From an uncultured Candidatus Actinomarina sp. (GTDB lineage Bacteria; Actinomycetota; Acidimicrobiia; Actinomarinales; Actinomarinaceae): a DNA stretch of 64,000 bases. Positions 1-64,000 of the stretch are shown piece after piece. The stretch is from positions 109,790-173,789 of the forward strand of contig CACJUH010000003.1 of the NCBI GenBank assembly GCA_902596545.1, given 5' to 3'. The number at the start of each line of letters is the position of its first letter. Position 1 is the first letter of the stretch. The translations under genes and the position numbers were made by a program. Below the pieces are notes generated by a model that worked only from the letters and a program-made list of their open reading frames with translations, was not told the origin of the DNA and made no database searches.

Positions 1-212
1 TTAGGATGTAGCGATCCAGGCATTCCAATTCCTACAGTGAATTCTGTAAAATCTGAAGAGATATCAGTAATTAATTTAAATACTGTATTGATTATTTCAA
101 CATAATTTTCTTTGGGTGAATCAACGCGTTTTCTTAAAAGTTCTTTTCCTGTTGATGAATCAAGTACAATACCTTCAATCTTTGTACCTCCCCAATCTAT
201 TCCAACTTTCAT
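1..212 (-). CDS. ROK-family sugar kinase, N-terminal part (cut by window edge)
   Basis: Only the first 70 codons are present; the 3' end runs off the left edge. The protein starts MKVGIDWGGTKIEG, the N-terminal phosphate-binding motif (DxGGTxxxG) of ROK kinases such as glucokinase, and reaches a second glycine-rich stretch (VGIGMPG) typical of the fold. ROK proteins that are repressors carry an N-terminal helix-turn-helix; none fits here because the motif starts at residue 5, so a kinase is favoured. It is the last visible gene of the sugar-importer operon, which suggests phosphorylation of the imported or released glucose. Substrate is an inference. Confidence 0.8.
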   Translation of the reverse strand, partial: MKVGIDWGGTKIEGIVLDSSTGKELLRKRVDSPKENYVEIINTVFKLITDISSDFTEFTVGIGMPGSLHP

Positions 213-213
213 G

Positions 214-789
214 TCATTTTCTCAATTCAAAATTTAGACTATATTTCTCTATATTACTATTGCCAATTTCTTCTATTTGATTTAATTTGTTTTGCTTCCA
301 AACATAAGGTGCATCGGGATACTCTCCAGCATAATCTGTTGCAACACCGACTAAGTAAATATCTCCATCAATAGTTTGTATATCAAAAAAACGAAGATAA
401 TAAAAATAGCTATCACATCTATCATCTTCACTTGTATTTATTTCACCAATAATTGTATTTTTGAAATTGTTTTTCTTTTCTAAAACTAAAGAAAACTCAC
501 CTGGACCAAATTTCTCCCAATTTGGGCCAATACAAACTCCTGTAAAATCATCCTCATAATCTTCCCTAAATTTCATATCAAATACCAAGTTGAATTTTTC
601 TATTTCTTCATCTGAAATTGGAAAAGATTGAACAGTAATTTTTACTTTATCTTTTGATAGGTATTCAATATTAATTGAAAGTTGAGACTCAATAGTGTTG
701 GTATCATCAGACTCAATTGTGTAGGAATAAGTAGTTAAGTTAGAACAAAAAATTAATAATAAAAATATTAGTAATTTACCGGGCTTCAA
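214..789 (-). CDS. hypothetical secreted protein, 191 aa
   Basis: The family is not recognised. The N-terminus has Lys residues, a hydrophobic stretch (residues 5-14) and a Cys at 15 followed by Ser, so it is exported and perhaps a lipoprotein with an atypical lipobox (Phe before Cys). The rest is acidic and polar, with two further cysteines. The start is TTG overlapping the stop of the upstream permease (TTGA), the only start that keeps the signal peptide. It sits between the permease and the ROK kinase, so it is co-transcribed with the sugar importer; a role in substrate capture is only a guess. Confidence 0.6.
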   Translation of the reverse strand: MKPGKLLIFLLLIFCSNLTTYSYTIESDDTNTIESQLSINIEYLSKDKVKITVQSFPISDEEIEKFNLVFDMKFREDYEDDFTGVCIGPNWEKFGPGEFSLVLEKKNNFKNTIIGEINTSEDDRCDSYFYYLRFFDIQTIDGDIYLVGVATDYAGEYPDAPYVWKQNKLNQIEEIGNSNIEKYSLNFELRK

Positions 790-1688
790 CCCTTTACGGC
801 TCCCCCGATTAATCCTCTAATGAAAAATCTCTGCAAACTGAAGAATACTGTTAAGGGAACAATCATAGATATTATTGCACCTGAGGTTCTAAGATGCCAT
901 GCTTCACCGTAGGCACCAACAGCAAGTTGAGATACATGGGATGTTACAACCAAATTTTCAGGTTTATAAACTCCTAGGAATACATTAGCAACAAGGAAAT
1001 CGTTATAAACCCATAAGAACTGAAATGTAGCAAAAGCAGCTATACCAGCTACTGAAAGAGGTAGAACTAACTTGAAAAAAGTTGTCATATTGCTGGCACC
1101 ATCAATCTTTGCAGATTCGATAACACTTCTTGGTAAACTCATCATAAAGTCTCTCAGTAAAAAAGTTGCTAGTGGCAAGCCAAAACCTGAATGAGCAAAC
1201 CACGTTGCCACAAATGTTCCATTAATGTCTAATGCAGGAATTATTGGAAGACCAAACACTTCTACACCACTCTTGAATAGTTGAACTAGTGGTATCAAAG
1301 ACATCTGCAAAGGAATAATCATCGATGCAACAACTAGAAGGAACAATGGTTCTTTGCCTCTGAATTCCATAAAAGCAAACGCATATGCAGCAAATGCGGC
1401 AATGGTGATTGGAATAATTGTAGATGGAATAGTTACAGCAAATGAATTATAAAATGATCTATCTAGATTATCAGCAAAGAAAATCTCAGAGTAATTTGCT
1501 AATGTCAACTCAGTCCATAATTTACCTGTATAAATAGCATCCCACCATGATTCTCTTTTAATTGCCTCGCCAGGCCTGAAAGAACTTAATACAAAACCAA
1601 ATACTGGAAATATCCAAGTAAAAGCAATCGTTATTAGAATTATTTTTGTAACAGGTTTGTCATACCACTTTTGAGTATTTCTGTTCAT
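786..1688 (-). CDS. sugar ABC transporter permease (MalG/AglG type)
   Basis: Inner-membrane permease of a carbohydrate ABC importer, 300 aa, with about six hydrophobic segments. The permease loop that docks on the ATPase is clear near residues 190-212 (ESAKIDGASN followed by KLVLPLS, the EAA motif). It overlaps the upstream partner permease by 4 nt, so the two are translationally coupled and probably form a heterodimer. No ATP-binding gene lies in the visible operon; a shared MsmK/MalK-type ATPase elsewhere is likely. Similarity to AglG (alpha-glucoside) is an impression from memory, not a search. Confidence 0.9.
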   Translation of the reverse strand: MNRNTQKWYDKPVTKIILITIAFTWIFPVFGFVLSSFRPGEAIKRESWWDAIYTGKLWTELTLANYSEIFFADNLDRSFYNSFAVTIPSTIIPITIAAFAAYAFAFMEFRGKEPLFLLVVASMIIPLQMSLIPLVQLFKSGVEVFGLPIIPALDINGTFVATWFAHSGFGLPLATFLLRDFMMSLPRSVIESAKIDGASNMTTFFKLVLPLSVAGIAAFATFQFLWVYNDFLVANVFLGVYKPENLVVTSHVSQLAVGAYGEAWHLRTSGAIISMIVPLTVFFSLQRFFIRGLIGGAVKG

Positions 1689-2920
1689 GATTGTGTATTT
1701 TCTCTTTCTCTAATAGCTGTACCAACGATAATTGGTAGAACGCAAACAAAGATTAAAACTGCAACTGTAGCTGATCTACCAAAATTTCTATACTTTGAAA
1801 ATTCATCTAACATTTTTACAGCAAGTAAATTTGTTTCTAGGTCTCCTCTGGTTGATACATAAATAATATCGAAGGCTTTCAGGACTGTAACAACCATGTA
1901 GGTTCCAACAACGATAATTGTACTTTTAATATATGGAATCACTATTGACATGAATACTCTCAGCTCTGATGCACCATCTATTTGTCCTGCTTCCATAATT
2001 TCTGCTGGTATTGCTTTAATTCCTGCTGAAAATACAACAGCTGCAAATCCTGTGAACATCCAGATCATAATGACCATTAGCAACATTGTATTTATAGGAA
2101 GATTGACCAAAATACTGCTCATAAAACCATCGGGATTTAAGTTTTGTGCAAAAGGTAAGTTTGTCATGTCTCTTTGCTGAAGCCATCCGATGGGTTTCAA
2201 ACAGTTAGGGTTGTCAAAACCGTTAAATACACCATCAATAATTCTATTATTCATACACTGGGTACCAAGACGGTCTACAGATACTCTTATTCCATTTATT
2301 ATTCCAATTTGAGTTAATGGAGGTGGCCTATACTCATAAATAAATTTAAATATTGCACTAGCTCCAACAGCAGATATCGCCATTGGCATAAAAACAATAG
2401 ACTTAAAGAATGCTTCACCTTTATTTAACCTGTCAGATAACCAACCCACAACTAACCCAATTAACAAAACAAAGAAAACAACAAAAACTAACCAAATTAT
2501 TTGATTTCTAATGGTTACCAGCATTTCTGGGTCAGAAAATGCCCATCTATAGTTTTCAAAACCAACAAAATCATTACTATATCTGTCTTTAAAGCTAATA
2601 TAAAAGGTTCTAATTGCCGGATAAAAAAGAAACAAAGCAATCATAAATAATGAAGGACCGGCAAACATTCTTGCTTCTAATGATTCTCTATTCTCTTTAG
2701 GTGATAATTTTATTATTTTGTCCATTCCTAGAAATAGTAAAAATACAAAAGTAGAACCAATAATAAGTGCAAAAACAACTAATAAATTTCTAGAAATTAT
2801 TTCTGTTAGTTCTCTGAATAAGATTGCTTGAAATAAAAACCAAATTAATGGAAAAAACCCTAATGCAAGCATTGAAATGCCAATCGATTTTAATTTTTCT
2901 TGCTGTTTTTGTTGCTTCAT
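1685..2920 (-). CDS. sugar ABC transporter permease (MalF/AglF type)
   Basis: First permease of the importer, 411 aa, long for the family because of an N-terminal pair of hydrophobic segments (about residues 14-65) and a loop of some 70 residues containing a Cys pair (near residues 222-240) before the last helices. The EAA loop reads EAGQIDGASE at about residues 313-322 and is followed by FMSIVIPYI. The insertion resembles the AglF subgroup of alpha-glucoside permeases. It follows the binding-protein gene after a 78-nt gap that holds a strong terminator hairpin, so it is probably expressed less than the binding protein. Confidence 0.9.
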   Translation of the reverse strand: MKQQKQQEKLKSIGISMLALGFFPLIWFLFQAILFRELTEIISRNLLVVFALIIGSTFVFLLFLGMDKIIKLSPKENRESLEARMFAGPSLFMIALFLFYPAIRTFYISFKDRYSNDFVGFENYRWAFSDPEMLVTIRNQIIWLVFVVFFVLLIGLVVGWLSDRLNKGEAFFKSIVFMPMAISAVGASAIFKFIYEYRPPPLTQIGIINGIRVSVDRLGTQCMNNRIIDGVFNGFDNPNCLKPIGWLQQRDMTNLPFAQNLNPDGFMSSILVNLPINTMLLMVIMIWMFTGFAAVVFSAGIKAIPAEIMEAGQIDGASELRVFMSIVIPYIKSTIIVVGTYMVVTVLKAFDIIYVSTRGDLETNLLAVKMLDEFSKYRNFGRSATVAVLIFVCVLPIIVGTAIRERENTQS

Positions 2921-2948
2921 TCCAATTGTTTTATTTTAGCTTATAAAA

Positions 2949-2975
2949 GATAGCCACCCAAATAGGGTGGCTATC
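2949..2975 (-). terminator. intrinsic terminator/attenuator between binding protein and permease
   Basis: A perfect 11-bp inverted repeat (GATAGCCACCC, loop of 5, GGGTGGCTATC) lies between the binding-protein stop and the permease start. Read on the minus strand the hairpin is followed directly by TTTTATAA, the shape of a Rho-independent terminator. In binding-protein operons such internal terminators usually allow partial read-through, giving an excess of binding protein over permease. Confidence 0.85.
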
Positions 2976-2998
2976 AATTTACTTAAAAAAGCCCTGGT

Positions 2999-4297
2999 TT
3001 ATGGCCAAGATTTTTCGATAGTGTCTAATGCAGTATCAATATATCCTGGACCTTCAACAGCTAAGTTCATCATTTCTTTCCAGAATGAACCAGCACCAAC
3101 CTCTGGTGGCATTAAGTCAGACGCATCAAATCTGAATGAGTTTGCACTTAATGCTGCAGCGATTGTATCTCCAAGAATTTTGTTGATTGGAGCTGCATAC
3201 AATGATGTATCAAAACCAGTGTGTGCACTTAATCTTGCATTGTCTGGTCTAATAGCTACATTATTGTAGAATTCTGCACTTAACATATATTCAGCAACAG
3301 CTTTTGTTGCATCTCTATCATTAAATGCACCCCACATGTCACCACCACCTAAAGCAGCAGCTGGTAATGATGGGTCAATTGAAGGGAATGGGAATACAGT
3401 TGTAATTGTACCCGCTCCTTCTTTTTCACCTTCTGGCCAGAATCCTGTAATGAAGGATGCTTGCCTATGCATGAAACAACCTGGGTTGCCATTTGCATCT
3501 TTTGAGAACATAGGATCTTGCGCGTTACCGAAGTAAGTTGAGACGATAGCATCTGTACCACCTACAACATAACCTTCTGTATGCATGATTGTGCTCAAAA
3601 GGGTTGCAGCGTTTTTAACAATTGGATCATTGAAAGGCATTTCATGACTTACCCACTTATCGTAGGACTCAACACCGTCTCCGGTTCTTAGCATGATGTC
3701 TTCCATCCAGTCAGTTGCTAACCAACCTGATGCACCGTTTGAGTACATACCGAAACAGAATGGATTCATTCCGTCAGCAACAATTTGATCTGCAAGTGCA
3801 ATCATCTCGTCCCAAGTAGTTGGAACAGTATATCCTCTTGCGTCAAATTCTGCAGGTTGATACCAAACAATACTCTTGAGGTTAGCTGCATTAGCTCCAC
3901 CATAGATAACACCATCAACTGTTCCCAATCCTACAAGATAGGATGAGAAATCACTTTGATACTGATCTAAATCAATGTCTAGATCACCCAAAGGTGTAAG
4001 GTATCCTCTATTAGCGGCATCGACAACAGCTCCTGGCTGTGGCCATAATGCGAAGTCAGGTGTGTCACCAGACTCCATTTGAATTTGAATTTCTTGCTCA
4101 AAGTTGTCAGAACCTTGATAGGAAACAATAATTCCAGTTTCCTCTGTGAATGGTTCAAACGCAGCTCTAAATCCATCTTGATCGGAACCGATCAATGCAC
4201 CTGTGATTGTGACTTCTTCGCCTTCAAGGCTTCCGCCACCACAAGCTCCAAGAATTAGAGTTAAGAGTAAGAAACTAACCAATAATGGTTTCTTCAT
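2999..4297 (-). CDS. sugar ABC transporter substrate-binding lipoprotein (AglE-like)
   Basis: Extracellular solute-binding protein of the importer, 432 aa, normal length for the MalE/AglE group (family 1 SBP). The signal peptide ends in a good lipobox (LILGAC, Cys19), followed by Gly-rich residues, so it is a lipid-anchored surface protein. The mature part has the open alpha/beta pattern of the family, for example the segment near residue 150 (WYQPAEFDARGYTVPTTWDE), which is typical of sugar-binding members. It is the first gene of the operon with a purine-rich ribosome site (AAAGGGGA) just upstream of ATG. Alpha-glucosides are the probable ligands, by analogy only. Confidence 0.92.
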   Translation of the reverse strand: MKKPLLVSFLLLTLILGACGGGSLEGEEVTITGALIGSDQDGFRAAFEPFTEETGIIVSYQGSDNFEQEIQIQMESGDTPDFALWPQPGAVVDAANRGYLTPLGDLDIDLDQYQSDFSSYLVGLGTVDGVIYGGANAANLKSIVWYQPAEFDARGYTVPTTWDEMIALADQIVADGMNPFCFGMYSNGASGWLATDWMEDIMLRTGDGVESYDKWVSHEMPFNDPIVKNAATLLSTIMHTEGYVVGGTDAIVSTYFGNAQDPMFSKDANGNPGCFMHRQASFITGFWPEGEKEGAGTITTVFPFPSIDPSLPAAALGGGDMWGAFNDRDATKAVAEYMLSAEFYNNVAIRPDNARLSAHTGFDTSLYAAPINKILGDTIAAALSANSFRFDASDLMPPEVGAGSFWKEMMNLAVEGPGYIDTALDTIEKSWP

Positions 4298-4310
4298 TTT
4301 TCCCCTTTGT

Positions 4311-4326
4311 GTATACGTACGTATGC
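4311..4326. promoter_or_regulatory. palindromic candidate operator upstream of the sugar importer
   Basis: A perfect 12-bp palindrome (ATACGTACGTAT, 4313-4324), extended to 16 bp with one mismatched pair, lies 14 nt upstream of the binding-protein start. Its position and the central CG are consistent with an operator for a LacI-like or other dimeric repressor. Its outer edge overlaps a second inverted repeat. No regulator gene is visible nearby, so the factor is unknown. Confidence 0.45.
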
Positions 4327-4347
4327 TAAAAATAAGGAATTTTTAGC
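4325..4347. promoter_or_regulatory. AT-rich inverted repeat in the sugar-importer leader
   Basis: GCTAAAAAT, a 5-nt spacer and ATTTTTAGC form a perfect 9-bp inverted repeat upstream of the binding-protein gene, sharing two bases with the adjacent palindrome. On the plus strand it is followed by TTTTT, so it could end antisense transcripts; on the minus strand it could be part of the promoter or a leader hairpin. The role is unresolved. Confidence 0.35.
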
Positions 4348-4434
4348 TTTTTCCATTTTATTTATATTTTTCGAAAATTACACATCAAAATAAAAAAAAT
4401 TAGGTTGGGTTGAATATTTTTTAGTTAATTATGT

Positions 4435-4518
4435 GCCCGGGGGGGGGACTCGAACCCCCACATCCTTTCGAATAACGGATTTTAAGTCCGTCGCGTCTAC
4501 CAATTCCGCCACCCGGGC
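4435..4518 (-). tRNA. tRNA-Leu (anticodon TAA)
   Basis: Read on the minus strand, an 84-nt class II tRNA: acceptor stem GCCCGGG/CCCGGGC, D-arm with TGGTAGACGC, anticodon loop ACTTAAAAT giving anticodon TAA, a long variable arm, and T-arm GGGTTCGAGTCCC. The long variable arm and the A after the anticodon fit leucine. CCA is not encoded. It stands alone between the sugar operon and ppx. Confidence 0.96.
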
Positions 4519-4529
4519 TAATATCTAAT

Positions 4530-5429
4530 CTAGTATTTTTTGAGTATTAGACCCTCTAAAATATCGTTCTTTGAAATTATAATTGGAGAATTACTGTAGT
4601 TGCTAAGAATTATTTCTAATAAAAATATCCCAGAAGTAATAGTTGAGGCTCTTTTAGGATCGATCCCTCTAAATTTTGTGATAATTTCTGCTTCAGTCAT
4701 TTTTAATATTCTTTTATTTATTTCTTGAACATTATCAGTATCAATTTTAATTTCATGCAGCTCTTCTTCATTAAAATTTTGTTGATCTAGAAATATTGAT
4801 GCTAGAGAAAGCGCTGTGCCTGATACCCCAATCACATTTTTTTTATCTTTAATATCTAACTGAGATAGTTCTGTTTCAATTTTTAGTTTTGCTTCATCAA
4901 TTAATTCTTGACCAATAGGAAGGTTTGAAAAGTATTTTTCAGATAATGTTACTACGCCTAAATTAAGCGACTTTGATATAATTTTATTCTCAAACTCATA
5001 AATAAATTCAGTGCTTCTTCCACCAATATCAATAATCAAAAAATTTTCAGTATTTTCTATAAAATGCAGTACGCCAATGCTTGTTGTAATTCCCTCTTCA
5101 TGACCAGATAAAACTTCAACTTCAAAGTCATATTTTCTTTTAATATTTTCAATTATTTCCTCAGCATTTTTTGCATCTCTTAGTGCAGCTGTACCAACAA
5201 CAAAAACATCCTCAACATCGTTTTCAGTCAACAATTTTTTAAAATTTCTTAAAGCAGAATTTACTCTTTTGAATGCCTCTGTTGAAATTACTCCTGTTTG
5301 CTCAATTTTTTCGGACATTTTTGTAACAATATGCATTCGAGTCAATACATTAAGCCCCTGGTCATTAACCTCTGCAATTAAAAGTCTTGTGGAGTTTGAT
5401 CCAAGATCAATAGAGGCAAGCTTTACCAT
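4530..5429 (-). CDS. ppx: Ppx/GppA-family exopolyphosphatase
   Basis: Hydrolyses terminal phosphate from polyphosphate (or pppGpp in the GppA branch). The 299-aa length matches the short two-domain actinobacterial Ppx, lacking the C-terminal HD-like region of the E. coli enzyme. The ASKHA ATP-grasping motifs are present: DLGSNSTRLLIAE at residues 8-20 and IDIGGRSTEF at about 133-142, where the family has GGGS/T; here the second Gly-Gly-Gly is IGGR, a small variation. It overlaps the DUF501 gene by 7 nt. The eno - ftsB - DUF501 - ppx order is conserved in Actinobacteria. Confidence 0.9.
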   Translation of the reverse strand: MVKLASIDLGSNSTRLLIAEVNDQGLNVLTRMHIVTKMSEKIEQTGVISTEAFKRVNSALRNFKKLLTENDVEDVFVVGTAALRDAKNAEEIIENIKRKYDFEVEVLSGHEEGITTSIGVLHFIENTENFLIIDIGGRSTEFIYEFENKIISKSLNLGVVTLSEKYFSNLPIGQELIDEAKLKIETELSQLDIKDKKNVIGVSGTALSLASIFLDQQNFNEEELHEIKIDTDNVQEINKRILKMTEAEIITKFRGIDPKRASTITSGIFLLEIILSNYSNSPIIISKNDILEGLILKKY

Positions 5430-5953
5430 TCAACTTTCCATTCGGGGTTTTTTTGAAAATTATTTTCGTCAATACATGGTTCTTCGCAGTTAAATAGGCC
5501 TATTGATTCTACGACAATTTTCCCAATAGGATTTTTTCCTGTTGAGATTTCATCTGCTGTATGGGAATGTAAGCATTTGATTGATTCTGTAGCTCCGCCA
5601 ACACCTCCTGTTGGTAAATGTTCGTTTGATTGATCATGAGAGTTCTCTCTTTCTTGCTGATAACTAACCTGGCGTTCACTCCATGCTGCTTTAAGTTTTA
5701 AATTATTAAGAATTTCATTATCCAACTCAGCTATTAAGCCTTGTGATTCTAAAGACCCTATTTTTTTGTTATACATTGGACAAGTTAACCAGTAGGTAGT
5801 TGGAAAAGGAGTACCATCATCCAAGTTGGGCGGAACTTTAATTGCTGCTGGTAAGTTTAAATGACATCTTGATGAAACTGTAACATCGCTTCTTAAGCTT
5901 CTATTAATTTGAGCTTCGACAATTTTTTTGTCTTTATCCACCTTCTTGACCAA
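5423..5953 (-). CDS. DUF501 domain protein
   Basis: Family of unknown function, found in Actinobacteria next to ftsB and ppx. The 176-aa protein carries the conserved core near residues 25-60 (SRCHLNLPAAIKVPPNL, then DDGTPFPTTYWLTCP) and cysteines and histidines later (KCLHSHTADE, EEPCIDEN), which suggest metal binding. The listed start is TTG; a GTG four codons later (5941) is an alternative. It overlaps ftsB by 20 nt. The physical link suggests a link to cell division or polyphosphate, but nothing more specific can be said. Confidence 0.85.
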   Translation of the reverse strand: MVKKVDKDKKIVEAQINRSLRSDVTVSSRCHLNLPAAIKVPPNLDDGTPFPTTYWLTCPMYNKKIGSLESQGLIAELDNEILNNLKLKAAWSERQVSYQQERENSHDQSNEHLPTGGVGGATESIKCLHSHTADEISTGKNPIGKIVVESIGLFNCEEPCIDENNFQKNPEWKVEW

Positions 5954-6326
5954 CTATAAATTCAACAACATATTCAAAAACAGATTTGGATCTATCACTG
6001 TTCATTACTTCTTCTATTGGAGTGACCGGTTCTGGAATATCGTAAACATAAAGAATCTCTCCCTCTTTACCGTATCCTCTCTCTCTTAAAACAAGTTCTA
6101 GCTTTTCTGGATCGTCTAAATCTGATATTTGTCTATTCCATTCCTCAATTTGATTTTCAATAATTTGTTTTTCTAACTTATTTTTCTCAATTTCTTTTTC
6201 TAAATCTACATATGAATTGTAAGTTGTTTGTACATTGTCGAAAAAAAAGATTAAAAAAGACACAACAAAAGCAATGACTAAAACACGTGTAAGTACGTTA
6301 TTACCTGTTCTTTTTAAAGTTCCCAT
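5934..6326 (-). CDS. ftsB: FtsB/DivIC septum formation initiator
   Basis: Small bitopic divisome protein, 130 aa: one transmembrane segment (about residues 14-27), then a coiled coil (about 33-70, rich in Glu/Lys/Ile), then the short motif LRERGYGKEGEILYVY that corresponds to the membrane-distal FtsB motif before the C-terminal tail. It links FtsL and FtsQ in the septal wall synthesis machinery. It overlaps enolase by 13 nt, the usual actinobacterial arrangement. Confidence 0.88.
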   Translation of the reverse strand: MGTLKRTGNNVLTRVLVIAFVVSFLIFFFDNVQTTYNSYVDLEKEIEKNKLEKQIIENQIEEWNRQISDLDDPEKLELVLRERGYGKEGEILYVYDIPEPVTPIEEVMNSDRSKSVFEYVVEFIVGQEGG

Positions 6327-7582
6327 TTTTTATTATTAAAATTCTCAAATCCTACATGTTCTGCGATTCTTAAAAGTTCATTATATTTTGCAGTTCTTTC
6401 TCCTCTAGCAGGTGCCCCTGTTTTGATTTGCCCACTTGAGGTTCCAACAACTAGGTGACTAATAAAAGAATCCTCTGTTTCTCCAGATCGGTGGGAAACC
6501 ATGCTTGTGTAATTGTTCTTATTTGCTAGTTTCATTGCTTCAATAGTCTCTGTAACACTCCCAACTTGATTAACCTTTATCAAGATTGAATTTGCACATC
6601 CTTCATTAATTCCTTTTTGTAAAATTTTCTCCTGTGTGACAAAAAGATCATCGCCAACAAGTTGTACATTTTCACCAATTTTGGACGTCAAATACTTCCA
6701 ACCTTCCCAGTCATCTTCAGCTAAACCGTCTTCTATAGATACAATCGGATATAAATTAGACAACTCTATTAAATAATCTGACATTTCAGTATTGGATAAG
6801 GCATTTCCTTCAATAATATATTTGTCATCTTTAAAAAACTCTGTAGATGCTGCATCAAGAGCAAGAGAGATTTGTTCTCCAGGCTTGTACCCTGATTCTG
6901 CAATTGACATCATTATTTCATCTAAAACTTCTTTACTTGATGAGAAGTTTGGTGCAAAACCACCTTCATCCCCGACATTTGTAGCTAATCCATTATCTTT
7001 GAGTCTTTTTTTAAGTGTATGATAAACCTCAACGCCAGATCTAAGTGCATCATCAAATTTTTCAAAACCGTGAGGTACAATCATAAATTCTTGAATATCA
7101 ACTGAGTTATCCGCATGCGCTCCGCCATTTAAAATATTCATAAATGGAACTGGAAGGGATGGATCTCCATAAATATTTGGTATCAATTCATATACATATT
7201 TTTGAACTGATTTGCTATGAGCAACTAAGTTTGCCATTGAAACTGCAAGTATTGAATTAGCACCAAGACTACTTTTATTTGGTGTTTCATCAAGTTGAAT
7301 TAAAGTAGAGTCTATCTTTTGTTGATCTGCAGCATTTTGACCAATTAAAGCCTCCGAGATAACTTTATTGACATTTTCGACTGCCTTAGTTACTCCTTTT
7401 CCGTTAAACTCTTTTGAATTATCTCTTAATTCATGTGCTTCTAGAGTGCCTGTTGAGGCACCCGAAGGGACAGCGGCTCTTCCCCATGAGCCATCATCCA
7501 AAGTAATTTCAACTTCAACTGTAGGATTAGCTCTTGAATCTAGGACATACCTAGCGAAAACGTTAGTAATTTTATTATTCAT
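6314..7582 (-). CDS. eno: enolase
   Basis: Converts 2-phosphoglycerate to phosphoenolpyruvate; cytosolic. The 422-aa length is standard. Visible motifs: the N-terminal ARYVLDSRANPTVEVE, the catalytic-loop region GAHADNSVDIQEFMI (about 153-167), GDEGGFAPN (about 205), the Mg ligands SIEDGL and GDDLFVT (about 286 and 312), and the signature ILIKVNQVGSVTET (about 333), then SHRSGETED. It is probably first to be translated in the eno - ftsB - DUF501 - ppx block. Confidence 0.98.
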   Translation of the reverse strand: MNNKITNVFARYVLDSRANPTVEVEITLDDGSWGRAAVPSGASTGTLEAHELRDNSKEFNGKGVTKAVENVNKVISEALIGQNAADQQKIDSTLIQLDETPNKSSLGANSILAVSMANLVAHSKSVQKYVYELIPNIYGDPSLPVPFMNILNGGAHADNSVDIQEFMIVPHGFEKFDDALRSGVEVYHTLKKRLKDNGLATNVGDEGGFAPNFSSSKEVLDEIMMSIAESGYKPGEQISLALDAASTEFFKDDKYIIEGNALSNTEMSDYLIELSNLYPIVSIEDGLAEDDWEGWKYLTSKIGENVQLVGDDLFVTQEKILQKGINEGCANSILIKVNQVGSVTETIEAMKLANKNNYTSMVSHRSGETEDSFISHLVVGTSSGQIKTGAPARGERTAKYNELLRIAEHVGFENFNNKKWEL

Positions 7583-7622
7583 AACCCTGTTACTTAAAAT
7601 TTAGCAGAAAAAGGATAGTTTG

Positions 7623-8363
7623 TTACTTTAATTGACTTTTCTTAGCTTCTTCCCAAAGTGTTTCTATATCAATACTCGGATCTGCATTTTTCTCAACATA
7701 TTTTGCACGCTCAATAAATCTCTGAGTTGATTTATTAAGTTGTATTTCTGGATCTGCCTCAAGATATCTGCAGATATTTACCACTGAAAATAAAATATCT
7801 CCTATTTCACTTTTTCTATCTTCATCATTTTTTGCATCTTTTAATTCTTCTACTTCAGATAATAAATCCTGCAATGCTTCCTGATAGTTTGTGTACGTTA
7901 AATCTAGTTTTTTTGCTTTACGCTGTGTTTTAAATGCTTTGGTTATAGATGGTAATTTTTGATCAATATCATCAAATATGGAGTCTGAGGTTTCCTGCTT
8001 TTTGATTTCCTCCCATTGTTTTTCAACATCTTCAGCACTTTCTAATTCTACGTCCCCAAAAACATGTGGATGTCGTTTAATAAGTTTTTCCTGTAAGTTA
8101 GTGACTACATCTACAATAGAAAAATATTTGTTTTCCTCTGCAATTTTTGAATGTAAAAGGATTTGTAATAATAAATCACCTAACTCTTCATTCAACATAT
8201 CGTGATTCGCAGGATTAGTTTGCATAGCTGCAAGTGCATCAAGAAGTTCATATGCTTCCTCAATTAAATGCTTTGCCAAAGATTCGTGAGTCTGCTCTCT
8301 ATCCCACGGACATTCTTTTCGCAATCGTGAAATAATGTCAACTAAATCATCGAATTCTTTCAT
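7623..8363 (-). CDS. mazG: MazG nucleoside triphosphate pyrophosphohydrolase
   Basis: Hydrolyses (d)NTPs to NMP and pyrophosphate, cleaning the nucleotide pool. The protein has two MazG repeats, as in E. coli: the first with RLRKECPWDREQTHESL and EEAYELLDAL then EELGDLLLQILLHSKIA (residues 10-70), the second with the EVEELKD and EIGDILFSVVN pair near 165-195. I chose the ATG at 8363; a TTG two codons upstream (8369) overlapping the mfd stop is possible. It follows mfd directly, so the two form a genome-maintenance pair. Confidence 0.93.
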   Translation of the reverse strand: MKEFDDLVDIISRLRKECPWDREQTHESLAKHLIEEAYELLDALAAMQTNPANHDMLNEELGDLLLQILLHSKIAEENKYFSIVDVVTNLQEKLIKRHPHVFGDVELESAEDVEKQWEEIKKQETSDSIFDDIDQKLPSITKAFKTQRKAKKLDLTYTNYQEALQDLLSEVEELKDAKNDEDRKSEIGDILFSVVNICRYLEADPEIQLNKSTQRFIERAKYVEKNADPSIDIETLWEEAKKSQLK

Positions 8364-8365
8364 AA

Positions 8366-11300
8366 TCAAAGAATACTATCTAATAATTCGTAGGTGCTTT
8401 CAGGAGTTAAAGTGTGTTGAAAATTTAATACCAAACGTTTGTTTCTAAAAATAAACCTCTTATCATATTTTTCAATTGAAAGTTTGAGATCTTCAGTCAA
8501 ATCAACAGGAAATAATTCAATTTGAAATTCTCTAATTTTGCACCTTATTATTTCTTTTGTTTGTAATATTGATCTGATTTTTGCAGTTGAAAACAAATTA
8601 TCAGTAATCTCTGGAACATTTCCAAACCTATCAATAATCTCATTTTTGATCTCATCAACTTTATTCGGTTCCGAATGTTCAAGTCTTTTGTAAATATCTA
8701 TTCTTTCAGAATCAGCATCAATGTAACTCTTGGGAATTGAAGAACCCCAATAGCAATCTAACTTAATTTCAGTTTCTAAAATACTGCTTTTATCCTCACT
8801 TTTGCCCTCTATAGAATCTATGACGTATTTATTGAAAATATTTAACCCAACATTTGCAATAAAACCAGACTGTATATCTCCAAGAATGCTTCCTGATCCA
8901 CGCAACTGTAAATCTTTCATTGCTAGAGAATATCCTGTTGATGTCTGTCCTATGGACTTTATTGCATCAAGTCTTAATTCTGCATCAACACCTAAATTTG
9001 TGTTATGAAAAAAGTAAGCAAAACTCTGTTCTCTTCTTCTACCTACTCTACCTTTTAATTGATACAGTTGAGACATGCCCAAGAGCTCAGACCTTAAAGT
9101 AATCAAAGTATTTACTTTAGGTAGATCTATTCCTGCTTCAACAATGGTTGTAGCAAATAAAACATCAACCTTTTTATCCCATACATCCTGCATTGTTTGT
9201 TCGATCTGATTAGTTGCCAACTGCCCATGTAAAAGTCTGTGATTTAAATTTGGAAAGACCTCTTGAATTTTTTTCATCCAAACTTGTAATTCTTCAATTC
9301 GGTTCAACACAAAAAAGACCTGTCCACCCCTAGAAATTTCACGTTGAATAGCAAGAGCGATAGTTGACTCATCAATATTTCCAACATGTGTAAGTGTCTC
9401 TAAACGATTTTCAGGTGGTGTTTCAATTCGAGATGTTTCTCTAATTCCCATTAGTGACTGTTCGAGTGTCCTTGGTATTGGTGTTGCTGTCAGAGTGAGC
9501 TTATGAACCTGATTAGAAAGTGACTGAAGTCTATCTTTATCCTCTACACCAAACCTATGTTCTTCATCAATAATCAACAATTTGAGATTTTGAAATTCAA
9601 TATCATCACTTAAAATCCTATGAGTTCCTATGAGAATATCTACAGAGCCGTCTTTGACTCCTTCAACAATGTTTTGTACTTCTTTTTTTGTAACGAATCT
9701 ACTTAAGTGTTTTATATTGAGTGGATAATCTTTCAAGCGATCTACAAAAGTATCAATGTGTTGTTGAACAAGAATTGTAGTTGGAGCTAATAATGCAACT
9801 TGGCCTCCTGAAAAAGCAACTTTAATTGCAGCTCTTAATGCAACCTCAGTCTTACCAAATCCAACATCGCCAAAAATTAGACGATCCATTGGTATATTTT
9901 TTTCTAGATCTTTTTTAACATCGTTAATGGCAGTCAATTGATCTGGTGTTTCAATATACTCAAAACTATTTTCTATTTCATTTTGCCAAGGGGTATCCTC
10001 ACCAATGATTAATGAGTCGTTTCTTATATTTCGTAATTTGTATAAATTCAAGACTCTATCTGCAATTATCTTTGCATTTTGCTTGGCTTTTTCTTTTGCT
10101 CTTTCCCATTCTGCACCACCAAGATGAGATAGCCTAGGGTTCTCTCCTCCAATATAAACCTCAAGCTCATTAATTTGTTCTGATGGTACAAAAAGCTTAT
10201 CAGTTCCAGCAAATTTAATCTCTAGATAGTCTTTCTCAACTCCTTTTATTTTTTTTACAACTGTGCCTTCATACAATCCAATTCCATGAAAATTGTGAAC
10301 AATATAAGTATTTGGAACAAGAATGGCTTGTTCACTAATCTTTTTTATCTTTCTTTTAGATTTAATCATTTTTCTTTTTTGGAAAATCGATTCATCAATA
10401 ATGGCTAAATTTAGGTCTTTAAAAGATGCAGAAAATGAAAATGGATTGTCAACGGTAATTACATTGGATAGCGTTGAAAACTTTTCAGTTATAACTTTGT
10501 TTTTTGTTGAGAGATAAATTTTTTCTATTTCCTTTAGAGAATCAATAATATTTTCTGTGTTGATTGAGTCTAAATAATTCGGGAGATTTTCTAGATTTAT
10601 TAAATCTGATGTTGAATAGAAATTAATATCATACTCACCAAAAAATTTGGAGATATCTTTGTAACGTGACTTAAAATTCTTGATTTCTAATGAAAAATAT
10701 TGTTTAAGATTTTCAAAGGTATCTTTTTCAATATCAATAATTTCCTTAAGTTGATTATCTACTATATTTTTGTCAACAATGTGTAGGGCAACATTGCTTG
10801 TTAAGTCTAGAAGACACTTCTCTAAATCTAAATTCTGAGAGTATTGGAACAATTCGTAATCATCTAAATTTTCTTTATTGTTAGAAGATAGGTTCAAAAT
10901 ATCTGAGTGCTTTATTTGGAATAGTTCAGTTGCCGGCACTATGAGGATATCTTTCTTTTCACTAATAGATCGTTGTGAAATTGTGTCAAAAGTTTTTATT
11001 TCATTAACTAAATCTCCATCAAAAATCACTCGAAGAGGTAAATCATAATTGATTGGGTAAACATCTAACTGTCCTCCTCTAATCGCAAAACTTCCCTTTG
11101 ATTCAACTCTATCTTTTCTTTGATACTTAAGGTGAATAAGATTCTCAATTAATGAATCAAAATCAATTTCCTCATTTAATTCAATTTTACAAATTTCTAA
11201 TTCTTCAAAATATATTCTTTGGGAAATGGCCTTGATGCTAGTTGCAATGTTGTAATTATTATTTGTAAGGAGTAGGTGCGCAATTTCTAATCTTTTCCCC

Positions 11301-11512
11301 TGTATATCAAAAGATGGAACAAAAGAATCATAAGAAAGAGTATCCCAAGAAGGTAAATGAAATATATTTTTGTTTAAGTTAGAAAAATCTGTAGAAAACT
11401 CGATAGCCTCTTTATCTGTGGAGAAAATGATAATATTTTTATTCGATTTATTGTTTAAAGCTAATAAAGGGACAAGAGATTCTCTAGAGGTGTTAAAAGA
11501 TTCTAAATCCAT
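8366..11512 (-). CDS. mfd: transcription-repair coupling factor Mfd
   Basis: Removes RNA polymerase stalled at lesions and recruits UvrA. The 1048-aa length is about 100 residues shorter than E. coli Mfd, mainly in the N-terminal part. Domains in order: UvrB-like module (GSFAIRGGQLDVYP near 140), CarD-like RNAP-interaction domain (NTYIVHNFHGIGLYEG near 400), RecG-like helicase with Walker A FGDVGFGKTE (near 550), DEEH box and TATPIPRTL, helicase C lobe with QLKGRVGRR, and the C-terminal TRCF domain. Nearest neighbours are an epimerase upstream (3 nt) and mazG downstream (overlap). Confidence 0.97.
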   Translation of the reverse strand: MDLESFNTSRESLVPLLALNNKSNKNIIIFSTDKEAIEFSTDFSNLNKNIFHLPSWDTLSYDSFVPSFDIQGKRLEIAHLLLTNNNYNIATSIKAISQRIYFEELEICKIELNEEIDFDSLIENLIHLKYQRKDRVESKGSFAIRGGQLDVYPINYDLPLRVIFDGDLVNEIKTFDTISQRSISEKKDILIVPATELFQIKHSDILNLSSNNKENLDDYELFQYSQNLDLEKCLLDLTSNVALHIVDKNIVDNQLKEIIDIEKDTFENLKQYFSLEIKNFKSRYKDISKFFGEYDINFYSTSDLINLENLPNYLDSINTENIIDSLKEIEKIYLSTKNKVITEKFSTLSNVITVDNPFSFSASFKDLNLAIIDESIFQKRKMIKSKRKIKKISEQAILVPNTYIVHNFHGIGLYEGTVVKKIKGVEKDYLEIKFAGTDKLFVPSEQINELEVYIGGENPRLSHLGGAEWERAKEKAKQNAKIIADRVLNLYKLRNIRNDSLIIGEDTPWQNEIENSFEYIETPDQLTAINDVKKDLEKNIPMDRLIFGDVGFGKTEVALRAAIKVAFSGGQVALLAPTTILVQQHIDTFVDRLKDYPLNIKHLSRFVTKKEVQNIVEGVKDGSVDILIGTHRILSDDIEFQNLKLLIIDEEHRFGVEDKDRLQSLSNQVHKLTLTATPIPRTLEQSLMGIRETSRIETPPENRLETLTHVGNIDESTIALAIQREISRGGQVFFVLNRIEELQVWMKKIQEVFPNLNHRLLHGQLATNQIEQTMQDVWDKKVDVLFATTIVEAGIDLPKVNTLITLRSELLGMSQLYQLKGRVGRRREQSFAYFFHNTNLGVDAELRLDAIKSIGQTSTGYSLAMKDLQLRGSGSILGDIQSGFIANVGLNIFNKYVIDSIEGKSEDKSSILETEIKLDCYWGSSIPKSYIDADSERIDIYKRLEHSEPNKVDEIKNEIIDRFGNVPEITDNLFSTAKIRSILQTKEIIRCKIREFQIELFPVDLTEDLKLSIEKYDKRFIFRNKRLVLNFQHTLTPESTYELLDSIL

Positions 11513-11515
11513 AAA

Positions 11516-12511
11516 TTAAATTTTTGATAATGAAATATAATTTTCTTCAATCAGCCAATTAATTGTCTTTTTAATGAATTCATCTACATTGGTATATTGA
11601 ATATTTAAGTTTTCTTTAGCTTTTAAACCTTCATATTTATGTCCATGTGTAAGAACCCTTGCAGACTCTGTGCAAAGAAAGGGTGTTTTGTTCGAAATTA
11701 ATTTATAAATATCTCCAAGTGGCGCAATCGTTTTTAATAAAATTTTTGGGATGTACACGGGTCTCCCGTTCCATGATGAAATAGTTTTTAATTTATTAAC
11801 TAGTTCCTCACTTGATGTTTGAAAACTATTTAGAACATACCTTTCATTATCTTTACCGAACTCTAGTGCGTTATAGTGTCCATCTGTACAGTCATCAATG
11901 TCAACAATTGAAATGTTATTCCGTATCAATGGAGGATTGGTTTTTGATAAAGTTGAAATTAATAATTTAGCAGTTCCAGACACTCTCCCGGGCCCTTGAA
12001 CAGAAGATGGGTTAACGGAAACAAATTCAAAATTCTTTTCATAATTGAAAGCCTCTTGTTCAGCTAAAAATTTTGACTCCTCATATTTACTTAAGTAGTA
12101 ACCTCTGTGAGTTGAATTTTCATTGCCTATACTACCCAAATCCTCACCAAGCGTAACTGCAGAAGATGTGTAAACAAATCTAGAAATTCGTAATTGATTG
12201 CCTAAATTTAAAATATTTTTTGTTCCATCAATATTTGCATCAAACATATACTGTGGATTTTTTGAACACATTTTATTTACTCCAGCAACATGAAATATTG
12301 CATCAATATTTATATTTTTGAATTGATTAATAAGATCTGAAGTCAAAATATTCCCACTAATAACAGATACACCCTTAGACTCCAAAATTTTTTTATTCTC
12401 CTCAGATCTACTTAATGCGTAAACGTTATGACCATTTTCAATTAATTTTCTAAGAAGTGGCTTACCTACAACTCCTGTTGAGCCAGTGATAAATATATTT
12501 TTATATTTCAT
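11516..12511 (-). CDS. NAD-dependent epimerase/dehydratase (extended SDR)
   Basis: Rossmann-fold oxidoreductase, 331 aa, with the NAD motif ITGSTGVVGKPLL at residues 8-20, the catalytic YxxxK (YYLSKYEESK near 142-151) and a Ser-rich stretch before it (YTSSAVTLGE). The central IFHVAGVNKMC matches the family's HxAA-like motif. Such proteins act on nucleotide sugars, sterols or dihydroflavonol-like substrates; the real substrate cannot be read from sequence. It overlaps pgsA by 4 nt. Confidence 0.8.
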   Translation of the reverse strand: MKYKNIFITGSTGVVGKPLLRKLIENGHNVYALSRSEENKKILESKGVSVISGNILTSDLINQFKNINIDAIFHVAGVNKMCSKNPQYMFDANIDGTKNILNLGNQLRISRFVYTSSAVTLGEDLGSIGNENSTHRGYYLSKYEESKFLAEQEAFNYEKNFEFVSVNPSSVQGPGRVSGTAKLLISTLSKTNPPLIRNNISIVDIDDCTDGHYNALEFGKDNERYVLNSFQTSSEELVNKLKTISSWNGRPVYIPKILLKTIAPLGDIYKLISNKTPFLCTESARVLTHGHKYEGLKAKENLNIQYTNVDEFIKKTINWLIEENYISLSKI

Positions 12512-13050
12512 TTTGATTGTTTCAAATAACCTAAAAGATACTGATATCCAGAAATATAAGAAAATATTAAGGCATGTAGTACAAATAAATCAGCGATACT
12601 AAAGCTTAGAATATTTAATGAAAAATCCATCATTACAAATCCTATTGCCCAGAACTGTAAACTTGCTTTAGCTTTTCCAAGCTTACTTGGAGGAATCATA
12701 ATCCCTTCATTCCCAGCTAGTCCTCTAAGGCCAGTAATAATGAATTCTCTAGCAATTAATAATGTTGTAATCCAGATACTTACTCTGTCAATATAGGTGA
12801 AACCTATAAAAATAAAAGTTATGAATATTTTGTCAGCAATGGTGTCAAGAAATGCCCCCATTTTTGATGTGACGTTCCACTTTCTTGCAAGACGTCCATC
12901 AAAAAAATCTGTCCAAGCTGCTATGAAAGCAATTACAGCAGGAGCTAACATCAGTCCCTCACTAGAGCCATCTAAAAGTAGTAGATATAAAATAACAGGT
13001 GCTGAGATGATTCGAAATATAGCTAGAAAATCAGGTATATATTTTTTCAT
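12508..13050 (-). CDS. pgsA: CDP-diacylglycerol-glycerol-3-phosphate 3-phosphatidyltransferase
   Basis: Makes phosphatidylglycerol phosphate, the committed step to phosphatidylglycerol and cardiolipin. The 180-aa membrane protein has the CDP-alcohol phosphotransferase signature DG-x2-AR-x8-G-x3-D-x3-D at about residues 50-72 (DGRLARKW ... GAFLDTIADK), followed by hydrophobic helices. Its ATG overlaps the stop of the small upstream gene (ATGA). Another CDP-alcohol transferase is possible but the length and the RE..ITGLRG motif near 100-110 favour PgsA. Confidence 0.9.
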   Translation of the reverse strand: MKKYIPDFLAIFRIISAPVILYLLLLDGSSEGLMLAPAVIAFIAAWTDFFDGRLARKWNVTSKMGAFLDTIADKIFITFIFIGFTYIDRVSIWITTLLIAREFIITGLRGLAGNEGIMIPPSKLGKAKASLQFWAIGFVMMDFSLNILSFSIADLFVLHALIFSYISGYQYLLGYLKQSK

Positions 13051-13193
13051 TCTTCCTCTAGTTTAGCTTGATATGCCCTTGCTTTTGCTAGAGCATCTAT
13101 CGAAGACTTTGCAGGAACCCAAGGTAATGAATCTAATTTTGGAATTCCTGTTACAGGTTTATTACTTTGTTTATCTTTTCTTTTGTTGTTCAT
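13047..13193 (-). CDS. small conserved-looking protein, 48 aa, between pth and pgsA
   Basis: Short gene found by reading the gap between pth and pgsA. It begins MNNKRKDKQSNKPVTG, continues with IPKLDSLPWVPAKSS and ends YQAKLEEE. Its ATG overlaps the pth stop (TAATG) and its TGA overlaps the pgsA ATG (ATGA), so it exactly fills the gap and would be translated by coupling on both sides. The protein is soluble, basic at the front and helical at the back. Function unknown. Confidence 0.65.
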   Translation of the reverse strand: MNNKRKDKQSNKPVTGIPKLDSLPWVPAKSSIDALAKARAYQAKLEEE

Positions 13194-13792
13194 TAAATCA
13201 CATCAATTATTCTTCGTTCAGATGCTGCTTTCACAGCAGATTCTCTGTCCTTTAAAAACATTCCGATAATTTCTACGGAGTCTTCTATCAAAAATTCAAC
13301 TTCTTCTTCTTCATTATTATAAAACCTGGATAAAACGAAATCTGCGGGGTTAACTTCTTTGGGGGGTCTACCAACTCCAACTTTTAATCTAAAGTATTCA
13401 TTAGATTGCAAGTAAGAATTTATAGACTTAATTCCGTTGTGTCCACCATCAGAACTTCCACTTTTTAAACGCAATCTACCAAAGCCAAGATCGATATCAT
13501 CGTGAATCACTAATATATTCGAGGCTTCAACATTGCTATATTTTAAATAAGCTTTAAGAGCCTCACCAGAGTTATTCATTGAAACCATCGGAAAAATGAT
13601 ATCTATATTTGAATTTTCAAAAGGTATTTGACCTATCTTAAAACTGCCTGATTTGTCTAATTTCACTTCTATAGAATTCTTAGTGCAGAACTTTTCTAGT
13701 ATATCGGCACCAATATTGTGTCTTGTTTTTAAGTATTTTGATTGAGGATTCCAGAGACCAACTAAGAGAGTTTTATTATTCTCCAGATTCAT
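13193..13792 (-). CDS. pth: peptidyl-tRNA hydrolase
   Basis: Releases tRNA from stalled peptidyl-tRNA. From the ATG at 13792 the product is 199 aa, the normal length, and begins MNLENNKTLLVGLWNPQSKY; the open frame goes 36 codons further but that part is a lysine-rich shadow of the rplY 3' end. Catalytic residues are all present: Asn in GLWNPQ, His in TRHNIGADIL, Asp in HDDIDLGFG, and Asn in GGHNGIKSI. It overlaps rplY by 17 nt; rplY-pth is a common pair. Confidence 0.95.
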   Translation of the reverse strand: MNLENNKTLLVGLWNPQSKYLKTRHNIGADILEKFCTKNSIEVKLDKSGSFKIGQIPFENSNIDIIFPMVSMNNSGEALKAYLKYSNVEASNILVIHDDIDLGFGRLRLKSGSSDGGHNGIKSINSYLQSNEYFRLKVGVGRPPKEVNPADFVLSRFYNNEEEEVEFLIEDSVEIIGMFLKDRESAVKAASERRIIDVI

Positions 13793-14462
13793 CTGAGGAC
13801 TCTTCCTCAACAGCTTCTTCAGAAGATTCACCTTCGGCTCCCTCTTCGCCTTCTTCACCCTCTTCGCCTTCAAGACCTTCAATTTCTTCTTCCTCTTCAA
13901 TTGCAGCTCTTGGAAGCGTTATGGTTACTAAAATTGATTCATCGTCTTCTGACGCAAGTTCTACTCCTTCTGGTAACTCAACATCAGTGGCAGTTGCATT
14001 TTCACCAACACTTAACTCTGAAATATCTAAATCTAATGAAGAAGGTATGTTTGTTGGCAACGTTGAAATAGTTATCGTTGCATTAACGGTTTGTACTAGG
14101 CCACCTTCTTCTTTTACACCAATAGGTGTGCCAATAAAATTAATCTGAACATCTGCTTCAACTGTTTTTGTAAGATCGATTTGAATTAGGTCTACATGTA
14201 AAAATTCATTTTTATACGGATGTTTTTGAATCTCTCTCGCTAAAGCTGTATATTTCTTTTTTCCAACCTCTAAATTTAAAATTGTGTTTGCACCAGCTTC
14301 AGATCTAAGGGCGTTATTAAATTCTCTTGCATCTAAAACTACAGAGACTGGATCCATACCCATTCCATAGATAACTGCCGGTAGTGAACCGTCATTTCTT
14401 AATCTTCTAGATTCAGCTGAACCAACACTGCCTCTTAAGCTTACTTTTAAATTTGCTTCCAT
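13776..14462 (-). CDS. rplY: 50S ribosomal protein L25 (TL5/CTC form)
   Basis: Binds 5S rRNA. The 228-aa protein is the long two-domain CTC form: N-terminal L25 domain (LRGSVGSAESRRLRND, then LPAVIYGMG, residues 7-32) and a beta-barrel C domain to about residue 185, then a very acidic Glu/Gly/Ser tail (about 187-228) of low complexity. Actinobacterial and deinococcal L25 have comparable acidic tails. It is the first gene of the rplY - pth - small gene - pgsA run. Confidence 0.94.
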   Translation of the reverse strand: MEANLKVSLRGSVGSAESRRLRNDGSLPAVIYGMGMDPVSVVLDAREFNNALRSEAGANTILNLEVGKKKYTALAREIQKHPYKNEFLHVDLIQIDLTKTVEADVQINFIGTPIGVKEEGGLVQTVNATITISTLPTNIPSSLDLDISELSVGENATATDVELPEGVELASEDDESILVTITLPRAAIEEEEEIEGLEGEEGEEGEEGAEGESSEEAVEEESSDESGE

Positions 14463-14519
14463 ATTTACCCTTACGAATTATATAGAGTAATAAATTTTAT
14501 TTGCTACTGAAAGCAGTAT

Positions 14520-15317
14520 TTATGCTTTTTCTGTAGCCTTTCTAGCTGAGACAACAGCAAAAAATAACGTTACTGCTGCAAAAATACCAGCTGCTAAATA
14601 ACCTCTAAATAAAACATCAATTACCCATCCTTCAACCATGACTGATCTCATGGACTCAATGACATAGGTAGTTGGATTATAAGCAGCGGCTGTTTCTAAC
14701 CATCCTTTAAGTGCTTCCCTTGGTACAAATGTTGGAGCAAGAAAAATAGCTGGAAAGAATAAAAAAGTTGCTGCTTGTGCACCTTGAGATGAACCTGATT
14801 TAACTCCTGCAGCAACGGAGTATCCTGCAAACCCCATACCCCAAATAAATGCTAGTGACAATACAATCAAAAACCCTACTGTACCAACAGCAGGGTCGGC
14901 ACCAATAATTTTTCCTATTAACATTATGAGACTAGCTTGAAGTAATACCCTGATAGCACCGACAATCATTGGAGCTAAAATTATTGCCCATCTTGATATA
15001 GGCATACTTTGGTAACGCTTGAAAACACCAGATTCTATATCTTCGACTAGATAAATTCCTGATGCTGCTCCACTTAAAGAGGCAGAAACTATAGAAACAG
15101 GAAGTATAAAGTTTACAAAATTTCCATTTGCAAAATCAAAAGGTGTTCCACTTGCGGTTCCACCAAAAACACCACCTAATGCTCCGTCATAGACAAATAA
15201 AAAAAAGGCTGATATAAATATATTTGGTAATTCCGCTAGGGGTCTTCTCAAAACCCTCAAAATTAGTCTTTTAGTAAGTATTCCTAGTTGAATGAAAAAT
15301 GATGGCTTGGTAATCAT
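14520..15317 (-). CDS. ABC-2 type transporter permease
   Basis: Membrane part of an exporter, 265 aa, with six hydrophobic segments and the DrrB/NodJ-like central region (about residues 85-110, GIYLVEDIESGVFKRYQSMPI, a hallmark of the daunorubicin-exporter type family: the E-x-G-x-x-x-x-x-x-x-P element). It follows its ATPase by 2 nt. Such pairs export lipids, drugs or polymers; the substrate is unknown. Confidence 0.88.
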   Translation of the reverse strand: MITKPSFFIQLGILTKRLILRVLRRPLAELPNIFISAFFLFVYDGALGGVFGGTASGTPFDFANGNFVNFILPVSIVSASLSGAASGIYLVEDIESGVFKRYQSMPISRWAIILAPMIVGAIRVLLQASLIMLIGKIIGADPAVGTVGFLIVLSLAFIWGMGFAGYSVAAGVKSGSSQGAQAATFLFFPAIFLAPTFVPREALKGWLETAAAYNPTTYVIESMRSVMVEGWVIDVLFRGYLAAGIFAAVTLFFAVVSARKATEKA

Positions 15318-15319
15318 AA

Positions 15320-16294
15320 TTAGCTTTCCTTAATTGGTTGTTCAGATTTAGTTGAGGTTTCAGAACCTTCAAGACGATAGCCTGTAACTTTTAAAAATAC
15401 ATCATCAAGTGTTGGTTTGCTTGCAGAAACAGCATCAATCTCTATATTATTTTCTGTTAATTTATTTACAAAGCTAGGTATCTTACTTGCCCCATTTTGA
15501 ACGGTTATTCGAAGATCGTTTCCTTCTTGTTTGTAGTCTGTGAGTAATTTTTTTGCGTTTTCTAAATCTGAATTGTTCGAAAATGAAAATGTGATTACAT
15601 CACCACCTATACTTGCTTTAAGTTGATCTGAAGTTCCTTCAGCAACTACTAGTCCTTCATCAATAATTGCAATCCTATCCGCTAGTTCATCAGCCTCTTC
15701 TAAATATTGTGTGGTTAAAATTACAGTTACACCTCTGTCTCTTAGGCGTTTTATTTCATCCCACAAAACCCTTCTAGAGCCTGGATCTAAACCTGTCGTA
15801 GGTTCATCAAGAAATAGTATTTCAGGAGAGTTGACGAGGCTTAAACCCAAATCTAAACGTCTTTTCATACCTCCTGAATATGTTTTAACCCTTCGATCAG
15901 CTGCTTCAGTCAATCCAACTAACTCTAAAAGTTCATTTGTCCTTGTTTCAGAATCTTTTACTGAATATCCCCAAAGCCTCGCAGTAGAAAAAAATAATTC
16001 CCGTCCTGTAAGAATATTGTCTATACCAGTATCTTGTAACGCTACCCCTATTTTTTCTCTAACTGATTTATCTTCTGTTGCTACATCTGAGCCAAGGATT
16101 TTTGCTTCACCGTCAGTAATTCTAAGTAGGGTTGTAAGCATTAAAATTGTTGTTGACTTACCAGCACCATTAGGTCCAAGCAATCCAAATATTTCACCTT
16201 TTTCTACAGAAAAACTTACATCTTTTACAGCTTCTACTGTGTCTTTTTTTGTCTTAAATGTTTTCTTAATGTTTTTAACTTCTACTGCTAACAT
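15320..16294 (-). CDS. ABC transporter ATP-binding protein (DrrA-like)
   Basis: Cytosolic ATPase of the two-gene exporter, 324 aa. Walker A GPNGAGKSTT (residues 40-49), Q-loop DTG region near 88, signature YSGGMKRRLDLG (about 139-150), Walker B ILFLDEPTTGLDP (about 160-172), and the switch His replaced: LTTQYLEEAD has Gln where many ABC ATPases have His, as is usual in the DrrA group. The C-terminal 90 residues form the DrrA-type extension, ending with a serine-rich tail. Minus strand, upstream of its permease. Confidence 0.92.
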   Translation of the reverse strand: MLAVEVKNIKKTFKTKKDTVEAVKDVSFSVEKGEIFGLLGPNGAGKSTTILMLTTLLRITDGEAKILGSDVATEDKSVREKIGVALQDTGIDNILTGRELFFSTARLWGYSVKDSETRTNELLELVGLTEAADRRVKTYSGGMKRRLDLGLSLVNSPEILFLDEPTTGLDPGSRRVLWDEIKRLRDRGVTVILTTQYLEEADELADRIAIIDEGLVVAEGTSDQLKASIGGDVITFSFSNNSDLENAKKLLTDYKQEGNDLRITVQNGASKIPSFVNKLTENNIEIDAVSASKPTLDDVFLKVTGYRLEGSETSTKSEQPIKES

Positions 16295-16347
16295 AATGTA
16301 CCTATAAGCCGAAATCTATTTGATACTAATGTTATCAGAATTTAACT

Positions 16348-16420
16348 GGCCTCGTAGCTCAGGGGATAGAGCACAGGTTTCCTAAACCTGGTGTCGCAGG
16401 TTCGAATCCTGCCGAGGCCG
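16348..16420 (+). tRNA. tRNA-Arg (anticodon CCT)
   Basis: A 73-nt standard cloverleaf: acceptor GGCCTCG/CGAGGCC with G discriminator, D-arm TAGCTCAGGGGATAGAGCA, anticodon stem CAGGT/ACCTG around loop TTCCTAA giving anticodon CCT, and T-arm CAGGTTCGAATCCTG. CCA is not encoded. It lies alone between the divergent exporter and the propeller gene. Confidence 0.97.
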
Positions 16421-16428
16421 CTAATAAT

Positions 16429-16445
16429 CCTTAATAAAATTAAGG
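16429..16445 (+). terminator. weak hairpin after tRNA-Arg
   Basis: CCTTAAT, AAA, ATTAAGG forms a perfect 7-bp stem just downstream of the tRNA. It is AT-rich and the T-rich run (TTTTGTTTTT) starts about 9 nt later, so it is a weak terminator candidate; the same bases must also hold the promoter of the next gene. Confidence 0.3.
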
Positions 16446-16477
16446 AAAACATAGTTTTGTTTTTGTAGAATATTTAT

Positions 16478-18850
16478 ATGAAAAAGATTGTATATTTATC
16501 AATTATATTTTTAATTTTTTCATTCTGTTCTGGAAATGCAGATAATGATTTTGCACAACCACCATCTCCACCTGAACCACCTCAAGTTCAACCACCATCT
16601 CCACCTGAACCACCTCAAGGTCAAGGTCAGCCACCTCAAGGTCAAGGTCAGCCACCTCAAGGTCAAGGTCAGCCACCTCAAAAATTTACAGAGGAAGATA
16701 GAGAAAATGCTATAAATATTGTATTTAATGCTACACAAGAACTAAATGATTGTTTTGAAAGTGGTTTTGGTAAAATCTATGAAGAAATTCTTAAAGGATA
16801 TATTCCTGACGATTATGAGGTTGGAGTTATTCTAACATGTAATAGTAATCCAAATGCATATGGTTCCAACCAGGGTCAGTCATCTCAAGGTCAAGGTCAG
16901 CCACCTCAAGGTCAAGGTCAGCCAACTGAAGGCCAAGATCCTAAAAGACAAAATGAAGGATACTACGACTTAAAAGTCACTTTAAATGATTCGAGCTACA
17001 CAAAAGCTACTGCTTCTTCTAATTCGACTTTTGGACAAACAGAATCAGCAGACATAATACTTTCAGATTTTGGATTTAATACAACAGGTGGTCCTTTAAA
17101 ATTTAACCATCCTGTTTCAGTTGCTTCAGATGGAAATAGACTTGTAGTTGTTGATAGATTTAATAATAGAGCGCTTATTTGGAATTCTATACCAAGCTCT
17201 AATACTCCTCCAGATATTGTTTTGGGACAAAATAACTTTTATACAGAAATGGAAGGAACAGGTCTAAACAATTTCAATTTTCCTGGACAAGCATCAGTAA
17301 CACCTGATGGAAAGCTACTTATTGCTGATTCCAACAATAATAGAATTCTAGTTTGGACCACTTTCCCGACTTCATCAGGACAAGCAGCAAATTACTCTAT
17401 TGATATAGATGTCGCGGGAGGAATGAGAGGAACTTGGCCTTGGGGAGTTTGGTCGGACGGAACTAAAGTTATAGTGTCTCAAACTGTAGGGGGTCAAATT
17501 TTGTTATGGAATAATTTCCCAGGTTCCGGAAATAATTCACCAGATGTCATTATAAGTTCATCCCAAGTTGGTACTCCCCGTTCGGTAACATCTAATGGTG
17601 AGTACATAATGATTGGAGATGAAAATGCAAATGGAGAATGTACAGGTAGTCATGGAACAAGATCAACTCACATTTGGACTTCATGGCCAACTACTAATAG
17701 GAATCCTGATGCTTGCATTGATAATTGGATTTCAAGTGCAATTGTAGATAATAAGATTTATGGAATTCAAGCAGGAGGAGAATCTTTGATGTTCTTTGAC
17801 TCTTTGCCTACAAGCAATCAAAAGAAAGATGTGTCTTCAAGCAGTATGATTTTTGCTTCTCCAGGAAGCGGTCATCGCTGGCAAGGAGGAGATGATGGAG
17901 GTGTAGTATATGCAGGAGGTAAATTATTTGTAGGAGAATACAATAGAAACCATATTTCTGTTTTTGATTCACTGCCAGATTCACCAAATGTCCATCCTGA
18001 TTGGTCTCTTGGCTCTACTTCTCCAACAGATTTTCCAATACTTGATGATTCGATAATTCAAAATCCTGTAATTGCTTCAAATGGAGAAATGTTATTTGTG
18101 TCGTCAGATTTTGATAGATCTCTCTCTGTTTGGAAGAATCTTCCTGGAAGCTCCTCCGCAAAACCAGATATTTTTTATAGAAGATTTGAAAATGCTCCTT
18201 GGGATATAACTGTTTATGAAAATTCCGTATTTCTTGCTGGAAAAAGAGGTATCTACGGATGGAATAATTTTGATGGATCTGGAGAGCTTCCTGATATTCA
18301 TAATTGGGAAAGCATTGGAAGTATAAATTTTCAAGAACTATTTGGGATAGCATACAACGGTACCTATTTTGCTATTGCTGAAGGCACTGGTGAGAAAATA
18401 TATATATGGGAAGGAATTCCTTCGAAATCAGACGAACCAGTGAAAACGCTCATTAATCCAGTAGGGGTTGGTCGACTTGACATGAATCAGGAATGGTTAG
18501 TTGTAGCAGCATATCCTGGTGACCAAGCAAGTGTTCATGTAATTAAACTTGATGAATTATTTACAGGTCAGCTCCAGCCCATTACAAATTATAGAAACTT
18601 CCCTCAGGGAGTTAGCGTTAACGAAAAAGGATTCTTTATTGCTTTACAAGCAGATAATAAAGTTATTGGATGGACATCAGTAGAAGAAGCTTTGTCAGGC
18701 AGGCCTCATACTATGTCTTTTGGTGGTAACGATGATAAGTCTAATTTAGGGACAAAAATGGCTTCATCTGTTGGATGGGATGGTGTTCATTTATGGGTTG
18801 GAGAATTTAAATTTTCAAATAGACTTCTTGGCTTCATGCCTTCTAGATAA
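16478..18850 (+). CDS. secreted NHL-like beta-propeller protein with Pro/Gln/Gly repeats, 790 aa
   Basis: Exported protein with a signal peptide ending in a Cys at 17 (IFSFCSG, atypical lipobox). Residues about 25-68 and again about 130-150 are low-complexity proline/glutamine/glycine repeats (PPQGQGQ units). Between them lies a helical segment with a Cys pair. From about residue 190 to the end there are repeated blades: each has a W-x-N/S-x-x-P turn followed by PD, as in LIWNSIPSSNTPPDIVLGQ and LVWTTFPTSSGQ, the pattern of NHL-type propellers. Function unknown; surface binding to glycan or another protein is likely. Plus strand, alone. Confidence 0.7.
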   Translation: MKKIVYLSIIFLIFSFCSGNADNDFAQPPSPPEPPQVQPPSPPEPPQGQGQPPQGQGQPPQGQGQPPQKFTEEDRENAINIVFNATQELNDCFESGFGKIYEEILKGYIPDDYEVGVILTCNSNPNAYGSNQGQSSQGQGQPPQGQGQPTEGQDPKRQNEGYYDLKVTLNDSSYTKATASSNSTFGQTESADIILSDFGFNTTGGPLKFNHPVSVASDGNRLVVVDRFNNRALIWNSIPSSNTPPDIVLGQNNFYTEMEGTGLNNFNFPGQASVTPDGKLLIADSNNNRILVWTTFPTSSGQAANYSIDIDVAGGMRGTWPWGVWSDGTKVIVSQTVGGQILLWNNFPGSGNNSPDVIISSSQVGTPRSVTSNGEYIMIGDENANGECTGSHGTRSTHIWTSWPTTNRNPDACIDNWISSAIVDNKIYGIQAGGESLMFFDSLPTSNQKKDVSSSSMIFASPGSGHRWQGGDDGGVVYAGGKLFVGEYNRNHISVFDSLPDSPNVHPDWSLGSTSPTDFPILDDSIIQNPVIASNGEMLFVSSDFDRSLSVWKNLPGSSSAKPDIFYRRFENAPWDITVYENSVFLAGKRGIYGWNNFDGSGELPDIHNWESIGSINFQELFGIAYNGTYFAIAEGTGEKIYIWEGIPSKSDEPVKTLINPVGVGRLDMNQEWLVVAAYPGDQASVHVIKLDELFTGQLQPITNYRNFPQGVSVNEKGFFIALQADNKVIGWTSVEEALSGRPHTMSFGGNDDKSNLGTKMASSVGWDGVHLWVGEFKFSNRLLGFMPSR
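16557..16683 (+). repeat. in-gene tandem repeat encoding Pro-Pro-Gln-Gly-Gln-Gly-Gln
   Basis: A 21-nt unit (CCACCTCAAGGTCAAGGTCAG) occurs in nearly exact tandem copies, preceded by two longer copies with CCATCTCCACCTGAA. A second short block of the same unit lies at about 16875-16930. The exactness at DNA level suggests recent slippage or unequal exchange. Confidence 0.9.
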
Positions 18851-18857
18851 GAAATTT

Positions 18858-19658
18858 TTAAAGTCGTTTCTTTAACGTCGTTTCAATATTAGATAATACT
18901 AATTTTTTTAAATCTTCATGAATTGATTTATTTGAAGCAATAATTAAATTTGAATTAATTGATGGAAATTTTTCTACTTCATCAATAACTACTCCACCAG
19001 CTTCTTCAAGAATTAAACTCGCACCAAGTGTATCCCACGGTTTAGTAAAGAATTCAAAATAGCCATCAAATTTATTATCAGCTATCCAACAAACATCCAA
19101 TGCTGCAGTTCCAAATCTTCTAATTCCTCCACAAGATTTTAAGACTGCTTCAAAAGTCTTCATGTAATCTTTAGAATTGAATACTCTATCATATGGAAAT
19201 CCAGTAGCAATAATCGACTTTTGTAAAGTCGTGTCTTTGCTTACACTGAGTTTTTCACCATTCTTATACGCTCCAAATCCCTTATACCCTTCATATAAAA
19301 TGTCGTTATAGATATCTAGTACATAGGCTTGGGTTGGTTTTTTGTCTTCAAGAAGCATTAAAGTAATAGCAACCTGAGGAATGTTGTTTGCATAATTAAC
19401 TGTTCCATCTAATGGGTCTATAATCCATGATCTTTTAGAGTCTGAATTGATTGCTTCAGACTCTTCTGAAATTATCCCATCATCCGGAAAATGTTTTTTT
19501 ATTGCGTTCATTAAAATTTCTTCAGATTTTAAATCTGCTTCAGTAACTAAATCTACAACATGCTTTTTAGACGAAACTATTAAAGAGTCTCTCATGTCCT
19601 TGATGCAATCAGAAGCTTCAAGTAAAGCATCTTTTAATAAAGAGATTTCTTTTTGCAA
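18858..19658 (-). CDS. inositol monophosphatase family protein
   Basis: Mg-dependent phosphatase of inositol monophosphate or a related sugar phosphate (SuhB/HisN/CysQ group). From the TTG at 19658 it has 266 aa, the family's usual size. Motifs: DLVTEADLKSEE and PDDGIISEESE (metal site), WIIDPLDGTVNYANNIP (about residues 85-101, IMP signature 1) and CWIADNKFDGYFEFFTKPWD (signature 2 with metal-binding Asp). The open frame extends 102 codons further upstream but that is a shadow of the neighbouring proline repeats. It starts 8 nt after the upstream lipoprotein stop and lacks a clear ribosome site. Confidence 0.88.
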   Translation of the reverse strand: MQKEISLLKDALLEASDCIKDMRDSLIVSSKKHVVDLVTEADLKSEEILMNAIKKHFPDDGIISEESEAINSDSKRSWIIDPLDGTVNYANNIPQVAITLMLLEDKKPTQAYVLDIYNDILYEGYKGFGAYKNGEKLSVSKDTTLQKSIIATGFPYDRVFNSKDYMKTFEAVLKSCGGIRRFGTAALDVCWIADNKFDGYFEFFTKPWDTLGASLILEEAGGVVIDEVEKFPSINSNLIIASNKSIHEDLKKLVLSNIETTLKKRL

Positions 19659-19665
19659 TTTATAT

Positions 19666-22600
19666 TTATGGTGGTGGTGGGTTATCACCTGGTGGAACAT
19701 CACCTGGTGGAACATCACCTGGAGGAACATCTCCTGGTGGATCGTCTCCTGGTGGAACATCACCTGGTGGATCGTCACCTGGTGGCACATCTCCTGGTGG
19801 ATCGTCTCCTGGTGGCACATCTCCTGGTGGATCGTCTCCTGGTGGAACATCACCTGGAGGAACATCTCCTGGTGCATCGTCACCTGGAGGTGGTTCACTA
19901 CCTGGAGGTGGTTCACTACCTGGAGGAACATCGCCTGGTGCATCGTCACCTGGAGGTGGTTCACTACCTGGAGGTGGTTCTGTTAATGAACAAGTAGGAT
20001 CTTCTGGATTCTTTTCACAAAATTCATCTACAAAGTTTGAATAAGAATCTTGCTGCTCTTTAAATTGATCAGCCTTTTCTGTATTACCCCAAAAATTATC
20101 TTTATCACCTTCATCGTTTTTTAAACATTCTGGAGAATTTGCATTTGCAGGATCTATACAATCAGCTAAACCTGAACTAAATGCATCAAAATTTTCATTG
20201 TTTTTATCTTCAAAACAGATTGGATCAGATGGATTTTCTTCACAAATACCACCTTTCGCTTCTTCATTAAAGGATTCATATACTACGGGACCCTCGTTTT
20301 CTTTATCTCCTTCAGAATAGAGGCTAAAGTCTGACGGTTTATATTCCTCAGAACATTCTGGAGCTTCAGGTTCTTCTTCGCAATTCACAATCAGATAGGA
20401 ATCATGCTTTCCATATCTTTCTTCGGCTAAATTATCTGCACCATCAATAGTGGAGTAATAAACGCCTTGGTCTGATAGCTCTACAAATGAATCATCACTA
20501 AAGACATTTCCAAGAAATTCTCCAGTATCAAATTCTGATTCTCCATAATAATCCCTAAAACATTCTGGATGGTCAGGTTTCTCTGTACAAAATTTCGGCT
20601 TATCTCCTGCAAAAGCGTCCGGATCAGGCGCTGCATACTGAGCAAGAACACCAGCAGTTAGTGGTCCTTTGTATCCGTCTTTTTGACCAAAATCATCAGA
20701 ACATTCTGGGGCTTCAGGAGTCTCCGCACAATAAGTTGGTGCTTTGTAGTCTCCATCTGTAAAAATATCAGAAGGCTTATAATCTTCTGAGCACTCATAC
20801 AAATCTGGGTTTTCTTCACAATATTCATCCGGTGGTCCCGCTAAAACAGCTGGTCCACCATAAATATCAAACATATCTTCTCTGTCAAGCGCAAGTGCAT
20901 TGACATCACCAACAAATTCTGTAAAGAAGTCTCCTTCACCAGTACACATTGTATCGTCTGGATATAAATTACAATCAACTGGTTCCCAGTCATCACCTAA
21001 AACTTCTTCGTCATATACATGAAAAAATGTATAAACCGCAGCTGTATTACCTGATTTACATTCAATTGCATCTGGATTATCGTTACAAAATCCATCTTCA
21101 GGTACATTTCCAAAAAATAAAGAGCTGATATCTTCTGGTGGTGTTCCATCACAATCCTCTGGGTTTGCGATACAGTACTCTCCTCCTTCTTCGAAAGCTT
21201 TACCTAAAAATTCTGGACCATCAGCACACTCTGGAAGCCATGGCTCTTCGTCACAATACCCTGGTTTAATATTATTCTCAGTAAATGTGTACTCAAATCC
21301 CATATCTTGAACCATATCTTCAACAAAGTGATTGCCAGCAAAAGCCTTTGCGAGGAATTCTGGAGGTGGCCCGCCAGCTAAACATTCACTATCATCAGGG
21401 TTGTCATAACAATATGTTCCCTCAACAAAGTCTTCCTCTCCTGCATTTAAAAACATATTAGAAGCTGCTAGAGCAAGTGCTGAAGCTACATCTCCTGATT
21501 CAGCTAACTCATTTACAGCGTTAGTATCAGCAGAAATAAACTGCATAACACTATGTTGAGCTCTAAAATCAGATTGATCTTTATGATCAAAACCTAAATT
21601 TTCAAATTCTTCATTTTCATGTACTTTTGCTGCATCACCAAAATTATTAAAAAATTCAGTTGGTGGAAGTTCTTGCAATTCTCCATCTTTAGGTGCTGAA
21701 TCCCACACTTCATTAATAAATTCTTCTACAACTTCTTCTGTTACAGCGACATCTTTTATAGCATCCCCAAGAACTTCTATAGATTCAGTTATATCTTCTG
21801 GTGCTCCTGCAGCAACTAATAATGTTGCAGCTAAATCTACTCTCTTAGAATCACTTTCTGTAAAGACAGCATTTGCAGCAACATCTGGGGTTAAGTTTTC
21901 TTTACCTTCAGATAATTTTTCCTGAGTTGAGGCTTTGCATGTATAGCTACATTCACCTTCCATATTTGATACGAAATCATCAACTATCAAAGCTACTGTT
22001 GATGTGTCTTGTTCGGTCCAACCAGAACCACCTGTGGTTGCGCTTCCCAATTCTGTTCCAGCTGTTTGGGATACCGCAACTAATACGGGATTTCCCTTTT
22101 CGTCTGGTAATAATTCACTGAATACTGCATCATCTGCTTTTTCTCCACCTTCTAAAACTGTACTTTTTGCCGACATTGTGACTACATTGTATTCAAATAC
22201 GCCTTCTGTTCCATGAACTGAAAGTTCTGCAGTTGGTGTAACGATTTTTGCTAAAGATGCATTTAGGCCTTCACTGAAAATATCATAAGCTATGCTGCCA
22301 GAAATTACATCTACTGTTAAAACTCTAGCACCTGCTTCTTCATCGTAATCAAAACTTCTGATGTTAACTACAGAATTTCCACCCATCAACAAAGATGAAC
22401 CATCTTCAAAAGACATTTGAGCTGTTGCATTATCTCCAGTTCTAATTTTTACTCCCATTTCAAGAGGAACAATCGCTGAAACAACCTCCCAATCTGTAGA
22501 TGTACCAGTAAGAATTCCTGTAGCACCAATTAAAGGCTTTAATAAGATTGGAGGAACTACTAATGAAGCTTCGTTTACAACTTCTCCTATTATTGGTTCA

Positions 22601-22731
22601 GCAAGAGTTGTACTGGTCGAAGAAGTAGTAGATGTGTCATTAACTTCAACAGATGTTTCCTCAGATCCTCCGCATGCAGAAAATATAAGTAATAAAACAA
22701 CTGTTAATATTTTTAATTTTTTAATTTGCAC
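19666..22731 (-). CDS. FecR-domain lipoprotein with CX3PX4C repeats and PPG tail, 1021 aa
   Basis: Very large exported protein with a GTG start and lipobox-like FSAC (Cys20). In order: a Thr/Ser linker (about 25-45); a FecR-like beta domain (about 75-190, with VKIRTGDNATAQMSF, then SSLLMGGNSVVNI and TPTAELSVHGTEG); a region with a Cys pair (CSYTC) and helices (about 250-435); then about 500 residues holding twelve Cys-pair repeats, mostly C-x3-P-x4-C such as CDEEPWLPEC and CEENPDLYEC; and a C-terminal tail (about 920-1021) of PPGD/PPGS repeats. FecR domains outside sigma regulation occur in surface proteins. Function unknown; calcium or partner binding is possible given the acidity. Confidence 0.75.
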   Translation of the reverse strand: MQIKKLKILTVVLLLIFSACGGSEETSVEVNDTSTTSSTSTTLAEPIIGEVVNEASLVVPPILLKPLIGATGILTGTSTDWEVVSAIVPLEMGVKIRTGDNATAQMSFEDGSSLLMGGNSVVNIRSFDYDEEAGARVLTVDVISGSIAYDIFSEGLNASLAKIVTPTAELSVHGTEGVFEYNVVTMSAKSTVLEGGEKADDAVFSELLPDEKGNPVLVAVSQTAGTELGSATTGGSGWTEQDTSTVALIVDDFVSNMEGECSYTCKASTQEKLSEGKENLTPDVAANAVFTESDSKRVDLAATLLVAAGAPEDITESIEVLGDAIKDVAVTEEVVEEFINEVWDSAPKDGELQELPPTEFFNNFGDAAKVHENEEFENLGFDHKDQSDFRAQHSVMQFISADTNAVNELAESGDVASALALAASNMFLNAGEEDFVEGTYCYDNPDDSECLAGGPPPEFLAKAFAGNHFVEDMVQDMGFEYTFTENNIKPGYCDEEPWLPECADGPEFLGKAFEEGGEYCIANPEDCDGTPPEDISSLFFGNVPEDGFCNDNPDAIECKSGNTAAVYTFFHVYDEEVLGDDWEPVDCNLYPDDTMCTGEGDFFTEFVGDVNALALDREDMFDIYGGPAVLAGPPDEYCEENPDLYECSEDYKPSDIFTDGDYKAPTYCAETPEAPECSDDFGQKDGYKGPLTAGVLAQYAAPDPDAFAGDKPKFCTEKPDHPECFRDYYGESEFDTGEFLGNVFSDDSFVELSDQGVYYSTIDGADNLAEERYGKHDSYLIVNCEEEPEAPECSEEYKPSDFSLYSEGDKENEGPVVYESFNEEAKGGICEENPSDPICFEDKNNENFDAFSSGLADCIDPANANSPECLKNDEGDKDNFWGNTEKADQFKEQQDSYSNFVDEFCEKNPEDPTCSLTEPPPGSEPPPGDDAPGDVPPGSEPPPGSEPPPGDDAPGDVPPGDVPPGDDPPGDVPPGDDPPGDVPPGDDPPGDVPPGDDPPGDVPPGDVPPGDVPPGDNPPPP
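19669..19978 (-). repeat. in-gene tandem repeat encoding Pro-Pro-Gly-Asp
   Basis: Repeated 15- and 30-nt units (CACCTGGTGGAACAT, CTCCTGGTGGATCGT and variants on the plus strand) encode the PPGDVPPGDDPPGD tail. Near-identical copies alternate in blocks, including two copies of a longer block with PPGSEPPPG. The reverse strand and other frames stay open through it, which produces false gene calls. Confidence 0.92.
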
Positions 22732-22758
22732 TATACAAAGTTATTTTACTTAAATTAT

Positions 22759-24849
22759 TTAAACTCTGTGCTGTTGTCCCGAATTTATATAATTTTGGGC
22801 ATAAATTCCAGCTCTTGAAACGGCCTTTAATTCTAACCAAGTAAATGGATTTACTGTTTTGCCTTTTACATACTCAAGAAATATTTCTAATGACTCTCTA
22901 TGGCCTTTTCCTGAGGAAAATACTCTACTTTTATCTTCATTTCTCTCTAAATATCTTAATAATTGAAAATCTTCTATTATGTAAGAGTTGCCACCACCAT
23001 GTACTTCAATTCTTTCTTTTGAAAGACCCTGGTTAGTTTCAGAAAAGTACTGAATAGACGCATGAGCTCCATTAGCAAAATTAACACTTATAAAAACTTG
23101 GTTTTCATTTGCTTCATTATTGACTTTATTAACTGGAGCTGAGGAAGCAACGCTTTGTGGAAGAGAATCAAATAAATAGCATGCTAAGTCAATAGCATGG
23201 ATAGCCTCTCCAACAATTCTTCCACCTCCAATTTCTTTTATATTTGTCCAATGATCTTTATCTAAAGGAGGAACACTGAATCTAAAAGTTATACTATTCG
23301 CAGCTTGATTATTTATTTTTTGTTTAATAAATTGTGTAGCTTCAGCAAATCTTCTATTAAATCCCACAAATAACTTTGGATTATCAGAGTTATAAATAGC
23401 TTCTTCTATCTCTACAATTGATTCATCGTTTAATGCTAAAGGTTTTTCTACATAGATTGCTTTTCCTTTATTTAGTGCCTTAATAACAAGTTCACTGTGG
23501 TTAAAGTGAGGAGTTAAAATTAAAACTGCATCAATCTCATCAGCATTCAGTATCTCTTCTTCTGTAGGGTATTTGTTTTTAATCTTAAAAGTTTTTGCAA
23601 GAGATGCTGAACTAAGACCTGCTGACGATGCAATTCCTAAAATTTGACAATCTTTTTTTAGTTCCTTTAGTATTGGTAAAATTGTCGTAGAAGCAAAATT
23701 TCCAGCACCTAAAATTCCTAAATTGACTTTTTCTGTTTTAGGTTCAAGTTCGATAGTTCTTTGAAAATCTATTTTAGGTTCTGACTTATTATCATATCTC
23801 AGCACTACTGCGAGTGGCTTATCTTCTTCTTTAAATTTTTGGTAAATAGATACTGAACTATCGAATGATACTTCTTCGCTGACTAAATCTAATAGGTGGA
23901 TTTGATTCTGGGACAATAATTTTATAAAAGCTTCAAAATTTCTATTCTCAGTCCATCTAACATACTCAATTGGATAATCTTTTCCAAGAATTTCATATTG
24001 CTTATCGTATCTCCCTGGACCGTAAGATTTTGAAACAACAAGCTCAAGTTCTTTATAGTAAAAGTCATTTCTTGAAATGTTTAAAGGTATATCTCCAACA
24101 ACCACTATCTTTGCTTTATTTCTTGCAATTTTAGTAGCAACCTCTATTGGTTCATTACTAGATGTTGCTGCAGTAATTATTACTGAATCTACATTTGTCA
24201 TGTTTGCTTCTTCAGGAGAGGTATAAAAATTTTCACTTTGGGCGGTTCGTTTTGTATCTGGGTCAATACCTATGACTTCAGAGCCTTGTGCTTCAGCTAA
24301 CCTACAAACTAATTGACCAATAATTCCCAAACCAATCACTACTACTTTTGAACCAAGTGATGTCTCTGAAAGTCTTAATCCATGTAAAGCTATGCTGCCA
24401 AGTACTGTAAAAGATGCTTCCTTAATATCTGTATTATCTGGAATTCTTGCACAAAGATTTTGATTAACCACAACATATTCAGCGTGATTTCCATTGGAAA
24501 CTACCCTATCGCCAATGTGAAAATTGCTAACACCTTTTCCAGTTTGTACAACCTCACCTGAAGAGCTGTAGCCTAATTGGAGGGGCAAAATATTTTTTGG
24601 AAAAACAGCATTCCAGACTGCTCTAATTCCATCATCTTTTAATAACTTTAAACCTTTTTCTATATTTGAAGAATTTTGTAGTTTTTGACTTACACCAGTA
24701 TTTGCAAATTCTATTGCTGCTAACTCTGTTCCAGAAGAGACAACTGAATAATGGTTTCTAATTAGCACCTCTCCTGGACCAGGTTTTGGAATTGGTGTAT
24801 CCAAAAGAATTGGATCTGGATTGTTTTTCTCAACTACTAATTGTTTCAT
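22759..24849 (-). CDS. bi-domain oxidoreductase: zinc-type alcohol dehydrogenase fused to Gfo/Idh/MocA
   Basis: The 696-aa protein has an N-terminal medium-chain dehydrogenase domain (residues 1-340; GroES-like part with GSYSSSG-like LGYSSSGEV near 92 and Rossmann motif VVIGLGIIGQLV near 170) and a C-terminal Gfo/Idh/MocA domain (from about 372: LGILGAGNFASTT, then EKPLALN near 470). This fused architecture is known, mostly in surface-polysaccharide clusters; no other sugar genes lie next to it here. Substrate unknown, probably a sugar or sugar nucleotide. The usual catalytic zinc ligands of alcohol dehydrogenases are not obvious. Confidence 0.88.
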   Translation of the reverse strand: MKQLVVEKNNPDPILLDTPIPKPGPGEVLIRNHYSVVSSGTELAAIEFANTGVSQKLQNSSNIEKGLKLLKDDGIRAVWNAVFPKNILPLQLGYSSSGEVVQTGKGVSNFHIGDRVVSNGNHAEYVVVNQNLCARIPDNTDIKEASFTVLGSIALHGLRLSETSLGSKVVVIGLGIIGQLVCRLAEAQGSEVIGIDPDTKRTAQSENFYTSPEEANMTNVDSVIITAATSSNEPIEVATKIARNKAKIVVVGDIPLNISRNDFYYKELELVVSKSYGPGRYDKQYEILGKDYPIEYVRWTENRNFEAFIKLLSQNQIHLLDLVSEEVSFDSSVSIYQKFKEEDKPLAVVLRYDNKSEPKIDFQRTIELEPKTEKVNLGILGAGNFASTTILPILKELKKDCQILGIASSAGLSSASLAKTFKIKNKYPTEEEILNADEIDAVLILTPHFNHSELVIKALNKGKAIYVEKPLALNDESIVEIEEAIYNSDNPKLFVGFNRRFAEATQFIKQKINNQAANSITFRFSVPPLDKDHWTNIKEIGGGRIVGEAIHAIDLACYLFDSLPQSVASSAPVNKVNNEANENQVFISVNFANGAHASIQYFSETNQGLSKERIEVHGGGNSYIIEDFQLLRYLERNEDKSRVFSSGKGHRESLEIFLEYVKGKTVNPFTWLELKAVSRAGIYAQNYINSGQQHRV

Positions 24850-24873
24850 TTGTTTCCTGCATATTAATGATAA

Positions 24874-25530
24874 CTAATTTACTTCTGAAATTAAGGGAGA
24901 GGTTAAATTTATAATCTCTCCTTCGGTTGTCTTAATCCTTAATGAACCATTTTCATTTATGTCTTCTGCCCAACCTCTTCCTTCTGGATATTCAACAATT
25001 TTTCCTAGTGTTTGCAGTTTTGCTTTATAACGTTCTAATGAAAAATTGTTTTTTGTCAAAGACTCATATACTTTTTCAGCCCATTTAAGTGCATGGTCTT
25101 TAATTAATTCTTCCTCCTGGGCTTCATTAAAAAGTGCACCTGCATTTGGTACCTCAGGATTTTTCCAAAAGTAATTTACGCCTATACCGATACAAATTTT
25201 TTCCTCAACACGTTCGACTAAAACACCCCCAACTTTTAAATCATTAACTATTAAATCATTGGGCCATTTTAAAAATATTGATGAATCTGAAAGCACTTCT
25301 GTAAAGCACAATCCAGAAAGTAACGGTATTAAAGTTTCATCTAACTGATTGTCATCTTTGTTAAAAGCAAAAGAACACGCTAATGATTGGTCAGCGTTTA
25401 ACCAGCTTCTATTTGAAGTACCCCTCCCTTTTTCTTGATGAAAACTAATTACAAGTATTGGTTCACTGTTTAGTTCTTCTAATGCAAATTCTTGTGTATT
25501 GTATATGGAATCAAAAAAAAAGGTCCTCAT
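24874..25530 (-). CDS. birA: biotin-protein ligase (BirA, catalytic form)
   Basis: Attaches biotin to the biotin carrier domain of acyl-CoA carboxylase. The 218-aa protein has the catalytic motif EKGRGTSNRSW (about residues 33-43), SLACSF, LKWPNDLIVNDLKVGGVLVE (about 103-122) and IGIGVNYFW. It has no N-terminal DNA-binding domain, so it is not the repressor form. It is divergent from the accD - bioY - accA3 operon by about 60 bp, which places ligase, importer and target enzyme together. Confidence 0.93.
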   Translation of the reverse strand: MRTFFFDSIYNTQEFALEELNSEPILVISFHQEKGRGTSNRSWLNADQSLACSFAFNKDDNQLDETLIPLLSGLCFTEVLSDSSIFLKWPNDLIVNDLKVGGVLVERVEEKICIGIGVNYFWKNPEVPNAGALFNEAQEEELIKDHALKWAEKVYESLTKNNFSLERYKAKLQTLGKIVEYPEGRGWAEDINENGSLRIKTTEGEIINLTSPLISEVN

Positions 25531-25595
25531 AGTGTTACTTCTTTACATATATATAGGTCAAATACATACATTAACAATAAACAGGAAAGATGGGC
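25531..25595. promoter_or_regulatory. divergent promoter region birA / fatty-acid operon
   Basis: About 60 bp separate the two divergent starts. TA-rich hexamers (TATATA on the minus side, TACATT near 25568 on the plus side) with TTTACA or TTGTTA upstream could be -10/-35 boxes, but none is a strong match. No BirA-type operator palindrome is seen. The plus-strand ribosome site AGGAAAG (about 25583-25589) is optimally spaced from the second ATG. Confidence 0.4.
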
Positions 25596-27083
25596 ATGTC
25601 AGACGAAAATTTAGCTGAAATTCGCAATGAAAAAGCTAAAAAAATTCAACATCCTAAAGGAAAATTAACAGCCTATGAGAGGCTTAATTTACTTTTAGAT
25701 GAGGGTTCTTTTAGCGAAATTGATCAGCATGTAGCATCAGATGAGAACCCTGAAGGAGAAGCTGTTATCACAGGAACTGGCACAATACATGGAAGACCAG
25801 TTTTTGTATTCAGTGAAGATTTTTCTGTAATGGGAGGAAGCCTTGGTGAAGTAGTTGCCAAAAAAATTCTAAAGATTATGGACCATGCTCTAGAAGCTAG
25901 AGCTCCAATTATTGGAATTAAAGATTCGGGTGGTGCAAGAATTCAAGAAGGAATTTCATCTCTTTTTGGTTATGCCCAAATATTCAAAAAAAATGTAGAA
26001 GCCTCAGGCAAAGTTCCACAAATTTCTGTAGTAGTTGGACCGTCTGCAGGAGGAGCTGTATATAGTCCTGCTTTAACAGACTTTATTTTTCAAGTAAAAG
26101 ACATAGGACAATTATATGTGACCGGTCCAGCAGTAGTAAAAACTGTAACAGGTGAAGATGTAACATTTGAAGAACTGGGTGGTGTTGAAGCTCATGGAAC
26201 AAAATCTGGTGTTACTCATCAAGTATGCGAGACTGAAGAACAAGCTTTTGAAGAAATTAGATACCTTATGAGCTTTCTTCCACAGTCTTCCTCTCAGAAA
26301 CCTCCTATGTTTATAACTGAAGATGAGCCATTAAGAGTTATTGATTCACTCGACAGTTTTATACCTGAAAACAGAAATCAACCTTATGATATGGAAAAAA
26401 TAATTTTGGATATTGTTGATGATGGTGAACATTATCCCATACAAAGTAATTACGCTACAAACATCATTACTTCGTTTTCAAGAATAAATGGAAATACAAC
26501 AGGCATAGTTGCTAACCAACCAATGGAGCTTGCAGGAGTATTAGATATTAAAGCATCAGAAAAAGCCGCTAGGTTTGTAAGGTTTTGTGATGCCTTCAAC
26601 ATACCGATCTTGACACTAGTTGATGTGCCTGGATTCCTTCCTGGAGTTGAACAAGAACATGGTGGAATAATTAGAAGTGGTGCAAAGCTTTTGTATGCCT
26701 ACTCTGAGGCGACTGTTCCAAGAGTTTGTGTAGTAATTAGGAAAGCATATGGAGGAGCGTATATTGTAATGGATTCAATTGGACTTGGTGCTGACAAGCT
26801 TTTTGCGTGGCCAAGTGGTGAAATTGCTGTAATGGGAGCAGAAGGTGCCGTAGATATTATTAACAGAAGAGAGTTGGCTGAAGCAGAGAATAGAGACTCC
26901 TATAAAGAAAAACTTGTTGAGGAATATAATGAAAAATTTAGTAATCCTGATATTGCTGCTCAACTTGGATTAATTGATAATATTATTAAACCAAGTGAGA
27001 CAAGAAAAGTTATTGTTGACTCATTTAAAGATTTAGTAAATAAGGGAGAGTTGGGAGATAAGCATGGAAATATACCCCTCTAA
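25596..27083 (+). CDS. accD: acyl-CoA carboxylase carboxyltransferase (beta) subunit
   Basis: Transfers CO2 from carboxybiotin to acetyl- or propionyl-CoA, giving malonyl- or methylmalonyl-CoA. About 495 aa, the usual size for the actinobacterial AccD/PccB fused two-lobe enzyme. Oxyanion-hole regions: DSGGARIQEGISSL (about 110) and GPSAGGAVYSPAL (about 148) in the N lobe; VDVPGFLPGVEQEHGGIIR (about 342) and RKAYGGAYIVM (about 381) in the C lobe. I chose the ATG at 25596, six nt after AGGAAAG, over the one two codons upstream. It overlaps bioY by 20 nt. Placement in a FAS operon suggests malonyl-CoA as product. Confidence 0.93.
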   Translation: MSDENLAEIRNEKAKKIQHPKGKLTAYERLNLLLDEGSFSEIDQHVASDENPEGEAVITGTGTIHGRPVFVFSEDFSVMGGSLGEVVAKKILKIMDHALEARAPIIGIKDSGGARIQEGISSLFGYAQIFKKNVEASGKVPQISVVVGPSAGGAVYSPALTDFIFQVKDIGQLYVTGPAVVKTVTGEDVTFEELGGVEAHGTKSGVTHQVCETEEQAFEEIRYLMSFLPQSSSQKPPMFITEDEPLRVIDSLDSFIPENRNQPYDMEKIILDIVDDGEHYPIQSNYATNIITSFSRINGNTTGIVANQPMELAGVLDIKASEKAARFVRFCDAFNIPILTLVDVPGFLPGVEQEHGGIIRSGAKLLYAYSEATVPRVCVVIRKAYGGAYIVMDSIGLGADKLFAWPSGEIAVMGAEGAVDIINRRELAEAENRDSYKEKLVEEYNEKFSNPDIAAQLGLIDNIIKPSETRKVIVDSFKDLVNKGELGDKHGNIPL

Positions 27084-27603
27084 AAATATTGCAATAGCTT
27101 GGGTCGAAAAAGGGAGCTTAGCAAGAAATCTATTTCTTTCACTTAGTTTTGCAATCATTACTGCTTTAAGCGCACAAATACGAATAGTAATTCCAATATC
27201 ACCAGTCCCAATAACTGGACAAACATTTGTAGTTTTATTGGCTGGTCTTGTTTTAGGAAGCACTTTTGGTGCAGTAAGTATGTTAATGTATCTATTTATA
27301 GGAATGTCAGGTCTTCCATTCTTCTCTGCAGGCGTTGCGGGTTTAGCAATTCTTAAAAGCCCAACTATCGGATATATTGTTGGATTTTTTCTTGCTGCAT
27401 ATGCAATTGGACAGTTTGCGAATAGACCTATTATCGGAATTCTACTTGGTTCATTAATTATTTATTCTTGTGGAGTAGCTGGGTTAATTTTAATTTTGAA
27501 TACATCATTGCAAAATGCAATCACAATTGGAGTTGTTCCATTCTTAATTGGTGACTTTATAAAATCATTTTTAGCAATAGCTCTTGCATATAAATTAAAG
27601 TAA
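27064..27603 (+). CDS. bioY: BioY biotin transporter substrate component
   Basis: S-component of an ECF-type biotin importer, 179 aa, with about six hydrophobic segments. Family motifs are visible: ISPVPITGQTFVVLLAGLVLGSTFGA (about 46-71 spans the TGQT motif) and YLFIGMSGLPFFSAG (about 77-91). No bioM/bioN ATPase pair is adjacent, so BioY either works alone or shares an energising module. Embedded between two carboxylase genes with overlap upstream and 2 nt downstream, so imported biotin is matched to its main user. Confidence 0.93.
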   Translation: MEIYPSKNIAIAWVEKGSLARNLFLSLSFAIITALSAQIRIVIPISPVPITGQTFVVLLAGLVLGSTFGAVSMLMYLFIGMSGLPFFSAGVAGLAILKSPTIGYIVGFFLAAYAIGQFANRPIIGILLGSLIIYSCGVAGLILILNTSLQNAITIGVVPFLIGDFIKSFLAIALAYKLK

Positions 27604-27605
27604 CG

Positions 27606-29303
27606 ATGTCGCAACAAAGAATCCTTATTGCAAACCGTGGTGAAATTGCTTTACGTATAATTCGCTCAGCAAAAGAAATGGATATGTACACAATTGCAGT
27701 TTATTCGGATGCGGATGAAGATGCCCTTCATGTCAAAAGAGCAGACGAAGCTTATTATCTAGGTGGTTCTCTTCCTGCAGAAAGCTATAGAAATTTAAAA
27801 AAACTAGTAAAAGCAGCTACAGACACAAAAGCTGATTTAGTTCATCCAGGTTATGGATTTCTTGCTGAGAATGCAGACTTTGCAAAATCGATTCAAAAAA
27901 AAGGGATTATTTGGATAGGACCAAGTGCTGAAACAATTAGATCAATGGGAGACAAGATTGAATCAAGAAAGCTTGTTTCAAAATTAGGTTTAAATCCTGT
28001 ACCGGGCCAACTTAAGCCCTCAAGACTAAGACGAGAAGCTATAAAAGATGCTGAAAGCTTTGGGTATCCAGTTGCTTTAAAGGCTGCACACGGTGGTGGT
28101 GGAAAAGGCTTAAGGATTGTTCAAAACGAAGCTGAGTTAATCGAAAATTTTGAAATAGTAAAACGAGAAAGTGAAGCATATTTTGGTTCGGACCAGATTT
28201 ATGTTGAGAAATTTATAAAACCAGCTCGTCATATTGAAACACAAATTCTTTCAGATAAATATGGTAATACACTTTATTTGGGAGAGAGGGACTGTTCACT
28301 ACAAAGAAGAAACCAAAAATTAATTGAAGAAAGTCCACCTGAATGGCTCTCAGATTACGGAAGAGAAAGACTCAAAGAATACACTTTGAATATTGCAAGT
28401 AGTTCAAATTATATAAATGCAGGTACAGTAGAGTTTTTGGCAGATAGTGATGAAAATTTTTACTTTTTAGAAATGAACACACGATTGCAAGTTGAACATA
28501 CTGTAACAGAAATGAGATACGGTATTGATTTAGTAAAGGAGCAAATCAAAATTGCACTTGGAAACTCTATTGAAGATTACAAGTTAGAGCCTAGAGGGCA
28601 CAGTATCGAATTCAGAATAAATGCTGAAGACCCTACCAATAATTTTTTACCAACCCCTGGAACAATTACTGAATACAGAGAACCAACTGGCAATGGTGTG
28701 CGTGTCGATGGATGGGCAAGAACTGGAACACAAATAACACATTTTTATGACAATCTAATTTCAAAACTTATTGTCTGGGGAGTCTCAAGAGAAGAAGCAA
28801 GATCAAAAGGTATAAGGTGTTTAGAGGAATATATCATTGGAGGAATCCCAACAACAATAAATGTGCTCACTGATATTTTGAAAACTAAAGAATTTATTAA
28901 TAGTCAAGTTCACGTTAAGTTCCTTGAAGAGAATTTTGAAATTCGTGATATTGAGGATGAAGAGATTTCCTCAGATAGGCCGAGCAAAGTAAAAATTTCT
29001 CTTGATGATAATAATAATCCAACTCTTGCTCCACAAAGACCAAAGAAAATTGGAATGGATCTGACAGGAAACATTAGAAATCCAGGATTAATCTTTGCTG
29101 AAATGCAGGGAACAATTATGGAGACAATGACAAAGCTAGGTAAAAAAGTTAAAAAAGGTGACTCCTTATTTGTTCTTGAAGCAATGAAAATGGAGAATGT
29201 GATAACTTCACCGATTGATGGAGTTGTAAAAACATATAATGTTCAAAAAGGACAAGCTGTAAAAAAAGGTGACCTTTTAGTGGAGATAGAAACAAGATTC
29301 TAA
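27606..29303 (+). CDS. accA3: biotin carboxylase fused to biotin carboxyl carrier (AccA3-type alpha subunit)
   Basis: Carboxylates its own biotin with ATP and bicarbonate and feeds AccD. 565 aa: biotin carboxylase N-domain (RILIANRGEIALRIIRSAKE, residues 4-23), HPGYGFLAENADF near 78, the ATP-grasp loop KAAHGGGGKGLRI near 158, EMNTRLQVEHTVTE near 290, and the C-terminal biotinyl domain with the biotinylated Lys in EAMKMEN (near 532). The single-chain BC-BCCP form is the actinobacterial type. Its TAA overlaps the acpS ATG (TAATG). Confidence 0.95.
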   Translation: MSQQRILIANRGEIALRIIRSAKEMDMYTIAVYSDADEDALHVKRADEAYYLGGSLPAESYRNLKKLVKAATDTKADLVHPGYGFLAENADFAKSIQKKGIIWIGPSAETIRSMGDKIESRKLVSKLGLNPVPGQLKPSRLRREAIKDAESFGYPVALKAAHGGGGKGLRIVQNEAELIENFEIVKRESEAYFGSDQIYVEKFIKPARHIETQILSDKYGNTLYLGERDCSLQRRNQKLIEESPPEWLSDYGRERLKEYTLNIASSSNYINAGTVEFLADSDENFYFLEMNTRLQVEHTVTEMRYGIDLVKEQIKIALGNSIEDYKLEPRGHSIEFRINAEDPTNNFLPTPGTITEYREPTGNGVRVDGWARTGTQITHFYDNLISKLIVWGVSREEARSKGIRCLEEYIIGGIPTTINVLTDILKTKEFINSQVHVKFLEENFEIRDIEDEEISSDRPSKVKISLDDNNNPTLAPQRPKKIGMDLTGNIRNPGLIFAEMQGTIMETMTKLGKKVKKGDSLFVLEAMKMENVITSPIDGVVKTYNVQKGQAVKKGDLLVEIETRF

Positions 29304-29677
29304 TGATTTTTGGTATTGGTGTTGACCAGGTTGATGTTAAAAGAGTTCGATCTCTGCTAGAAAAATCAGGAAGTAAATTTGAAAAAAGATGCTTTACTGT
29401 TGATGAAATTTTGTACTCAAAAAGATTTTCTGACCCAGCAAAAAGACTAGGTGCACGATTTGCTGCAAAAGAAGCCATTATGAAATCTTTAGGAAAAGGT
29501 TGGAGACAAATTAACTGGAAAGATATTGAAATAACTGGTGGTGGTAAACCAAAAGTAATCCTGTACGGAAAAGCTAAAGAGTTAGCTAAACAAATGAATA
29601 TATTTAATATTCATATTTCTTTATCTCATGAGGAGGATAAGGCAATTGCTTTTGCCATATCAGAATTAGACAAATGA
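29303..29677 (+). CDS. acpS: holo-[acyl-carrier-protein] synthase
   Basis: Transfers 4'-phosphopantetheine from CoA to the acyl carrier protein encoded further down the operon. The 124-aa length is standard. Signature: GIGVDQVDVKRVR (residues 4-16, with the Mg-binding Asp) and RLGARFAAKEAIMKSLGKG (about 48-66, with the Glu). C-terminal HISLSHEEDKAIAFA is typical. Overlaps both neighbours. Confidence 0.95.
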   Translation: MIFGIGVDQVDVKRVRSLLEKSGSKFEKRCFTVDEILYSKRFSDPAKRLGARFAAKEAIMKSLGKGWRQINWKDIEITGGGKPKVILYGKAKELAKQMNIFNIHISLSHEEDKAIAFAISELDK

Positions 29678-30585
29678 GTTGGGTTGCAATGTTTCCTGGA
29701 CAAGGCTCTCAACAAGCCGGAATGGGTAAAGAGTTACTGGACAAATATTCAGATTTACTAATTGATGATTTTGAAGAGACCCTTGGTTGGTCATTACAGG
29801 AAATTATATTAAATGGTAATCAAGAAGAGATAACAAAAACAAATATTGCGCAGCCATATATTTTTGCTATTTCGTATTGCTATGGCTTAGAAGTAATTAA
29901 AAAGATTGGTTTACCTAAAGTAGGCATTGGACACTCGCTTGGTGAATATACAGCTCTATCGCTTTCTGGAATTTTGAGTTATAAAGATGCCCTAGAAATT
30001 ATTTCTATAAGAGGTAAGGCGATGCAGGAAGCTGTAGAGGGATCGAATACTACTTTAGCTGCAGTGCTTACTTCAAATTTGGAGGAAACAATTAAGGCTG
30101 TGGAGGGTTTGGTTGAACAAGGTATAGGTATAAATATTTCAAACTACAATGATGCTTCTCAAATTGTTATTGGCGGATCTCACGAAGATATTAATTATTT
30201 GAAATCAAACCCTAAAGATTTAGATGCAAAAAGAGTTATTCCACTTGATGTGGCAGGTGCATTCCATTCTCCAGTAGTCTCTTCTGCAAAAAAGGAAGTT
30301 GAGAAAGTAATTGAACAAATTGAGTTAAAAGATAGTCAATTTAGTGTTTATATGAATATTGATGCAAATATTGCAGAACTTTCAACAATTAAAGAACGGT
30401 TGGTAAATCAAATAGACAATAGTGTTATGTTTTATAACCAAATATTAAATATTGAGAAGTTTGAACAGCCTGAGAGTTGGTATCATATCGGACCCGGAAA
30501 TGTAACTGCTGGGATGGTTAAAAAGTCTATATCTAGTAAGAGTGTTAAGGTAGTTAATTCGCTAGACTCCTTAAACGATATTTAA
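29674..30585 (+). CDS. fabD: malonyl-CoA:ACP transacylase
   Basis: Loads malonate onto ACP. 303 aa, standard. Motifs: FPGQGSQQAGMG (residues 7-18), active-site GHSLGEYTAL (Ser near 89), catalytic His in GAFHSPVV (near 201), and QIDNSVMFYNQI at the end. Start overlaps the acpS stop (ATGA). Part of the type II fatty-acid synthase operon. Confidence 0.96.
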   Translation: MSWVAMFPGQGSQQAGMGKELLDKYSDLLIDDFEETLGWSLQEIILNGNQEEITKTNIAQPYIFAISYCYGLEVIKKIGLPKVGIGHSLGEYTALSLSGILSYKDALEIISIRGKAMQEAVEGSNTTLAAVLTSNLEETIKAVEGLVEQGIGINISNYNDASQIVIGGSHEDINYLKSNPKDLDAKRVIPLDVAGAFHSPVVSSAKKEVEKVIEQIELKDSQFSVYMNIDANIAELSTIKERLVNQIDNSVMFYNQILNIEKFEQPESWYHIGPGNVTAGMVKKSISSKSVKVVNSLDSLNDI

Positions 30586-30598
30586 ATAGGAGACATTT

Positions 30599-31693
30599 TT
30601 GAAATCAACAATTACAGGTTGGGGTAAATGCGCACCTGATAACATCATGACAAATGATGATTTAGCAGTTTTTGTGGACACTTCCGACGAATGGATTCAG
30701 CAAAGGACCGGAATACAGGAGAGAAGGTTTTGCCATGTAAACAATTCTGATATGGCAACAGTTGCTGGTCACCATGCAATAGCGTGTGCTGGATTAACAC
30801 CAGAAGATATTGATGTTGTAATACTTGCAACTTGTACTCCTGATAGCATTGTTCCTTCTGCAGCAGCTCATGTGCAGAAAAAATTAGGTGCAGTTAATGC
30901 TGCAGTGTATGATGTCAATGCTGCATGTGCAGGTTTTGTCTATGCTCTGGAACAAGGAAAAGCTTTTGTTGAAAGTGGTTTATATAAACGAGCTCTAATT
31001 ATTGGTTCGGAACATATTACATGGTTATTAGATTGGTCTGACAGAAACACTGCAGTTCTTTTTGGAGATGGCGCTGGAGCTGTTGTTGTAGAAGAAAGCA
31101 AAGATTCTGAAGATGGTGAAATATTTTCTTTTGTAAATGGACTAAGTTCAGATAAGTTGGACATTCTGGAGGTTCCGAATTTTGGATCAGCTATGGATAG
31201 GTTCAAAACAGATGAAGCAGCAAGAGTTACATGGACATTCGATGGACAAGAAATTTTCAAAGGTGGAATAAGAGCCATGGCAAAAGCATCTGATGAAGTG
31301 ATTACTAAATCTGGTTTAACTAAAGAAGATGTAGATATATTAATTCCACATCAAGCGAATTTAAGAATTGTTGAAGGTCTAGAAAAAATGTTGAAATTAC
31401 CTAACGCAACAACAATAAAGAAGGTTCATAAGTATGGGAACACTTCAGCAGCCTCAATACCAACAGCTTTAGTTGATGCATTAGAAGAAGGTGAAATTAA
31501 AGGTGGCGAAGTTGCTGTTTTTACAGCAGTTGGTGCTGGGCTTTCTTGGGGCGCATGCGCAGTACGTTTAGGTAAGAGAACTACTCCAATCAACACTTCT
31601 GATGCTAAGCTTCCTGATTTTGATGGAAAAGCAGTTGATACAATTAGAAAAGCTATTGAGTATCAAATTCCTGACAAACTAGATCTGATATGA
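30599..31693 (+). CDS. fabH: beta-ketoacyl-ACP synthase III
   Basis: Starts fatty-acid chains by condensing an acyl-CoA primer with malonyl-ACP. 364 aa, with the Cys-His-Asn triad in NAACAGFVYAL (about 107-117), IPHQANLRI (about 255) and GNTSAASIPTAL (about 285). The start is TTG with a good site AGGAGA 8 nt upstream. The C-terminus is about 30 residues longer than E. coli FabH and ends in a short charged helix. Confidence 0.95.
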   Translation: MKSTITGWGKCAPDNIMTNDDLAVFVDTSDEWIQQRTGIQERRFCHVNNSDMATVAGHHAIACAGLTPEDIDVVILATCTPDSIVPSAAAHVQKKLGAVNAAVYDVNAACAGFVYALEQGKAFVESGLYKRALIIGSEHITWLLDWSDRNTAVLFGDGAGAVVVEESKDSEDGEIFSFVNGLSSDKLDILEVPNFGSAMDRFKTDEAARVTWTFDGQEIFKGGIRAMAKASDEVITKSGLTKEDVDILIPHQANLRIVEGLEKMLKLPNATTIKKVHKYGNTSAASIPTALVDALEEGEIKGGEVAVFTAVGAGLSWGACAVRLGKRTTPINTSDAKLPDFDGKAVDTIRKAIEYQIPDKLDLI

Positions 31694-32418
31694 AGACAGC
31701 ATTAGTAACTGGAGGCTCTAGAGGCATAGGAAGTGCTATTGCTTTAGCACTTGGAAATAATTTTCATGTGGTAGTTGGTTTTGCTAACTCAGAAGATAAA
31801 GCCAATGATGTTGTTAAAGAAATTGTCGCTGCTGGTGGAAGTGCAAGTACAGTTCAGATTGATATATCTAATGCTGAATCTGTAGATAATGCCTTTACAA
31901 CAATAGAAAAAGAGTACAACTCTGTAGATGTTTTAATCAATAATGCAGGGGTTACACAAGACAATATATTACCAAGAATGAAAGAAGCTGAGTGGCTTGA
32001 AGTAATTCAGACAAACCTAACAGGAAGTTTTTATACATCGCAAAGAGCTATCAAGCTTATGATGAAAAATAAATGGGGAAGAATTGTATTCATATCTTCC
32101 GTAGTTGGACTATCAGGCAATCAGGGTCAGGCAAACTATGCTGCATCAAAAGCTGGATTAATAGGGCTAGCAAAATCAATTAGTAAAGAAATGGGTTCAA
32201 GAAATATAACATCAAACGTAGTTGCTCCGGGATATATTGAAACAGACATGACTTCTTTTTTAGATGATCAAAATAAAGAAAATATTATAGAGCAACTTTC
32301 AATTAAACGCATAGGCAAGCCAGAAGATATTTCAAACATAGTATCTTTTTTATGCAAAGACGAGTCAGAATATATAACAGGACAAGTTATACCAGTAGAT
32401 GGCGGTTTAACAACGTAA
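31690..32418 (+). CDS. fabG: 3-oxoacyl-ACP reductase
   Basis: NADPH-dependent reduction of 3-oxoacyl-ACP. 242-aa classical SDR: VTGGSRGIGSAIA (residues 6-18), NNAGVTQDN (about 85), Ser in FISSVVGLSG and YAASKAGLIGLAKS (YxxxK near 152), ending with ITGQVIPVDGGLTT, a FabG hallmark. Its ATG overlaps the fabH stop. Confidence 0.96.
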   Translation: MKTALVTGGSRGIGSAIALALGNNFHVVVGFANSEDKANDVVKEIVAAGGSASTVQIDISNAESVDNAFTTIEKEYNSVDVLINNAGVTQDNILPRMKEAEWLEVIQTNLTGSFYTSQRAIKLMMKNKWGRIVFISSVVGLSGNQGQANYAASKAGLIGLAKSISKEMGSRNITSNVVAPGYIETDMTSFLDDQNKENIIEQLSIKRIGKPEDISNIVSFLCKDESEYITGQVIPVDGGLTT

Positions 32419-32431
32419 TTAGGGAGTAATT

Positions 32432-32671
32432 ATGGAAACAAACGAAGTTTTTGATAAAGTAAAGGGTCTTTTTGTTGAGGATCTTGGCATAGATGAATCA
32501 AAAGTCACAATGGAAGCAAAATTAGAAGAAGATTTAGAAATTGATTCATTAGGAATAGTAGAAGTAGTAATGGCTTTTGAAGATGAATTTGGCATTGAAA
32601 TTGATGATGAAGAACTTGCAGATGTTTCAACTGTTGGTGAAGCTGTAAAATTACTTCATTCTAAAATCTAG
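32432..32671 (+). CDS. acpP: acyl carrier protein
   Basis: Carries growing acyl chains on a phosphopantetheine arm attached to Ser in EIDSLGIVEVVMAFEDEFG (Ser near residue 38). 79 aa and strongly acidic, as expected. Site GGGAG lies 9 nt before the ATG. Between fabG and fabF as in many bacteria. Confidence 0.97.
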   Translation: METNEVFDKVKGLFVEDLGIDESKVTMEAKLEEDLEIDSLGIVEVVMAFEDEFGIEIDDEELADVSTVGEAVKLLHSKI

Positions 32672-32679
32672 ATCTGATC

Positions 32680-33915
32680 ATGTCTAAAAGACGTGTAGTA
32701 GTTACTGGACTCGGCACTATAAACCCATTAGCTAATACTGTAGAAAACACTTGGAATAAACTACTTGATGGAGTTTCTGGAATAGATCATATAACTTCCT
32801 TTGATGCAAGTAATCTTCCAGTTACATTTGCTGGAGAGGTTAAAGATTTTGATGCAAATGAGTATCTGGGAAAACAACATGCCAGAAAATTAGACCGTTC
32901 AGCTCATTTATCTATTTTCGCAACAGAACAAGCACTTAAAGATGCAAAAATTGATACAGAAAAAAGACTTGGAAATAATGTAGGTATTATTTTTGGCACT
33001 GGAATTGGAGGTATTGGCGCTACTGAAGATGCTATCAGGGTGTATGATTCAAGGGGTCCTTCTAGAATTAATCCTCTTGCAATTACACAACTAATGCCAA
33101 ACTCTAGCACTGGACAGGTTGCAATCAAATTTGGTATTGAAGGTCCTTCATTAACAATCACTACAGCTTGTGCTGCATCTGCAAATGCTGTGGGTGAAGC
33201 TAAAAACTTAATTGAAAATGGAATTGTAGATATGGTTATTACGGGTGGTACTGAATCAGGAACCACACCGATGACAATTGCAGCTTTTGCGCAGATTAGA
33301 GCACTTTCTACAAAAAACGAAACTCCTACAAAAGCATGTAGCCCGTTTGATAAAAATCGAGATGGTTTTGTAATGGCAGAGGGTTCTACAGTTTTAGTTT
33401 TAGAAAGTGAGGAATCAGCAAAAAAAAGAGGAGTTGATATTTACGGTTATGTAGATGGATATGGCTCTACTACTGATGCCCATCACATTACAGCACCTGC
33501 AGAAGGGGGTGCTGGCGCAGTTAGGGCGATGGAGAAAGCGTTAAATGATGCCAAATTGGAAAAGAATAATGTTGATTATGTAAATGCTCATGGAACTTCT
33601 ACACCGGCAAATGATAAAAATGAAACTGCTGCTATTAAGACATTATTTGAAGAGGACTCAACGTCATTAAATATATCTTCAACAAAGTCTATGACCGGTC
33701 ACCTTCTAGGTGGTGCAGGTGCATTCGAATCTTTAGTGTGCCTACTATCTTTAAAAAACAATAAAATACCACCAACAATTAACCTCAATAATCCCGATAT
33801 TGATTGTGATCTTAACTATACGCCAAATGTTTTATTAGAAAAAGAGCTGCATACTGCGATGTCGAATTCATTTGGTTTTGGTGGTCATAATGCAGTTCTT
33901 GTATTTTCAAAATAA
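32680..33915 (+). CDS. fabF: beta-ketoacyl-ACP synthase II
   Basis: Elongating condensing enzyme, 411 aa. Cys-His-His triad: TTACAASANAVGEA (Cys near 165), NAHGTSTPANDKNE (His near 305) and KSMTGHLLGGAGAFES (His near 341). FGFGGHNAVLV closes the protein. Last gene of the plus-strand operon, converging with a lipoprotein gene; the 45-bp gap holds no clear terminator. Confidence 0.96.
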   Translation: MSKRRVVVTGLGTINPLANTVENTWNKLLDGVSGIDHITSFDASNLPVTFAGEVKDFDANEYLGKQHARKLDRSAHLSIFATEQALKDAKIDTEKRLGNNVGIIFGTGIGGIGATEDAIRVYDSRGPSRINPLAITQLMPNSSTGQVAIKFGIEGPSLTITTACAASANAVGEAKNLIENGIVDMVITGGTESGTTPMTIAAFAQIRALSTKNETPTKACSPFDKNRDGFVMAEGSTVLVLESEESAKKRGVDIYGYVDGYGSTTDAHHITAPAEGGAGAVRAMEKALNDAKLEKNNVDYVNAHGTSTPANDKNETAAIKTLFEEDSTSLNISSTKSMTGHLLGGAGAFESLVCLLSLKNNKIPPTINLNNPDIDCDLNYTPNVLLEKELHTAMSNSFGFGGHNAVLVFSK

Positions 33916-33960
33916 TAAACTATCAAGTTTTTATTGGGGATTCGTAGAGTGTTAATAAAG

Positions 33961-36561
33961 TTATGGAGTGCTTACTCTATAAGCCCCGTCGGTAGCTATC
34001 ATCTTCCTACCCTCCTGACCATTAATATCATTCAGATTACAAGATGGGTCTCCAGGAAAAGTTCCACAGGATAAATCATAATAATTTCTTTCTGTCACAT
34101 ATTTTCCATATGGTATTTCTACCTCTATTACTATTGGAACCCAGCCAAATTCTTTTCCAGATGGTGGCTCTACAACCATCCCATTATCTAATTCTACAAG
34201 ATGAAAATTTTCTAAACTATTTGGCTTAGAAATGAATTCTTGATTATGACCCCATTCTTTATGCATTTTTTCAATTTTTAATTGTAAAAAGTCTAGGTAT
34301 TCCTCTGTATATATTTCTGGATAATCTATTGATAAATACTTAAAAGTAGGTTGATCTTTAAATCGATACCAACGATATTTAATTATGCTTCCGTCATCTA
34401 ATGTTGTCTCATATACGGTTGTATCACATCCGCCATTATCACAATCGAAGCAAGAGTAATCATATGGAATAGAGTCAATATTAAATGCCTTATCTGTATT
34501 GTTTTTAATCTCTTCTTCCCACAACTTGTCACTATTAGACTTAATATGTGGCATATATGAATTTCCTCGTTCGAGAGTATTCATCTCCATCACTTTTAAT
34601 TCAGCAGGAACTTGATTTTCGTTTACAGGAGTAAATTTATAAGATGAATAATCGCTTACTCCTCCGGGCATTAAAACTTTATAATATTGAGAAAGATCAC
34701 GCTCGTTAGGAGGAGTACCACTCCAATCCCAAAATGTATTTGTTTCTCCATTCTTTGTTTCTCCTTGAAGGTAAAGATTCCACTTAACAAGTCTTTCATC
34801 TATAGAAAATAGTTCTCCTTGTTTTAAATTTATTGTTGATGGATTACGATCGTGCTTTTCAACAATTAGAGGATTTGAGTATTGTTTTATATTTGTATTT
34901 ACATCTTCAATTTCAGAATCTCCATTAAAAAACTCAACAAAATTGTTATACACGCCAACATCATATGATCTTGCATCTAGTGTAAAAAATTCTTTATCTT
35001 TTAAAGAAGGGGCCATTGTCGGAAATATTTTGATATACAGATCTCCGTTATTGTCATATTCTGTAAATATTGGAAGTTCATACATTTCTGCACCAATAGC
35101 TACGTGATTAGTAGACCTATAAGCTAGAGTATTTTTTTCCTCTGTCCAAAAAAGAGGAGTTTCCATTTCATAATCATAGTCATTAGCATTATCAACATAC
35201 CAATCAAGTCCTTTTATGTATTCATTAAGATCTTTGTTTTCATACCTACCTGCAATATATTCGATTAGTATTTTTCTTAACTCCTCTCCTAAAAGGTCTT
35301 CATTATCTTCAGATCCATCTTCTAACAAAGTAAAAGCATTATTAACATCTATGTGTCTAATCCAGAATTCTGGAACGTATGCCCACATAGGCCCACTGTA
35401 CTGAGCGCTGTTAGAGACAAAAGTCCAGGTTAATTTACCCCGATCACTGTGATCATCTAGTAAAAAAGATTCTGGCCTTTCCTCACCACTGAATATTGGG
35501 AGTGCAAACCACCCATGTCCAAAATATATTCCACCATCTTCAGCATACTCTTCTTGATCTTCATCAAAATGGATAGCGTTCGGAAGATTAAGAACTTTAT
35601 TTGTTAATTGAACACCGCCAAAATCAGCACAATCACAACGTCTTTCGTAAAAACCCCAACCGCTATATGTGCTATTTCCGTTGTAAAACTTATTTGCTCC
35701 GCTAGCCATATAGGTAGGGTATTTTGAACGTCCAAATTTTTCGTATACTCCATATCCACCTTCTATAGTTCCACCACCAGGACCATAGGGATGTGCTCCT
35801 GGGGCTTGTATCCACTGGCCCCATACGCCTTGTTGAACTCCAATTTTTGTTGTATAAAATTCAGAGACTCTTGTATAAGAAGAATACCCATAGAAATTTT
35901 TTTGTAACTCAGCTTCTGGCTCATCTCCAACAACAAGTCCATCTCCACCAATACCGTGTTCAAAGTACCAGTCAGAAGCACAATAAATAGCTCCTAGAGA
36001 TGCACCATATTCTCCTTTATAATCTTCAATGTTTAAGGGATGTATTTTATAATCTTCATAAAGACCTTGGGAAACATGAAAATAATCAATGTCAAGTTTT
36101 TCTAACAGTTCTGGAATATCAATCAAAGAAGTTTCTTCATAAAATTCTCCATTAAACTCTCCTTCATAAGTACAGTGCCTAGGAAGAAACTTTCCTGGAT
36201 TGAATTCTGGATCAGGCTCACCTACTGTATAGTATTTTGTGAATACTGGATCATTTTTGTCTAGTTCTTCTGCACAATTTAATCTCCCTCCAAAATCATC
36301 ACTCATCATTTCAAGACATGCAGCGTATGATTCTGAATCATAAGTGCTTTCGACTTCTTCGTCTAAATTTTCTTGGGAATCAGTGAGAGAGTCTTGCTCT
36401 TCAATGAGTGCTTCTAATTCAGCTTCCTCTTCGGTAGTTAGATCACCTTTTTCTTCTAGGGCTACAATTTGCTGTTCTAATTCATCAACTGTATTTTCAT
36501 TTCCACCTGAACAAGAAGTAAAAATAAGGCTTAAAACAATAAATATAATTTTTTTATTCAC
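33961..36561 (-). CDS. large secreted lipoprotein of unknown function, 866 aa
   Basis: Family not recognised. Signal peptide ending IFTSCSGG (Cys17, lipobox-like), then an acidic coiled coil (about 24-68), then about 780 residues rich in Tyr, Trp, Asp, Gly and Asn with several Cys pairs (RCDCADFGG near 304, CFDCDNGGCDTTVYE near 710), ending with a C-x3-P-x4-C pair (CGTFPGDPSC) close to the C-terminus like those in the FecR-domain protein. The composition suggests a folded extracellular domain, possibly glycan-binding or enzymatic. Start is GTG. It follows the coiled-coil gene by 31 nt in the same direction. Confidence 0.65.
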   Translation of the reverse strand: MNKKIIFIVLSLIFTSCSGGNENTVDELEQQIVALEEKGDLTTEEEAELEALIEEQDSLTDSQENLDEEVESTYDSESYAACLEMMSDDFGGRLNCAEELDKNDPVFTKYYTVGEPDPEFNPGKFLPRHCTYEGEFNGEFYEETSLIDIPELLEKLDIDYFHVSQGLYEDYKIHPLNIEDYKGEYGASLGAIYCASDWYFEHGIGGDGLVVGDEPEAELQKNFYGYSSYTRVSEFYTTKIGVQQGVWGQWIQAPGAHPYGPGGGTIEGGYGVYEKFGRSKYPTYMASGANKFYNGNSTYSGWGFYERRCDCADFGGVQLTNKVLNLPNAIHFDEDQEEYAEDGGIYFGHGWFALPIFSGEERPESFLLDDHSDRGKLTWTFVSNSAQYSGPMWAYVPEFWIRHIDVNNAFTLLEDGSEDNEDLLGEELRKILIEYIAGRYENKDLNEYIKGLDWYVDNANDYDYEMETPLFWTEEKNTLAYRSTNHVAIGAEMYELPIFTEYDNNGDLYIKIFPTMAPSLKDKEFFTLDARSYDVGVYNNFVEFFNGDSEIEDVNTNIKQYSNPLIVEKHDRNPSTINLKQGELFSIDERLVKWNLYLQGETKNGETNTFWDWSGTPPNERDLSQYYKVLMPGGVSDYSSYKFTPVNENQVPAELKVMEMNTLERGNSYMPHIKSNSDKLWEEEIKNNTDKAFNIDSIPYDYSCFDCDNGGCDTTVYETTLDDGSIIKYRWYRFKDQPTFKYLSIDYPEIYTEEYLDFLQLKIEKMHKEWGHNQEFISKPNSLENFHLVELDNGMVVEPPSGKEFGWVPIVIEVEIPYGKYVTERNYYDLSCGTFPGDPSCNLNDINGQEGRKMIATDGAYRVSTP

Positions 36562-36592
36562 AAGTTAATTGTAACAAGTAAATCTTAATGTA

Positions 36593-38050
36593 CTATCCCT
36601 CAGGTGGAGGAGGTGGTTCACAATCAGGTTCATCTACAGGACATTCAAAAAATTGAACATTAAAATCTATACCAATTGATGCATATTTCTGCTTTAGAGC
36701 ATTAAAGGTAGTTACTTCAAACTTTGCTACTTCCTCTAAATTAAAAGCAGTTGCTTCAAGTATGTTCGAAACGTCTGAAAGTTTTTTTATCAATTTTCCA
36801 TACTGCAACTCAAGACCATTTGATTTGTAGTATTCAGCATCACAGTTTGAGGCAACTCTTAGCATTCCACTAAAAAATGCTCTGTCATGTATCTCTAACA
36901 TTGCTAAATAATCAGCAGCCATCTTTAATTCAATGTAAACACCAAAGTATAAATCCATTGCTGCTTGTTCCATTAAATTAGCTTCGTTTATAGAAGAATT
37001 TATTGCATCTTCACTTGTTTCAGAAACCATTGTTAGAAGTGTCTTCAACTCTTCATTAAGCCTGCCGAGTTCATCAATATTGCTTTGAAATTCCTGTTCT
37101 AGTGGATTATCAGATGCAGTAGGTGGTTCTGAAGTATCGCTACCTCTTGAATTTGATTCTGATTGTAATTGAGCAATTTGTGTTTCAATATCGCTAATTC
37201 TGTTATTTATATCCTGAACTGTCAGTCCGTTTATACCTGCTTCAAGTTCTGCAATTGTTCCTTCAAGTGAGGAAATTTCATCAAGAGTACTATTTACTTG
37301 TTCTTGCGCTGCAGTATTATCAGCTCCCTCACTAGAGGAGTTAATCAAATCCTGTAATTCATTGGCATAGTCATTTAATGACTGAACTTGTTGTTTTAAA
37401 CTTTCAATCTCATATGCGGTTCCCTGAAGTAAATAAAGTGCGTCTATTTGAGTGTACAATTCACTTACCTCTGCATTTATTTGTTCTAATCTTGCATTTT
37501 CTGTTGAAGAATCTGAGAGATTCCCAGAATTAGTAGAGTAACCGAGTTCTTTTGCAAGCTCTTCATTTCTTTGTTCTAAAACTGTAATCCTCTCTTCTAA
37601 TGCATTGACTTGATCTATATTCTGACTTCCTGCATTTGCAATTTCTGCAATAGGGCCAAGATTTAAGTCCTCAACATCTACCATAAACTGCTGTGTACTT
37701 GCTAATGCAGTGGCTGCTTGATCTCTAAATATTCCTAAGCCTTCAACAAAATTGTCAGCAATTTTATAAAATTCATTGAACTCAAATTCTTCTAAACACT
37801 TACCAGTCTCAAGTGCATTTCGCTGTAAATTAAAGAATTGTTCCTGAGTACAGCTTGTATTGAAGTCTTCATTAATTTGATTAATTATTGCTTCTACGGA
37901 CACTTCACTTGGTATTTTGCCTTCTACAACTTTATCAATTGAAGATTGTATCTGATTCTCTGTAAGGCTTGTACATTCTTCATTCGCATTTACTGGATTA
38001 ATATTGATTATTAAAAATATTAATGCGAAAATTGTGGCTTTCTTCATCAT
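36593..38050 (-). CDS. secreted coiled-coil protein, 485 aa
   Basis: Not recognised. Signal peptide (residues 1-22, cleavage probably after NPVNANA-like NANE) and no lipobox. A long helical middle (about 150-300) has heptad-like Leu/Ile/Gln/Glu repeats, broken by a Ser/Asn/Gly-rich linker; the ends have paired cysteines (EECTSLTE, CTQEQF, FECPVDEPDC) and the C-terminus is proline-rich (EPPPPPEG). Probably an extended surface or wall-associated protein. Its ATG overlaps the stop of the small lipoprotein gene (ATGA). Confidence 0.65.
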   Translation of the reverse strand: MMKKATIFALIFLIININPVNANEECTSLTENQIQSSIDKVVEGKIPSEVSVEAIINQINEDFNTSCTQEQFFNLQRNALETGKCLEEFEFNEFYKIADNFVEGLGIFRDQAATALASTQQFMVDVEDLNLGPIAEIANAGSQNIDQVNALEERITVLEQRNEELAKELGYSTNSGNLSDSSTENARLEQINAEVSELYTQIDALYLLQGTAYEIESLKQQVQSLNDYANELQDLINSSSEGADNTAAQEQVNSTLDEISSLEGTIAELEAGINGLTVQDINNRISDIETQIAQLQSESNSRGSDTSEPPTASDNPLEQEFQSNIDELGRLNEELKTLLTMVSETSEDAINSSINEANLMEQAAMDLYFGVYIELKMAADYLAMLEIHDRAFFSGMLRVASNCDAEYYKSNGLELQYGKLIKKLSDVSNILEATAFNLEEVAKFEVTTFNALKQKYASIGIDFNVQFFECPVDEPDCEPPPPPEG

Positions 38051-38403
38051 TCCAACTCACCCAAACAATCAGGATAAGTATTTATCAACTCATCAAATTC
38101 AGTGACTGAAGAAATAATATTGTTATACGCTGGATTATCTTTTAATTTCTCATTGAAAAGTAGAGGCCAATCTAAAAATGAATCTAAAGTTCCTGGTGAT
38201 GGCAATGAACCAGCCTCAACTTCTGAGTAAGCTAAATAAACCTTATTCAAAGCCTCTTGTACATCTTCACATGAATAAGCAATAGGTTCTTGATTTGATG
38301 TGTTGTTTTCTACTGAAGAGTCTGATGTGTTAGATGAGTCAGAAGAGTTAGATGAACAATGAATAAAGGTGAATACAATAAGAAGTAATGCTGTCTTTTT
38401 CAT
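38047..38403 (-). CDS. small secreted protein/lipoprotein, 118 aa
   Basis: Not recognised. Signal peptide with Cys16 (FIHCSS, atypical lipobox), a Ser/Asn linker of about 25 residues, then a small helical domain with one Cys pair (YSCEDVQEAL ... YPDCLGELE). It is coupled by 4-nt overlaps to fabI upstream and to the coiled-coil gene downstream. The helical domain vaguely resembles the start of the coiled-coil protein's mature part, but this is only an impression. Confidence 0.65.
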   Translation of the reverse strand: MKKTALLLIVFTFIHCSSNSSDSSNTSDSSVENNTSNQEPIAYSCEDVQEALNKVYLAYSEVEAGSLPSPGTLDSFLDWPLLFNEKLKDNPAYNNIISSVTEFDELINTYPDCLGELE

Positions 38404-39182
38404 TTATTTGGAAGCATCGAGCCACCAATAGAATGCACACCTCCATCAGCATGTATTATTTCACCGGTTACCATTTCTGAAAAATCTGAAAGTAAAAAAT
38501 TTACAACTTTTGCTACGGGTTCTGGGTTCTTAGTATCCCAACCAAGTGGAGCTCTATTATCCCACTCTTCATTCATGTCTGAAAAACCTGGTATATTTTT
38601 GGCAGCTGTTGTAGCTAAAGGCCCAGATGCAACAGCATTCACCCTAACACCATTTTCGCCCATGTAATATGCGAGATATCTAACAATTGACTGCAGACTT
38701 GATTTGGCAACCCCTTGCCAATCATACCCTGGCCATGCTTGAGAATTATCAAAGTCCAAAGCAACAATTGATGCTGGATTATTTAATATTGGTTGAAACG
38801 AAGTGGCTAATGTTTTTAAAGAAAAAGCAGAAATTTCAAAACTCTTTACAGCATCGGAAATATTAGTATTAAGAAAATTTCCACCCATCGCCTCTGTAGG
38901 AGAAAAAGCTATAGCGTGTAATATTCCATCTAAATTACCCACTTCTTGCTTTACACTTTCTACTGCAGCATCTACTTCAGCTTGATTTTCAATGTCCATT
39001 GAAAATACCTTGATGTCATCAGAAAGTCTTTTTACTGCTCTTTCGGTTATACGAAGTCCTTTTCCAAAACCTGTAGCAACAACAGTAGCTCCATTTTCTA
39101 TTGCAATTTTTGCAGAAGCATAAGCAATGCTCTTATCTGTAAGAATTCCTGTAATGAGAAATTTTTTATCTTTTAAAATCAT
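38400..39182 (-). CDS. fabI: enoyl-ACP reductase (NADH), FabI/InhA type
   Basis: Last reductive step of each fatty-acid cycle. 260 aa; FabI-type SDR with the modified glycine motif GILTDKSIAYASAKIA (residues 12-27), HAIAFSP (about 90) and catalytic Tyr-x6-Lys in YDWQGVAKSSL. The stretch DFDNSQAWPGYDWQG resembles mycobacterial InhA more than E. coli FabI. It is the only elongation gene not in the main fatty-acid operon and is the first gene of a run with three secreted proteins. Confidence 0.92.
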   Translation of the reverse strand: MILKDKKFLITGILTDKSIAYASAKIAIENGATVVATGFGKGLRITERAVKRLSDDIKVFSMDIENQAEVDAAVESVKQEVGNLDGILHAIAFSPTEAMGGNFLNTNISDAVKSFEISAFSLKTLATSFQPILNNPASIVALDFDNSQAWPGYDWQGVAKSSLQSIVRYLAYYMGENGVRVNAVASGPLATTAAKNIPGFSDMNEEWDNRAPLGWDTKNPEPVAKVVNFLLSDFSEMVTGEIIHADGGVHSIGGSMLPNK

Positions 39183-39241
39183 ATTTTCCTATAAATATTT
39201 GACCAATTATATAGTTAGTGTGTATCAGAAAAAAATATCTT

Positions 39242-39640
39242 TTATTGTTCTTCAGTTGTATAACCGCTTGAACCTTGTTCTTCTTTTTTAATAGATTTTC
39301 CTGTTACAACGGCTAATCCTATTTCAACTAATCCAAAAAGAAAGAATCCATTAAAATCTGTAAATACAGCAAAAGCAATCAATCCAAGACCACCACTATA
39401 CCTTATTATATTTAGCTGCTTCCCATTCTCAGCATTACCTCCCAATAAGAAAAAAGCCATAGCTGCGAAATAAAGGGGTAAGCCTATAGATCTAACTATC
39501 ATTGCCTCTTGGTTTGTTGCAAATTCAGCGGTAAAGTCAAATAAAAATAATCTGTAAACAACCTCTGGTAAAATAAATCCTACCAAAACTAGACCCAAAT
39601 AAATCAATGGATCAAGTCTGTTAATTAATTTGTAATTCAT
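39242..39640 (-). CDS. small integral membrane protein, 132 aa
   Basis: Not recognised. Four hydrophobic segments (about 11-28, 48-66, 75-92, 95-112) and a short charged C-terminal tail (KKEEQGSSGYTTEEQ). The N-terminus is short and cytoplasmic. It has its own ATG and stands between PPDK and fabI on the same strand. No functional hint. Confidence 0.6.
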   Translation of the reverse strand: MNYKLINRLDPLIYLGLVLVGFILPEVVYRLFLFDFTAEFATNQEAMIVRSIGLPLYFAAMAFFLLGGNAENGKQLNIIRYSGGLGLIAFAVFTDFNGFFLFGLVEIGLAVVTGKSIKKEEQGSSGYTTEEQ

Positions 39641-39676
39641 AAAAGCAATTATATCTTAAAATATGGAATCTAATAA

Positions 39677-42331
39677 TTAATTAGTTTTAATTATTTCAGC
39701 TTGTGCTGCAGCTAGTTTTGCTGTTGGAATTCTAAACGGAGAGCACGAAATATAGTCAATTTGGAGAGTGTTAAAGAATTGTATTGAGTTTGCTTCTCCA
39801 GCATGCTCACCACAAACACCTATTTTTAAATTTTTGTTAGAACTTTTACCTTCACTTACTGAAATCTCTACAACTCTACCAACTGAACCTTGATCAATCG
39901 ACACAAAAGGGTCTTCTGAAAAAATATCATTTTCTACATATGTATTTAGAAATTTTGAAGCGTCATCTCTTGATAGACCAAGTGTTGTCTGTGTTAAATC
40001 GTTTGTGCCGAAAGAAAAGAAGTCTGCATGCTCTGCTATAGATGAAGAATTTAAGGCAGCACTTGGTAATTCAATCATTGTTCCTATTGTAAAGTTAAAT
40101 TTAAATTGCAATTCTTCTTCTAATTGAGTTATTTTTTCTATTAAATAGTCTTTCATCTGACTTAATTCTTCTGCATTCATAACAAGTGGAATCATTATCT
40201 CAGGGGAAACGCTAAGCTTTTCATTTTTATTTAAGTTGTAAGAAGCTCTAAGAATTGCTTCTACTTGCATTTCATAAATTTCAGGATAACTTAATCCAAG
40301 CCGAACTCCCCTGTGGCCAAGCATGGGATTACTCTCCGATAGCTTTACTAACATCTCTCTTATATGGGCTGGTGATACACCAATCGCATTTCCAAGCTCG
40401 GTCATTTCAATATCACTTTTTGGTAAAAATTCATGCATTGGTGGATCAAGTAATCTAACTGTGATTGGCTTGTCCTTTAGAAGCAAAAATAATGCTTCGA
40501 AATCTGAAATTTGATATGTTATTAATTTACTTAATGCTCTCTCCCTGCCCTGTTTTGTATCTGACATAATCATTTCACGCATAGGAATAATTCTGTCTCC
40601 TTCAAAAAACATGTGCTCAGTCCTACATAAACCAATTCCTTCAGCACCAAACTCTAATGATTTTTTTGTATCAGTAATTGTTTCTGCATTTGCTCTTATT
40701 TTGAGCTTTTTAAATTCATCGCACCAGTCCATAAGTGTGTTAAATTCTTTTGAAGGCTTTGGTGGTTCAGATTCAAGCTCACCAATATATACTTCACCTA
40801 GACCGCCATCAATTGAAATCATGTCGCCTTCGTTTAAAGTTGTTGTCCCATTTGAAATAGTTTTTAAAGTGTTATCAATAATTAAACTCTCTGCACCAAC
40901 GATACATGGTTTACCCATTCCTCTCGCAACAACAGCTGCATGACTAGTCATTCCACCTTTGGTTGTTAAAATTCCAACAGAGGAGTGCATTCCGTGAATA
41001 TCTTCGGGGCTTGTTTCATCCCTAACTAGAATTACATCTCTACCTTTGTTTGCTTCCTCTTCAGCCTTATCAGCATCAAATACAATTTCTCCAACTGCTG
41101 CTCCTGGTGATGCATTCAAAGCTTTGCTGTACAATTCTTTTTTTTGTGAATCTACAAACTGTGGGTGCAATAGATTGGTAATACTATTTGCATCAACCAT
41201 AGCTATAGCTTCTTCTTTTGTAACAATTCCTTCTTTCTGCATGTCAATAGCAATTTTTACACTTGCTTGGGCAGTTCGTTTTGCTTGTCTAGTTTGCAGT
41301 AAATAGATATCTTCGTTTTCAATAGTGAATTCAATATCTTGTACTTCTTTAAAATGATTTTCTAATTTTGTTGAGATTTCTAAAATTTCTTTATAAGATT
41401 TCGGAAATTTTGACTCTAGTGATTCTTGTTGAGCTTTTGAATGCTTTTTTATTGGATGTGGAGTTCTTATGCCAGCAACAACATCTTCTCCCTGAGCATT
41501 AATTAAATATTCTCCATATAGCTCTTTATCACCATTTGATGGATTTCTCGTAAAAGCGACCCCCGTGCCTGATTGATTATTAAGATTTCCAAATACCATT
41601 GTTTGTACTGTTGCGCCTGTTCCCCATACATCGGGAATATTGTTAATTTTTCTATACGTAACAGCTCGTTTATTTTGCCAGCTATTAAACACTGCTTCAA
41701 TAGCACCTGTTAGTTGTTCATAAGGTTCTTGAGGAAATGCAGCATCAGTAAACCTTTCAACTGTATTTTTATAAGCATTGATTATCCAGTTGAGTTGCTC
41801 AACATTAAAATTTGCATCCGAATCAACATTGTCCATTCGTTTTTTGTTAGCTATTACAGCCTCAAATCGTTCATGTTCTACTCCCAACACAACATTTGAA
41901 TACATTTGTATTAAGCGCCTGTATGAATCCAGAGCAAACCTCTCATCATTAAATGCATCTGCTAGCTGAGATACATTACTATCGTTTAATCCAATATTTA
42001 AAATTGAATCCATCATCCCAGGCATAGAAATTCTTCCACCAGACCTCACTGATAGTAAAAGTGGCATGCCATCACCACCAAAACTTTTTTTAGAGAAAGT
42101 CTCTAGTTTTTTTACTGCCTCTTTTATATCATTATCTAGATTTTCAGGAAACTTTTCATTTTCAGTAAAGTAGTTGCAGACTTCTGTTGTAATGGTGAAA
42201 CCTGGAGGAACGGGAATTCCCATTTTTGACATTTCAGCCAAGTTAGCGCCTTTGCCACCTAAGAGGTTATTTAGGGATGAATCACCATCAGTTTTGTTTT
42301 TAGAGAATTCAAAAATTAGTTTATTTTCCAT
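39677..42331 (-). CDS. ppdK: pyruvate, phosphate dikinase
   Basis: Interconverts pyruvate + ATP + Pi and PEP + AMP + PPi; reversible link of lower glycolysis and gluconeogenesis. 884 aa, full length. N-terminal ATP-binding domain (LGGKGANLAEMSKMGIPVPPG near 23), swivelling phosphohistidine domain (GGMTSHAAVVARGMGKPCI near 460), and C-terminal PEP-binding barrel (LCRTEHMFF, SFGTNDLTQTTLG and GVCGEHAGE with the catalytic Cys). Divergent from the GAPDH-like gene across 56 bp. Confidence 0.97.
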   Translation of the reverse strand: MENKLIFEFSKNKTDGDSSLNNLLGGKGANLAEMSKMGIPVPPGFTITTEVCNYFTENEKFPENLDNDIKEAVKKLETFSKKSFGGDGMPLLLSVRSGGRISMPGMMDSILNIGLNDSNVSQLADAFNDERFALDSYRRLIQMYSNVVLGVEHERFEAVIANKKRMDNVDSDANFNVEQLNWIINAYKNTVERFTDAAFPQEPYEQLTGAIEAVFNSWQNKRAVTYRKINNIPDVWGTGATVQTMVFGNLNNQSGTGVAFTRNPSNGDKELYGEYLINAQGEDVVAGIRTPHPIKKHSKAQQESLESKFPKSYKEILEISTKLENHFKEVQDIEFTIENEDIYLLQTRQAKRTAQASVKIAIDMQKEGIVTKEEAIAMVDANSITNLLHPQFVDSQKKELYSKALNASPGAAVGEIVFDADKAEEEANKGRDVILVRDETSPEDIHGMHSSVGILTTKGGMTSHAAVVARGMGKPCIVGAESLIIDNTLKTISNGTTTLNEGDMISIDGGLGEVYIGELESEPPKPSKEFNTLMDWCDEFKKLKIRANAETITDTKKSLEFGAEGIGLCRTEHMFFEGDRIIPMREMIMSDTKQGRERALSKLITYQISDFEALFLLLKDKPITVRLLDPPMHEFLPKSDIEMTELGNAIGVSPAHIREMLVKLSESNPMLGHRGVRLGLSYPEIYEMQVEAILRASYNLNKNEKLSVSPEIMIPLVMNAEELSQMKDYLIEKITQLEEELQFKFNFTIGTMIELPSAALNSSSIAEHADFFSFGTNDLTQTTLGLSRDDASKFLNTYVENDIFSEDPFVSIDQGSVGRVVEISVSEGKSSNKNLKIGVCGEHAGEANSIQFFNTLQIDYISCSPFRIPTAKLAAAQAEIIKTN

Positions 42332-42348
42332 GGCGTAAATTAAAAATC

Positions 42349-42380
42349 TCCCCCCTCTATCCTTTAATTATAAAGGGGGG
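42349..42380 (+). promoter_or_regulatory. C-run/G-run hairpin covering the ribosome site of the GAPDH-like gene
   Basis: TCCCCCC (from 42349) can pair with GGGGGGA (from 42375), enclosing a smaller hairpin CCTTTA-ATTA-TAAAGG (42361-42376). The G-run is also the probable Shine-Dalgarno sequence, 7 nt before the ATG at 42388. The two pairings compete for part of the G-run, so the site would be hidden in either fold. On the other strand the same region gives a GGGGGGAGA site for ppdK. Confidence 0.45.
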
Positions 42381-42387
42381 AAGCAAT

Positions 42388-43434
42388 ATGGCCAAAAATG
42401 TAATGATTATTGGTACTGGTACTATTGGTGAACCTCTTATTGGTCTATTAGCGGAACACAAAGATGCTCTTGGTTTAGATAATGTTGTATTTTTTAAAAG
42501 AACTCCTCTTTCAGATGAAAAAGGGAAAGTTGAAGCTTTGCTTAGAAAAGGTGCAAAGATAGTTTCAACTTCAAATGCTTTATCAGATTTTAAACAATTA
42601 GGATTTGCAGATATTGAAGATGTAGACAACGCATATGAAGATGTAGATGTCATTATTGACTGTACTCCAAGTGGCAATGACAACTGGGACAATATATATT
42701 CATCTCTTGATCAATCAAAAAGATTTATGGCGCAAGGTTCTGAGCATGGATTTGGTCCATTTTTTGCTTGGGGTATAAATAATGATGTTCTTGAAAATGA
42801 TTCAAACAGATATCTTATTGCATCTTGTAATACGCATAATATTGCATCAATAGTGAAGACTTTTGCGTTAGATCAGAGTCGTGAACTTGATGAAGGTCAA
42901 TTTGTATGTTTGCGAAGAGCTAATGATGTCTCACAAAATGACTCATTTTCTCCATCACCAACTATTACAAAGCATTCAAATCAAGAGTTTGGCACACATC
43001 ATGCAAGAGACGTGCACGAATTATTTGCCCAAGAAGGAAAAGAATTAAACTTATTTTCTTCCGCGATAAAATTGCCAACCCAATACATGCACACTTTATG
43101 GTTTACATTACGTTTTACTGACACAATACAGCATGAAGAGATAATGGAAAATCTTTATAGGAGTGAGTTTTTAATGGCAACTGAGAAAATGTCATCCAAC
43201 AAAGTCTTTTCTTTTGGTAGGGATCACGGCTATCACGGAAGATTATTATCTCATGGCATTGTTGCTGAGCAGTCACTTCATGTAAAAGACAATGTACTCA
43301 CCGGATACTGCTTTACACCACAAGATGGTAACGCTCTACTCTCATCTGTTGCAGGTACTGTTCAACATTACTACAAAGATAATTGGACAGAGAAAATGAA
43401 AACTTTCAATCGCTACATTTTCAAAAATATATAA
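42388..43434 (+). CDS. type II (archaeal-like) glyceraldehyde-3-phosphate dehydrogenase homologue
   Basis: The 348-aa protein has the Rossmann motif MIIGTGTIGEPLIG (residues 6-19), DVIIDCTPSGNDN (about 88-100), a catalytic Cys context ASCNTHN (Cys near 150) and LPTQYMH (about 230), the order seen in archaeal GAPDH (DxTPxG, SCNT, PTxxMH). True archaeal enzymes interconvert glyceraldehyde 3-phosphate and 1,3-bisphosphoglycerate with NAD(P). The rest is divergent, so a related semialdehyde or lactaldehyde-type dehydrogenase is possible. Divergent from PPDK, which suits a glycolytic/gluconeogenic role. Confidence 0.72.
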   Translation: MAKNVMIIGTGTIGEPLIGLLAEHKDALGLDNVVFFKRTPLSDEKGKVEALLRKGAKIVSTSNALSDFKQLGFADIEDVDNAYEDVDVIIDCTPSGNDNWDNIYSSLDQSKRFMAQGSEHGFGPFFAWGINNDVLENDSNRYLIASCNTHNIASIVKTFALDQSRELDEGQFVCLRRANDVSQNDSFSPSPTITKHSNQEFGTHHARDVHELFAQEGKELNLFSSAIKLPTQYMHTLWFTLRFTDTIQHEEIMENLYRSEFLMATEKMSSNKVFSFGRDHGYHGRLLSHGIVAEQSLHVKDNVLTGYCFTPQDGNALLSSVAGTVQHYYKDNWTEKMKTFNRYIFKNI

Positions 43435-43449
43435 CTCTAGAATTTAACT

Positions 43450-43962
43450 ATGGAAAAAGTTATTGCAATTGCAATACCAGCCTTATTTATAGTTGGAATT
43501 ATATGGCTAATCGTTGCATCAAATAAAAGAATAAATAAAGCCCTTTCAACTGCTTCGAAAACTTTAGGTTTTACTTATATACCCTCTAAAAACATATTCA
43601 GAAAGAAAAGAATATTTGGTGAACTAGATGGATATAACTGTGAAGTGGAAGTCTATACAAGAAGTCACGGTAAGTCCTCAACAACATATGTCTCTTTCTT
43701 TGCTTACTTTCCAGAGAGCTTTGATATGGGACTGAAGATTAATTGGCGAGGTGAGTTTGATGGAGATGATGAGTATCTGACAGACCTATTTATAAAACGA
43801 AATGAAGAACTTATAGAAACGTCAAAGAAAAATCTAAGAAGATTAAGAGTAGAGGATGCATTTGTAAATTCGAGAAAAGTCTTATTTAGAAAATATTACA
43901 AAGCTGATGAGATTGTCAAAACAATGAGAGATGTACTTAACTTAGCAAAAGCAATTAAGTAG
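43450..43962 (+). CDS. hypothetical protein with one membrane segment, 170 aa
   Basis: Not recognised. Residues about 3-23 form a transmembrane anchor; the rest is a soluble alpha/beta domain ending in helices with KKNLRRLRVED. It follows the GAPDH-like gene by 15 nt, so it is probably in the same transcript, and its 3' end overlaps the convergent membrane gene by 8 nt. Confidence 0.6.
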   Translation: MEKVIAIAIPALFIVGIIWLIVASNKRINKALSTASKTLGFTYIPSKNIFRKKRIFGELDGYNCEVEVYTRSHGKSSTTYVSFFAYFPESFDMGLKINWRGEFDGDDEYLTDLFIKRNEELIETSKKNLRRLRVEDAFVNSRKVLFRKYYKADEIVKTMRDVLNLAKAIK

Positions 43963-44614
43963 TCTTTTTAGCTAACTCTCTTTTTGAGAAATAAATAATA
44001 ATTGGAGTTCCTACAATAGTTGGGGCAACCCAGTTAAACCAAATTGTAGCAAAAGGCTCTAGAGTCACAATAAATGCTGTAGTGGTTGCAATAGTTCCAG
44101 CAAGCATAAGATTTAGATGAAGATTAGTTCTGTCATAAAAATTTGGTCGCTCGACTATCTTCATACGACGAAAATCATTAATACCTAAAACTAAAGCTAT
44201 AGAGCCAAAAAGTACAGAGGTAATCCACATAGAATCTTTGATTAAAAATAAACTTACAGCCATAGAATAAAAAAGAATGCCTGTAGCAGTAATAAATACA
44301 CCTAGCACTTTATCTATTTGCTCACGCGCTCCATTTCTATCTCTGCCCTGACGATATCCAGAAAATGCCAAATAAAAAGAAAAGATAGCAATAACAAAAA
44401 GAAATGGGTTGAACTCACCCAACAAACTTAGTGGAATTGCTGTCACAAAAATAGTTGACATGCCATATACATAGATCATCCCTAATTTTTTATGTCTTTT
44501 ATTGCCTTTCTTAATAAACAAAAGAAGATATGCAATACCCAAAGAAATAAACCCAGCCAAGATATGCAAGTAAAGCAGAGGTCTCTCTATTGCTAAATAA
44601 TCACCGTTAATCAC
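43955..44614 (-). CDS. DUF2306-like membrane protein, 219 aa
   Basis: Seven hydrophobic segments. The N-terminal HILAGFISLGIAYLLLFIKKGN and RHKKLGMIYVYGM (about 17-53) match the pattern of the DUF2306 family (His in the first helix, short basic loop with R/K-H-K-x-L-G). Function unknown; such proteins may bind haem or quinone through the conserved histidines, but that is inference. It follows the small two-helix gene by 10 nt. Confidence 0.65.
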   Translation of the reverse strand: MINGDYLAIERPLLYLHILAGFISLGIAYLLLFIKKGNKRHKKLGMIYVYGMSTIFVTAIPLSLLGEFNPFLFVIAIFSFYLAFSGYRQGRDRNGAREQIDKVLGVFITATGILFYSMAVSLFLIKDSMWITSVLFGSIALVLGINDFRRMKIVERPNFYDRTNLHLNLMLAGTIATTTAFIVTLEPFATIWFNWVAPTIVGTPIIIYFSKRELAKKTT

Positions 44615-44624
44615 TTAAATATCC

Positions 44625-44783
44625 TCATATATCTAATAAATAGAGTACCCCTACACCGAGACCTATAGCTAAAAGAGTAAGGACTGCAACTTTATATGTT
44701 TTAGGACTTTTCCAATCTACATTCTTAATATTGATTATCGTTGCAAATGCGGCAATTATTAGGCCTATGTCATAGAACTCCAT
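44625..44783 (-). CDS. small two-helix membrane protein, 52 aa
   Basis: Short gene found by reading the gap between pntB and the DUF2306-like gene. Starts MEFYDIGLIIAAFATI, has a charged middle (KNVDWKSPKTYK) and a second hydrophobic helix (VAVLTLLAIGLGVGVLYLL). Two membrane segments joined by a basic loop. It is in the same direction as its neighbours, 18 nt after pntB. No clear ribosome site and no known family. Confidence 0.5.
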   Translation of the reverse strand: MEFYDIGLIIAAFATIINIKNVDWKSPKTYKVAVLTLLAIGLGVGVLYLLDI

Positions 44784-44801
44784 ATGGGGACTTTAGTCTA
44801 T

Positions 44802-46133
44802 TTAAACTAATTCGAAGGATTTAATAATATTTTCTAAACCCTCTTTTGCATCTGCAAAAAGCATTTTTGCATTGTCATTTATAAATAGTGGATTTGCAAT
44901 ACCTGCATAACCAGGTGACATTGATCTTTTTATAACAATGACTTGTTTTGCTAAATCTACATCAAGTATTGGCATTCCATAAATTGGAGAGTCTTCATCA
45001 GTTCTAGCCAATGGATTTACAACATCATTTGCTCCAAGAACTATTACAACATCCGTTGAGGAAAACTCAGAATTTATATCTTCTAAGGTAAACATATCTT
45101 CATAGTCAATATCTACCTCAGCTAAAAGTACATTCATATGGCCAGGCATTCTTCCAGCAACTGGGTGAATAGCAAACTTCACTTCAATGTTTTTATCTTT
45201 TAAGGTATTTGTTAATTCTTTTACAGCTGCCTGTGCTTGAGCTACTGCCATTCCATAACCTGGAACAATAACTACAGATTCTGCATAACTTAGCTGGATT
45301 GCAACATCTTCAGGGGAAGTGCTAATTGGATCTTTTTCATATTCATTATTGATAGCTGTACCGCCAAATCCACCCTTTAGAACATCTAAAAGTGTACGAT
45401 TCATTGCAGCACACATTAGCAATGTAAGAATTATTCCTGATGCACCCACTAAAGCACCAGCTACGATCAAAATAATACTATTTACAATAAACCCTGCTGA
45501 CATAGCTGCAATTCCAGATAGCGAGTTTAAGAACGCTATGACAACTGGCATATCTGCTCCACCAATTACCGCAACTCGAATTATTCCAGCAATTAATGCA
45601 ACTAATATAATAAATTCAATTAATAGGTCATCCATTTCTAAAACTGCAGGAATTACTATGATCGTAGGTAAAAATACTGAAAATATATCTGCCAATTTTT
45701 TATTGAAGTTACTTAATTTTCCACGTAATTTCATTACTGCAACAAGGCTTCCCGAGAATGTAAATACTCCAATAACCATTGAAAAGATTGCTACAAAAAC
45801 ATCAGAAAGTGGTAAAGAATTACCGGAGAGCTCAACATATGCAATTGCACCGGAGGCTCCTCCACCAAATCCATTAAACAAACCAACTAGTTCTGGCATT
45901 TGTGTCATCTGAACACGTTTTGATATTAAAACTCCAAGAAGTCCTGAAATAACAATCGTGATATAAAAAGCAGAATCATATTTTGAAAAATCAAAATTAA
46001 ATGCGCTAAAAACAGCTAATGCCATGGCCAACATTGCAAATGTATTTGCTCTATGTGCCGTTGACGGTCTTCCAAAGAGTTTCAAAGCAAATATAAATAA
46101 AACAGATGAGACAAGTAGTATTATTTCAATCAT
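44802..46133 (-). CDS. pntB: NAD(P) transhydrogenase subunit beta
   Basis: Membrane dII plus NADP-binding dIII of the proton-translocating transhydrogenase, which uses the proton gradient to make NADPH from NADH. 443 aa; about nine membrane helices, then dIII with VIVPGYGMAVAQAQ (about residue 290), KFAIHPVAGRMPGHMNVLLAEV (about 315-335) and VIVLGANDVVNPLAR (about 360). It overlaps pntA2 by 8 nt. Confidence 0.96.
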   Translation of the reverse strand: MIEIILLVSSVLFIFALKLFGRPSTAHRANTFAMLAMALAVFSAFNFDFSKYDSAFYITIVISGLLGVLISKRVQMTQMPELVGLFNGFGGGASGAIAYVELSGNSLPLSDVFVAIFSMVIGVFTFSGSLVAVMKLRGKLSNFNKKLADIFSVFLPTIIVIPAVLEMDDLLIEFIILVALIAGIIRVAVIGGADMPVVIAFLNSLSGIAAMSAGFIVNSIILIVAGALVGASGIILTLLMCAAMNRTLLDVLKGGFGGTAINNEYEKDPISTSPEDVAIQLSYAESVVIVPGYGMAVAQAQAAVKELTNTLKDKNIEVKFAIHPVAGRMPGHMNVLLAEVDIDYEDMFTLEDINSEFSSTDVVIVLGANDVVNPLARTDEDSPIYGMPILDVDLAKQVIVIKRSMSPGYAGIANPLFINDNAKMLFADAKEGLENIIKSFELV

Positions 46134-46413
46134 TTTTCTTAAACATTTCTAATATTCGACCAGTTACTGAAAACCCGCCAACAATATTGAGGGTTGCAAA
46201 TGCTATTGCAATTAAAACAATAATTTTAAGTATTTGAGACTCTCCTACTTCTGGGTAGATAAGAATTGCTGCAATCAATGTAATTCCAGAAATAGCGTTG
46301 GAACCAGACATCAACGGAGTGTGTAATGTCTGTGGAATTTTAGATATAAGTTCATATCCAATAAAGCTTGCTAAAAACGTTATCAACAATGTGAGTAAGA
46401 AAGTTGCTTCCAT
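46126..46413 (-). CDS. pntA2: NAD(P) transhydrogenase subunit alpha part 2
   Basis: Short membrane part of dII, 95 aa, with three helices and the conserved loop KIPQTLHTPLMSGSNAISGI (about residues 25-44). The split alpha subunit is common in alphaproteobacteria and actinobacteria. It shares one base with the end of pntA1 and overlaps pntB. Confidence 0.95.
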   Translation of the reverse strand: MEATFLLTLLITFLASFIGYELISKIPQTLHTPLMSGSNAISGITLIAAILIYPEVGESQILKIIVLIAIAFATLNIVGGFSVTGRILEMFKKND

Positions 46414-47426
46414 TATGAACTCATCTCCACAAAAATCTCATCGTCACTATTTTCTATATACAGCTCAATTAAATTTCTTACGTTCTCTGAATACAGCTTT
46501 GTAGCTGCATGTTTAACAGTGTTTAAGATATCTGTTTCACCAACTATCTTTACACCATTAATCTCAACAACTTTGTCCACCTCTGTGCCTTCACAGTTTC
46601 CACCAGTACCAGCAGCTAGGTCAATAATTACAGAATTCTCTTTCATGTTTTCAACAGTTGACTTTTCAATCAAGACAGGTGCTTTCTTTCCTGGTATTTG
46701 AGCAAATGTTAAAACAATATCACTATCAATTACTTGTTTCTTTAATGCTTCCTGAATTTTCTGGTTCTCTTCTTCTGAGACTTCTTGTGCGTATACGCTA
46801 TCTTGAGCTTCAGTGCTTGCTTCAACAAATTTAGCACCTAATGACTCCACTTGGTCCTTGGCCTCTTTTCTAATATCAAAAGCCCACACTCGAGCCCCAA
46901 GTCGTTTTGCAGTGGCAATTGCTTGAAGGCCTGCAACTCCTACTCCAAGAATTAATACTTTTGATGGTTGGATATTGCCTGCTGCAGTTGTCATCATTGG
47001 TACGACGTCCGATGTCTCTTTTGCTGCTCGTAAGACTGAGGCGTATCCAAGCAGGTTTGCTTGAGAAGAAAGTGCGTCTAGGTTTTGAGCTCTTGAGATC
47101 CTAGGAAGTTTAAAAAAACTCAATACTTTTAGATCAGGTCTTAAACTTTTTATTTCTTCGATCTTTTCAAAATCAAATATACCAATAAGAACTGCTCCTT
47201 CTTTAAGTTCCTTTATTGTTTTATCCTGGATATTTTCTACACAGGCAACAATGTCTAAATCGCTTAAGTTAGATATAGTTTTTACATTGTCTAGGGATGA
47301 ATCTGCATAATTTAGAAAATCAAATATATTTTTCTCCAAATGAACATCGAATGAATATTTCTCAATAGATTCAGGGTGTATTGGAGCCCTGTATCCATCA
47401 ACATCTGTTAAAAATCCTATTTTCAT
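46413..47426 (-). CDS. pntA1: NAD(P) transhydrogenase subunit alpha part 1
   Basis: Cytosolic NAD-binding dI, 337 aa. Resembles alanine dehydrogenase; NAD motif LILGVGVAGLQAIATAKRLGA near 154-174, and the RAQNLDALSSQANLLGY helix before it. C-terminal VIDLAAGTGGNCEGTE is a family mark. First gene of the three-subunit operon, with its promoter in the 55-bp gap to the divergent glycerate kinase gene. Confidence 0.96.
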   Translation of the reverse strand: MKIGFLTDVDGYRAPIHPESIEKYSFDVHLEKNIFDFLNYADSSLDNVKTISNLSDLDIVACVENIQDKTIKELKEGAVLIGIFDFEKIEEIKSLRPDLKVLSFFKLPRISRAQNLDALSSQANLLGYASVLRAAKETSDVVPMMTTAAGNIQPSKVLILGVGVAGLQAIATAKRLGARVWAFDIRKEAKDQVESLGAKFVEASTEAQDSVYAQEVSEEENQKIQEALKKQVIDSDIVLTFAQIPGKKAPVLIEKSTVENMKENSVIIDLAAGTGGNCEGTEVDKVVEINGVKIVGETDILNTVKHAATKLYSENVRNLIELYIENSDDEIFVEMSS

Positions 47427-47481
47427 ACTTTCCTAGTTTAAATATGCTGGCAACTTACTAAGAATTAAATAAAATACATAC

Positions 47482-48522
47482 ATGAATATTGCTGTCTTTA
47501 GTGATAAGTTTTCTGGTACATTAAGTGCCATAGAAGTGCTTGATATTGTTCAAGGTAAGTTTTTGGATTCAAATATTAATGCAGACTTTTTCAGCGTTAC
47601 CGATGGCGGGCAAGAAAGTACAGAAATCTTTAAGAGTTATAACTTTCAAATGAATGAAAGTTTTGAAACATCAAATTGTGATAATTCGATATCAGTAGTT
47701 GAAACTATTGATGTAAATGGCAATATTTTTTTTGAGTCTGCACAATTAATTGGTATTAACTCAGCTAAAGACTCCATGTCAATCAATTCCGGATGCTTAG
47801 TTGAAGCAACGCAAAAAATAGAAATTCTTGGAACAGGTGGCTCAAAGACTGTAGATTTTGGAATTGGGCTATTGAGCAAGTTAGGGATGGAATTTATTTC
47901 AAATGGTGAGACAATTGTTGACCCTATTCCACAAAATTTTTCATTCATAGATAGTGTCAAATCAACAAACTTCAAATCTGATTTAGATCTTAAGGTTTTA
48001 AGTGATACTAAAATTCCTTTACTTGGTAAAGACTCAGCTTTTGATGTATTTGGACCTCAGAAAGGTTTGTCTAAAGAAGGTATAGAAAAACATAAGTCAG
48101 AAGTTGAAAGGTTAATAACTCTTATTGACAAAGAGCTTGTTTTAGATTTAAACCCAAATGCAGTTTACTCAGGTGCAGCTGGAGGTTTAACGTTTACATT
48201 AAACCAAATACTCGGCTGTGAAATAGAAAGTGGCGCAAAATACTTTATAAAAGAAACAAACTTGATAAAACAATTAGAGAATTATGACATCGGTATATTT
48301 TGTGAGGGAAAATTTGATGAATCCTCTCTCAAGGGAAAAATAATTGGAGAGTTGTTGAAAGAATTTAAAGGACATAGATATTTTTTGGGTGGACAATATG
48401 CAGCAGAAAATGAAAATATTTTTACAGACTACTTTCAGTGTGGACCTAAGGGCATAAAAAATCCTAAAAGCTCATTAGAGATAGCCACAAATGAATTAAT
48501 TAAAGTATTAAAAAAGGATTAA
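47482..48522 (+). CDS. glycerate kinase (GlxK family)
   Basis: Phosphorylates glycerate to 2- or 3-phosphoglycerate. 346 aa. Family-1 glycerate kinase: N-terminal AVFSDKFSGTLSAIEV (residues 4-19), SVTDGGQESTE (about 39), GTGGSKTVDFGIG (about 113), LGKDSAFDVFGPQKG (about 180) and CEGKFDESSLKGK (about 275). Glycerate here could come from algal photorespiration products such as glycolate/glycerate. Divergent from the transhydrogenase. Confidence 0.9.
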   Translation: MNIAVFSDKFSGTLSAIEVLDIVQGKFLDSNINADFFSVTDGGQESTEIFKSYNFQMNESFETSNCDNSISVVETIDVNGNIFFESAQLIGINSAKDSMSINSGCLVEATQKIEILGTGGSKTVDFGIGLLSKLGMEFISNGETIVDPIPQNFSFIDSVKSTNFKSDLDLKVLSDTKIPLLGKDSAFDVFGPQKGLSKEGIEKHKSEVERLITLIDKELVLDLNPNAVYSGAAGGLTFTLNQILGCEIESGAKYFIKETNLIKQLENYDIGIFCEGKFDESSLKGKIIGELLKEFKGHRYFLGGQYAAENENIFTDYFQCGPKGIKNPKSSLEIATNELIKVLKKD

Positions 48523-48531
48523 AATCTCACT

Positions 48532-48789
48532 ATGACAATTCCTTCACCATGTATAAGCGTATGTGTAACAGATCCAGATAGTGATTTGTGTTACGGATGT
48601 GCACGAACTACTCCTGAAATAGCAAAGTGGTCAAAATATACAGATGAAGAAAAAAAACAAGTAATTGAAATTAGTAGATCTAGGATGTCCGGTTGGCAAT
48701 TAGAAGCCTTTGATAAAGCATATAACCAAAAAAAAGAAACTGGATTAAGTCCTATAAAGCAGCAGAAACTTCAAAACGAAGATAAATAA
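48532..48789 (+). CDS. DUF1289 domain protein, 85 aa
   Basis: Short protein with the DUF1289 pattern: PSPCISVCVTDPDSDLCYGCARTTPEIAKW (residues 3-32 contain the four Cys of a probable metal site) followed by a basic helix. Function of the family is not established; metal or Fe-S binding is inferred from the cysteines. It follows glycerate kinase by 9 nt and is probably co-transcribed. Confidence 0.88.
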   Translation: MTIPSPCISVCVTDPDSDLCYGCARTTPEIAKWSKYTDEEKKQVIEISRSRMSGWQLEAFDKAYNQKKETGLSPIKQQKLQNEDK

Positions 48790-48794
48790 CTTTC

Positions 48795-48953
48795 TTATTT
48801 AGTTTTAAAGTAATAAATAGAAAATGCAGCAAAAGCAAGAAATGCTAAAGTATTTGATAAATTTATTGGGTTTGGCATATCTGCCCACACACCAGTTCCG
48901 AATGCAAAAAACCAAATAATGACTGCTAAACGAGGCCAATTAATTTTTTTCAT
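48795..48953 (-). CDS. small membrane protein, 52 aa, downstream of GH57
   Basis: Short gene found in the gap between DUF1289 and GH57. Begins MKKINWPRLAVIIWFFAFG, has a polar loop (ADMPNPINLSN) and a second hydrophobic stretch (TLAFLAFAAFSIYYF), ending KTK. It could be two membrane segments or a signal-anchored peptide. It starts 13 nt after the GH57 stop on the same strand, with no strong ribosome site. Coding status is plausible but unproven. Confidence 0.5.
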   Translation of the reverse strand: MKKINWPRLAVIIWFFAFGTGVWADMPNPINLSNTLAFLAFAAFSIYYFKTK

Positions 48954-48966
48954 CTAGTTCACTATA

Positions 48967-51900
48967 TCAAGGAACTTTACTTACTAAAGGAATGCTTGCA
49001 AGTAGATTGGTTGGAATGTCATCTACTGATCCTTCGTAATTACCATATGAGCTTAAAAATTCTTCCTGAACTCCTTCATCAGGAAAAATGACATCAAAAA
49101 TATTTGGATGATTAACAACATTTGGCGCTCCACCACCCCTGTACTGTTCTGCTGATGGATTAATTTCTCTGATCCTTGAACCATTAGGTCCATAGCCATC
49201 TTGAGACATCATAATTACTCCATAGTGCCATTCTTCAGGATTTCCACCACCAAGCTGGTTTTCAATGTCAAGCTTTACAACTATTACACCTTTATCTGGT
49301 ACAACGACAATATCAAATTGATTAGTCACTAATTCTGACTCTCCACTTGGTAGTGACTTCCAAATCTGAGGCTCCCATCCCTCTATTACAATATGGTATT
49401 CCCAACCAGAACCATCTGGCATTTTTGCAAACCTATAATTACCTAACTGTTTAACTCCGGTATTAGAACCAAAATCTTTGTCAATATATACATCAATAGT
49501 TTGAACAGAGAGACTCCTTGGAGATCCCCATGGATTTTTTACAGCGCTTAAAATATCAAAATTCATGACAAGGCTTCCGTCTGCAATGCCTGCTGAGAAA
49601 CCTTCAAAGTCATAACTTCCAGGTATGAATACTCCATCAGCTGGATAAGTGTATGAACCTTCTCCAAAATCGTCTTTAATTGGATCTTTTATATCCAGAA
49701 ATAGTTCAACATTTGAAACTTCAGGAACAAATAGCGCCAGAGGCCTAGATGGCTGAACGTAACTATCAAAAGAATCTGAATAAAGTCGAAGTTTAATCTT
49801 GTCTCCAAAACTCAGTGAACCTAATTCACCAAGTGGAATTTTTAGATAAAGTTCATTTCCAAAAGCAGAAACCTCTGTGGTTTCCTTAGTTAAACAGTTT
49901 GTAGAAAATGTTTCCTCTTTGACACTTCCCTCACTAGGTAAATCTCTTTTTGTACATGTAAAGTATGAACCAATTTTAAGTTTTTCACCACGATGAAATA
50001 TTGCCTGAGTGGTTTCAATGCCTAAAAATTCTTGATTTGAAACTTCGCCATCTTTAAATGGAACTGAAGACCTTCTAATCTTTGTTCTAGATGGGCTTTC
50101 TAAATAAATATCTAAATCAGTGTTTTGCCAAGGGTTAGATTCCTGCATTGCTGAGGAAGATTTTTGTATAGAAATATACAAGTGTTCATCTGAAAATCTA
50201 TATTGTATTTTTGAAATTATATCTAAGGTTTCTATTGCTCCAGCATCACTCCATATATCATTATTCGTAACTCCATTAACAAGTAAAGCTTGATTTGAAT
50301 TCAAAATTGAATCTGATTGCTTATCAAATAATTGAGCAGCAGGAGAGATGATAGGGATATCTAAATAAGCTGGAGGTTCTTGACCGAGAGATGTGTATAC
50401 ATTTTTTAGAAGGTTTCTGAATGCTAAACCAAAGTAATCATCGTTTCCACTTGATTGGTCGCTTCCATACCACCAGAACCAATCGGAACCTTCTGCCAAT
50501 AGCATATAATCAAATGCTTTTTCTAGCTGCTCTACTGTATATTCACCAGATGCATTTGATCTATCATAGAAAGCTCGTGTTTTTTGCAGATAATCCCATG
50601 CGTAGGTCTCTTCAGTCTCTCCTATCCATGTAGCAAAATTTGGTTGAAACCATGAAGCGGGAAAAACTTTATCTAATTTATCAATTTGAGGGCCATATTT
50701 TTCAATATATTCAGTTGGAGTTGTTGTTTTTAACCATTCTGTATTAGTAAGCGTTTCATACATTAAGCTTAAAAAATCTATACCATCATTTTGATAATGC
50801 TCCCAAGCGTTTTCACCATCTAATACAATTGAGACAACAAGTGGTTTATCCATTGTTACACTTACTTCTCTTGCAGCTTCAAGTGCTTTAATCATATCTG
50901 CCACTGCCATCTCTGGGGACATTCCACTATAAGTAAAACCAACTTGATCAGAGATAGATAGATCTCTAAAGAAAATAGCAACATCATCTTGTCTATTTAA
51001 TTGGCCATACCAAGGTGTATAAAGCACTTCCGGATTGGTGACAATACCTTTTGTATTTCTTTTAAAAGTTGGAATATCTAATGACTTAGACAATACATGT
51101 TCACCTGTTGCAATCCACTTAATACCTTCTTTAGCAAACATGCCTAAGACTTCTTGTGAAACAGCTCCCTCTGCTGGCCACATTCCAGTAGGTCTTTGAC
51201 CTAGAAGTTTTTCAGCTAAATCTAACCCTTTCTCAACCTGAATTGCAGCATCTGTAGGTTTGTTAAATCTATTTGTTGGTAACTCAGCTCCAATATCTCC
51301 CACTGCAGCCAAGTTTGTATCAAATATTAAAGGAAGAATTGGATGGGCGTACGGTGTAGTTGTTATTTCAATCTGACCAGTCTTCCACAATTCAGCATGA
51401 GTTGGAATAACTTTATCAATTAGTTTTGAATGCTCGTTTAAAAGAACAACTTTATCTTCTTCGCTAAAGCCTCTGCCTTTACTAACAAGACTTTTTAAAG
51501 GTTCTTGTGCTAGGTATTTTGGATCTGTCCACGCAAGATTAAATAACATTTGTAAATCTCTAAAGTCTTGATTTGTCCATGAAGAGAAGTCTTGATTAGA
51601 GTTTCTAAGTTCTACATATCGTGGAAATCTTGCAATCACTTTTGGATTTGTATCAAAAAAACGAGAGACAATAAAGTCTTTATCTTCTTGAGTCAAAATG
51701 TCAGCATTGATTTCTGTGTAGTACCAATATAAATCTTTTGCACCATTTGAAAAATCTTCGAGTTGTCTCAATAACACTGGTGTTAAATTGAATGTTGCTT
51801 TCATCTCTGGATAATCAGCAACTAACTCAACCATGTCAAGATAGTCTTTTGTGGCATGGACTCTTACCCATGGCCTTGTATAGTAACCATCATCATTTTT

Positions 51901-52077
51901 TGTATAAAATGGCTGATGCTGATGCCACATTAACATTACATATAACTCTGGTTCTTCGTCATCAATAATTTGTTCATTTAAGACTGTTGTAGTCGTTACA
52001 TCAACAGCTTCATCAACGGATGATGGTTGAGAACAAAACACAAAATATATCAAAAAAAGTATGCTGAATTTTTTCAT
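48967..52077 (-). CDS. secreted GH57 alpha-glucan hydrolase with glucodextranase-type C domain, 1036 aa
   Basis: Exported, with a signal ending in Cys15 (YFVFCSQ, atypical lipobox). Residues about 45-560 are a GH57 domain: [10 protein letters not shown] (motif 1), GMWPAEGA (about 300, probable nucleophile Glu) and [10 protein letters not shown] (about 420, acid/base Asp). A beta-rich linker domain follows, then about residues 820-1036 a glucodextranase_B/DOMON-like C domain ([24 protein letters not shown]), known in alpha-glucan-degrading surface proteins. It likely cuts starch/glycogen-like glucans outside the cell and would supply the alpha-glucoside importer. Minus strand, upstream of a small membrane gene. 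Confidence 0.85.
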
Positions 52078-52082
52078 CTAGA

Positions 52083-53465
52083 TTATTTTAAAGGTTCAAG
52101 CTTAGCTGTAAAGTGCCTAAGGAGCTTTGGTTGCTCAATAATTTTATAACCTTTAAGCTCATCTTTTTTTTCAGCTAATTTTTCCAAAACCTCTGCAACA
52201 TAATCAAAATGACTTTGAGTGTATGTTCTTCTAGGTGCTGCCAGTCTAACTAACTCATGTGTAGCAGGAGTATCAGGTTCACCATTTTCCCCAGCTACTC
52301 CGAAAGCAAGCGTTCCAAGCTCAACTGCTCTAACACCACCTAACAAATATATTTCACACGCAACTGAATGCCCTGGATACTCATGTGGTGGAATATCAGG
52401 CAAGAATGTTTTCGCATCAATATACAAGGCGTGACCACCTGCGGGTTGAACAACAGGAATGCCATAGCTAATTGCTTTTTCTCCTAAATACGAGATTGAT
52501 CTTGCTCGATATTCTAAATAATTTTTATCTGTTATCTCTTTTAATCCTTGGGCTAAGGCATCTAAGTCTCTCCCTGCGAGTCCTCCATATGTTGGAAAGC
52601 CTTCTGTGAGAATCAATAGATTTCGAGCTGCTTCTGCAAGAGAATCATCATTAAGTGCGAGAAGCCCACCGATATTTCCAAACCCATCTTTTTTTAAACT
52701 AATTGTGCATCCATCGGCTAGTCTGAATGCTTCCTTTGCAATATCTCTTATTTCAACATCTTTATATTTATCTTCTCTTTGCGATACAAACCATGCATTT
52801 TCTGCAAAACGACAGGCATCAAGTAAAAACATTTTGTTGTATTTTGAGCACAGGTCTTTTACCTTCTTTAAATTATCCATGGATACTGGCTGCCCTCCAC
52901 CAGTATTGTTAGTTATTGTCATTAAAACAAAAGGCACCTTTTCACTTTCAGGACCCTTTAATAGTTCCTCAAGCTTATCTAAATCAATATTTCCTTTAAA
53001 AGGTGATGGGGAAAGTAGGTCCAGGCCCTCCTCACAAAGTAAATCAATTGGGTTAGCTTGTGCGAATTCGAAATTGGCCCTGGTTGTATCAAAGTGACTG
53101 TTGCTCGGAACAATGTCTCCTTCTTTTAAAGTAATTGTTGCAAGAATTTTTTCACTTGCTCTTCCTTGGTGTGTTGGGATTATGTGTTTGTATCCAGTAA
53201 GATCTGAAACAACTTCGTGAAATCTCTGCCATGAATGTGAGCCTGCGTAGGCTTCGTCACCTCTCATAATTGCTGCCCACTGCTCAGAAGACATAGAACC
53301 AGTTCCTGAATCAGTTAAAAGATCTACAGTCACTTCTTGGGACTTCAGGCCAAAGACATTCCAATGTTCTCTTTCAAGAAAGCCCTTTCGTTCCTCTGGG
53401 GTGGTTATTGGTAGAGACTCGACAGATTTAATTTTAAAAGGCTCAATGATTGTTTTAAACTCCAT
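52083..53465 (-). CDS. tnaA: tryptophanase (beta-eliminating lyase)
   Basis: PLP enzyme that splits tryptophan to indole, pyruvate and ammonia. From the ATG at 53465 it has 460 aa, close to E. coli TnaA. Motifs: DLLTDSGTGSMSSEQWAA, MRGDEAYAGS, PTHQGRASEKIL, and the PLP-lysine region SLKKDGFGNIGGLL. Two residues known to separate tryptophanase from tyrosine phenol-lyase point to tryptophanase: Asp in HFDTTRA (TnaA Asp137) and His in LRHFTAKL at the end (TnaA His463). The open frame begins 19 codons upstream but would overlap the divergent gene. Confidence 0.88.
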   Translation of the reverse strand: MEFKTIIEPFKIKSVESLPITTPEERKGFLEREHWNVFGLKSQEVTVDLLTDSGTGSMSSEQWAAIMRGDEAYAGSHSWQRFHEVVSDLTGYKHIIPTHQGRASEKILATITLKEGDIVPSNSHFDTTRANFEFAQANPIDLLCEEGLDLLSPSPFKGNIDLDKLEELLKGPESEKVPFVLMTITNNTGGGQPVSMDNLKKVKDLCSKYNKMFLLDACRFAENAWFVSQREDKYKDVEIRDIAKEAFRLADGCTISLKKDGFGNIGGLLALNDDSLAEAARNLLILTEGFPTYGGLAGRDLDALAQGLKEITDKNYLEYRARSISYLGEKAISYGIPVVQPAGGHALYIDAKTFLPDIPPHEYPGHSVACEIYLLGGVRAVELGTLAFGVAGENGEPDTPATHELVRLAAPRRTYTQSHFDYVAEVLEKLAEKKDELKGYKIIEQPKLLRHFTAKLEPLK

Positions 53466-53507
53466 AGACGAATTGTAACTAATCATTTTTAAGATATCAT
53501 AATCTCT

Positions 53508-53984
53508 ATGGTGGAAATTCATAATACTGTTGCGAAAGTCTTAGAAGACAATAAAGAAGTACTGGAAATTTTTGAATGTAAAGACGAATTCTCTGATACA
53601 CAAAACTTTTGTGATCACTATGGTTTTGATATTGAAGATTCATGTAATGCAATACTTATAAAAGCAAAAAAACCAGAGGAATTTTATGCAATGTTCTGTG
53701 TATTAGGATCAACAAGATTAGACGTAAATCAAAAAGCAAAAATTGCTATGGGAGCTAAGAGAGTAAGTTTTGCATCTAGAGAAGAGGCAGAACAAGTTAC
53801 AAATCAAATATATGGTGGAATTAGCCCACTTGGATTGCCTGATAATATAAAAATATTTATTGATAAGAATGTTATGAATAGAGAAAAACTATTTATAGGT
53901 GCAGGAAATAGAGTATCTAAATTTTTTCTCTCTCCCGAATTGTTGGTTGAGCTTACTAAAGCAGAGGTTTTAGATTTAACCTAA
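53508..53984 (+). CDS. YbaK/EbsC-type aminoacyl-tRNA deacylase
   Basis: 158 aa with the trans-editing fold: HYGFDIEDSCNAILIKA (about residues 37-53), the Lys-bearing NQKAKIAMGAKRVSFASREEA and, at the end, LFIGAGNRVSKFFLSPELL, all typical. Members hydrolyse mischarged tRNA (Cys-tRNA-Pro or similar). Divergent from tryptophanase; the 3' end overlaps the next gene on the other strand by 9 nt. Confidence 0.86.
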   Translation: MVEIHNTVAKVLEDNKEVLEIFECKDEFSDTQNFCDHYGFDIEDSCNAILIKAKKPEEFYAMFCVLGSTRLDVNQKAKIAMGAKRVSFASREEAEQVTNQIYGGISPLGLPDNIKIFIDKNVMNREKLFIGAGNRVSKFFLSPELLVELTKAEVLDLT

Positions 53985-54419
53985 GCCAGATCTGCATAAA
54001 CTAGCTGCTTGAGGAAGTAGTGCTTGTCCATTAAAACCTGGAAATCTTCCGCCTTGTAAATATGTTCTAAGGCTTCCCTTAATGTTCTCAAACTCGTCTG
54101 GATCTAACGTTTGCGGTTCCAATAGTATTTGTAAACTATCAGGCAATCTCTCTTCTAAAAATTCTCTTTGATAACTATCTAAATTTTCAACATACTCTGA
54201 AAGAAGATTTACAGACACCTCATAGCTGTCAATGACTTCGACACAATTTTCATATTCGATTTTTGTAAGAGGGCTTGTGTCAACTTCATAATCTGCTCTG
54301 TATTGAAAAAACAAAACTATTGCAATAAATATTAAAAGTGAATACAGCAAAAACTTTAATGGAAAAAGAACAATCTTTTTTACAGGCCAAAGTACTAACT
54401 TAAATAATCTTTTAAACAT
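53976..54419 (-). CDS. hypothetical membrane-anchored protein, 147 aa
   Basis: Not recognised. Basic N-terminus, one hydrophobic segment (about residues 19-42) with a Pro kink, then an acidic helical outer domain with a conserved-looking Cys pair (YENCVEVID ... ASLCRSG). Follows the DDAH-like gene by 7 nt, probably co-transcribed. Confidence 0.6.
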   Translation of the reverse strand: MFKRLFKLVLWPVKKIVLFPLKFLLYSLLIFIAIVLFFQYRADYEVDTSPLTKIEYENCVEVIDSYEVSVNLLSEYVENLDSYQREFLEERLPDSLQILLEPQTLDPDEFENIKGSLRTYLQGGRFPGFNGQALLPQAASLCRSGLG

Positions 54420-54426
54420 ATATTTT

Positions 54427-55221
54427 TTAGTTTAATGCTATGACGAGACACTGACATGCACCGCCTGATTTTAAAAACTCTGAAACATTTGCAACTTTAG
54501 AAGTTAATCCAAGATTCTCAACTGCTTTTATGACATCTAAGTTTTCGGATGGAAAAATAACTGTATCTTCTATAACAACTGCATTACAAGCAAGCTCGTT
54601 GGCGTCGCTCTCAGATACGGGTATCAATTCAAATAATTCAGAAAATGCACTTAAAGAATTATCTTTAAAAGCCTCTGGATAGAAAATTGCATGACCATTA
54701 GAGAAATGTTGAAAACAGGTATCTAAGTGATAGAACTTTTCCTGGGCTAGCTCTACAATGACTGGTTCTAATTCAAAGTGTTCTGCAATATAAAGGAGTG
54801 CCTCTTTATCACTTCTTACTCCATACGATCCAACTAGATAGTCTCCATAAACAAAGGCATCTCCCCGACCCTCAAATTTATAATCAGAGGGGATTCTTGA
54901 AACATTGTACTCATTTTCTTCAAACCATTTGAGATAAATTTCCTCTTCACCCCTACGCTCTTCAAATTTGAAGTTAGCGATTAACACGTCATTTTCTTTA
55001 ATTATTCCTGAGTTTGCAGTAAAAACTAAATCAGGATGGTTTTCATTTGGAGGCACTACTTTTACTTCTGCTCCTGCTTCCTCAATTGTTTGTTTAAGAC
55101 CATTCCACTGATTTTTTGCTAGTTCAAGGTCAACATTTGTTCCTGGAACCATCCAAGGATTTATTGCGTATTCAACTTTAAAATACTCTGGGGAACTCAT
55201 TAAAACTATCTTTTGAGACAT
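54427..55221 (-). CDS. DDAH/arginine deiminase-type hydrolase
   Basis: About 264 aa, guanidine-modifying fold. Motifs: DLVFTANSG (about 64-72), FEGRGDAFVYG (about 118), FYHLDTCFQHFSNG (catalytic His, about 162-175) and C-terminal GGACQCLV with the nucleophile Cys. Substrate may be dimethylarginine, arginine or a related amidine; DDAH-like length is about 250-285 aa, much shorter than arginine deiminase. I chose ATG at 55221; a GTG two codons upstream is possible. No arginine-pathway neighbours. Confidence 0.82.
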   Translation of the reverse strand: MSQKIVLMSSPEYFKVEYAINPWMVPGTNVDLELAKNQWNGLKQTIEEAGAEVKVVPPNENHPDLVFTANSGIIKENDVLIANFKFEERRGEEEIYLKWFEENEYNVSRIPSDYKFEGRGDAFVYGDYLVGSYGVRSDKEALLYIAEHFELEPVIVELAQEKFYHLDTCFQHFSNGHAIFYPEAFKDNSLSAFSELFELIPVSESDANELACNAVVIEDTVIFPSENLDVIKAVENLGLTSKVANVSEFLKSGGACQCLVIALN

Positions 55222-55265
55222 AGGCACAGTTTACATTTTTATACATTAAATGTATATTTTTACAT

Positions 55266-55787
55266 ATGAAAGAATATTCTTTTTCTTCTATAGACAGTGA
55301 CCTAGCTGCTAAGTGTCATGAATTAAATGAAAAGAACGTACCCAATGTTGGGTCTCGCTCTTTAGAAGGATTAACAAATTCTATTGAAAATTCAGACTAT
55401 AACGAAGCTATTGTTTTTGATAATAAAGTTATTGGATTTGTGGTTTGCTTCCAAGACAATGATTTAACAAAATCTTACATGAAGAAAACTGAACATAAAA
55501 ACTTTAAAGAAATTAGTAATAGGGTCGATAATTTTTTGTACATCGACAGAATTGCTGTGGATGCTAAATATAGAAACAATAAGCTAGGAACAAGTCTTTA
55601 TAAAAATATATTAAATTTTGCAAAAGAAAATTCTATAGAACATTTAACTGCTGAAATAAACTTGCTTCCATCTATTAATGAAGCCTCTTTCAAATTTCAT
55701 GAATCGTTTGGTTTTGAAGAATTTGGAAGTGTAAAATATTCTGAAGATTATGAGGTCTCATTACAAAAGCTAGTAATAAATAGTTAG
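55266..55787 (+). CDS. GNAT-family N-acetyltransferase
   Basis: 173 aa. The acetyl-CoA-binding motif region reads FLYIDRIAVDAKYRNNKLGTSLYKNIL (about residues 92-118), with Q/R-x-x-G/A replaced by YRNNKLG; the C-terminal SFKFHESFGFEEFGSV is also typical. Substrate unknown. Only 44 nt separate it from the divergent DDAH-like gene, so both promoters are in this gap, next to a TACATTTTTATACATT/TGTAT-rich stretch. Confidence 0.82.
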   Translation: MKEYSFSSIDSDLAAKCHELNEKNVPNVGSRSLEGLTNSIENSDYNEAIVFDNKVIGFVVCFQDNDLTKSYMKKTEHKNFKEISNRVDNFLYIDRIAVDAKYRNNKLGTSLYKNILNFAKENSIEHLTAEINLLPSINEASFKFHESFGFEEFGSVKYSEDYEVSLQKLVINS

Positions 55788-55796
55788 AATACATTT

Positions 55797-56078
55797 ATGC
55801 AATTTGAATTACCTAGGCGACATAGAAAAAGTTTTGAAGTATCAACAAAAAAGAAATTAAATACCAAATTTAATAAAACAGAATCTCTTGAAATTTTTGA
55901 GACTATAAAGAAAGAATATAATAGTAGTCCAGTAACATTTGGTTCTTCGTCTGGTAAAAAAGAAGCACTATTAGAACTACTAATTATTACTGCGAGTCAG
56001 ATAGCGACAGAATACAAAGACTGTGATGTTGTACTAAATCAGGGGGTTCCTGAAATTAAAAAGGTTAGATCATCATGA
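55797..56078 (+). CDS. hypothetical protein, 93 aa
   Basis: Not recognised. Basic, soluble, with helices; no signal or membrane segment. It lies 9 nt after the GNAT gene and overlaps the nucleoside hydrolase start by 4 nt (ATGA), so it is coupled to both. Length and codon use look like a real gene. Confidence 0.6.
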   Translation: MQFELPRRHRKSFEVSTKKKLNTKFNKTESLEIFETIKKEYNSSPVTFGSSSGKKEALLELLIITASQIATEYKDCDVVLNQGVPEIKKVRSS

Positions 56079-57061
56079 CAAAATTAATTATTGATGCTGA
56101 CACTGGATCAGATGATGCAGTTGCCTTGTTAATGGCATATCGCAATTTACCAGAAGATAAAATACTTGGAATTACAGTAGTTGCAGGAAATGTCCCACTT
56201 GAACAGGGGTTAATAAATACAAGTTATGTAAATGAACTTTGTGAAGTACAAATTCCAATATATAAAGGAGCAGAGAAGCCCTTAGAGAGAAATTACATTG
56301 AAGTTCATGATTCAGATGAATCAACAAAAATAGCTCTCAGCTATGGAAATGATTCTACTTCAGCACAGAATGTACATGGTGTAGATGGCTTAGGTGATAT
56401 TGGTATTAAACCCCAAAACCATAAAATTGAAAATTCATCTGCACAAGATTTTTATAAGCAAATTTTGGAAGAACAGGAAGAAATTGAAATTGTAACTTTA
56501 GGGCCTCTGACAAATATTGCTGGTTTGGTACAAAATAATTCTGATAAATTAGGCAAAATAAAACACAGCTACATTATGGGTGGAAGCTCAAATGCATTAG
56601 GAAATATTACTAAGTTTGCTGAATATAATTTCTGGGTAGACCCAGAGGCTGCAGATATTGTATTAAACTCTGGAATTCCAATTACAGTAATTGGTTGGGA
56701 TCCATCACTATATGATGCCATGATAGATACAGAAAAAATTCAAGAAATTGAATCTATTGGTACAAAATATTCCAAATTTACCAATGATATTCAAGTTGTC
56801 TTAAGGGAAATGATGAAAGATATATTTGGAAGTGATAGTTATGACTTGCCTGATCCATTAGCAATGTCGGTTTATTTAGATAATGAAATTATTAGTCAAT
56901 CTGCCGAAGTAAATGTAAGAGTTGATACAAGAGATGGAATGACAAGAGGTGGTTGTGTTCTTGATTATCTTAATTTAGAACCTGATGCACCAAAAGTGCG
57001 AGTTGTTCAGAGATGTCATGGAGACAAGTTTTATAATCTTTTAAAGCAAAGTCTTGCTTAA
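56075..57061 (+). CDS. nucleoside hydrolase (inosine/uridine-preferring family)
   Basis: Cleaves ribonucleosides to ribose and base. 328 aa. Ca-binding N-terminal motif DADTGSDDAVALLMA (residues 7-21), HGVDGLGDIG (about 110), VTLGPLTNIA (about 140) and the C-terminal catalytic segment DPLAMSVYLD (about 268). It precedes a LysE exporter, with TAATG overlap. It fits scavenging of nucleosides in seawater. Confidence 0.94.
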   Translation: MTKLIIDADTGSDDAVALLMAYRNLPEDKILGITVVAGNVPLEQGLINTSYVNELCEVQIPIYKGAEKPLERNYIEVHDSDESTKIALSYGNDSTSAQNVHGVDGLGDIGIKPQNHKIENSSAQDFYKQILEEQEEIEIVTLGPLTNIAGLVQNNSDKLGKIKHSYIMGGSSNALGNITKFAEYNFWVDPEAADIVLNSGIPITVIGWDPSLYDAMIDTEKIQEIESIGTKYSKFTNDIQVVLREMMKDIFGSDSYDLPDPLAMSVYLDNEIISQSAEVNVRVDTRDGMTRGGCVLDYLNLEPDAPKVRVVQRCHGDKFYNLLKQSLA

Positions 57062-57666
57062 TGGTTTCAAGCTCTGCAGTAATAGAGTTAATAATTCTTC
57101 AAATTAGTGTCGCTTTTAGCCCTGGTTTAATAATTGCTCTAATTGTTAATGAATCTGTACAAAAAAGTAGAAAAAATGGACTTCAAGTAGCAGGGGGTGC
57201 AGCAACAGGAGCAATTTTTATAACAATCATTACGGCTGGAGTTGTCACATTTGTTTTTAATTTAATTCCTCAAATTTTAACCATTATTTATATCGTTGGA
57301 ATTATCTACATTATATACAAAGGAGTTGATACTATTAGATCCAGCGTCGAGACCCAAAGTAAAGTCATTAATAGTGGATCATTTAATGCAGGAATGAAAC
57401 TAAACCTCATTAATCCAAAGATGTGGGTATTTTATCTTTCTGTATTACCTATTTTTGTTACAGAAAGTGGAAATGTATTTGTACAGTTAATTTACTTAGG
57501 GATTGTAACTATATTTGTTAACCTCATTGCAGATGTTAGCTATGCATTTATGAGTAGTTACTTTTTCCAAACTTCTTCAATTAAAACAAAGAAGCTAATA
57601 AATACAATTAGTGGTATTTGTTTAGTCTTAATTGGAATCTATCTATTTTTTAGTAGATTTCTTTGA
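57061..57666 (+). CDS. LysE-family exporter
   Basis: 201-aa membrane protein, six hydrophobic segments. The N-terminal QISVAFSPGLIIALIVNESVQKSRKNGLQVAGGAATG (residues 13-49) matches the LysE/RhtB pattern (P-G-P-x2 region, here SPGLI) and LNLINPKMWVFYL (about 118) is the second family motif. Exports amino acids or similar; substrate unknown. The 3' end overlaps the convergent SPFH gene by 24 nt. Confidence 0.88.
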   Translation: MVSSSAVIELIILQISVAFSPGLIIALIVNESVQKSRKNGLQVAGGAATGAIFITIITAGVVTFVFNLIPQILTIIYIVGIIYIIYKGVDTIRSSVETQSKVINSGSFNAGMKLNLINPKMWVFYLSVLPIFVTESGNVFVQLIYLGIVTIFVNLIADVSYAFMSSYFFQTSSIKTKKLINTISGICLVLIGIYLFFSRFL

Positions 57667-58587
57667 ACCTTTAGCATCATCATCTTTAAATAATTCTGCC
57701 ACTGCCCCAATGCTTCCAAGCGTTGCTGAAAGATCAGCAGGCAAGAATATCTTTGTCGCCTTACCGTTCGCAACTTTTTCTAAAGATTCAAGATACTTGA
57801 TTGCAATTAAGTCGTTTGTTGGGTCACCTTTGTGAATTGCATCAAAAACTTTTTCAATAGCTTCTGCCTCACCTTCAGCGATAGCAATTTTTTCATACTT
57901 CTGTGCATCAGCAACTTGCTTCAATGCTTCAGCTTCACCAGTAGCATCAAGAACTTGTGATTCTTTTCTACCTTCTGCAGTAAGAATTGCTGCTCTTTTT
58001 TCACCTTCTGCTTCTGTTACGGCAGCTCTTCTATCTCTTTCAGCTTTCATAACTTTATTCATTGCATCTTGAACATCTTGAGGTGGATCAATTCTTTGAA
58101 TTTCAACTCTTACAACTCTTGTTCCCCATTTATCAGTTGCTTCATCAAGAATTAATTTAAGAGAAGTGTTAATTGTTTCCCTTGAAGTTAAAGCAGCATC
58201 TAACTCAAGGTCACCAACAACATTTCTAAGGTTAGTTTGTGCTAATTTTGTAGCAGCAGTAATAAAATCTCCAACGTTATAAACGAGTTTCTTAGGGTCA
58301 GTTGGTTCATAATAAATAACTGCATCAACTGTAATAGTTACGTTGTCTTTAGTAATAACTTCTTGTGGAGGAACGTCTATAACCTGTTCCCTCATGTCTA
58401 CGATGATAATTCTTTCAAGCCCAGGTACTACAATATTCAATCCTGAACTTGCTTCTCTATGAAACTTACCTAATCTTTCAACTAAGCCAGTTTCAAAGGG
58501 TCTAATAATTCTGAAGATTCTAAAAAGTATTACCCCTAGGAATACAATTATTAAAATCCATCTAACTAATCCAAATATAAATTCCAT
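57643..58587 (-). CDS. SPFH/stomatin-like (paraslipin) protein
   Basis: 314 aa; N-terminal membrane segment (about 8-28), SPFH core (GLNIVVPGLERIIIVDMREQVIDVPPQEVITKDNVTITVDAVIYY, about 50-93) and a long Ala/Glu-rich coiled coil (about 185-255: ERDRRAAVTEAEGEKRAAIL). Scaffold of membrane microdomains. Paired with an NfeD-like gene 9 nt upstream, the classical combination. Confidence 0.93.
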   Translation of the reverse strand: MEFIFGLVRWILIIVFLGVILFRIFRIIRPFETGLVERLGKFHREASSGLNIVVPGLERIIIVDMREQVIDVPPQEVITKDNVTITVDAVIYYEPTDPKKLVYNVGDFITAATKLAQTNLRNVVGDLELDAALTSRETINTSLKLILDEATDKWGTRVVRVEIQRIDPPQDVQDAMNKVMKAERDRRAAVTEAEGEKRAAILTAEGRKESQVLDATGEAEALKQVADAQKYEKIAIAEGEAEAIEKVFDAIHKGDPTNDLIAIKYLESLEKVANGKATKIFLPADLSATLGSIGAVAELFKDDDAKGSKKSTKK

Positions 58588-58596
58588 AATCTTATA

Positions 58597-59031
58597 TTAC
58601 TCCTCACTCGTTTGTACTTCTAATTTTGTACCATTGACATTTACAACTTTTACTTGAGTACCTGCTGGAATTCTCTTATCTAATGATACTACTTGCCAGT
58701 CATCACCATATACATGCTGAAGTGTTGGATCATATTTATCTAATTCTTCCGTTGTGACAAAAGTTGTACCTATATACTTATTTACACCTTCAGAAAAGTT
58801 CTCTGATTCTTCTTTTTTTCCTCTTCTGGGCCCAAATATTTTTACAGAAATATATACCCCAACAATGCTGAATACGACAAATGTCCCAAGCTGAATATCC
58901 TGACTATCAGTAATAAGTGATGCTATGCCTGCAAAAAATGCACCGATTGCAAAAGGAAGCATGAAAAAAGTTGTTACTAATAATTCAGCAAGGACTAAAA
59001 CTGCAGCGGCTATAAACCAAATTTGTGTCAT
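58597..59031 (-). CDS. NfeD-like protein
   Basis: 144 aa: two or three membrane helices at the N-terminus (FIAAAVLVLAELL, LPFAIGAFFAGIASL) and a C-terminal OB-fold NfeD domain with YIGTTFVTTEELDKYDP and VKVVNVNGTKLEVQ. It partners SPFH proteins in membrane maintenance. Short form without the ClpP-like protease domain. Confidence 0.9.
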   Translation of the reverse strand: MTQIWFIAAAVLVLAELLVTTFFMLPFAIGAFFAGIASLITDSQDIQLGTFVVFSIVGVYISVKIFGPRRGKKEESENFSEGVNKYIGTTFVTTEELDKYDPTLQHVYGDDWQVVSLDKRIPAGTQVKVVNVNGTKLEVQTSEE

Positions 59032-59040
59032 ACTGACAAT

Positions 59041-59409
59041 CTAATTATCTTGATTGTCCATTTCAAGTTGTTCTTGCTCAAAACGATTCAATGCTAATAG
59101 AAACATTACAAACAATATTGAAGATCCGATTAAAAAAGTTATAGGAAGAATTCTTATCTCAAATGCGTTTAGTCCATCAATTGAAGCTGGTGCTGGACCT
59201 CTTGGTGCGTAAAGAATAAAAAATATTGAGTTGATTACACCCCATCCAAATATTGCTGCTCCAGTAATTAAGAACCCTAATCTTTTTCCAAGGTTTGTGG
59301 CGTTTAATAAAAATGTGGAACCAGCAAATACAATAAGAGAACCTATAAACATTATGATTCCTGTAACTAACAGGTTAGACGAGAGAAGAGATCTCATTAT
59401 TTCACGCAT
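59041..59409 (-). CDS. membrane protein at the end of the bc operon, 122 aa
   Basis: Not recognised. Three or four hydrophobic segments (about 11-30, 42-62, 85-108) and a C-terminal Glu/Gln-rich tail. It overlaps the cytochrome c gene by 8 nt, so it is translated with the bc complex and may be an accessory subunit. A link to the SPFH/NfeD pair downstream (9 nt) is also possible. Confidence 0.65.
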   Translation of the reverse strand: MREIMRSLLSSNLLVTGIIMFIGSLIVFAGSTFLLNATNLGKRLGFLITGAAIFGWGVINSIFFILYAPRGPAPASIDGLNAFEIRILPITFLIGSSILFVMFLLALNRFEQEQLEMDNQDN

Positions 59410-60826
59410 CAGGTTCCATTCCTCTCAAATAATCAATAATTAATTCTATATCTGATTGAGGAAGAACTGCACCAAAACCTGGCATTTTTCCTCCACCAAC
59501 ACCATTAACTCCGTAGGCCTTTCCATTCACAGAGCCTTTAATAATAAAGTCAATAAAGTCTTCCCTTTGCTTAAACTGAATATTTACTCTTCCTGCTCTT
59601 AGCGCAGGTCCCAATCCACCTGAAGCAATCTCTTTTGTGTATGCTACGCCAGCTGAATAACCAGCGGTGTGACATCTTGCACAGTATGCATTAAATAATC
59701 CAACTGCTCTTTTAGCCTTTTCGATATCACCTTCGAAAGTTGAGTCTGCAATTTCCTCAAATGAAACTTCCCACAACTTCTCTTCAAGAGCTTTTTCTAA
59801 GAAAGCAAGACCAGTCTCTGCCTCATTTAAAAACTTGTCATATCCCTCTGAAATTATCGTAATGTTGATAAGTTCTGATTCTAATTGTGATAAAAATCCA
59901 TTTGCCACTGACTTATCTTTTCTCCCCGGAATAGATTCTTCATTATCTGGATCAAGATTCAATATTGAAGTACCAAGTATTTCATTTATATTTGCACTAT
60001 ATGTTGATATATCTACTTCTACTGAGTCGCTTAGACCATCTTCGTCTGTATCTATTCCACCTTCTTTAGAGAGCAGAGCTGAAACATCTTCAACAGCTTT
60101 TTGTACAACTGGCAATTTTGTTGGAGAATCTTTCACGCTTTGAATTAATTCTTTTTGTCGTGCAATTTCATTTTCTACAAGTAACTCAGAAGTTTCAAGA
60201 CGTAATAATGAACTGTTAATGTTTGCATCTATCGTCGCCAATTCTTCATTCTGCGGAATTTGGAAATGGTGCATATATTCAATTAAGTCATCTAATTGGC
60301 CATCATTCATTGGTCCTCCGCCTTCAAGACCCCATGCGGGCATAGGTGAATTGGCACGGCCATAAATTAACCAATATCTTACTTCATCATCATCGTATCT
60401 AAAAAATACATTATTTATTGCTGGCGCTTCCCAGGTAACGCTAATTCCGCTTCTTTTTTCTACATAAGAAGCTGCACCACCAGAACCATCTACGCCATGA
60501 CAATTTCCACACCCAAACTCTTCATAAAGGTGTTCTCCACGTTCAACAGAGACTTCATCAAATTCAACAACAAATTCTTGTTGTCTATTTTGTTCTCCTA
60601 AGTAATAAAGTGGAATCATTATTGTCAAAAGAGATGCAAGGAGAACAGCAACAGTTAGTGTTCTATCTAATGTTTTTGTTTCAAGTTCATCATCATTCCT
60701 GTATTTTGTTAAATTAGGGGCTATATCTTTAGCTTTGCCAGAACCCCTAAAACCAGCGGAAACAAAAAATGCGAGACCACCAATGATACCTAGTGCAATT
60801 AATGTAATGAAAAGCGAACTAGACAA
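59402..60826 (-). CDS. diheme cytochrome c of the bc complex (QcrC-like) with inserted domain, 474 aa
   Basis: Two haem c sites, EFGCGNCHGVDGSG (about residues 104-117) and CARCHTAGYS (about 383), each a CxxCH. There are two N-terminal membrane segments (about 7-25 and 57-75). Between the haem domains lie about 200 residues of acidic helix plus a DTDEDGLSDS-V calcium-type loop (near 258), unlike normal QcrC, which has two adjacent cytochrome domains. The start is TTG, with a strong GGAGG site 8 nt upstream. Final electron carrier from Rieske protein to the oxidase. Ends with the cytochrome-like GGGKMPGFGAVLPQSDIELIIDY. Confidence 0.85.
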   Translation of the reverse strand: MSSSLFITLIALGIIGGLAFFVSAGFRGSGKAKDIAPNLTKYRNDDELETKTLDRTLTVAVLLASLLTIMIPLYYLGEQNRQQEFVVEFDEVSVERGEHLYEEFGCGNCHGVDGSGGAASYVEKRSGISVTWEAPAINNVFFRYDDDEVRYWLIYGRANSPMPAWGLEGGGPMNDGQLDDLIEYMHHFQIPQNEELATIDANINSSLLRLETSELLVENEIARQKELIQSVKDSPTKLPVVQKAVEDVSALLSKEGGIDTDEDGLSDSVEVDISTYSANINEILGTSILNLDPDNEESIPGRKDKSVANGFLSQLESELINITIISEGYDKFLNEAETGLAFLEKALEEKLWEVSFEEIADSTFEGDIEKAKRAVGLFNAYCARCHTAGYSAGVAYTKEIASGGLGPALRAGRVNIQFKQREDFIDFIIKGSVNGKAYGVNGVGGGKMPGFGAVLPQSDIELIIDYLRGMEPDA

Positions 60827-60829
60827 CTT

Positions 60830-61693
60830 TTATTCCTCCGTAGTTAATGCAATACAAGAAAGACCTTGTGGATACTTTACTGACATTCCAGGTGCTCTTG
60901 GAGATTCAATTATTGTTCCAGTATCAATAATTAATCTTCCAGATACATTTGCTACGTTGAACCTATCTAAATTTCTTGGAGCTGGCCCAGCAAAGTATTC
61001 ACCAACCATATTATATTTTGATCCATGACAAGGACATTCAAATCCTTGAGATGAGTTACACCATGGAACTCTGCATCCGAGGTGAACGCATCTTTGATAA
61101 ACAGCCACTAATCCATCTGTAATAGTTGAACCTGAAGCAAACTGAGAATTAGCTGCTGCAGATTCACTTAGAGGAAGAACATATGCTCTAGCTGCAGGAA
61201 TAAATGCAGGTATGACAGATCCATCTGCTTGAAATATTTGGTTTTTTATATCTTCAATTGACCCAGCATCAATTTTAGAACCAAAACCGCCTGAGACTTT
61301 TGGCCATATAAAACCTAGATAAGAGATAAGTTGTATACCAGCAAAAGCACCGAATGAAATTCTTAGAGCTTTAGTTAGGAACTGTCTTCGGTTTATACCT
61401 ATTTCTTCTTCAGACAACTCCTCATAAACTACTTTTTCTTCTAATTTAACAGCACCGTCAGAAGGAACTTCTTGTTCTTCTTCCTCGTCAATAAGGGTTT
61501 CTGTCTCACCTTTTGGTAATTCTGGTTCAAGAAAATTTGTTGCAGATTTGTCTTCTTTTAATGCTTTTTTTTCAACATTTTTTTTCCAATTGAGATTTTT
61601 AGGACCTCGTCCAGTAACAATTACTACAATCCCAATGATTCCTAATAGGCCAACTAAAGCAAACCCTGCAAAAGATAACTCAACTAAGGTCAT
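60830..61693 (-). CDS. qcrA: Rieske iron-sulfur protein of the bc complex
   Basis: [2Fe-2S] subunit, 287 aa. N-terminal membrane segment (residues 8-26), an acidic low-complexity linker (about 50-75), a second membrane segment (about 110-130) and the Rieske domain with CVHLGCRVPWCNSSQGFECPCHG (box 1 CxH near 200; box 2 CPCHG). The two ligands are Cys-His pairs as expected, with the extra Cys pair that forms the disulfide. Overlaps the cytochrome b C-terminal gene by 4 nt. Confidence 0.93.
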   Translation of the reverse strand: MTLVELSFAGFALVGLLGIIGIVVIVTGRGPKNLNWKKNVEKKALKEDKSATNFLEPELPKGETETLIDEEEEQEVPSDGAVKLEEKVVYEELSEEEIGINRRQFLTKALRISFGAFAGIQLISYLGFIWPKVSGGFGSKIDAGSIEDIKNQIFQADGSVIPAFIPAARAYVLPLSESAAANSQFASGSTITDGLVAVYQRCVHLGCRVPWCNSSQGFECPCHGSKYNMVGEYFAGPAPRNLDRFNVANVSGRLIIDTGTIIESPRAPGMSVKYPQGLSCIALTTEE

Positions 61694-62613
61694 TCGAAAT
61701 GTATCCAGTCAAGCAAGTCATCAAACCAAATTCCATCAATCCATGGATACGTCCAGTTCCACCCTGGTCCTCTGAAAAGCACGCCAATGATAGTCAAAAC
61801 TCCAGCACCAGCTAGGAAAAAGGTATAAAACATAATTGCAAATTTTCTTTTAGAAGGATGGGTTTCTGGATTTCTATCAATATAGGGAAAGGCCATCCAA
61901 AGTACTACACCTAAAACAAGTGGAATCATAACACCTGCAATTTGTGGATCCCAGTAAGATAATAATTCTTGCAATCCCAAAAAGTACCAAGGAGCTTTTG
62001 CTGGGTTAGGTGTAACGTTTGGATTGGCTTCTTCAAGCAAAGGTGCTTGTAATATTGCTGACAAAAGGATTAAAAAAGCAGTCATTGCCATAAGAGATAC
62101 AAACTCTGGAAGCATTAGGTGTGGCCAGGTATTTACTTTATCAACTGGTTCAGCTACTGGCTTTTGAATTGGTTTTGCTTTTACAACTGTAAGAAGTCTT
62201 TGAGTTACTTTTACCTCAGGAGCAAAATCTACTTCTTCAGGTGTATCAGTCTTTGAGGCTGCAGGTGCAGTTTTTTCAGCTGCAGGTGCAGGTTTTTCAG
62301 CTTCAGGTGCAGGTTTTTCAGCTTCAGGTGCAGGAGTTTCGGCTGCTGGAGTTTCGGCTGCTGGAGTTTCGGCTGCAGGTGCAGGTTTTTCAGCTGCAGG
62401 TGCTGGGGTTTCGGCTTCTGGAGTTTCGGCTTCTGGAGTTTCGGCTGCAGGTGCAGGAGTTTCATCAATAACTTTTATTTCTGGATCTTTGGCAACAACT
62501 GTTGGCTCTGTTTCGCCTTTCATTTCAGCTAATGCTTGTTCAACGCTAATTCCAAGTGCTTTCGCTCTTGCTTCTGCGGATCTTAGTAATAAATGCTCTG
62601 GAATATCTACCAT
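61690..62613 (-). CDS. cytochrome b C-terminal (subunit IV-like) protein with N-terminal extension, 307 aa
   Basis: Residues about 165-307 match the C-terminal cytochrome b / PetD part: WPHLMLPEFVSLMAMTAFL, NPAKAPWYFLGLQELLSYWDP (the PEWY-like quinol-site segment, here APWY) and three membrane helices. The N-terminal 30 residues (PEHLLLRSAEARAKALG) are a small helical element, followed by about 90 residues of AETPEAETPAPAAEKPAP repeats. Such an extension is unusual for this subunit. It follows the cytochrome b N-terminal gene by 9 nt. Confidence 0.85.
   Translation of the reverse strand: MVDIPEHLLLRSAEARAKALGISVEQALAEMKGETEPTVVAKDPEIKVIDETPAPAAETPEAETPEAETPAPAAEKPAPAAETPAAETPAAETPAPEAEKPAPEAEKPAPAAEKTAPAASKTDTPEEVDFAPEVKVTQRLLTVVKAKPIQKPVAEPVDKVNTWPHLMLPEFVSLMAMTAFLILLSAILQAPLLEEANPNVTPNPAKAPWYFLGLQELLSYWDPQIAGVMIPLVLGVVLWMAFPYIDRNPETHPSKRKFAIMFYTFFLAGAGVLTIIGVLFRGPGWNWTYPWIDGIWFDDLLDWIHFE
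62256..62462 (-). repeat. in-gene repeat encoding Ala/Glu/Pro/Thr/Lys linker
   Basis: Repeats of GCTGGAGTTTCGGCT and GCAGGTGCAGGTTTTTCAGCT (plus strand) encode AETPEAET and APAAEKPAP in the cytochrome b C-terminal protein. Exact copies alternate. Low-complexity linker, open in other frames on both strands. Confidence 0.9.
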
Positions 62614-62622
62614 AATTGTTTC

Positions 62623-63396
62623 CTAAAGTGGTCCTGAAATTCCGCCATCTTTACGAACTCTCCAAAAATGAACAGCCATAAAGATAACGATGATAAATGG
62701 TAAGAAGAGCACGTGTAGTACATAAAACCTTAATAAAGTAGCGGTTGTGGCCTCAAGACCAGCAAAGAGACCGAATTTAGCTTGTGCACCGATAACAGGC
62801 GTATAGCCAGCCATATTACCTCCTACTGTCACAGCCCATATTGCTAATTGATCCCACGGCAATAGATATCCTGTAAATGAAAGTAACAAAGTTAGAAGCA
62901 AAAGAATAACTCCTATAACCCAGTTAAATTCTCTTGGTGCTTTATATGCGCCATGATAAAAAACTCGAGACATGTGAAGAAAAACTACTAGAACCATCAA
63001 GTGTGCTCCCCAACGATGCATGTTCCTCACTAATGAACCGAACGCAATACTTGTTTGCAGGTTTTGTATGTCTACATAAGCAAGTTCAGTTGGACGGAAG
63101 TAAAACATTAGCCAGATACCAGTAATAGTTAAAACTATAAATAAGAAGAAACTTAACCCACCTAAACATAAGGTATAAGATAGACGAACTCCGTGTCTCT
63201 TTACTTTTACAGGATGTAAGTGATACAAAACGTTGTTCATAACAACATATGATCTATTTCTAGGACTATCTACATATCCTTTTCTGAATGGCGAACCAGG
63301 TCGGAAAATACTTGACATTAATTTTCCGCCTCTAAAGCTATCAGCAGCACTGATTCTTGCTTCTTTAATCTTGTCTCTTAAAGATAATTTCTGCAT
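62623..63396 (-). CDS. qcrB: cytochrome b N-terminal (b6-like) protein
   Basis: 257 aa with four membrane helices carrying the two haem pairs: MHRWGAHLMVLVVFLHMSRVFYHG (His ligands, about 120-143) and RFYVLHVLFLPFIIVIFMAVHFWR (about 222-245). The first 60 residues are basic and cytoplasmic, with MNNVLYHLHPVKVKRHGVRLSYT before helix 1. Length and four helices match b6 rather than full-length QcrB, so the b subunit is split. Next downstream gene carries helices five to seven. Confidence 0.93.
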   Translation of the reverse strand: MQKLSLRDKIKEARISAADSFRGGKLMSSIFRPGSPFRKGYVDSPRNRSYVVMNNVLYHLHPVKVKRHGVRLSYTLCLGGLSFFLFIVLTITGIWLMFYFRPTELAYVDIQNLQTSIAFGSLVRNMHRWGAHLMVLVVFLHMSRVFYHGAYKAPREFNWVIGVILLLLTLLLSFTGYLLPWDQLAIWAVTVGGNMAGYTPVIGAQAKFGLFAGLEATTATLLRFYVLHVLFLPFIIVIFMAVHFWRVRKDGGISGPL

Positions 63397-63405
63397 TATG
63401 TAATT

Positions 63406-63852
63406 TTAAAGCCTTCCATATATATAACCATGCCTGTCGCTTCTTTGACCAGAATCTTCATCCCAAGGAGCTTGGTAGATTCCATTTTCAACTGCTTGGT
63501 CTGCAAGAGATCCTGCAAACTTTCCGAGTGAAATTACTCCAGTAGGACATCTATCTACACAAAGTGCACATCTTGTACAAGCGTCCTCATCAACAACAAA
63601 AAAACCAGGTTCCTCTGAAGCATCAGGAGACTCTACATTTATTGAATCTTCAATTGCATCTACAGACAAATAATGAATACACTTCCATGGACAAATATCT
63701 ACACATCCTTCACATAGAATGCACTCAGACTCATCTATATGTAAAAACTGTTTTGGTCTGACTCGAGAAGCTACTTTTTCTGCTTCAACCATTGCGAGAT
63801 TGTATTTTTTTTCAAACTCGGGCATCTCTATAAGAACTTCTGATTTAGGCAT
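63406..63852 (-). CDS. 2[4Fe-4S] ferredoxin-type protein, 148 aa
   Basis: Two cluster motifs: CILCEGCVDICPWKC (about residues 45-59) and CTRCALCVDRCP (about 92-103), each C-x2-C-x2-C-x3-C. The N-terminal 40 residues are a basic helical extension and the C-terminus has a Trp/Tyr-rich tail. Placed at the head of the bc operon, it may pass electrons to or from a quinone-reactive protein encoded further upstream, partly visible at the window edge. Confidence 0.88.
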   Translation of the reverse strand: MPKSEVLIEMPEFEKKYNLAMVEAEKVASRVRPKQFLHIDESECILCEGCVDICPWKCIHYLSVDAIEDSINVESPDASEEPGFFVVDEDACTRCALCVDRCPTGVISLGKFAGSLADQAVENGIYQAPWDEDSGQRSDRHGYIYGRL

Positions 63853-64000
63853 CTTGTTCCACCCTTACAACCTCTTTTCCATAGTCGGAAATTCTAGATT
63901 TTGATTTTTCAACTTTATCATTTATATCTTGAATCAGATAAGCAACAACTAAGCCTGCTATTAAAAAGTTTGTAGAAATACCTAACTGAATTAGATCTTT
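63845..64000 (-). CDS. membrane protein C-terminal end (cut by window edge)
   Basis: Only the last 51 codons are visible: a hydrophobic helix (NFLIAGLVVAYLIQD) followed by KVEKSKSRISDYGKEVVRVEQDA. It overlaps the ferredoxin gene by 8 nt, so it is in the same operon. The family cannot be told from this tail. Confidence 0.6.
   Translation of the reverse strand, partial: KDLIQLGISTNFLIAGLVVAYLIQDINDKVEKSKSRISDYGKEVVRVEQDA

Follow-up and report, generated by a model that had tools for sequence, protein, structure and literature searches.

A lipoprotein with an array of short Cys loops, patchily present and mosaic among Candidatus Actinomarina genomes

The gene, its neighbours and its anatomy

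The window analysed here is a stretch of 64,000 nucleotides (contig CACJUH010000003.1, positions 109,790 to 173,789) from an uncultured Candidatus Actinomarina sp.; its G+C content is 34.8%, and the genome amounts to 1.10 Mb on 17 contigs. On the minus strand, the window carries a gene with a GTG start (19666..22731) that encodes a FecR-domain protein of 1021 residues, hereafter the Cys-loop lipoprotein, for which orthologues were found in related genomes. Its upstream neighbour (22759..24849, minus strand) combines GFO/IDH/MocA and alcohol dehydrogenase-like domains (GFO), while the downstream neighbour (18858..19658, minus strand, likely TTG start at 19658) belongs to the inositol monophosphatase family (IMPase). 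These two genes form the left and right borders of insertion site 1. A tRNA-Arg(CCT) gene (16348..16421, plus strand) lies near this site and is also found near it in genomes G034, G023 and G009. Between the tRNA and the IMPase gene, an NHL-repeat lipoprotein is encoded on the plus strand (16478-18850); it is missing at the equivalent place in G034, which makes it the second gene of variable occurrence next to the tRNA.

The first 20 residues (22672..22731, minus strand) read as a signal peptide with the lipobox LLLIFSAC, in which Cys20 follows a hydrophobic segment as in bacterial lipoproteins; the Cys-Gly-Gly of the lipobox is invariant across the aligned orthologues. The orthologue L005 of genome G020 has an atypical N-terminus, VKSEEKKVFNFINNTCYASAC, suggestive of a signal peptide that is damaged or was assembled wrongly. 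A Thr/Ser-rich stretch separates the signal from the FecR domain (residues 95-195; 22147..22449, minus strand), which matches Pfam family PF04773 above the gathering score (31.8 versus 24 bits, E 2e-7) and shows weak Foldseek similarity to the FecR-type domains of 4m0n and 6ovk. The description as a FecR-domain lipoprotein in the initial annotation of this DNA therefore stands. Next comes a conserved, unnamed region (residues 240-430; 21442..22014, minus strand), defined by the alignment and predicted to be helical in the model. It contains CSYTC (residues 261-265; 21937..21951, minus strand), a thirteenth Cys pair that lies outside the loop array and is invariant in the orthologues. The array itself, located at residues 441-914 (19990..21411, minus strand), comprises the twelve Cys pairs that had been proposed. 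It is followed by a repetitive, Pro/Gly/Asp-rich tail (residues 918-1021; 19669..19980, minus strand), and both tail length and loop number vary among orthologues. The mature protein carries a net charge of -180 over 1002 residues.

The Cys loops and their probable closure

All twelve loops are encoded on the minus strand. In protein order, they are CYDNPDDSEC (loop 1, 21382..21411), CDEEPWLPEC (loop 2, 21226..21255), CIANPEDC (loop 3, 21151..21174), CNDNPDAIEC (loop 4, 21058..21087), CNLYPDDTMC (loop 5, 20944..20973), CEENPDLYEC (loop 6, 20791..20820), CAETPEAPEC (loop 7, 20701..20730), CTEKPDHPEC (loop 8, 20560..20589), CEEEPEAPEC (loop 9, 20353..20382), CEENPSDPIC (loop 10, 20215..20244), CIDPANANSPEC (loop 11, 20125..20160) and CEKNPEDPTC (loop 12, 19990..20019). 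Ten match C-x3-P-x4-C exactly, whereas loop 3 is shorter (8 residues) and loop 11 longer (12 residues), as had been noted; the spacing, previously put at about 30-60 residues, had to be corrected to linkers of 17-59. Such an accumulation is far from expectation, with a mean of 0.07 and a maximum of 3 matches in 10,000 shuffles of the 500-residue region.

When consecutive Cys residues are paired, all 14 aligned orthologues show loops of 8, 10 or 12 residues only, with 11-23 loops per protein and linkers of 5-62 residues. The first eight linkers are nearly constant in length (e.g. 42, 17, 21, 28, 41, 20, 37, 59), and several of the inter-loop segments are almost invariant. Loop 3 has 8 residues in every aligned orthologue, and loop 9 has 10 residues in the window protein but 12 in the others. 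Loop 11 is absent as a whole pair from most of them, with a 12-residue loop at a comparable place otherwise only in L005. This orthologue reaches 23 loops, the extra ones being located in its tail within Gly/Pro/Ser linkers of free length. Based on the 153 ten-residue loops of the family, the consensus is C-[DA]-[ED]-N-P-[DE]-[DA]-P-E-C; Asp and Glu vary at positions 2, 3, 6, 7 and 9, while the Cys and mostly the Pro residues are fixed. The motif FL[AG]xxF recurs in the linkers after loops 1, 2 and 8, and SE[DE]YKPSD in the two linkers that follow loops 6 and 9; this recurrence suggests that the array may have grown by duplication of a loop together with its linker.

No sequence match over residues 430-930 was obtained from Pfam, NCBIfam, PHROGs or the PDB, and literature searches found no paper describing the protein or the loop. 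The module is thus unnamed in these databases, in agreement with the initial annotation, which had named no family of this layout and had listed a Pfam domain over the units as one finding that would overturn its proposal.

In every complete orthologue, the number of Cys residues after the lipobox is even; the sole odd count comes from L021, which stops at a contig edge. Loops are gained and lost among orthologues as Cys pairs. Because the pairs are kept or lost together and in rings of restricted size, we infer a disulfide within each loop, which would best explain the pairing pattern and fits the earlier suggestion that each unit is closed on itself. AlphaFold models of residues 57-914 (14 orthologues; mean pLDDT 37.5) and of residues 536-735 (mean pLDDT 46.7) are both of such low confidence that Cys-Cys distances are unreadable in them. 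In both of these poor models, many loops have a short helix at either end, with the highest confidence for loops 6-7, and loop 6 falls into the best-predicted stretch (residues 635-680). In Foldseek searches against the PDB, the longer model gave weak FecR-type matches alone (best E 0.04) and the shorter one no match.

An oxidase that could close the loops is less apparent. A search for VKOR was negative in all 42 Candidatus Actinomarina genomes, DsbA and Thioredoxin_4 were not found in the source genome, and the only extracytoplasmic thioredoxin-like protein found was a TlpA/ResA-like membrane thioredoxin, a type that usually acts as a reductant. Loop closure would therefore be either spontaneous or catalysed by an unrecognised oxidase. 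Short disulfide loops between consecutive Cys residues are the only arrangement for which no isomerase is required, which would apply here. Nevertheless, this gap counts against a disulfide-stapled protein, despite its richness in paired Cys.

With Cys and Pro set aside, loop residues are on the whole no better conserved than the residues between loops, or even less so. For this reason, a role as structural staples seems more plausible for the loops than one as the binding surface.

Distribution, insertion sites and mosaic structure

Full-length or nearly full-length orthologues are present in 15 of the 42 Candidatus Actinomarina genomes, with 59-70% identity over the parts aligned, and a draw of 345 genomes from the class Acidimicrobiia yielded none outside the genus. 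A GTDB-wide scan returned 14 loci, 13 of them from Candidatus Actinomarina or the OCS155 cluster and one assigned to Actinomycetota only. In the searches made, the Cys-loop lipoprotein is hence restricted to the genus. Viral contigs contained no relative, nor did a tblastn search of phage records reveal one.

Among the orthologue-bearing genomes, the gene occupies three chromosomal sites. Site 1, near tRNA-Arg(CCT), lies between GFO and either the IMPase or an ABC gene and is used in G000 and G009; in G021, the GFO side is the same as at site 1, and the contig breaks off on the other side. At L188, L092, L194 and L195 (G064, G009, G020 and G012), no IMPase gene separates GFO from the DrrA-type ABC gene. 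Most other carriers use site 2, between genes for an M20 peptidase and an FtsX permease; some of their contigs include the M20 side only. Site 3 (L191, 3185-7568, genome G064) is near a metalloprotease-like and a TIR-like ORF and is possibly part of a variable region. By eye, the metalloprotease-like ORF shows a matrixin-like HELGHALGLNH motif, and the other ORF resembles a TIR domain.

Although many of the genomes are incomplete, the empty sites named here were each read directly. An intact site 2 without the gene is present in G017, G024, G014, G008, G061, G025, G002 and G034, and incompleteness was rejected as the cause of absence in these genomes. The gap between the M20 and FtsX genes measured 29-59 bp in the six genomes in which it was determined, including G025. 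In G034, site 1 is almost empty as well, with GFO and IMPase nearly abutting, and it is also closed in G025, whose GFO gene is nearly identical to that of the carrier G027. In a phylogeny built from the neighbouring GFO gene alone (30 genomes), presence requires at least nine gains or losses, and shuffled labels gave a mean of 10.3, hardly more.

The orthologues are in part mosaic. L010 groups with L011 over residues 57-600 and with L004 over residues 636-914, with full support in each half. Alternative groupings were rejected in both halves (AU p 2e-6 and 6e-5), these values being descriptive only since the groups were named after inspection of the identity plot. Up to about residue 613, L010 is 94-100% identical to L011, and thereafter 67-98% identical to L004, while the identity between L011 and L010 drops to 55-74%. 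Similar single breakpoints occur just after loop 2 (residue 503/504; L009 and L027) or within and after loop 5 (residues 589-628; L003 and L008, as in L010). Lineages have thus exchanged the C-terminal half of the gene, the junctions lying immediately behind loop 2 or around loop 5, and assembly artefacts are unlikely because several independent cases exist.

Between orthologues, dN/dS ranges from 0.04 to 0.22, which shows that the protein is functional and under constraint; in every pair tested, the loop half had a higher value than the first half. Much of the diversity of the protein therefore arises by exchange, and the combination of purifying selection and conserved linkers is unlike that of an antigen which diversifies rapidly by point mutation.

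Loops of the same kind also occur in other proteins. Across all six frames, the window contains seven strict C-x3-P-x2-P-x-C patterns, six in the Cys-loop lipoprotein and one in another lipoprotein-like ORF. The latter (33961-36561, minus strand, 866 residues) has the lipobox-like LIFTSC, no Pfam hit and 11 Cys residues thereafter, with the strict loop CGTFPGDPSC near its C-terminus (34039-34068). Among 59 genomes, the only cluster of strict loops outside the family is a lipoprotein-like ORF of G034 (L094, 5594-6706, 370 residues) that combines Thr/Gln repeats with a tandem pair of CEENPDHPQC loops and for which Pfam gave a sub-threshold match only, over the N-terminal repeats. Single strict loops elsewhere in these genomes look like chance matches. 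In addition, the inovirus-like contig L155 (IMGVR_UViG_3300002449_000104) encodes an 847-residue, linker-rich protein (7331-9874) near a gpI/Zot-like ATPase (phrog_197, E 1e-37). Its four loops, CKDNPDHPDC, CDLHPSDPIC, CETHPNEPFC and CSQNPYDPNC, are embedded in Gly/Ser linkers, and a query built from them returned only noise (E about 2). The loop-bearing proteins of the window, G034 and L155 are all of extracellular type, and the resemblance between the L155 protein and the Cys-loop lipoprotein could reflect convergence.

Interpretation and comparison with known systems

Taken together, we favour a variable, lipid-anchored and disulfide-stapled stalk that faces a partner or a phage, to which we assign a probability of about 0.5. 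The lipidated N-terminal Cys would anchor the protein in the membrane of an apparently monoderm cell, an outer membrane being considered unlikely for Candidatus Actinomarina (PMC7771536). The FecR-type beta domain and the helical domain would then lie close to the membrane, and the following ~470 residues would form an extended, very acidic chain traversing the wall. Along this chain, each loop of 8, 10 or 12 residues would be closed by a disulfide between neighbouring Cys, with an N-P turn after the first and P-E-C at the second, and would act as a staple separating conserved, Phe/Tyr-rich segments. Beyond the wall, these segments could then meet a partner, be it a ligand, a phage, a predator or some other cell; the Pro/Gly-rich tail of variable length ends the protein. 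The anatomy of a stapled stalk appears probable to us, and the sequence features support the surface module imagined in the initial annotation, at least as far as a surface-type lipoprotein is concerned. The variable role towards a partner or phage is a more tentative proposal, with the odds at or slightly below even. Frequency-dependent selection by such a partner, e.g. a phage or grazer, would explain the patchy presence, the three sites and the C-terminal exchange.

On present evidence, all alternatives are weaker than the stapled stalk. The one that survives best, although we regard it as rather unlikely, is a passive, protease-resistant spacer which lifts the FecR and helical domains or fills the wall, and whose presence and absence would follow neutral gain and loss. 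The freely spaced extra loops in the tail of L005 and the loops within Gly/Ser linkers of the inovirus-like protein are what such a spacer would predict, but the near-constant first eight linkers and the near-invariant inter-loop segments exceed its needs, and the low dN/dS speaks against it as well. Still less probable is a lipoprotein that binds or scavenges metals outside the cell, with the Cys pairs and their acidic neighbours as sites for calcium or for thiophilic metals such as zinc, copper or iron. It would account for the acidic residues at loop positions 2, 3, 6, 7 and 9, for the net charge and for the lack of a dedicated disulfide oxidase among the proteins found, and the FecR-type domain hints at iron. 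However, it is these acidic positions that vary, whereas the fixed residues are Cys and mostly Pro, and C-x8-C is not known as a usual thiolate metal site. Neither EF-hand-like DxDxDG nor RTX GGxGxD calcium-binding motifs occur in the protein, and the calcium site considered in the initial annotation thus gains no direct support. Nor did the neighbours scanned include a recognisable metal transporter or sigma factor. An envelope sensor in a FecR-type regulatory pathway is very improbable: the PF04773 match above cut-off and the weak Foldseek similarity to anti-sigma FecR-type domains are set against a lipobox start, FecR as the sole Pfam match without a recognisable N-terminal cytoplasmic anti-sigma domain or transmembrane helix before it, and neighbours that differ between the three sites and include no sigma factor in the part of the immediately flanking ORFs examined at sites 1-3.

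For Candidatus Actinomarina, a comparative study (PMC7771536) reports a single flexible island kept throughout the order, which is devoted to envelope sugars. With a genome of ~1.1 Mb, this bacterium keeps almost nothing optional; a 3-kb gene coming and going between near-identical strains at three sites and with swapped halves would amount to a second, protein-based layer of surface variation. Our broadest proposal is a doubtful one: an undescribed C-x-x-N-P-x-x-P-E-C disulfide microloop may build, in arrays of 11-23, a site-hopping, cassette-exchanging surface protein encoded by a single gene, and filamentous-phage-like virions may share this loop. Such a protein would parallel the polysaccharide island in diversifying the surface of one of the most streamlined bacteria in the ocean. 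As a compact design rule, with ring sizes of 8, 10 or 12 and free linkers, the loop can be searched for elsewhere.

Among known systems, the Leptospira envelope proteins LipL45 and Lsa33 likewise have a lipobox followed by a FecR domain. Their NCBIfam profiles match weakly and far below cut-off (NF033165, 20.1 bits against 350, E 2.6e-4; NF047849, 22.0 bits against 420, E 8e-5), which places the Cys-loop lipoprotein outside both families; the matches are limited to the FecR domain, and neither profile reaches the loop array. FecR/PupR anti-sigma regulators have the FecR domain and a weak fold similarity in common with it, whereas the Cys-loop protein is a lipoprotein in which neither of their other hallmarks, the anti-sigma domain and the transmembrane helix, was recognised. 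Thrombospondin type 3 and other calcium-binding Cys repeats combine an acidic extracellular chain with regular Cys residues; the Cys-loop protein resembles them in both respects but has no DxDxDG. The inovirus-like protein of L155 differs in its Gly/Ser linkers, in having no FecR domain and in showing no overall similarity, yet it carries four C-x3-P-x4-C loops of the same consensus and, like the Cys-loop lipoprotein, appears to be an extracellular-type protein.

Follow-up and report, generated by a model that had tools for sequence, protein, structure and literature searches.

Within a 64,000-nucleotide window (the whole stretch of DNA analysed here) from the genome of an uncultured Candidatus Actinomarina sp. 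(1,097,906 bases on 17 contigs, completeness 94.65%), we identified a protein, P0001, that, judged by its sequence and a predicted model, belongs to a deeply divergent and so far unrecognised subfamily with the type II glyceraldehyde 3-phosphate dehydrogenase (GAPDH) fold and an invariant signature of its own, here termed GAP2L. The best explanation of our data, which we consider reasonably probable, is that GAP2L is a phosphorylating GAPDH that would serve gluconeogenesis beside a glycolytic type I enzyme, and that is also carried by phages.

Reading frame, fold and active site of GAP2L

The open reading frame, and the GTGTIG, DCTPSG, SCNTH and PTQYMH motifs within it, were found where the initial annotation had placed them, and measurement returned the same 56 bp between GAP2L and the divergent PPDK gene (Table 1). 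That the frame is not a chance one is confirmed at the sequence level by its matches to the type II GAPDH model NF003251 (E 2.5e-23) and the type II PDB chain 2yyy (E 2.9e-12), and by the presence of GAP2L in 36 of the 42 listed genomes of its genus.

Table 1. Positions of GAP2L, its motifs and neighbours in the window, and of the type I genes (positions with a G or L prefix refer to the genome and locus named)
Feature	Position	Strand	Basis or remark
GAP2L (P0001), type II GAPDH-like, 348 aa	42388..43434	+	ATG ORF, no internal stop
GTGTIG dinucleotide-binding loop, residues 9-14	42412..42429	+	sequence, alignment
DCTPSG, residues 91-96	42658..42675	+	alignment
SCNTH, residues 146-150, putative catalytic Cys147	42823..42837	+	alignment
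Arg176-Arg177, putative phosphate-site arginines	42913..42918	+	alignment
PTQYMH, residues 230-235, putative catalytic His235	43075..43092	+	alignment
Divergent PPDK/GAP2L intergenic region, 56 bp	42332..42387	.	sequence
PPDK (pyruvate, phosphate dikinase), divergent neighbour	39677..42331	-	TIGR01828 1257.7 bits, cut-off 843
170-aa protein, function unassigned	43450..43962	+	ORF, 15 bp downstream of GAP2L
Type I GAPDH paralogue, Asn for catalytic Cys	G000:C2:116170-117135 (L060:4141-5145)	-	directly before gap
Type I gap gene	L060:3136-4140	-	adjoins Asn paralogue

Within the intergenic region, complementary C-run and G-run arms flank an AT-rich near-palindrome, CCTTTAATTATAAAGG. Similar arms occur in close Actinomarina relatives and are missing in distant ones, and they could be operator or ribosome-binding sites. 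An NCBIfam search with the 170-residue downstream protein returned no family.

No Pfam model matched P0001 above its cut-offs, and the protein scored below the curated cut-offs of both type II GAPDH models, NF003251 (82.7 bits, cut-off 185) and TIGR01546 (57.2 bits, cut-off 232.9), and of the type I model TIGR01534 (19 bits, cut-off 367.2). A profile of the GAP2L family returned only four archaeal type II entries among solved structures at E 0.01 or better. In a Foldseek search with an AlphaFold2 model built from 33 family sequences (pLDDT 83.7, pTM 0.86), the same four archaeal entries ranked first. They also led the alignment of the model by VIA-align 2, with Z scores of 30.8-31.6 (315-323 residues, rmsd 2.8-3.0), which gave values and of at most 24.7 to type I structures, while a BFVD search gave no convincing match. 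The loops at residues 180-190 and 276-283, both conserved, are unreadable in the model because their pLDDT lies under 50. The type II-like arrangement and the divergence proposed in the initial annotation are thus both borne out, the former by a predicted fold closer to type II and by retention of the active site, the latter by the low profile scores.

Identity between the GAP2L family and canonical type II GAPDH is 16-28% (about 20%), against 39-47% between archaeal and actinobacterial members of the canonical group (about 42% to archaeal chains), indicating that P0001 is not a canonical type II enzyme. We found no description of GAP2L, or of the altered type I paralogue discussed below, in the portions available to us of the open-licence literature on Actinomarina, bacterial and phage GAPDH, and pseudoenzymes.

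For the active site, we aligned 134 sequences, comprising 33 from Actinomarina, 36 from other Acidimicrobiia, 56 from viruses and nine canonical type II enzymes. The bacterial GAP2L alignment kept 69 proteins, identical proteins as well as L072 and L082 having been removed beforehand; viral proteins under 300 residues were excluded, leaving 70, of which 56 distinct ones were aligned, with their starts trimmed to at most 12 residues ahead of the GTG motif. Glycines 9, 11 and 14 were present in all rows except one fragment that is gapped there, D91 and P94 were invariant, T93 was found in all but one row, and C147, R176, R177 and H235 were each present in 134 of 134. We take C147 and H235 to be catalytic, as in archaeal type II GAPDH structures, and Arg176-177 presumably bind phosphate, as they do in archaeal GAPDH structures.

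Fourteen positions (S146, C147, N148, T149, H150, R176, R177, D180, T203, H204, H205, D208, Q232 and H235) did not vary across the 125 GAP2L rows, and the nine canonical rows have C147, T149, both arginines, D180, H204 and H235 in common with them. Position 150 separates the two groups, being H in 125 of 125 GAP2L rows and T in nine of nine canonical rows (SCNTH versus SCNTT). Where the initial annotation had raised the prospect of another semialdehyde dehydrogenase family with a missing phosphate site, we found, at the level of the alignment, that R176, R177, T149, H204 and H235 are invariant, suggesting that a putative phosphate site is retained. We additionally noted an invariant KRT at residues 37-39 of the bacterial GAP2L sequences, which we take to resemble the K-T of archaeal NADP-using GAPDH enzymes; HMMER aligns the region to the archaeal K-T and MAFFT does not, and the similarity lends weak support to NADPH as a candidate cofactor.

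Gene context and proposed function

We investigated the neighbourhood of GAP2L in 36 loci outside the genus and in 31 distinct Actinomarina genomes (L001, L004-L022, L061-L071). In half of the non-genus acidimicrobial loci (18/36), isocitrate lyase was found upstream on the same strand, preceded by malate synthase in all 18, and in nine loci it was the nearest marker, 35-119 bp from GAP2L. In five of the 36 loci, GAP2L was preceded at a distance of 10-26 bp by GlpX, a class II fructose-bisphosphatase, so that the genes run malate synthase, isocitrate lyase, GlpX, GAP2L. Isocitrate lyase, malate synthase and GlpX scored above curated cut-offs. The other 18 loci, some of them short, had SufB, LeuC or CinA/MiaB neighbours or no marker.

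Within Actinomarina, isocitrate lyase lay directly downstream of GAP2L in seven of the 31 genomes, and PPDK was divergent from GAP2L in 30 of them, against none of the 36 loci outside the genus. We therefore reject PPDK as a general functional partner, since among the loci read it adjoined GAP2L only in Actinomarina. In one locus (L027), isocitrate lyase and malate synthase sit exactly between GAP2L and a homologue of the 170-residue protein; taken with the upstream operons, this indicates that the link between GAP2L and the glyoxylate genes exists in two different arrangements. A transcription regulator near the glyoxylate genes, which by eye resembles RamB, was assigned to no family by NCBIfam. 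In one acidimicrobial locus, SufB (L058:7328-9955) seems, as read by eye, to hold an intein-like insert.

The association was also examined across 62 genomes hand-picked from a class-wide search, 46 of them GAP2L-positive and 16 negative; G056 and G075, which carry canonical type II GAPDH, were placed among the negatives. The isocitrate lyase family was identified in 37 of 46 positive genomes against two of 16 negative ones, one of the two being a weak partial match (Fisher p 2.3e-6, uncorrected for kinship among these hand-picked genomes), and was not seen in the other nine positives. The Actinomarina genome studied here has an isocitrate-lyase-family match on another contig (G000:C6, 150 bits). 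For the sister order UBA5794, the part available to us of a published survey reports aceA in 63% of genomes (PMC12008989).

A type I gap, which the initial annotation had suggested looking for elsewhere in the genome, is present on contig G000:C2, at 447 bits and with its SCTTNC motif intact. Type I GAPDH was above cut-off in 44 of 46 GAP2L-positive genomes, this survey including G015 where the isocitrate lyase survey has G078. The two exceptions were G015 (78% complete) and G271 (family f27, 96% complete); GAP2L might be the only GAPDH of G271, or its type I gene might lie in the missing part.

We additionally identified a tandem second copy of the type I gene in 41 of the 46 positive genomes, in neither of two genomes of family f20, and in none of the 16 negatives as far as was seen. 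This paralogue has the motif GSNT[SA]N, in which Asn replaces the catalytic Cys (26 of 26 distinct genomes with a readable motif), and the arginine of MRVP is replaced by Asn or Thr. Its sequence suggests that it is probably a conserved, inactive pseudoenzyme, which may pair with the active GAPDH. In one Actinomarina genome it is split across two frames (G039:C1:130924-131890) and may be broken.

A dedicated gluconeogenic GAPDH fits these data, given the glyoxylate and GlpX neighbours and the additional presence of a normal type I enzyme. The gene context thus favours the gluconeogenic role that the initial annotation had thought possible, and from this context and the predicted fold we infer a phosphorylating GAPDH working toward sugar. 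GAP2L would mainly convert 1,3-bisphosphoglycerate and NADPH to glyceraldehyde 3-phosphate, through an acyl-enzyme on Cys147 with His235 as base and with the phosphates contacted by Arg176-177 and Thr149. During growth on C2 compounds, cells would run gluconeogenesis through GAP2L, leaving glycolysis to the separate type I GAPDH, and in Actinomarina the divergently paired PPDK could supply PEP.

The main rival reading is that GAP2L acts on a different semialdehyde, phosphorylated or plain, for example a glyoxylate- or pentose-linked one. Another phosphorylated aldehyde is conceivable because H150, N179, Q232 and the FSFGRDHG and TPQDGN segments may form part of the pocket for substrate or cofactor. 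The family-specific invariant residues missing from canonical type II enzymes point the same way, as does the 20% identity to those enzymes, and a family that occurs in phages lacking PGK (found in none of 40 viral GAP2L records) need not be glycolytic. However, GAP2L retains every catalytic and putative phosphate residue of the type II enzymes, and the neighbours are exactly gluconeogenic steps, so that we judge a different substrate unlikely, at perhaps one chance in a handful or a little better. The gluconeogenic reading itself has to bear the divergence from canonical type II with both curated cut-offs missed, the 18 of 36 non-genus loci without a gluconeogenic neighbour, the nine positive genomes in which isocitrate lyase was not seen, and the lack of PGK in the viral records.

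Distribution, phage relatives and origin

GAP2L was found in 24 of 39 genomes searched as relatives, and a class-wide search gave matches in 106 of 395 genomes. In two of these (G056 and G075) the match was weak and fell on a canonical type II enzyme, and the remainder lay in families f1, f2, f10, f20, f27 and f29, with 44-51% identity outside the genus. Across the phylum, 13 of 396 genomes matched; our own and five more from the class did so strongly, the other seven weakly. Six of the weak relatives (L076-L081) are canonical type II GAPDHs, whose profile matches 1cf2 at 5e-111, and one of the six scored 451 bits, above the NF003251 cut-off. Canonical type II GAPDH is thus present in other Actinomycetota, and was found also on bacterial plasmids. 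A fusion protein suggested by a 966-residue open frame in G037 was rejected, the gene having a start of its own, MPNIVHVVGTGTIG, within a long frame of high GC content.

Large marine phages carry GAP2L as well. In IMG/VR, a profile search identified 77 loci, and a further search based on other peptide patterns identified 78 distinct loci, the set of contigs being almost unchanged. The commonest neighbourhood, which recurs across contigs, contained a PIN-PhoH protein (46/77 loci), a trypsin-like protease (51/77) and small unknown genes; others contained ribonucleotide reductase with ClpP, DNA polymerase III alpha, or UvdE. In 13 viral loci (L185:1375-2496 and 12 others), a divergent tubulin/FtsZ-like protein lies upstream of GAP2L, with a Pfam Tubulin match (E 2.7e-5) below the gathering score. 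Among 40 of the 77 records tested for virus hallmarks, a Gp23-type capsid was present in nine and a terminase in nine, one or both occurring in ten records, which are ten of the 11 above 100 kb; of the 30 records with neither, all but one are shorter than 100 kb and could be incomplete pieces. Transaldolase was present on three of the 40. INPHARED (50,697 records) held no clear relative, its one match being 22.5% identical and on a 4-kb record; PHROGs held no family for P0001 or for the L106 and L160 proteins; and two patterns specific to canonical type II GAPDH, a weak test, found none in viral contigs.

We placed the family in trees with canonical type II enzymes (Actinomarina thinned to 11 rows, three archaeal sequences included) and on its own (seven Actinomarina and 12 other acidimicrobial rows). 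All nine canonical rows lie beyond a very long branch, which at about ten changes per site makes rooting the family with this outgroup impossible. In the within-family tree, which has no usable root, Actinomarina forms one group, the other Acidimicrobiia form another that joins six viral rows (support 99/96), and 50 viral rows make up the remainder. Forcing all bacteria onto one side lowers the likelihood by 18 log units, but this topology is not rejected (AU p 0.127); transfer between phages and bacteria may therefore have run either way, and we do not claim two separate transfers.

The grouping of the six viral rows with the non-genus Acidimicrobiia, apart from Actinomarina, would suit an origin of GAP2L in large marine phages with one or two entries into the Acidimicrobiia, as would the near-equal median identities of Actinomarina GAP2L to viral (46%) and other acidimicrobial (48%) sequences. 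However, the bacteria-on-one-side tree stands, the tree has long branches and no usable root, and the bacterial sampling covers Actinomycetota only. We regard this origin, which is compatible with the gluconeogenic reading, as possible but doubtful.

Recent acquisition of a canonical type II GAPDH from archaea, the horizontal origin that the initial annotation had suggested, is favoured by the best characterised matches, which are archaeal type II chains. The low identity relative to that within the canonical group, the very long branch and the missed cut-offs argue against it, and the nearest relatives of P0001 in the bacterial genomes (Actinomycetota) and viral contigs searched are other Acidimicrobiia and marine phages. 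In this comparison, with its three archaeal sequences, we rejected recent archaeal transfer as the simplest reading and hold it to be very improbable. That the IMG/VR contigs are misclassified bacterial DNA, making the phage branch an artefact, has the hallmark-free short records in its favour but runs against the capsid and terminase genes of the longest records and the constant PhoH neighbourhood, and is hardly credible.

For the phages, a gluconeogenic GAP2L could push host triose-phosphate upward to the pentose phosphate pathway for nucleotides; this is speculative, and the least supported step of the scheme. As a wider and tentative proposal, on which we would not rely, GAP2L may be a distinct GAPDH subfamily common to large T4-like marine phages and Acidimicrobiia, with which the phages would drive triose-phosphate in the gluconeogenic and pentose direction, and which the Acidimicrobiia, perhaps having received it from phages, would have incorporated into operons for acetate-to-sugar conversion, next to a type I GAPDH whose catalytically dead partner is conserved.

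A central-carbon subfamily unnamed by curated models extends across a marine actinobacterial genus and is found on some 80 marine viral contigs. Should GAP2L prove to be a gluconeogenic GAPDH, it would explain sugar synthesis from C2 compounds in these streamlined cells, and would add a GAPDH step to the known phage means of bending host carbon flow. The reason for three GAPDH-fold proteins in one lineage (GAP2L and two type I proteins, one working and one dead) becomes testable.

Comparison with known systems

GAP2L resembles the type II GAPDHs (NF003251/TIGR01546; 2yyy, 1b7g, 1cf2, 2czc) in its predicted fold, Rossmann glycines, SCNT with the catalytic Cys, arginine pair, D180 and catalytic His. 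It is unlike the canonical members in having SCNTH for SCNTT, in QYMH, FSFGRDHG and TPQDGN, in its roughly 20% identity and in falling below both cut-offs.

The haloarchaeal duties of type I and type II GAPDH were reportedly described by Tastensen and Schonheit in 2018. In the part of a later source available to us, haloarchaea (Haloferax volcanii and Har. hispanica) possess type I and type II GAPDHs with established glycolytic and gluconeogenic duties, GapII of Hfx. volcanii being gluconeogenic and GapI glycolytic (PMC10817205). The pair is like the arrangement proposed here, of a type II gluconeogenic enzyme beside a type I glycolytic one; however, haloarchaeal GapII is a canonical type II enzyme in archaea, whereas GAP2L is divergent, bacterial, and encoded beside isocitrate lyase, malate synthase and GlpX, or PPDK.

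GapB of Bacillus subtilis (8wwz), which has a gluconeogenic, NADP role, is similarly a second GAPDH. In contrast to GAP2L, it has the type I fold, and our model aligns to it with a Z of 24.3, against about 31 to type II.

Finally, marine cyanophages redirect host central carbon with talC and cp12, the latter encoding the Calvin-cycle regulator CP12 (PMC5082946), and are in this respect like the GAP2L phages, some of which carry transaldolase. In the part of that source available to us, cyanophages carry CP12 with no GAPDH enzyme described (PMC5082946), whereas the GAP2L phages carry a GAPDH-like enzyme itself.
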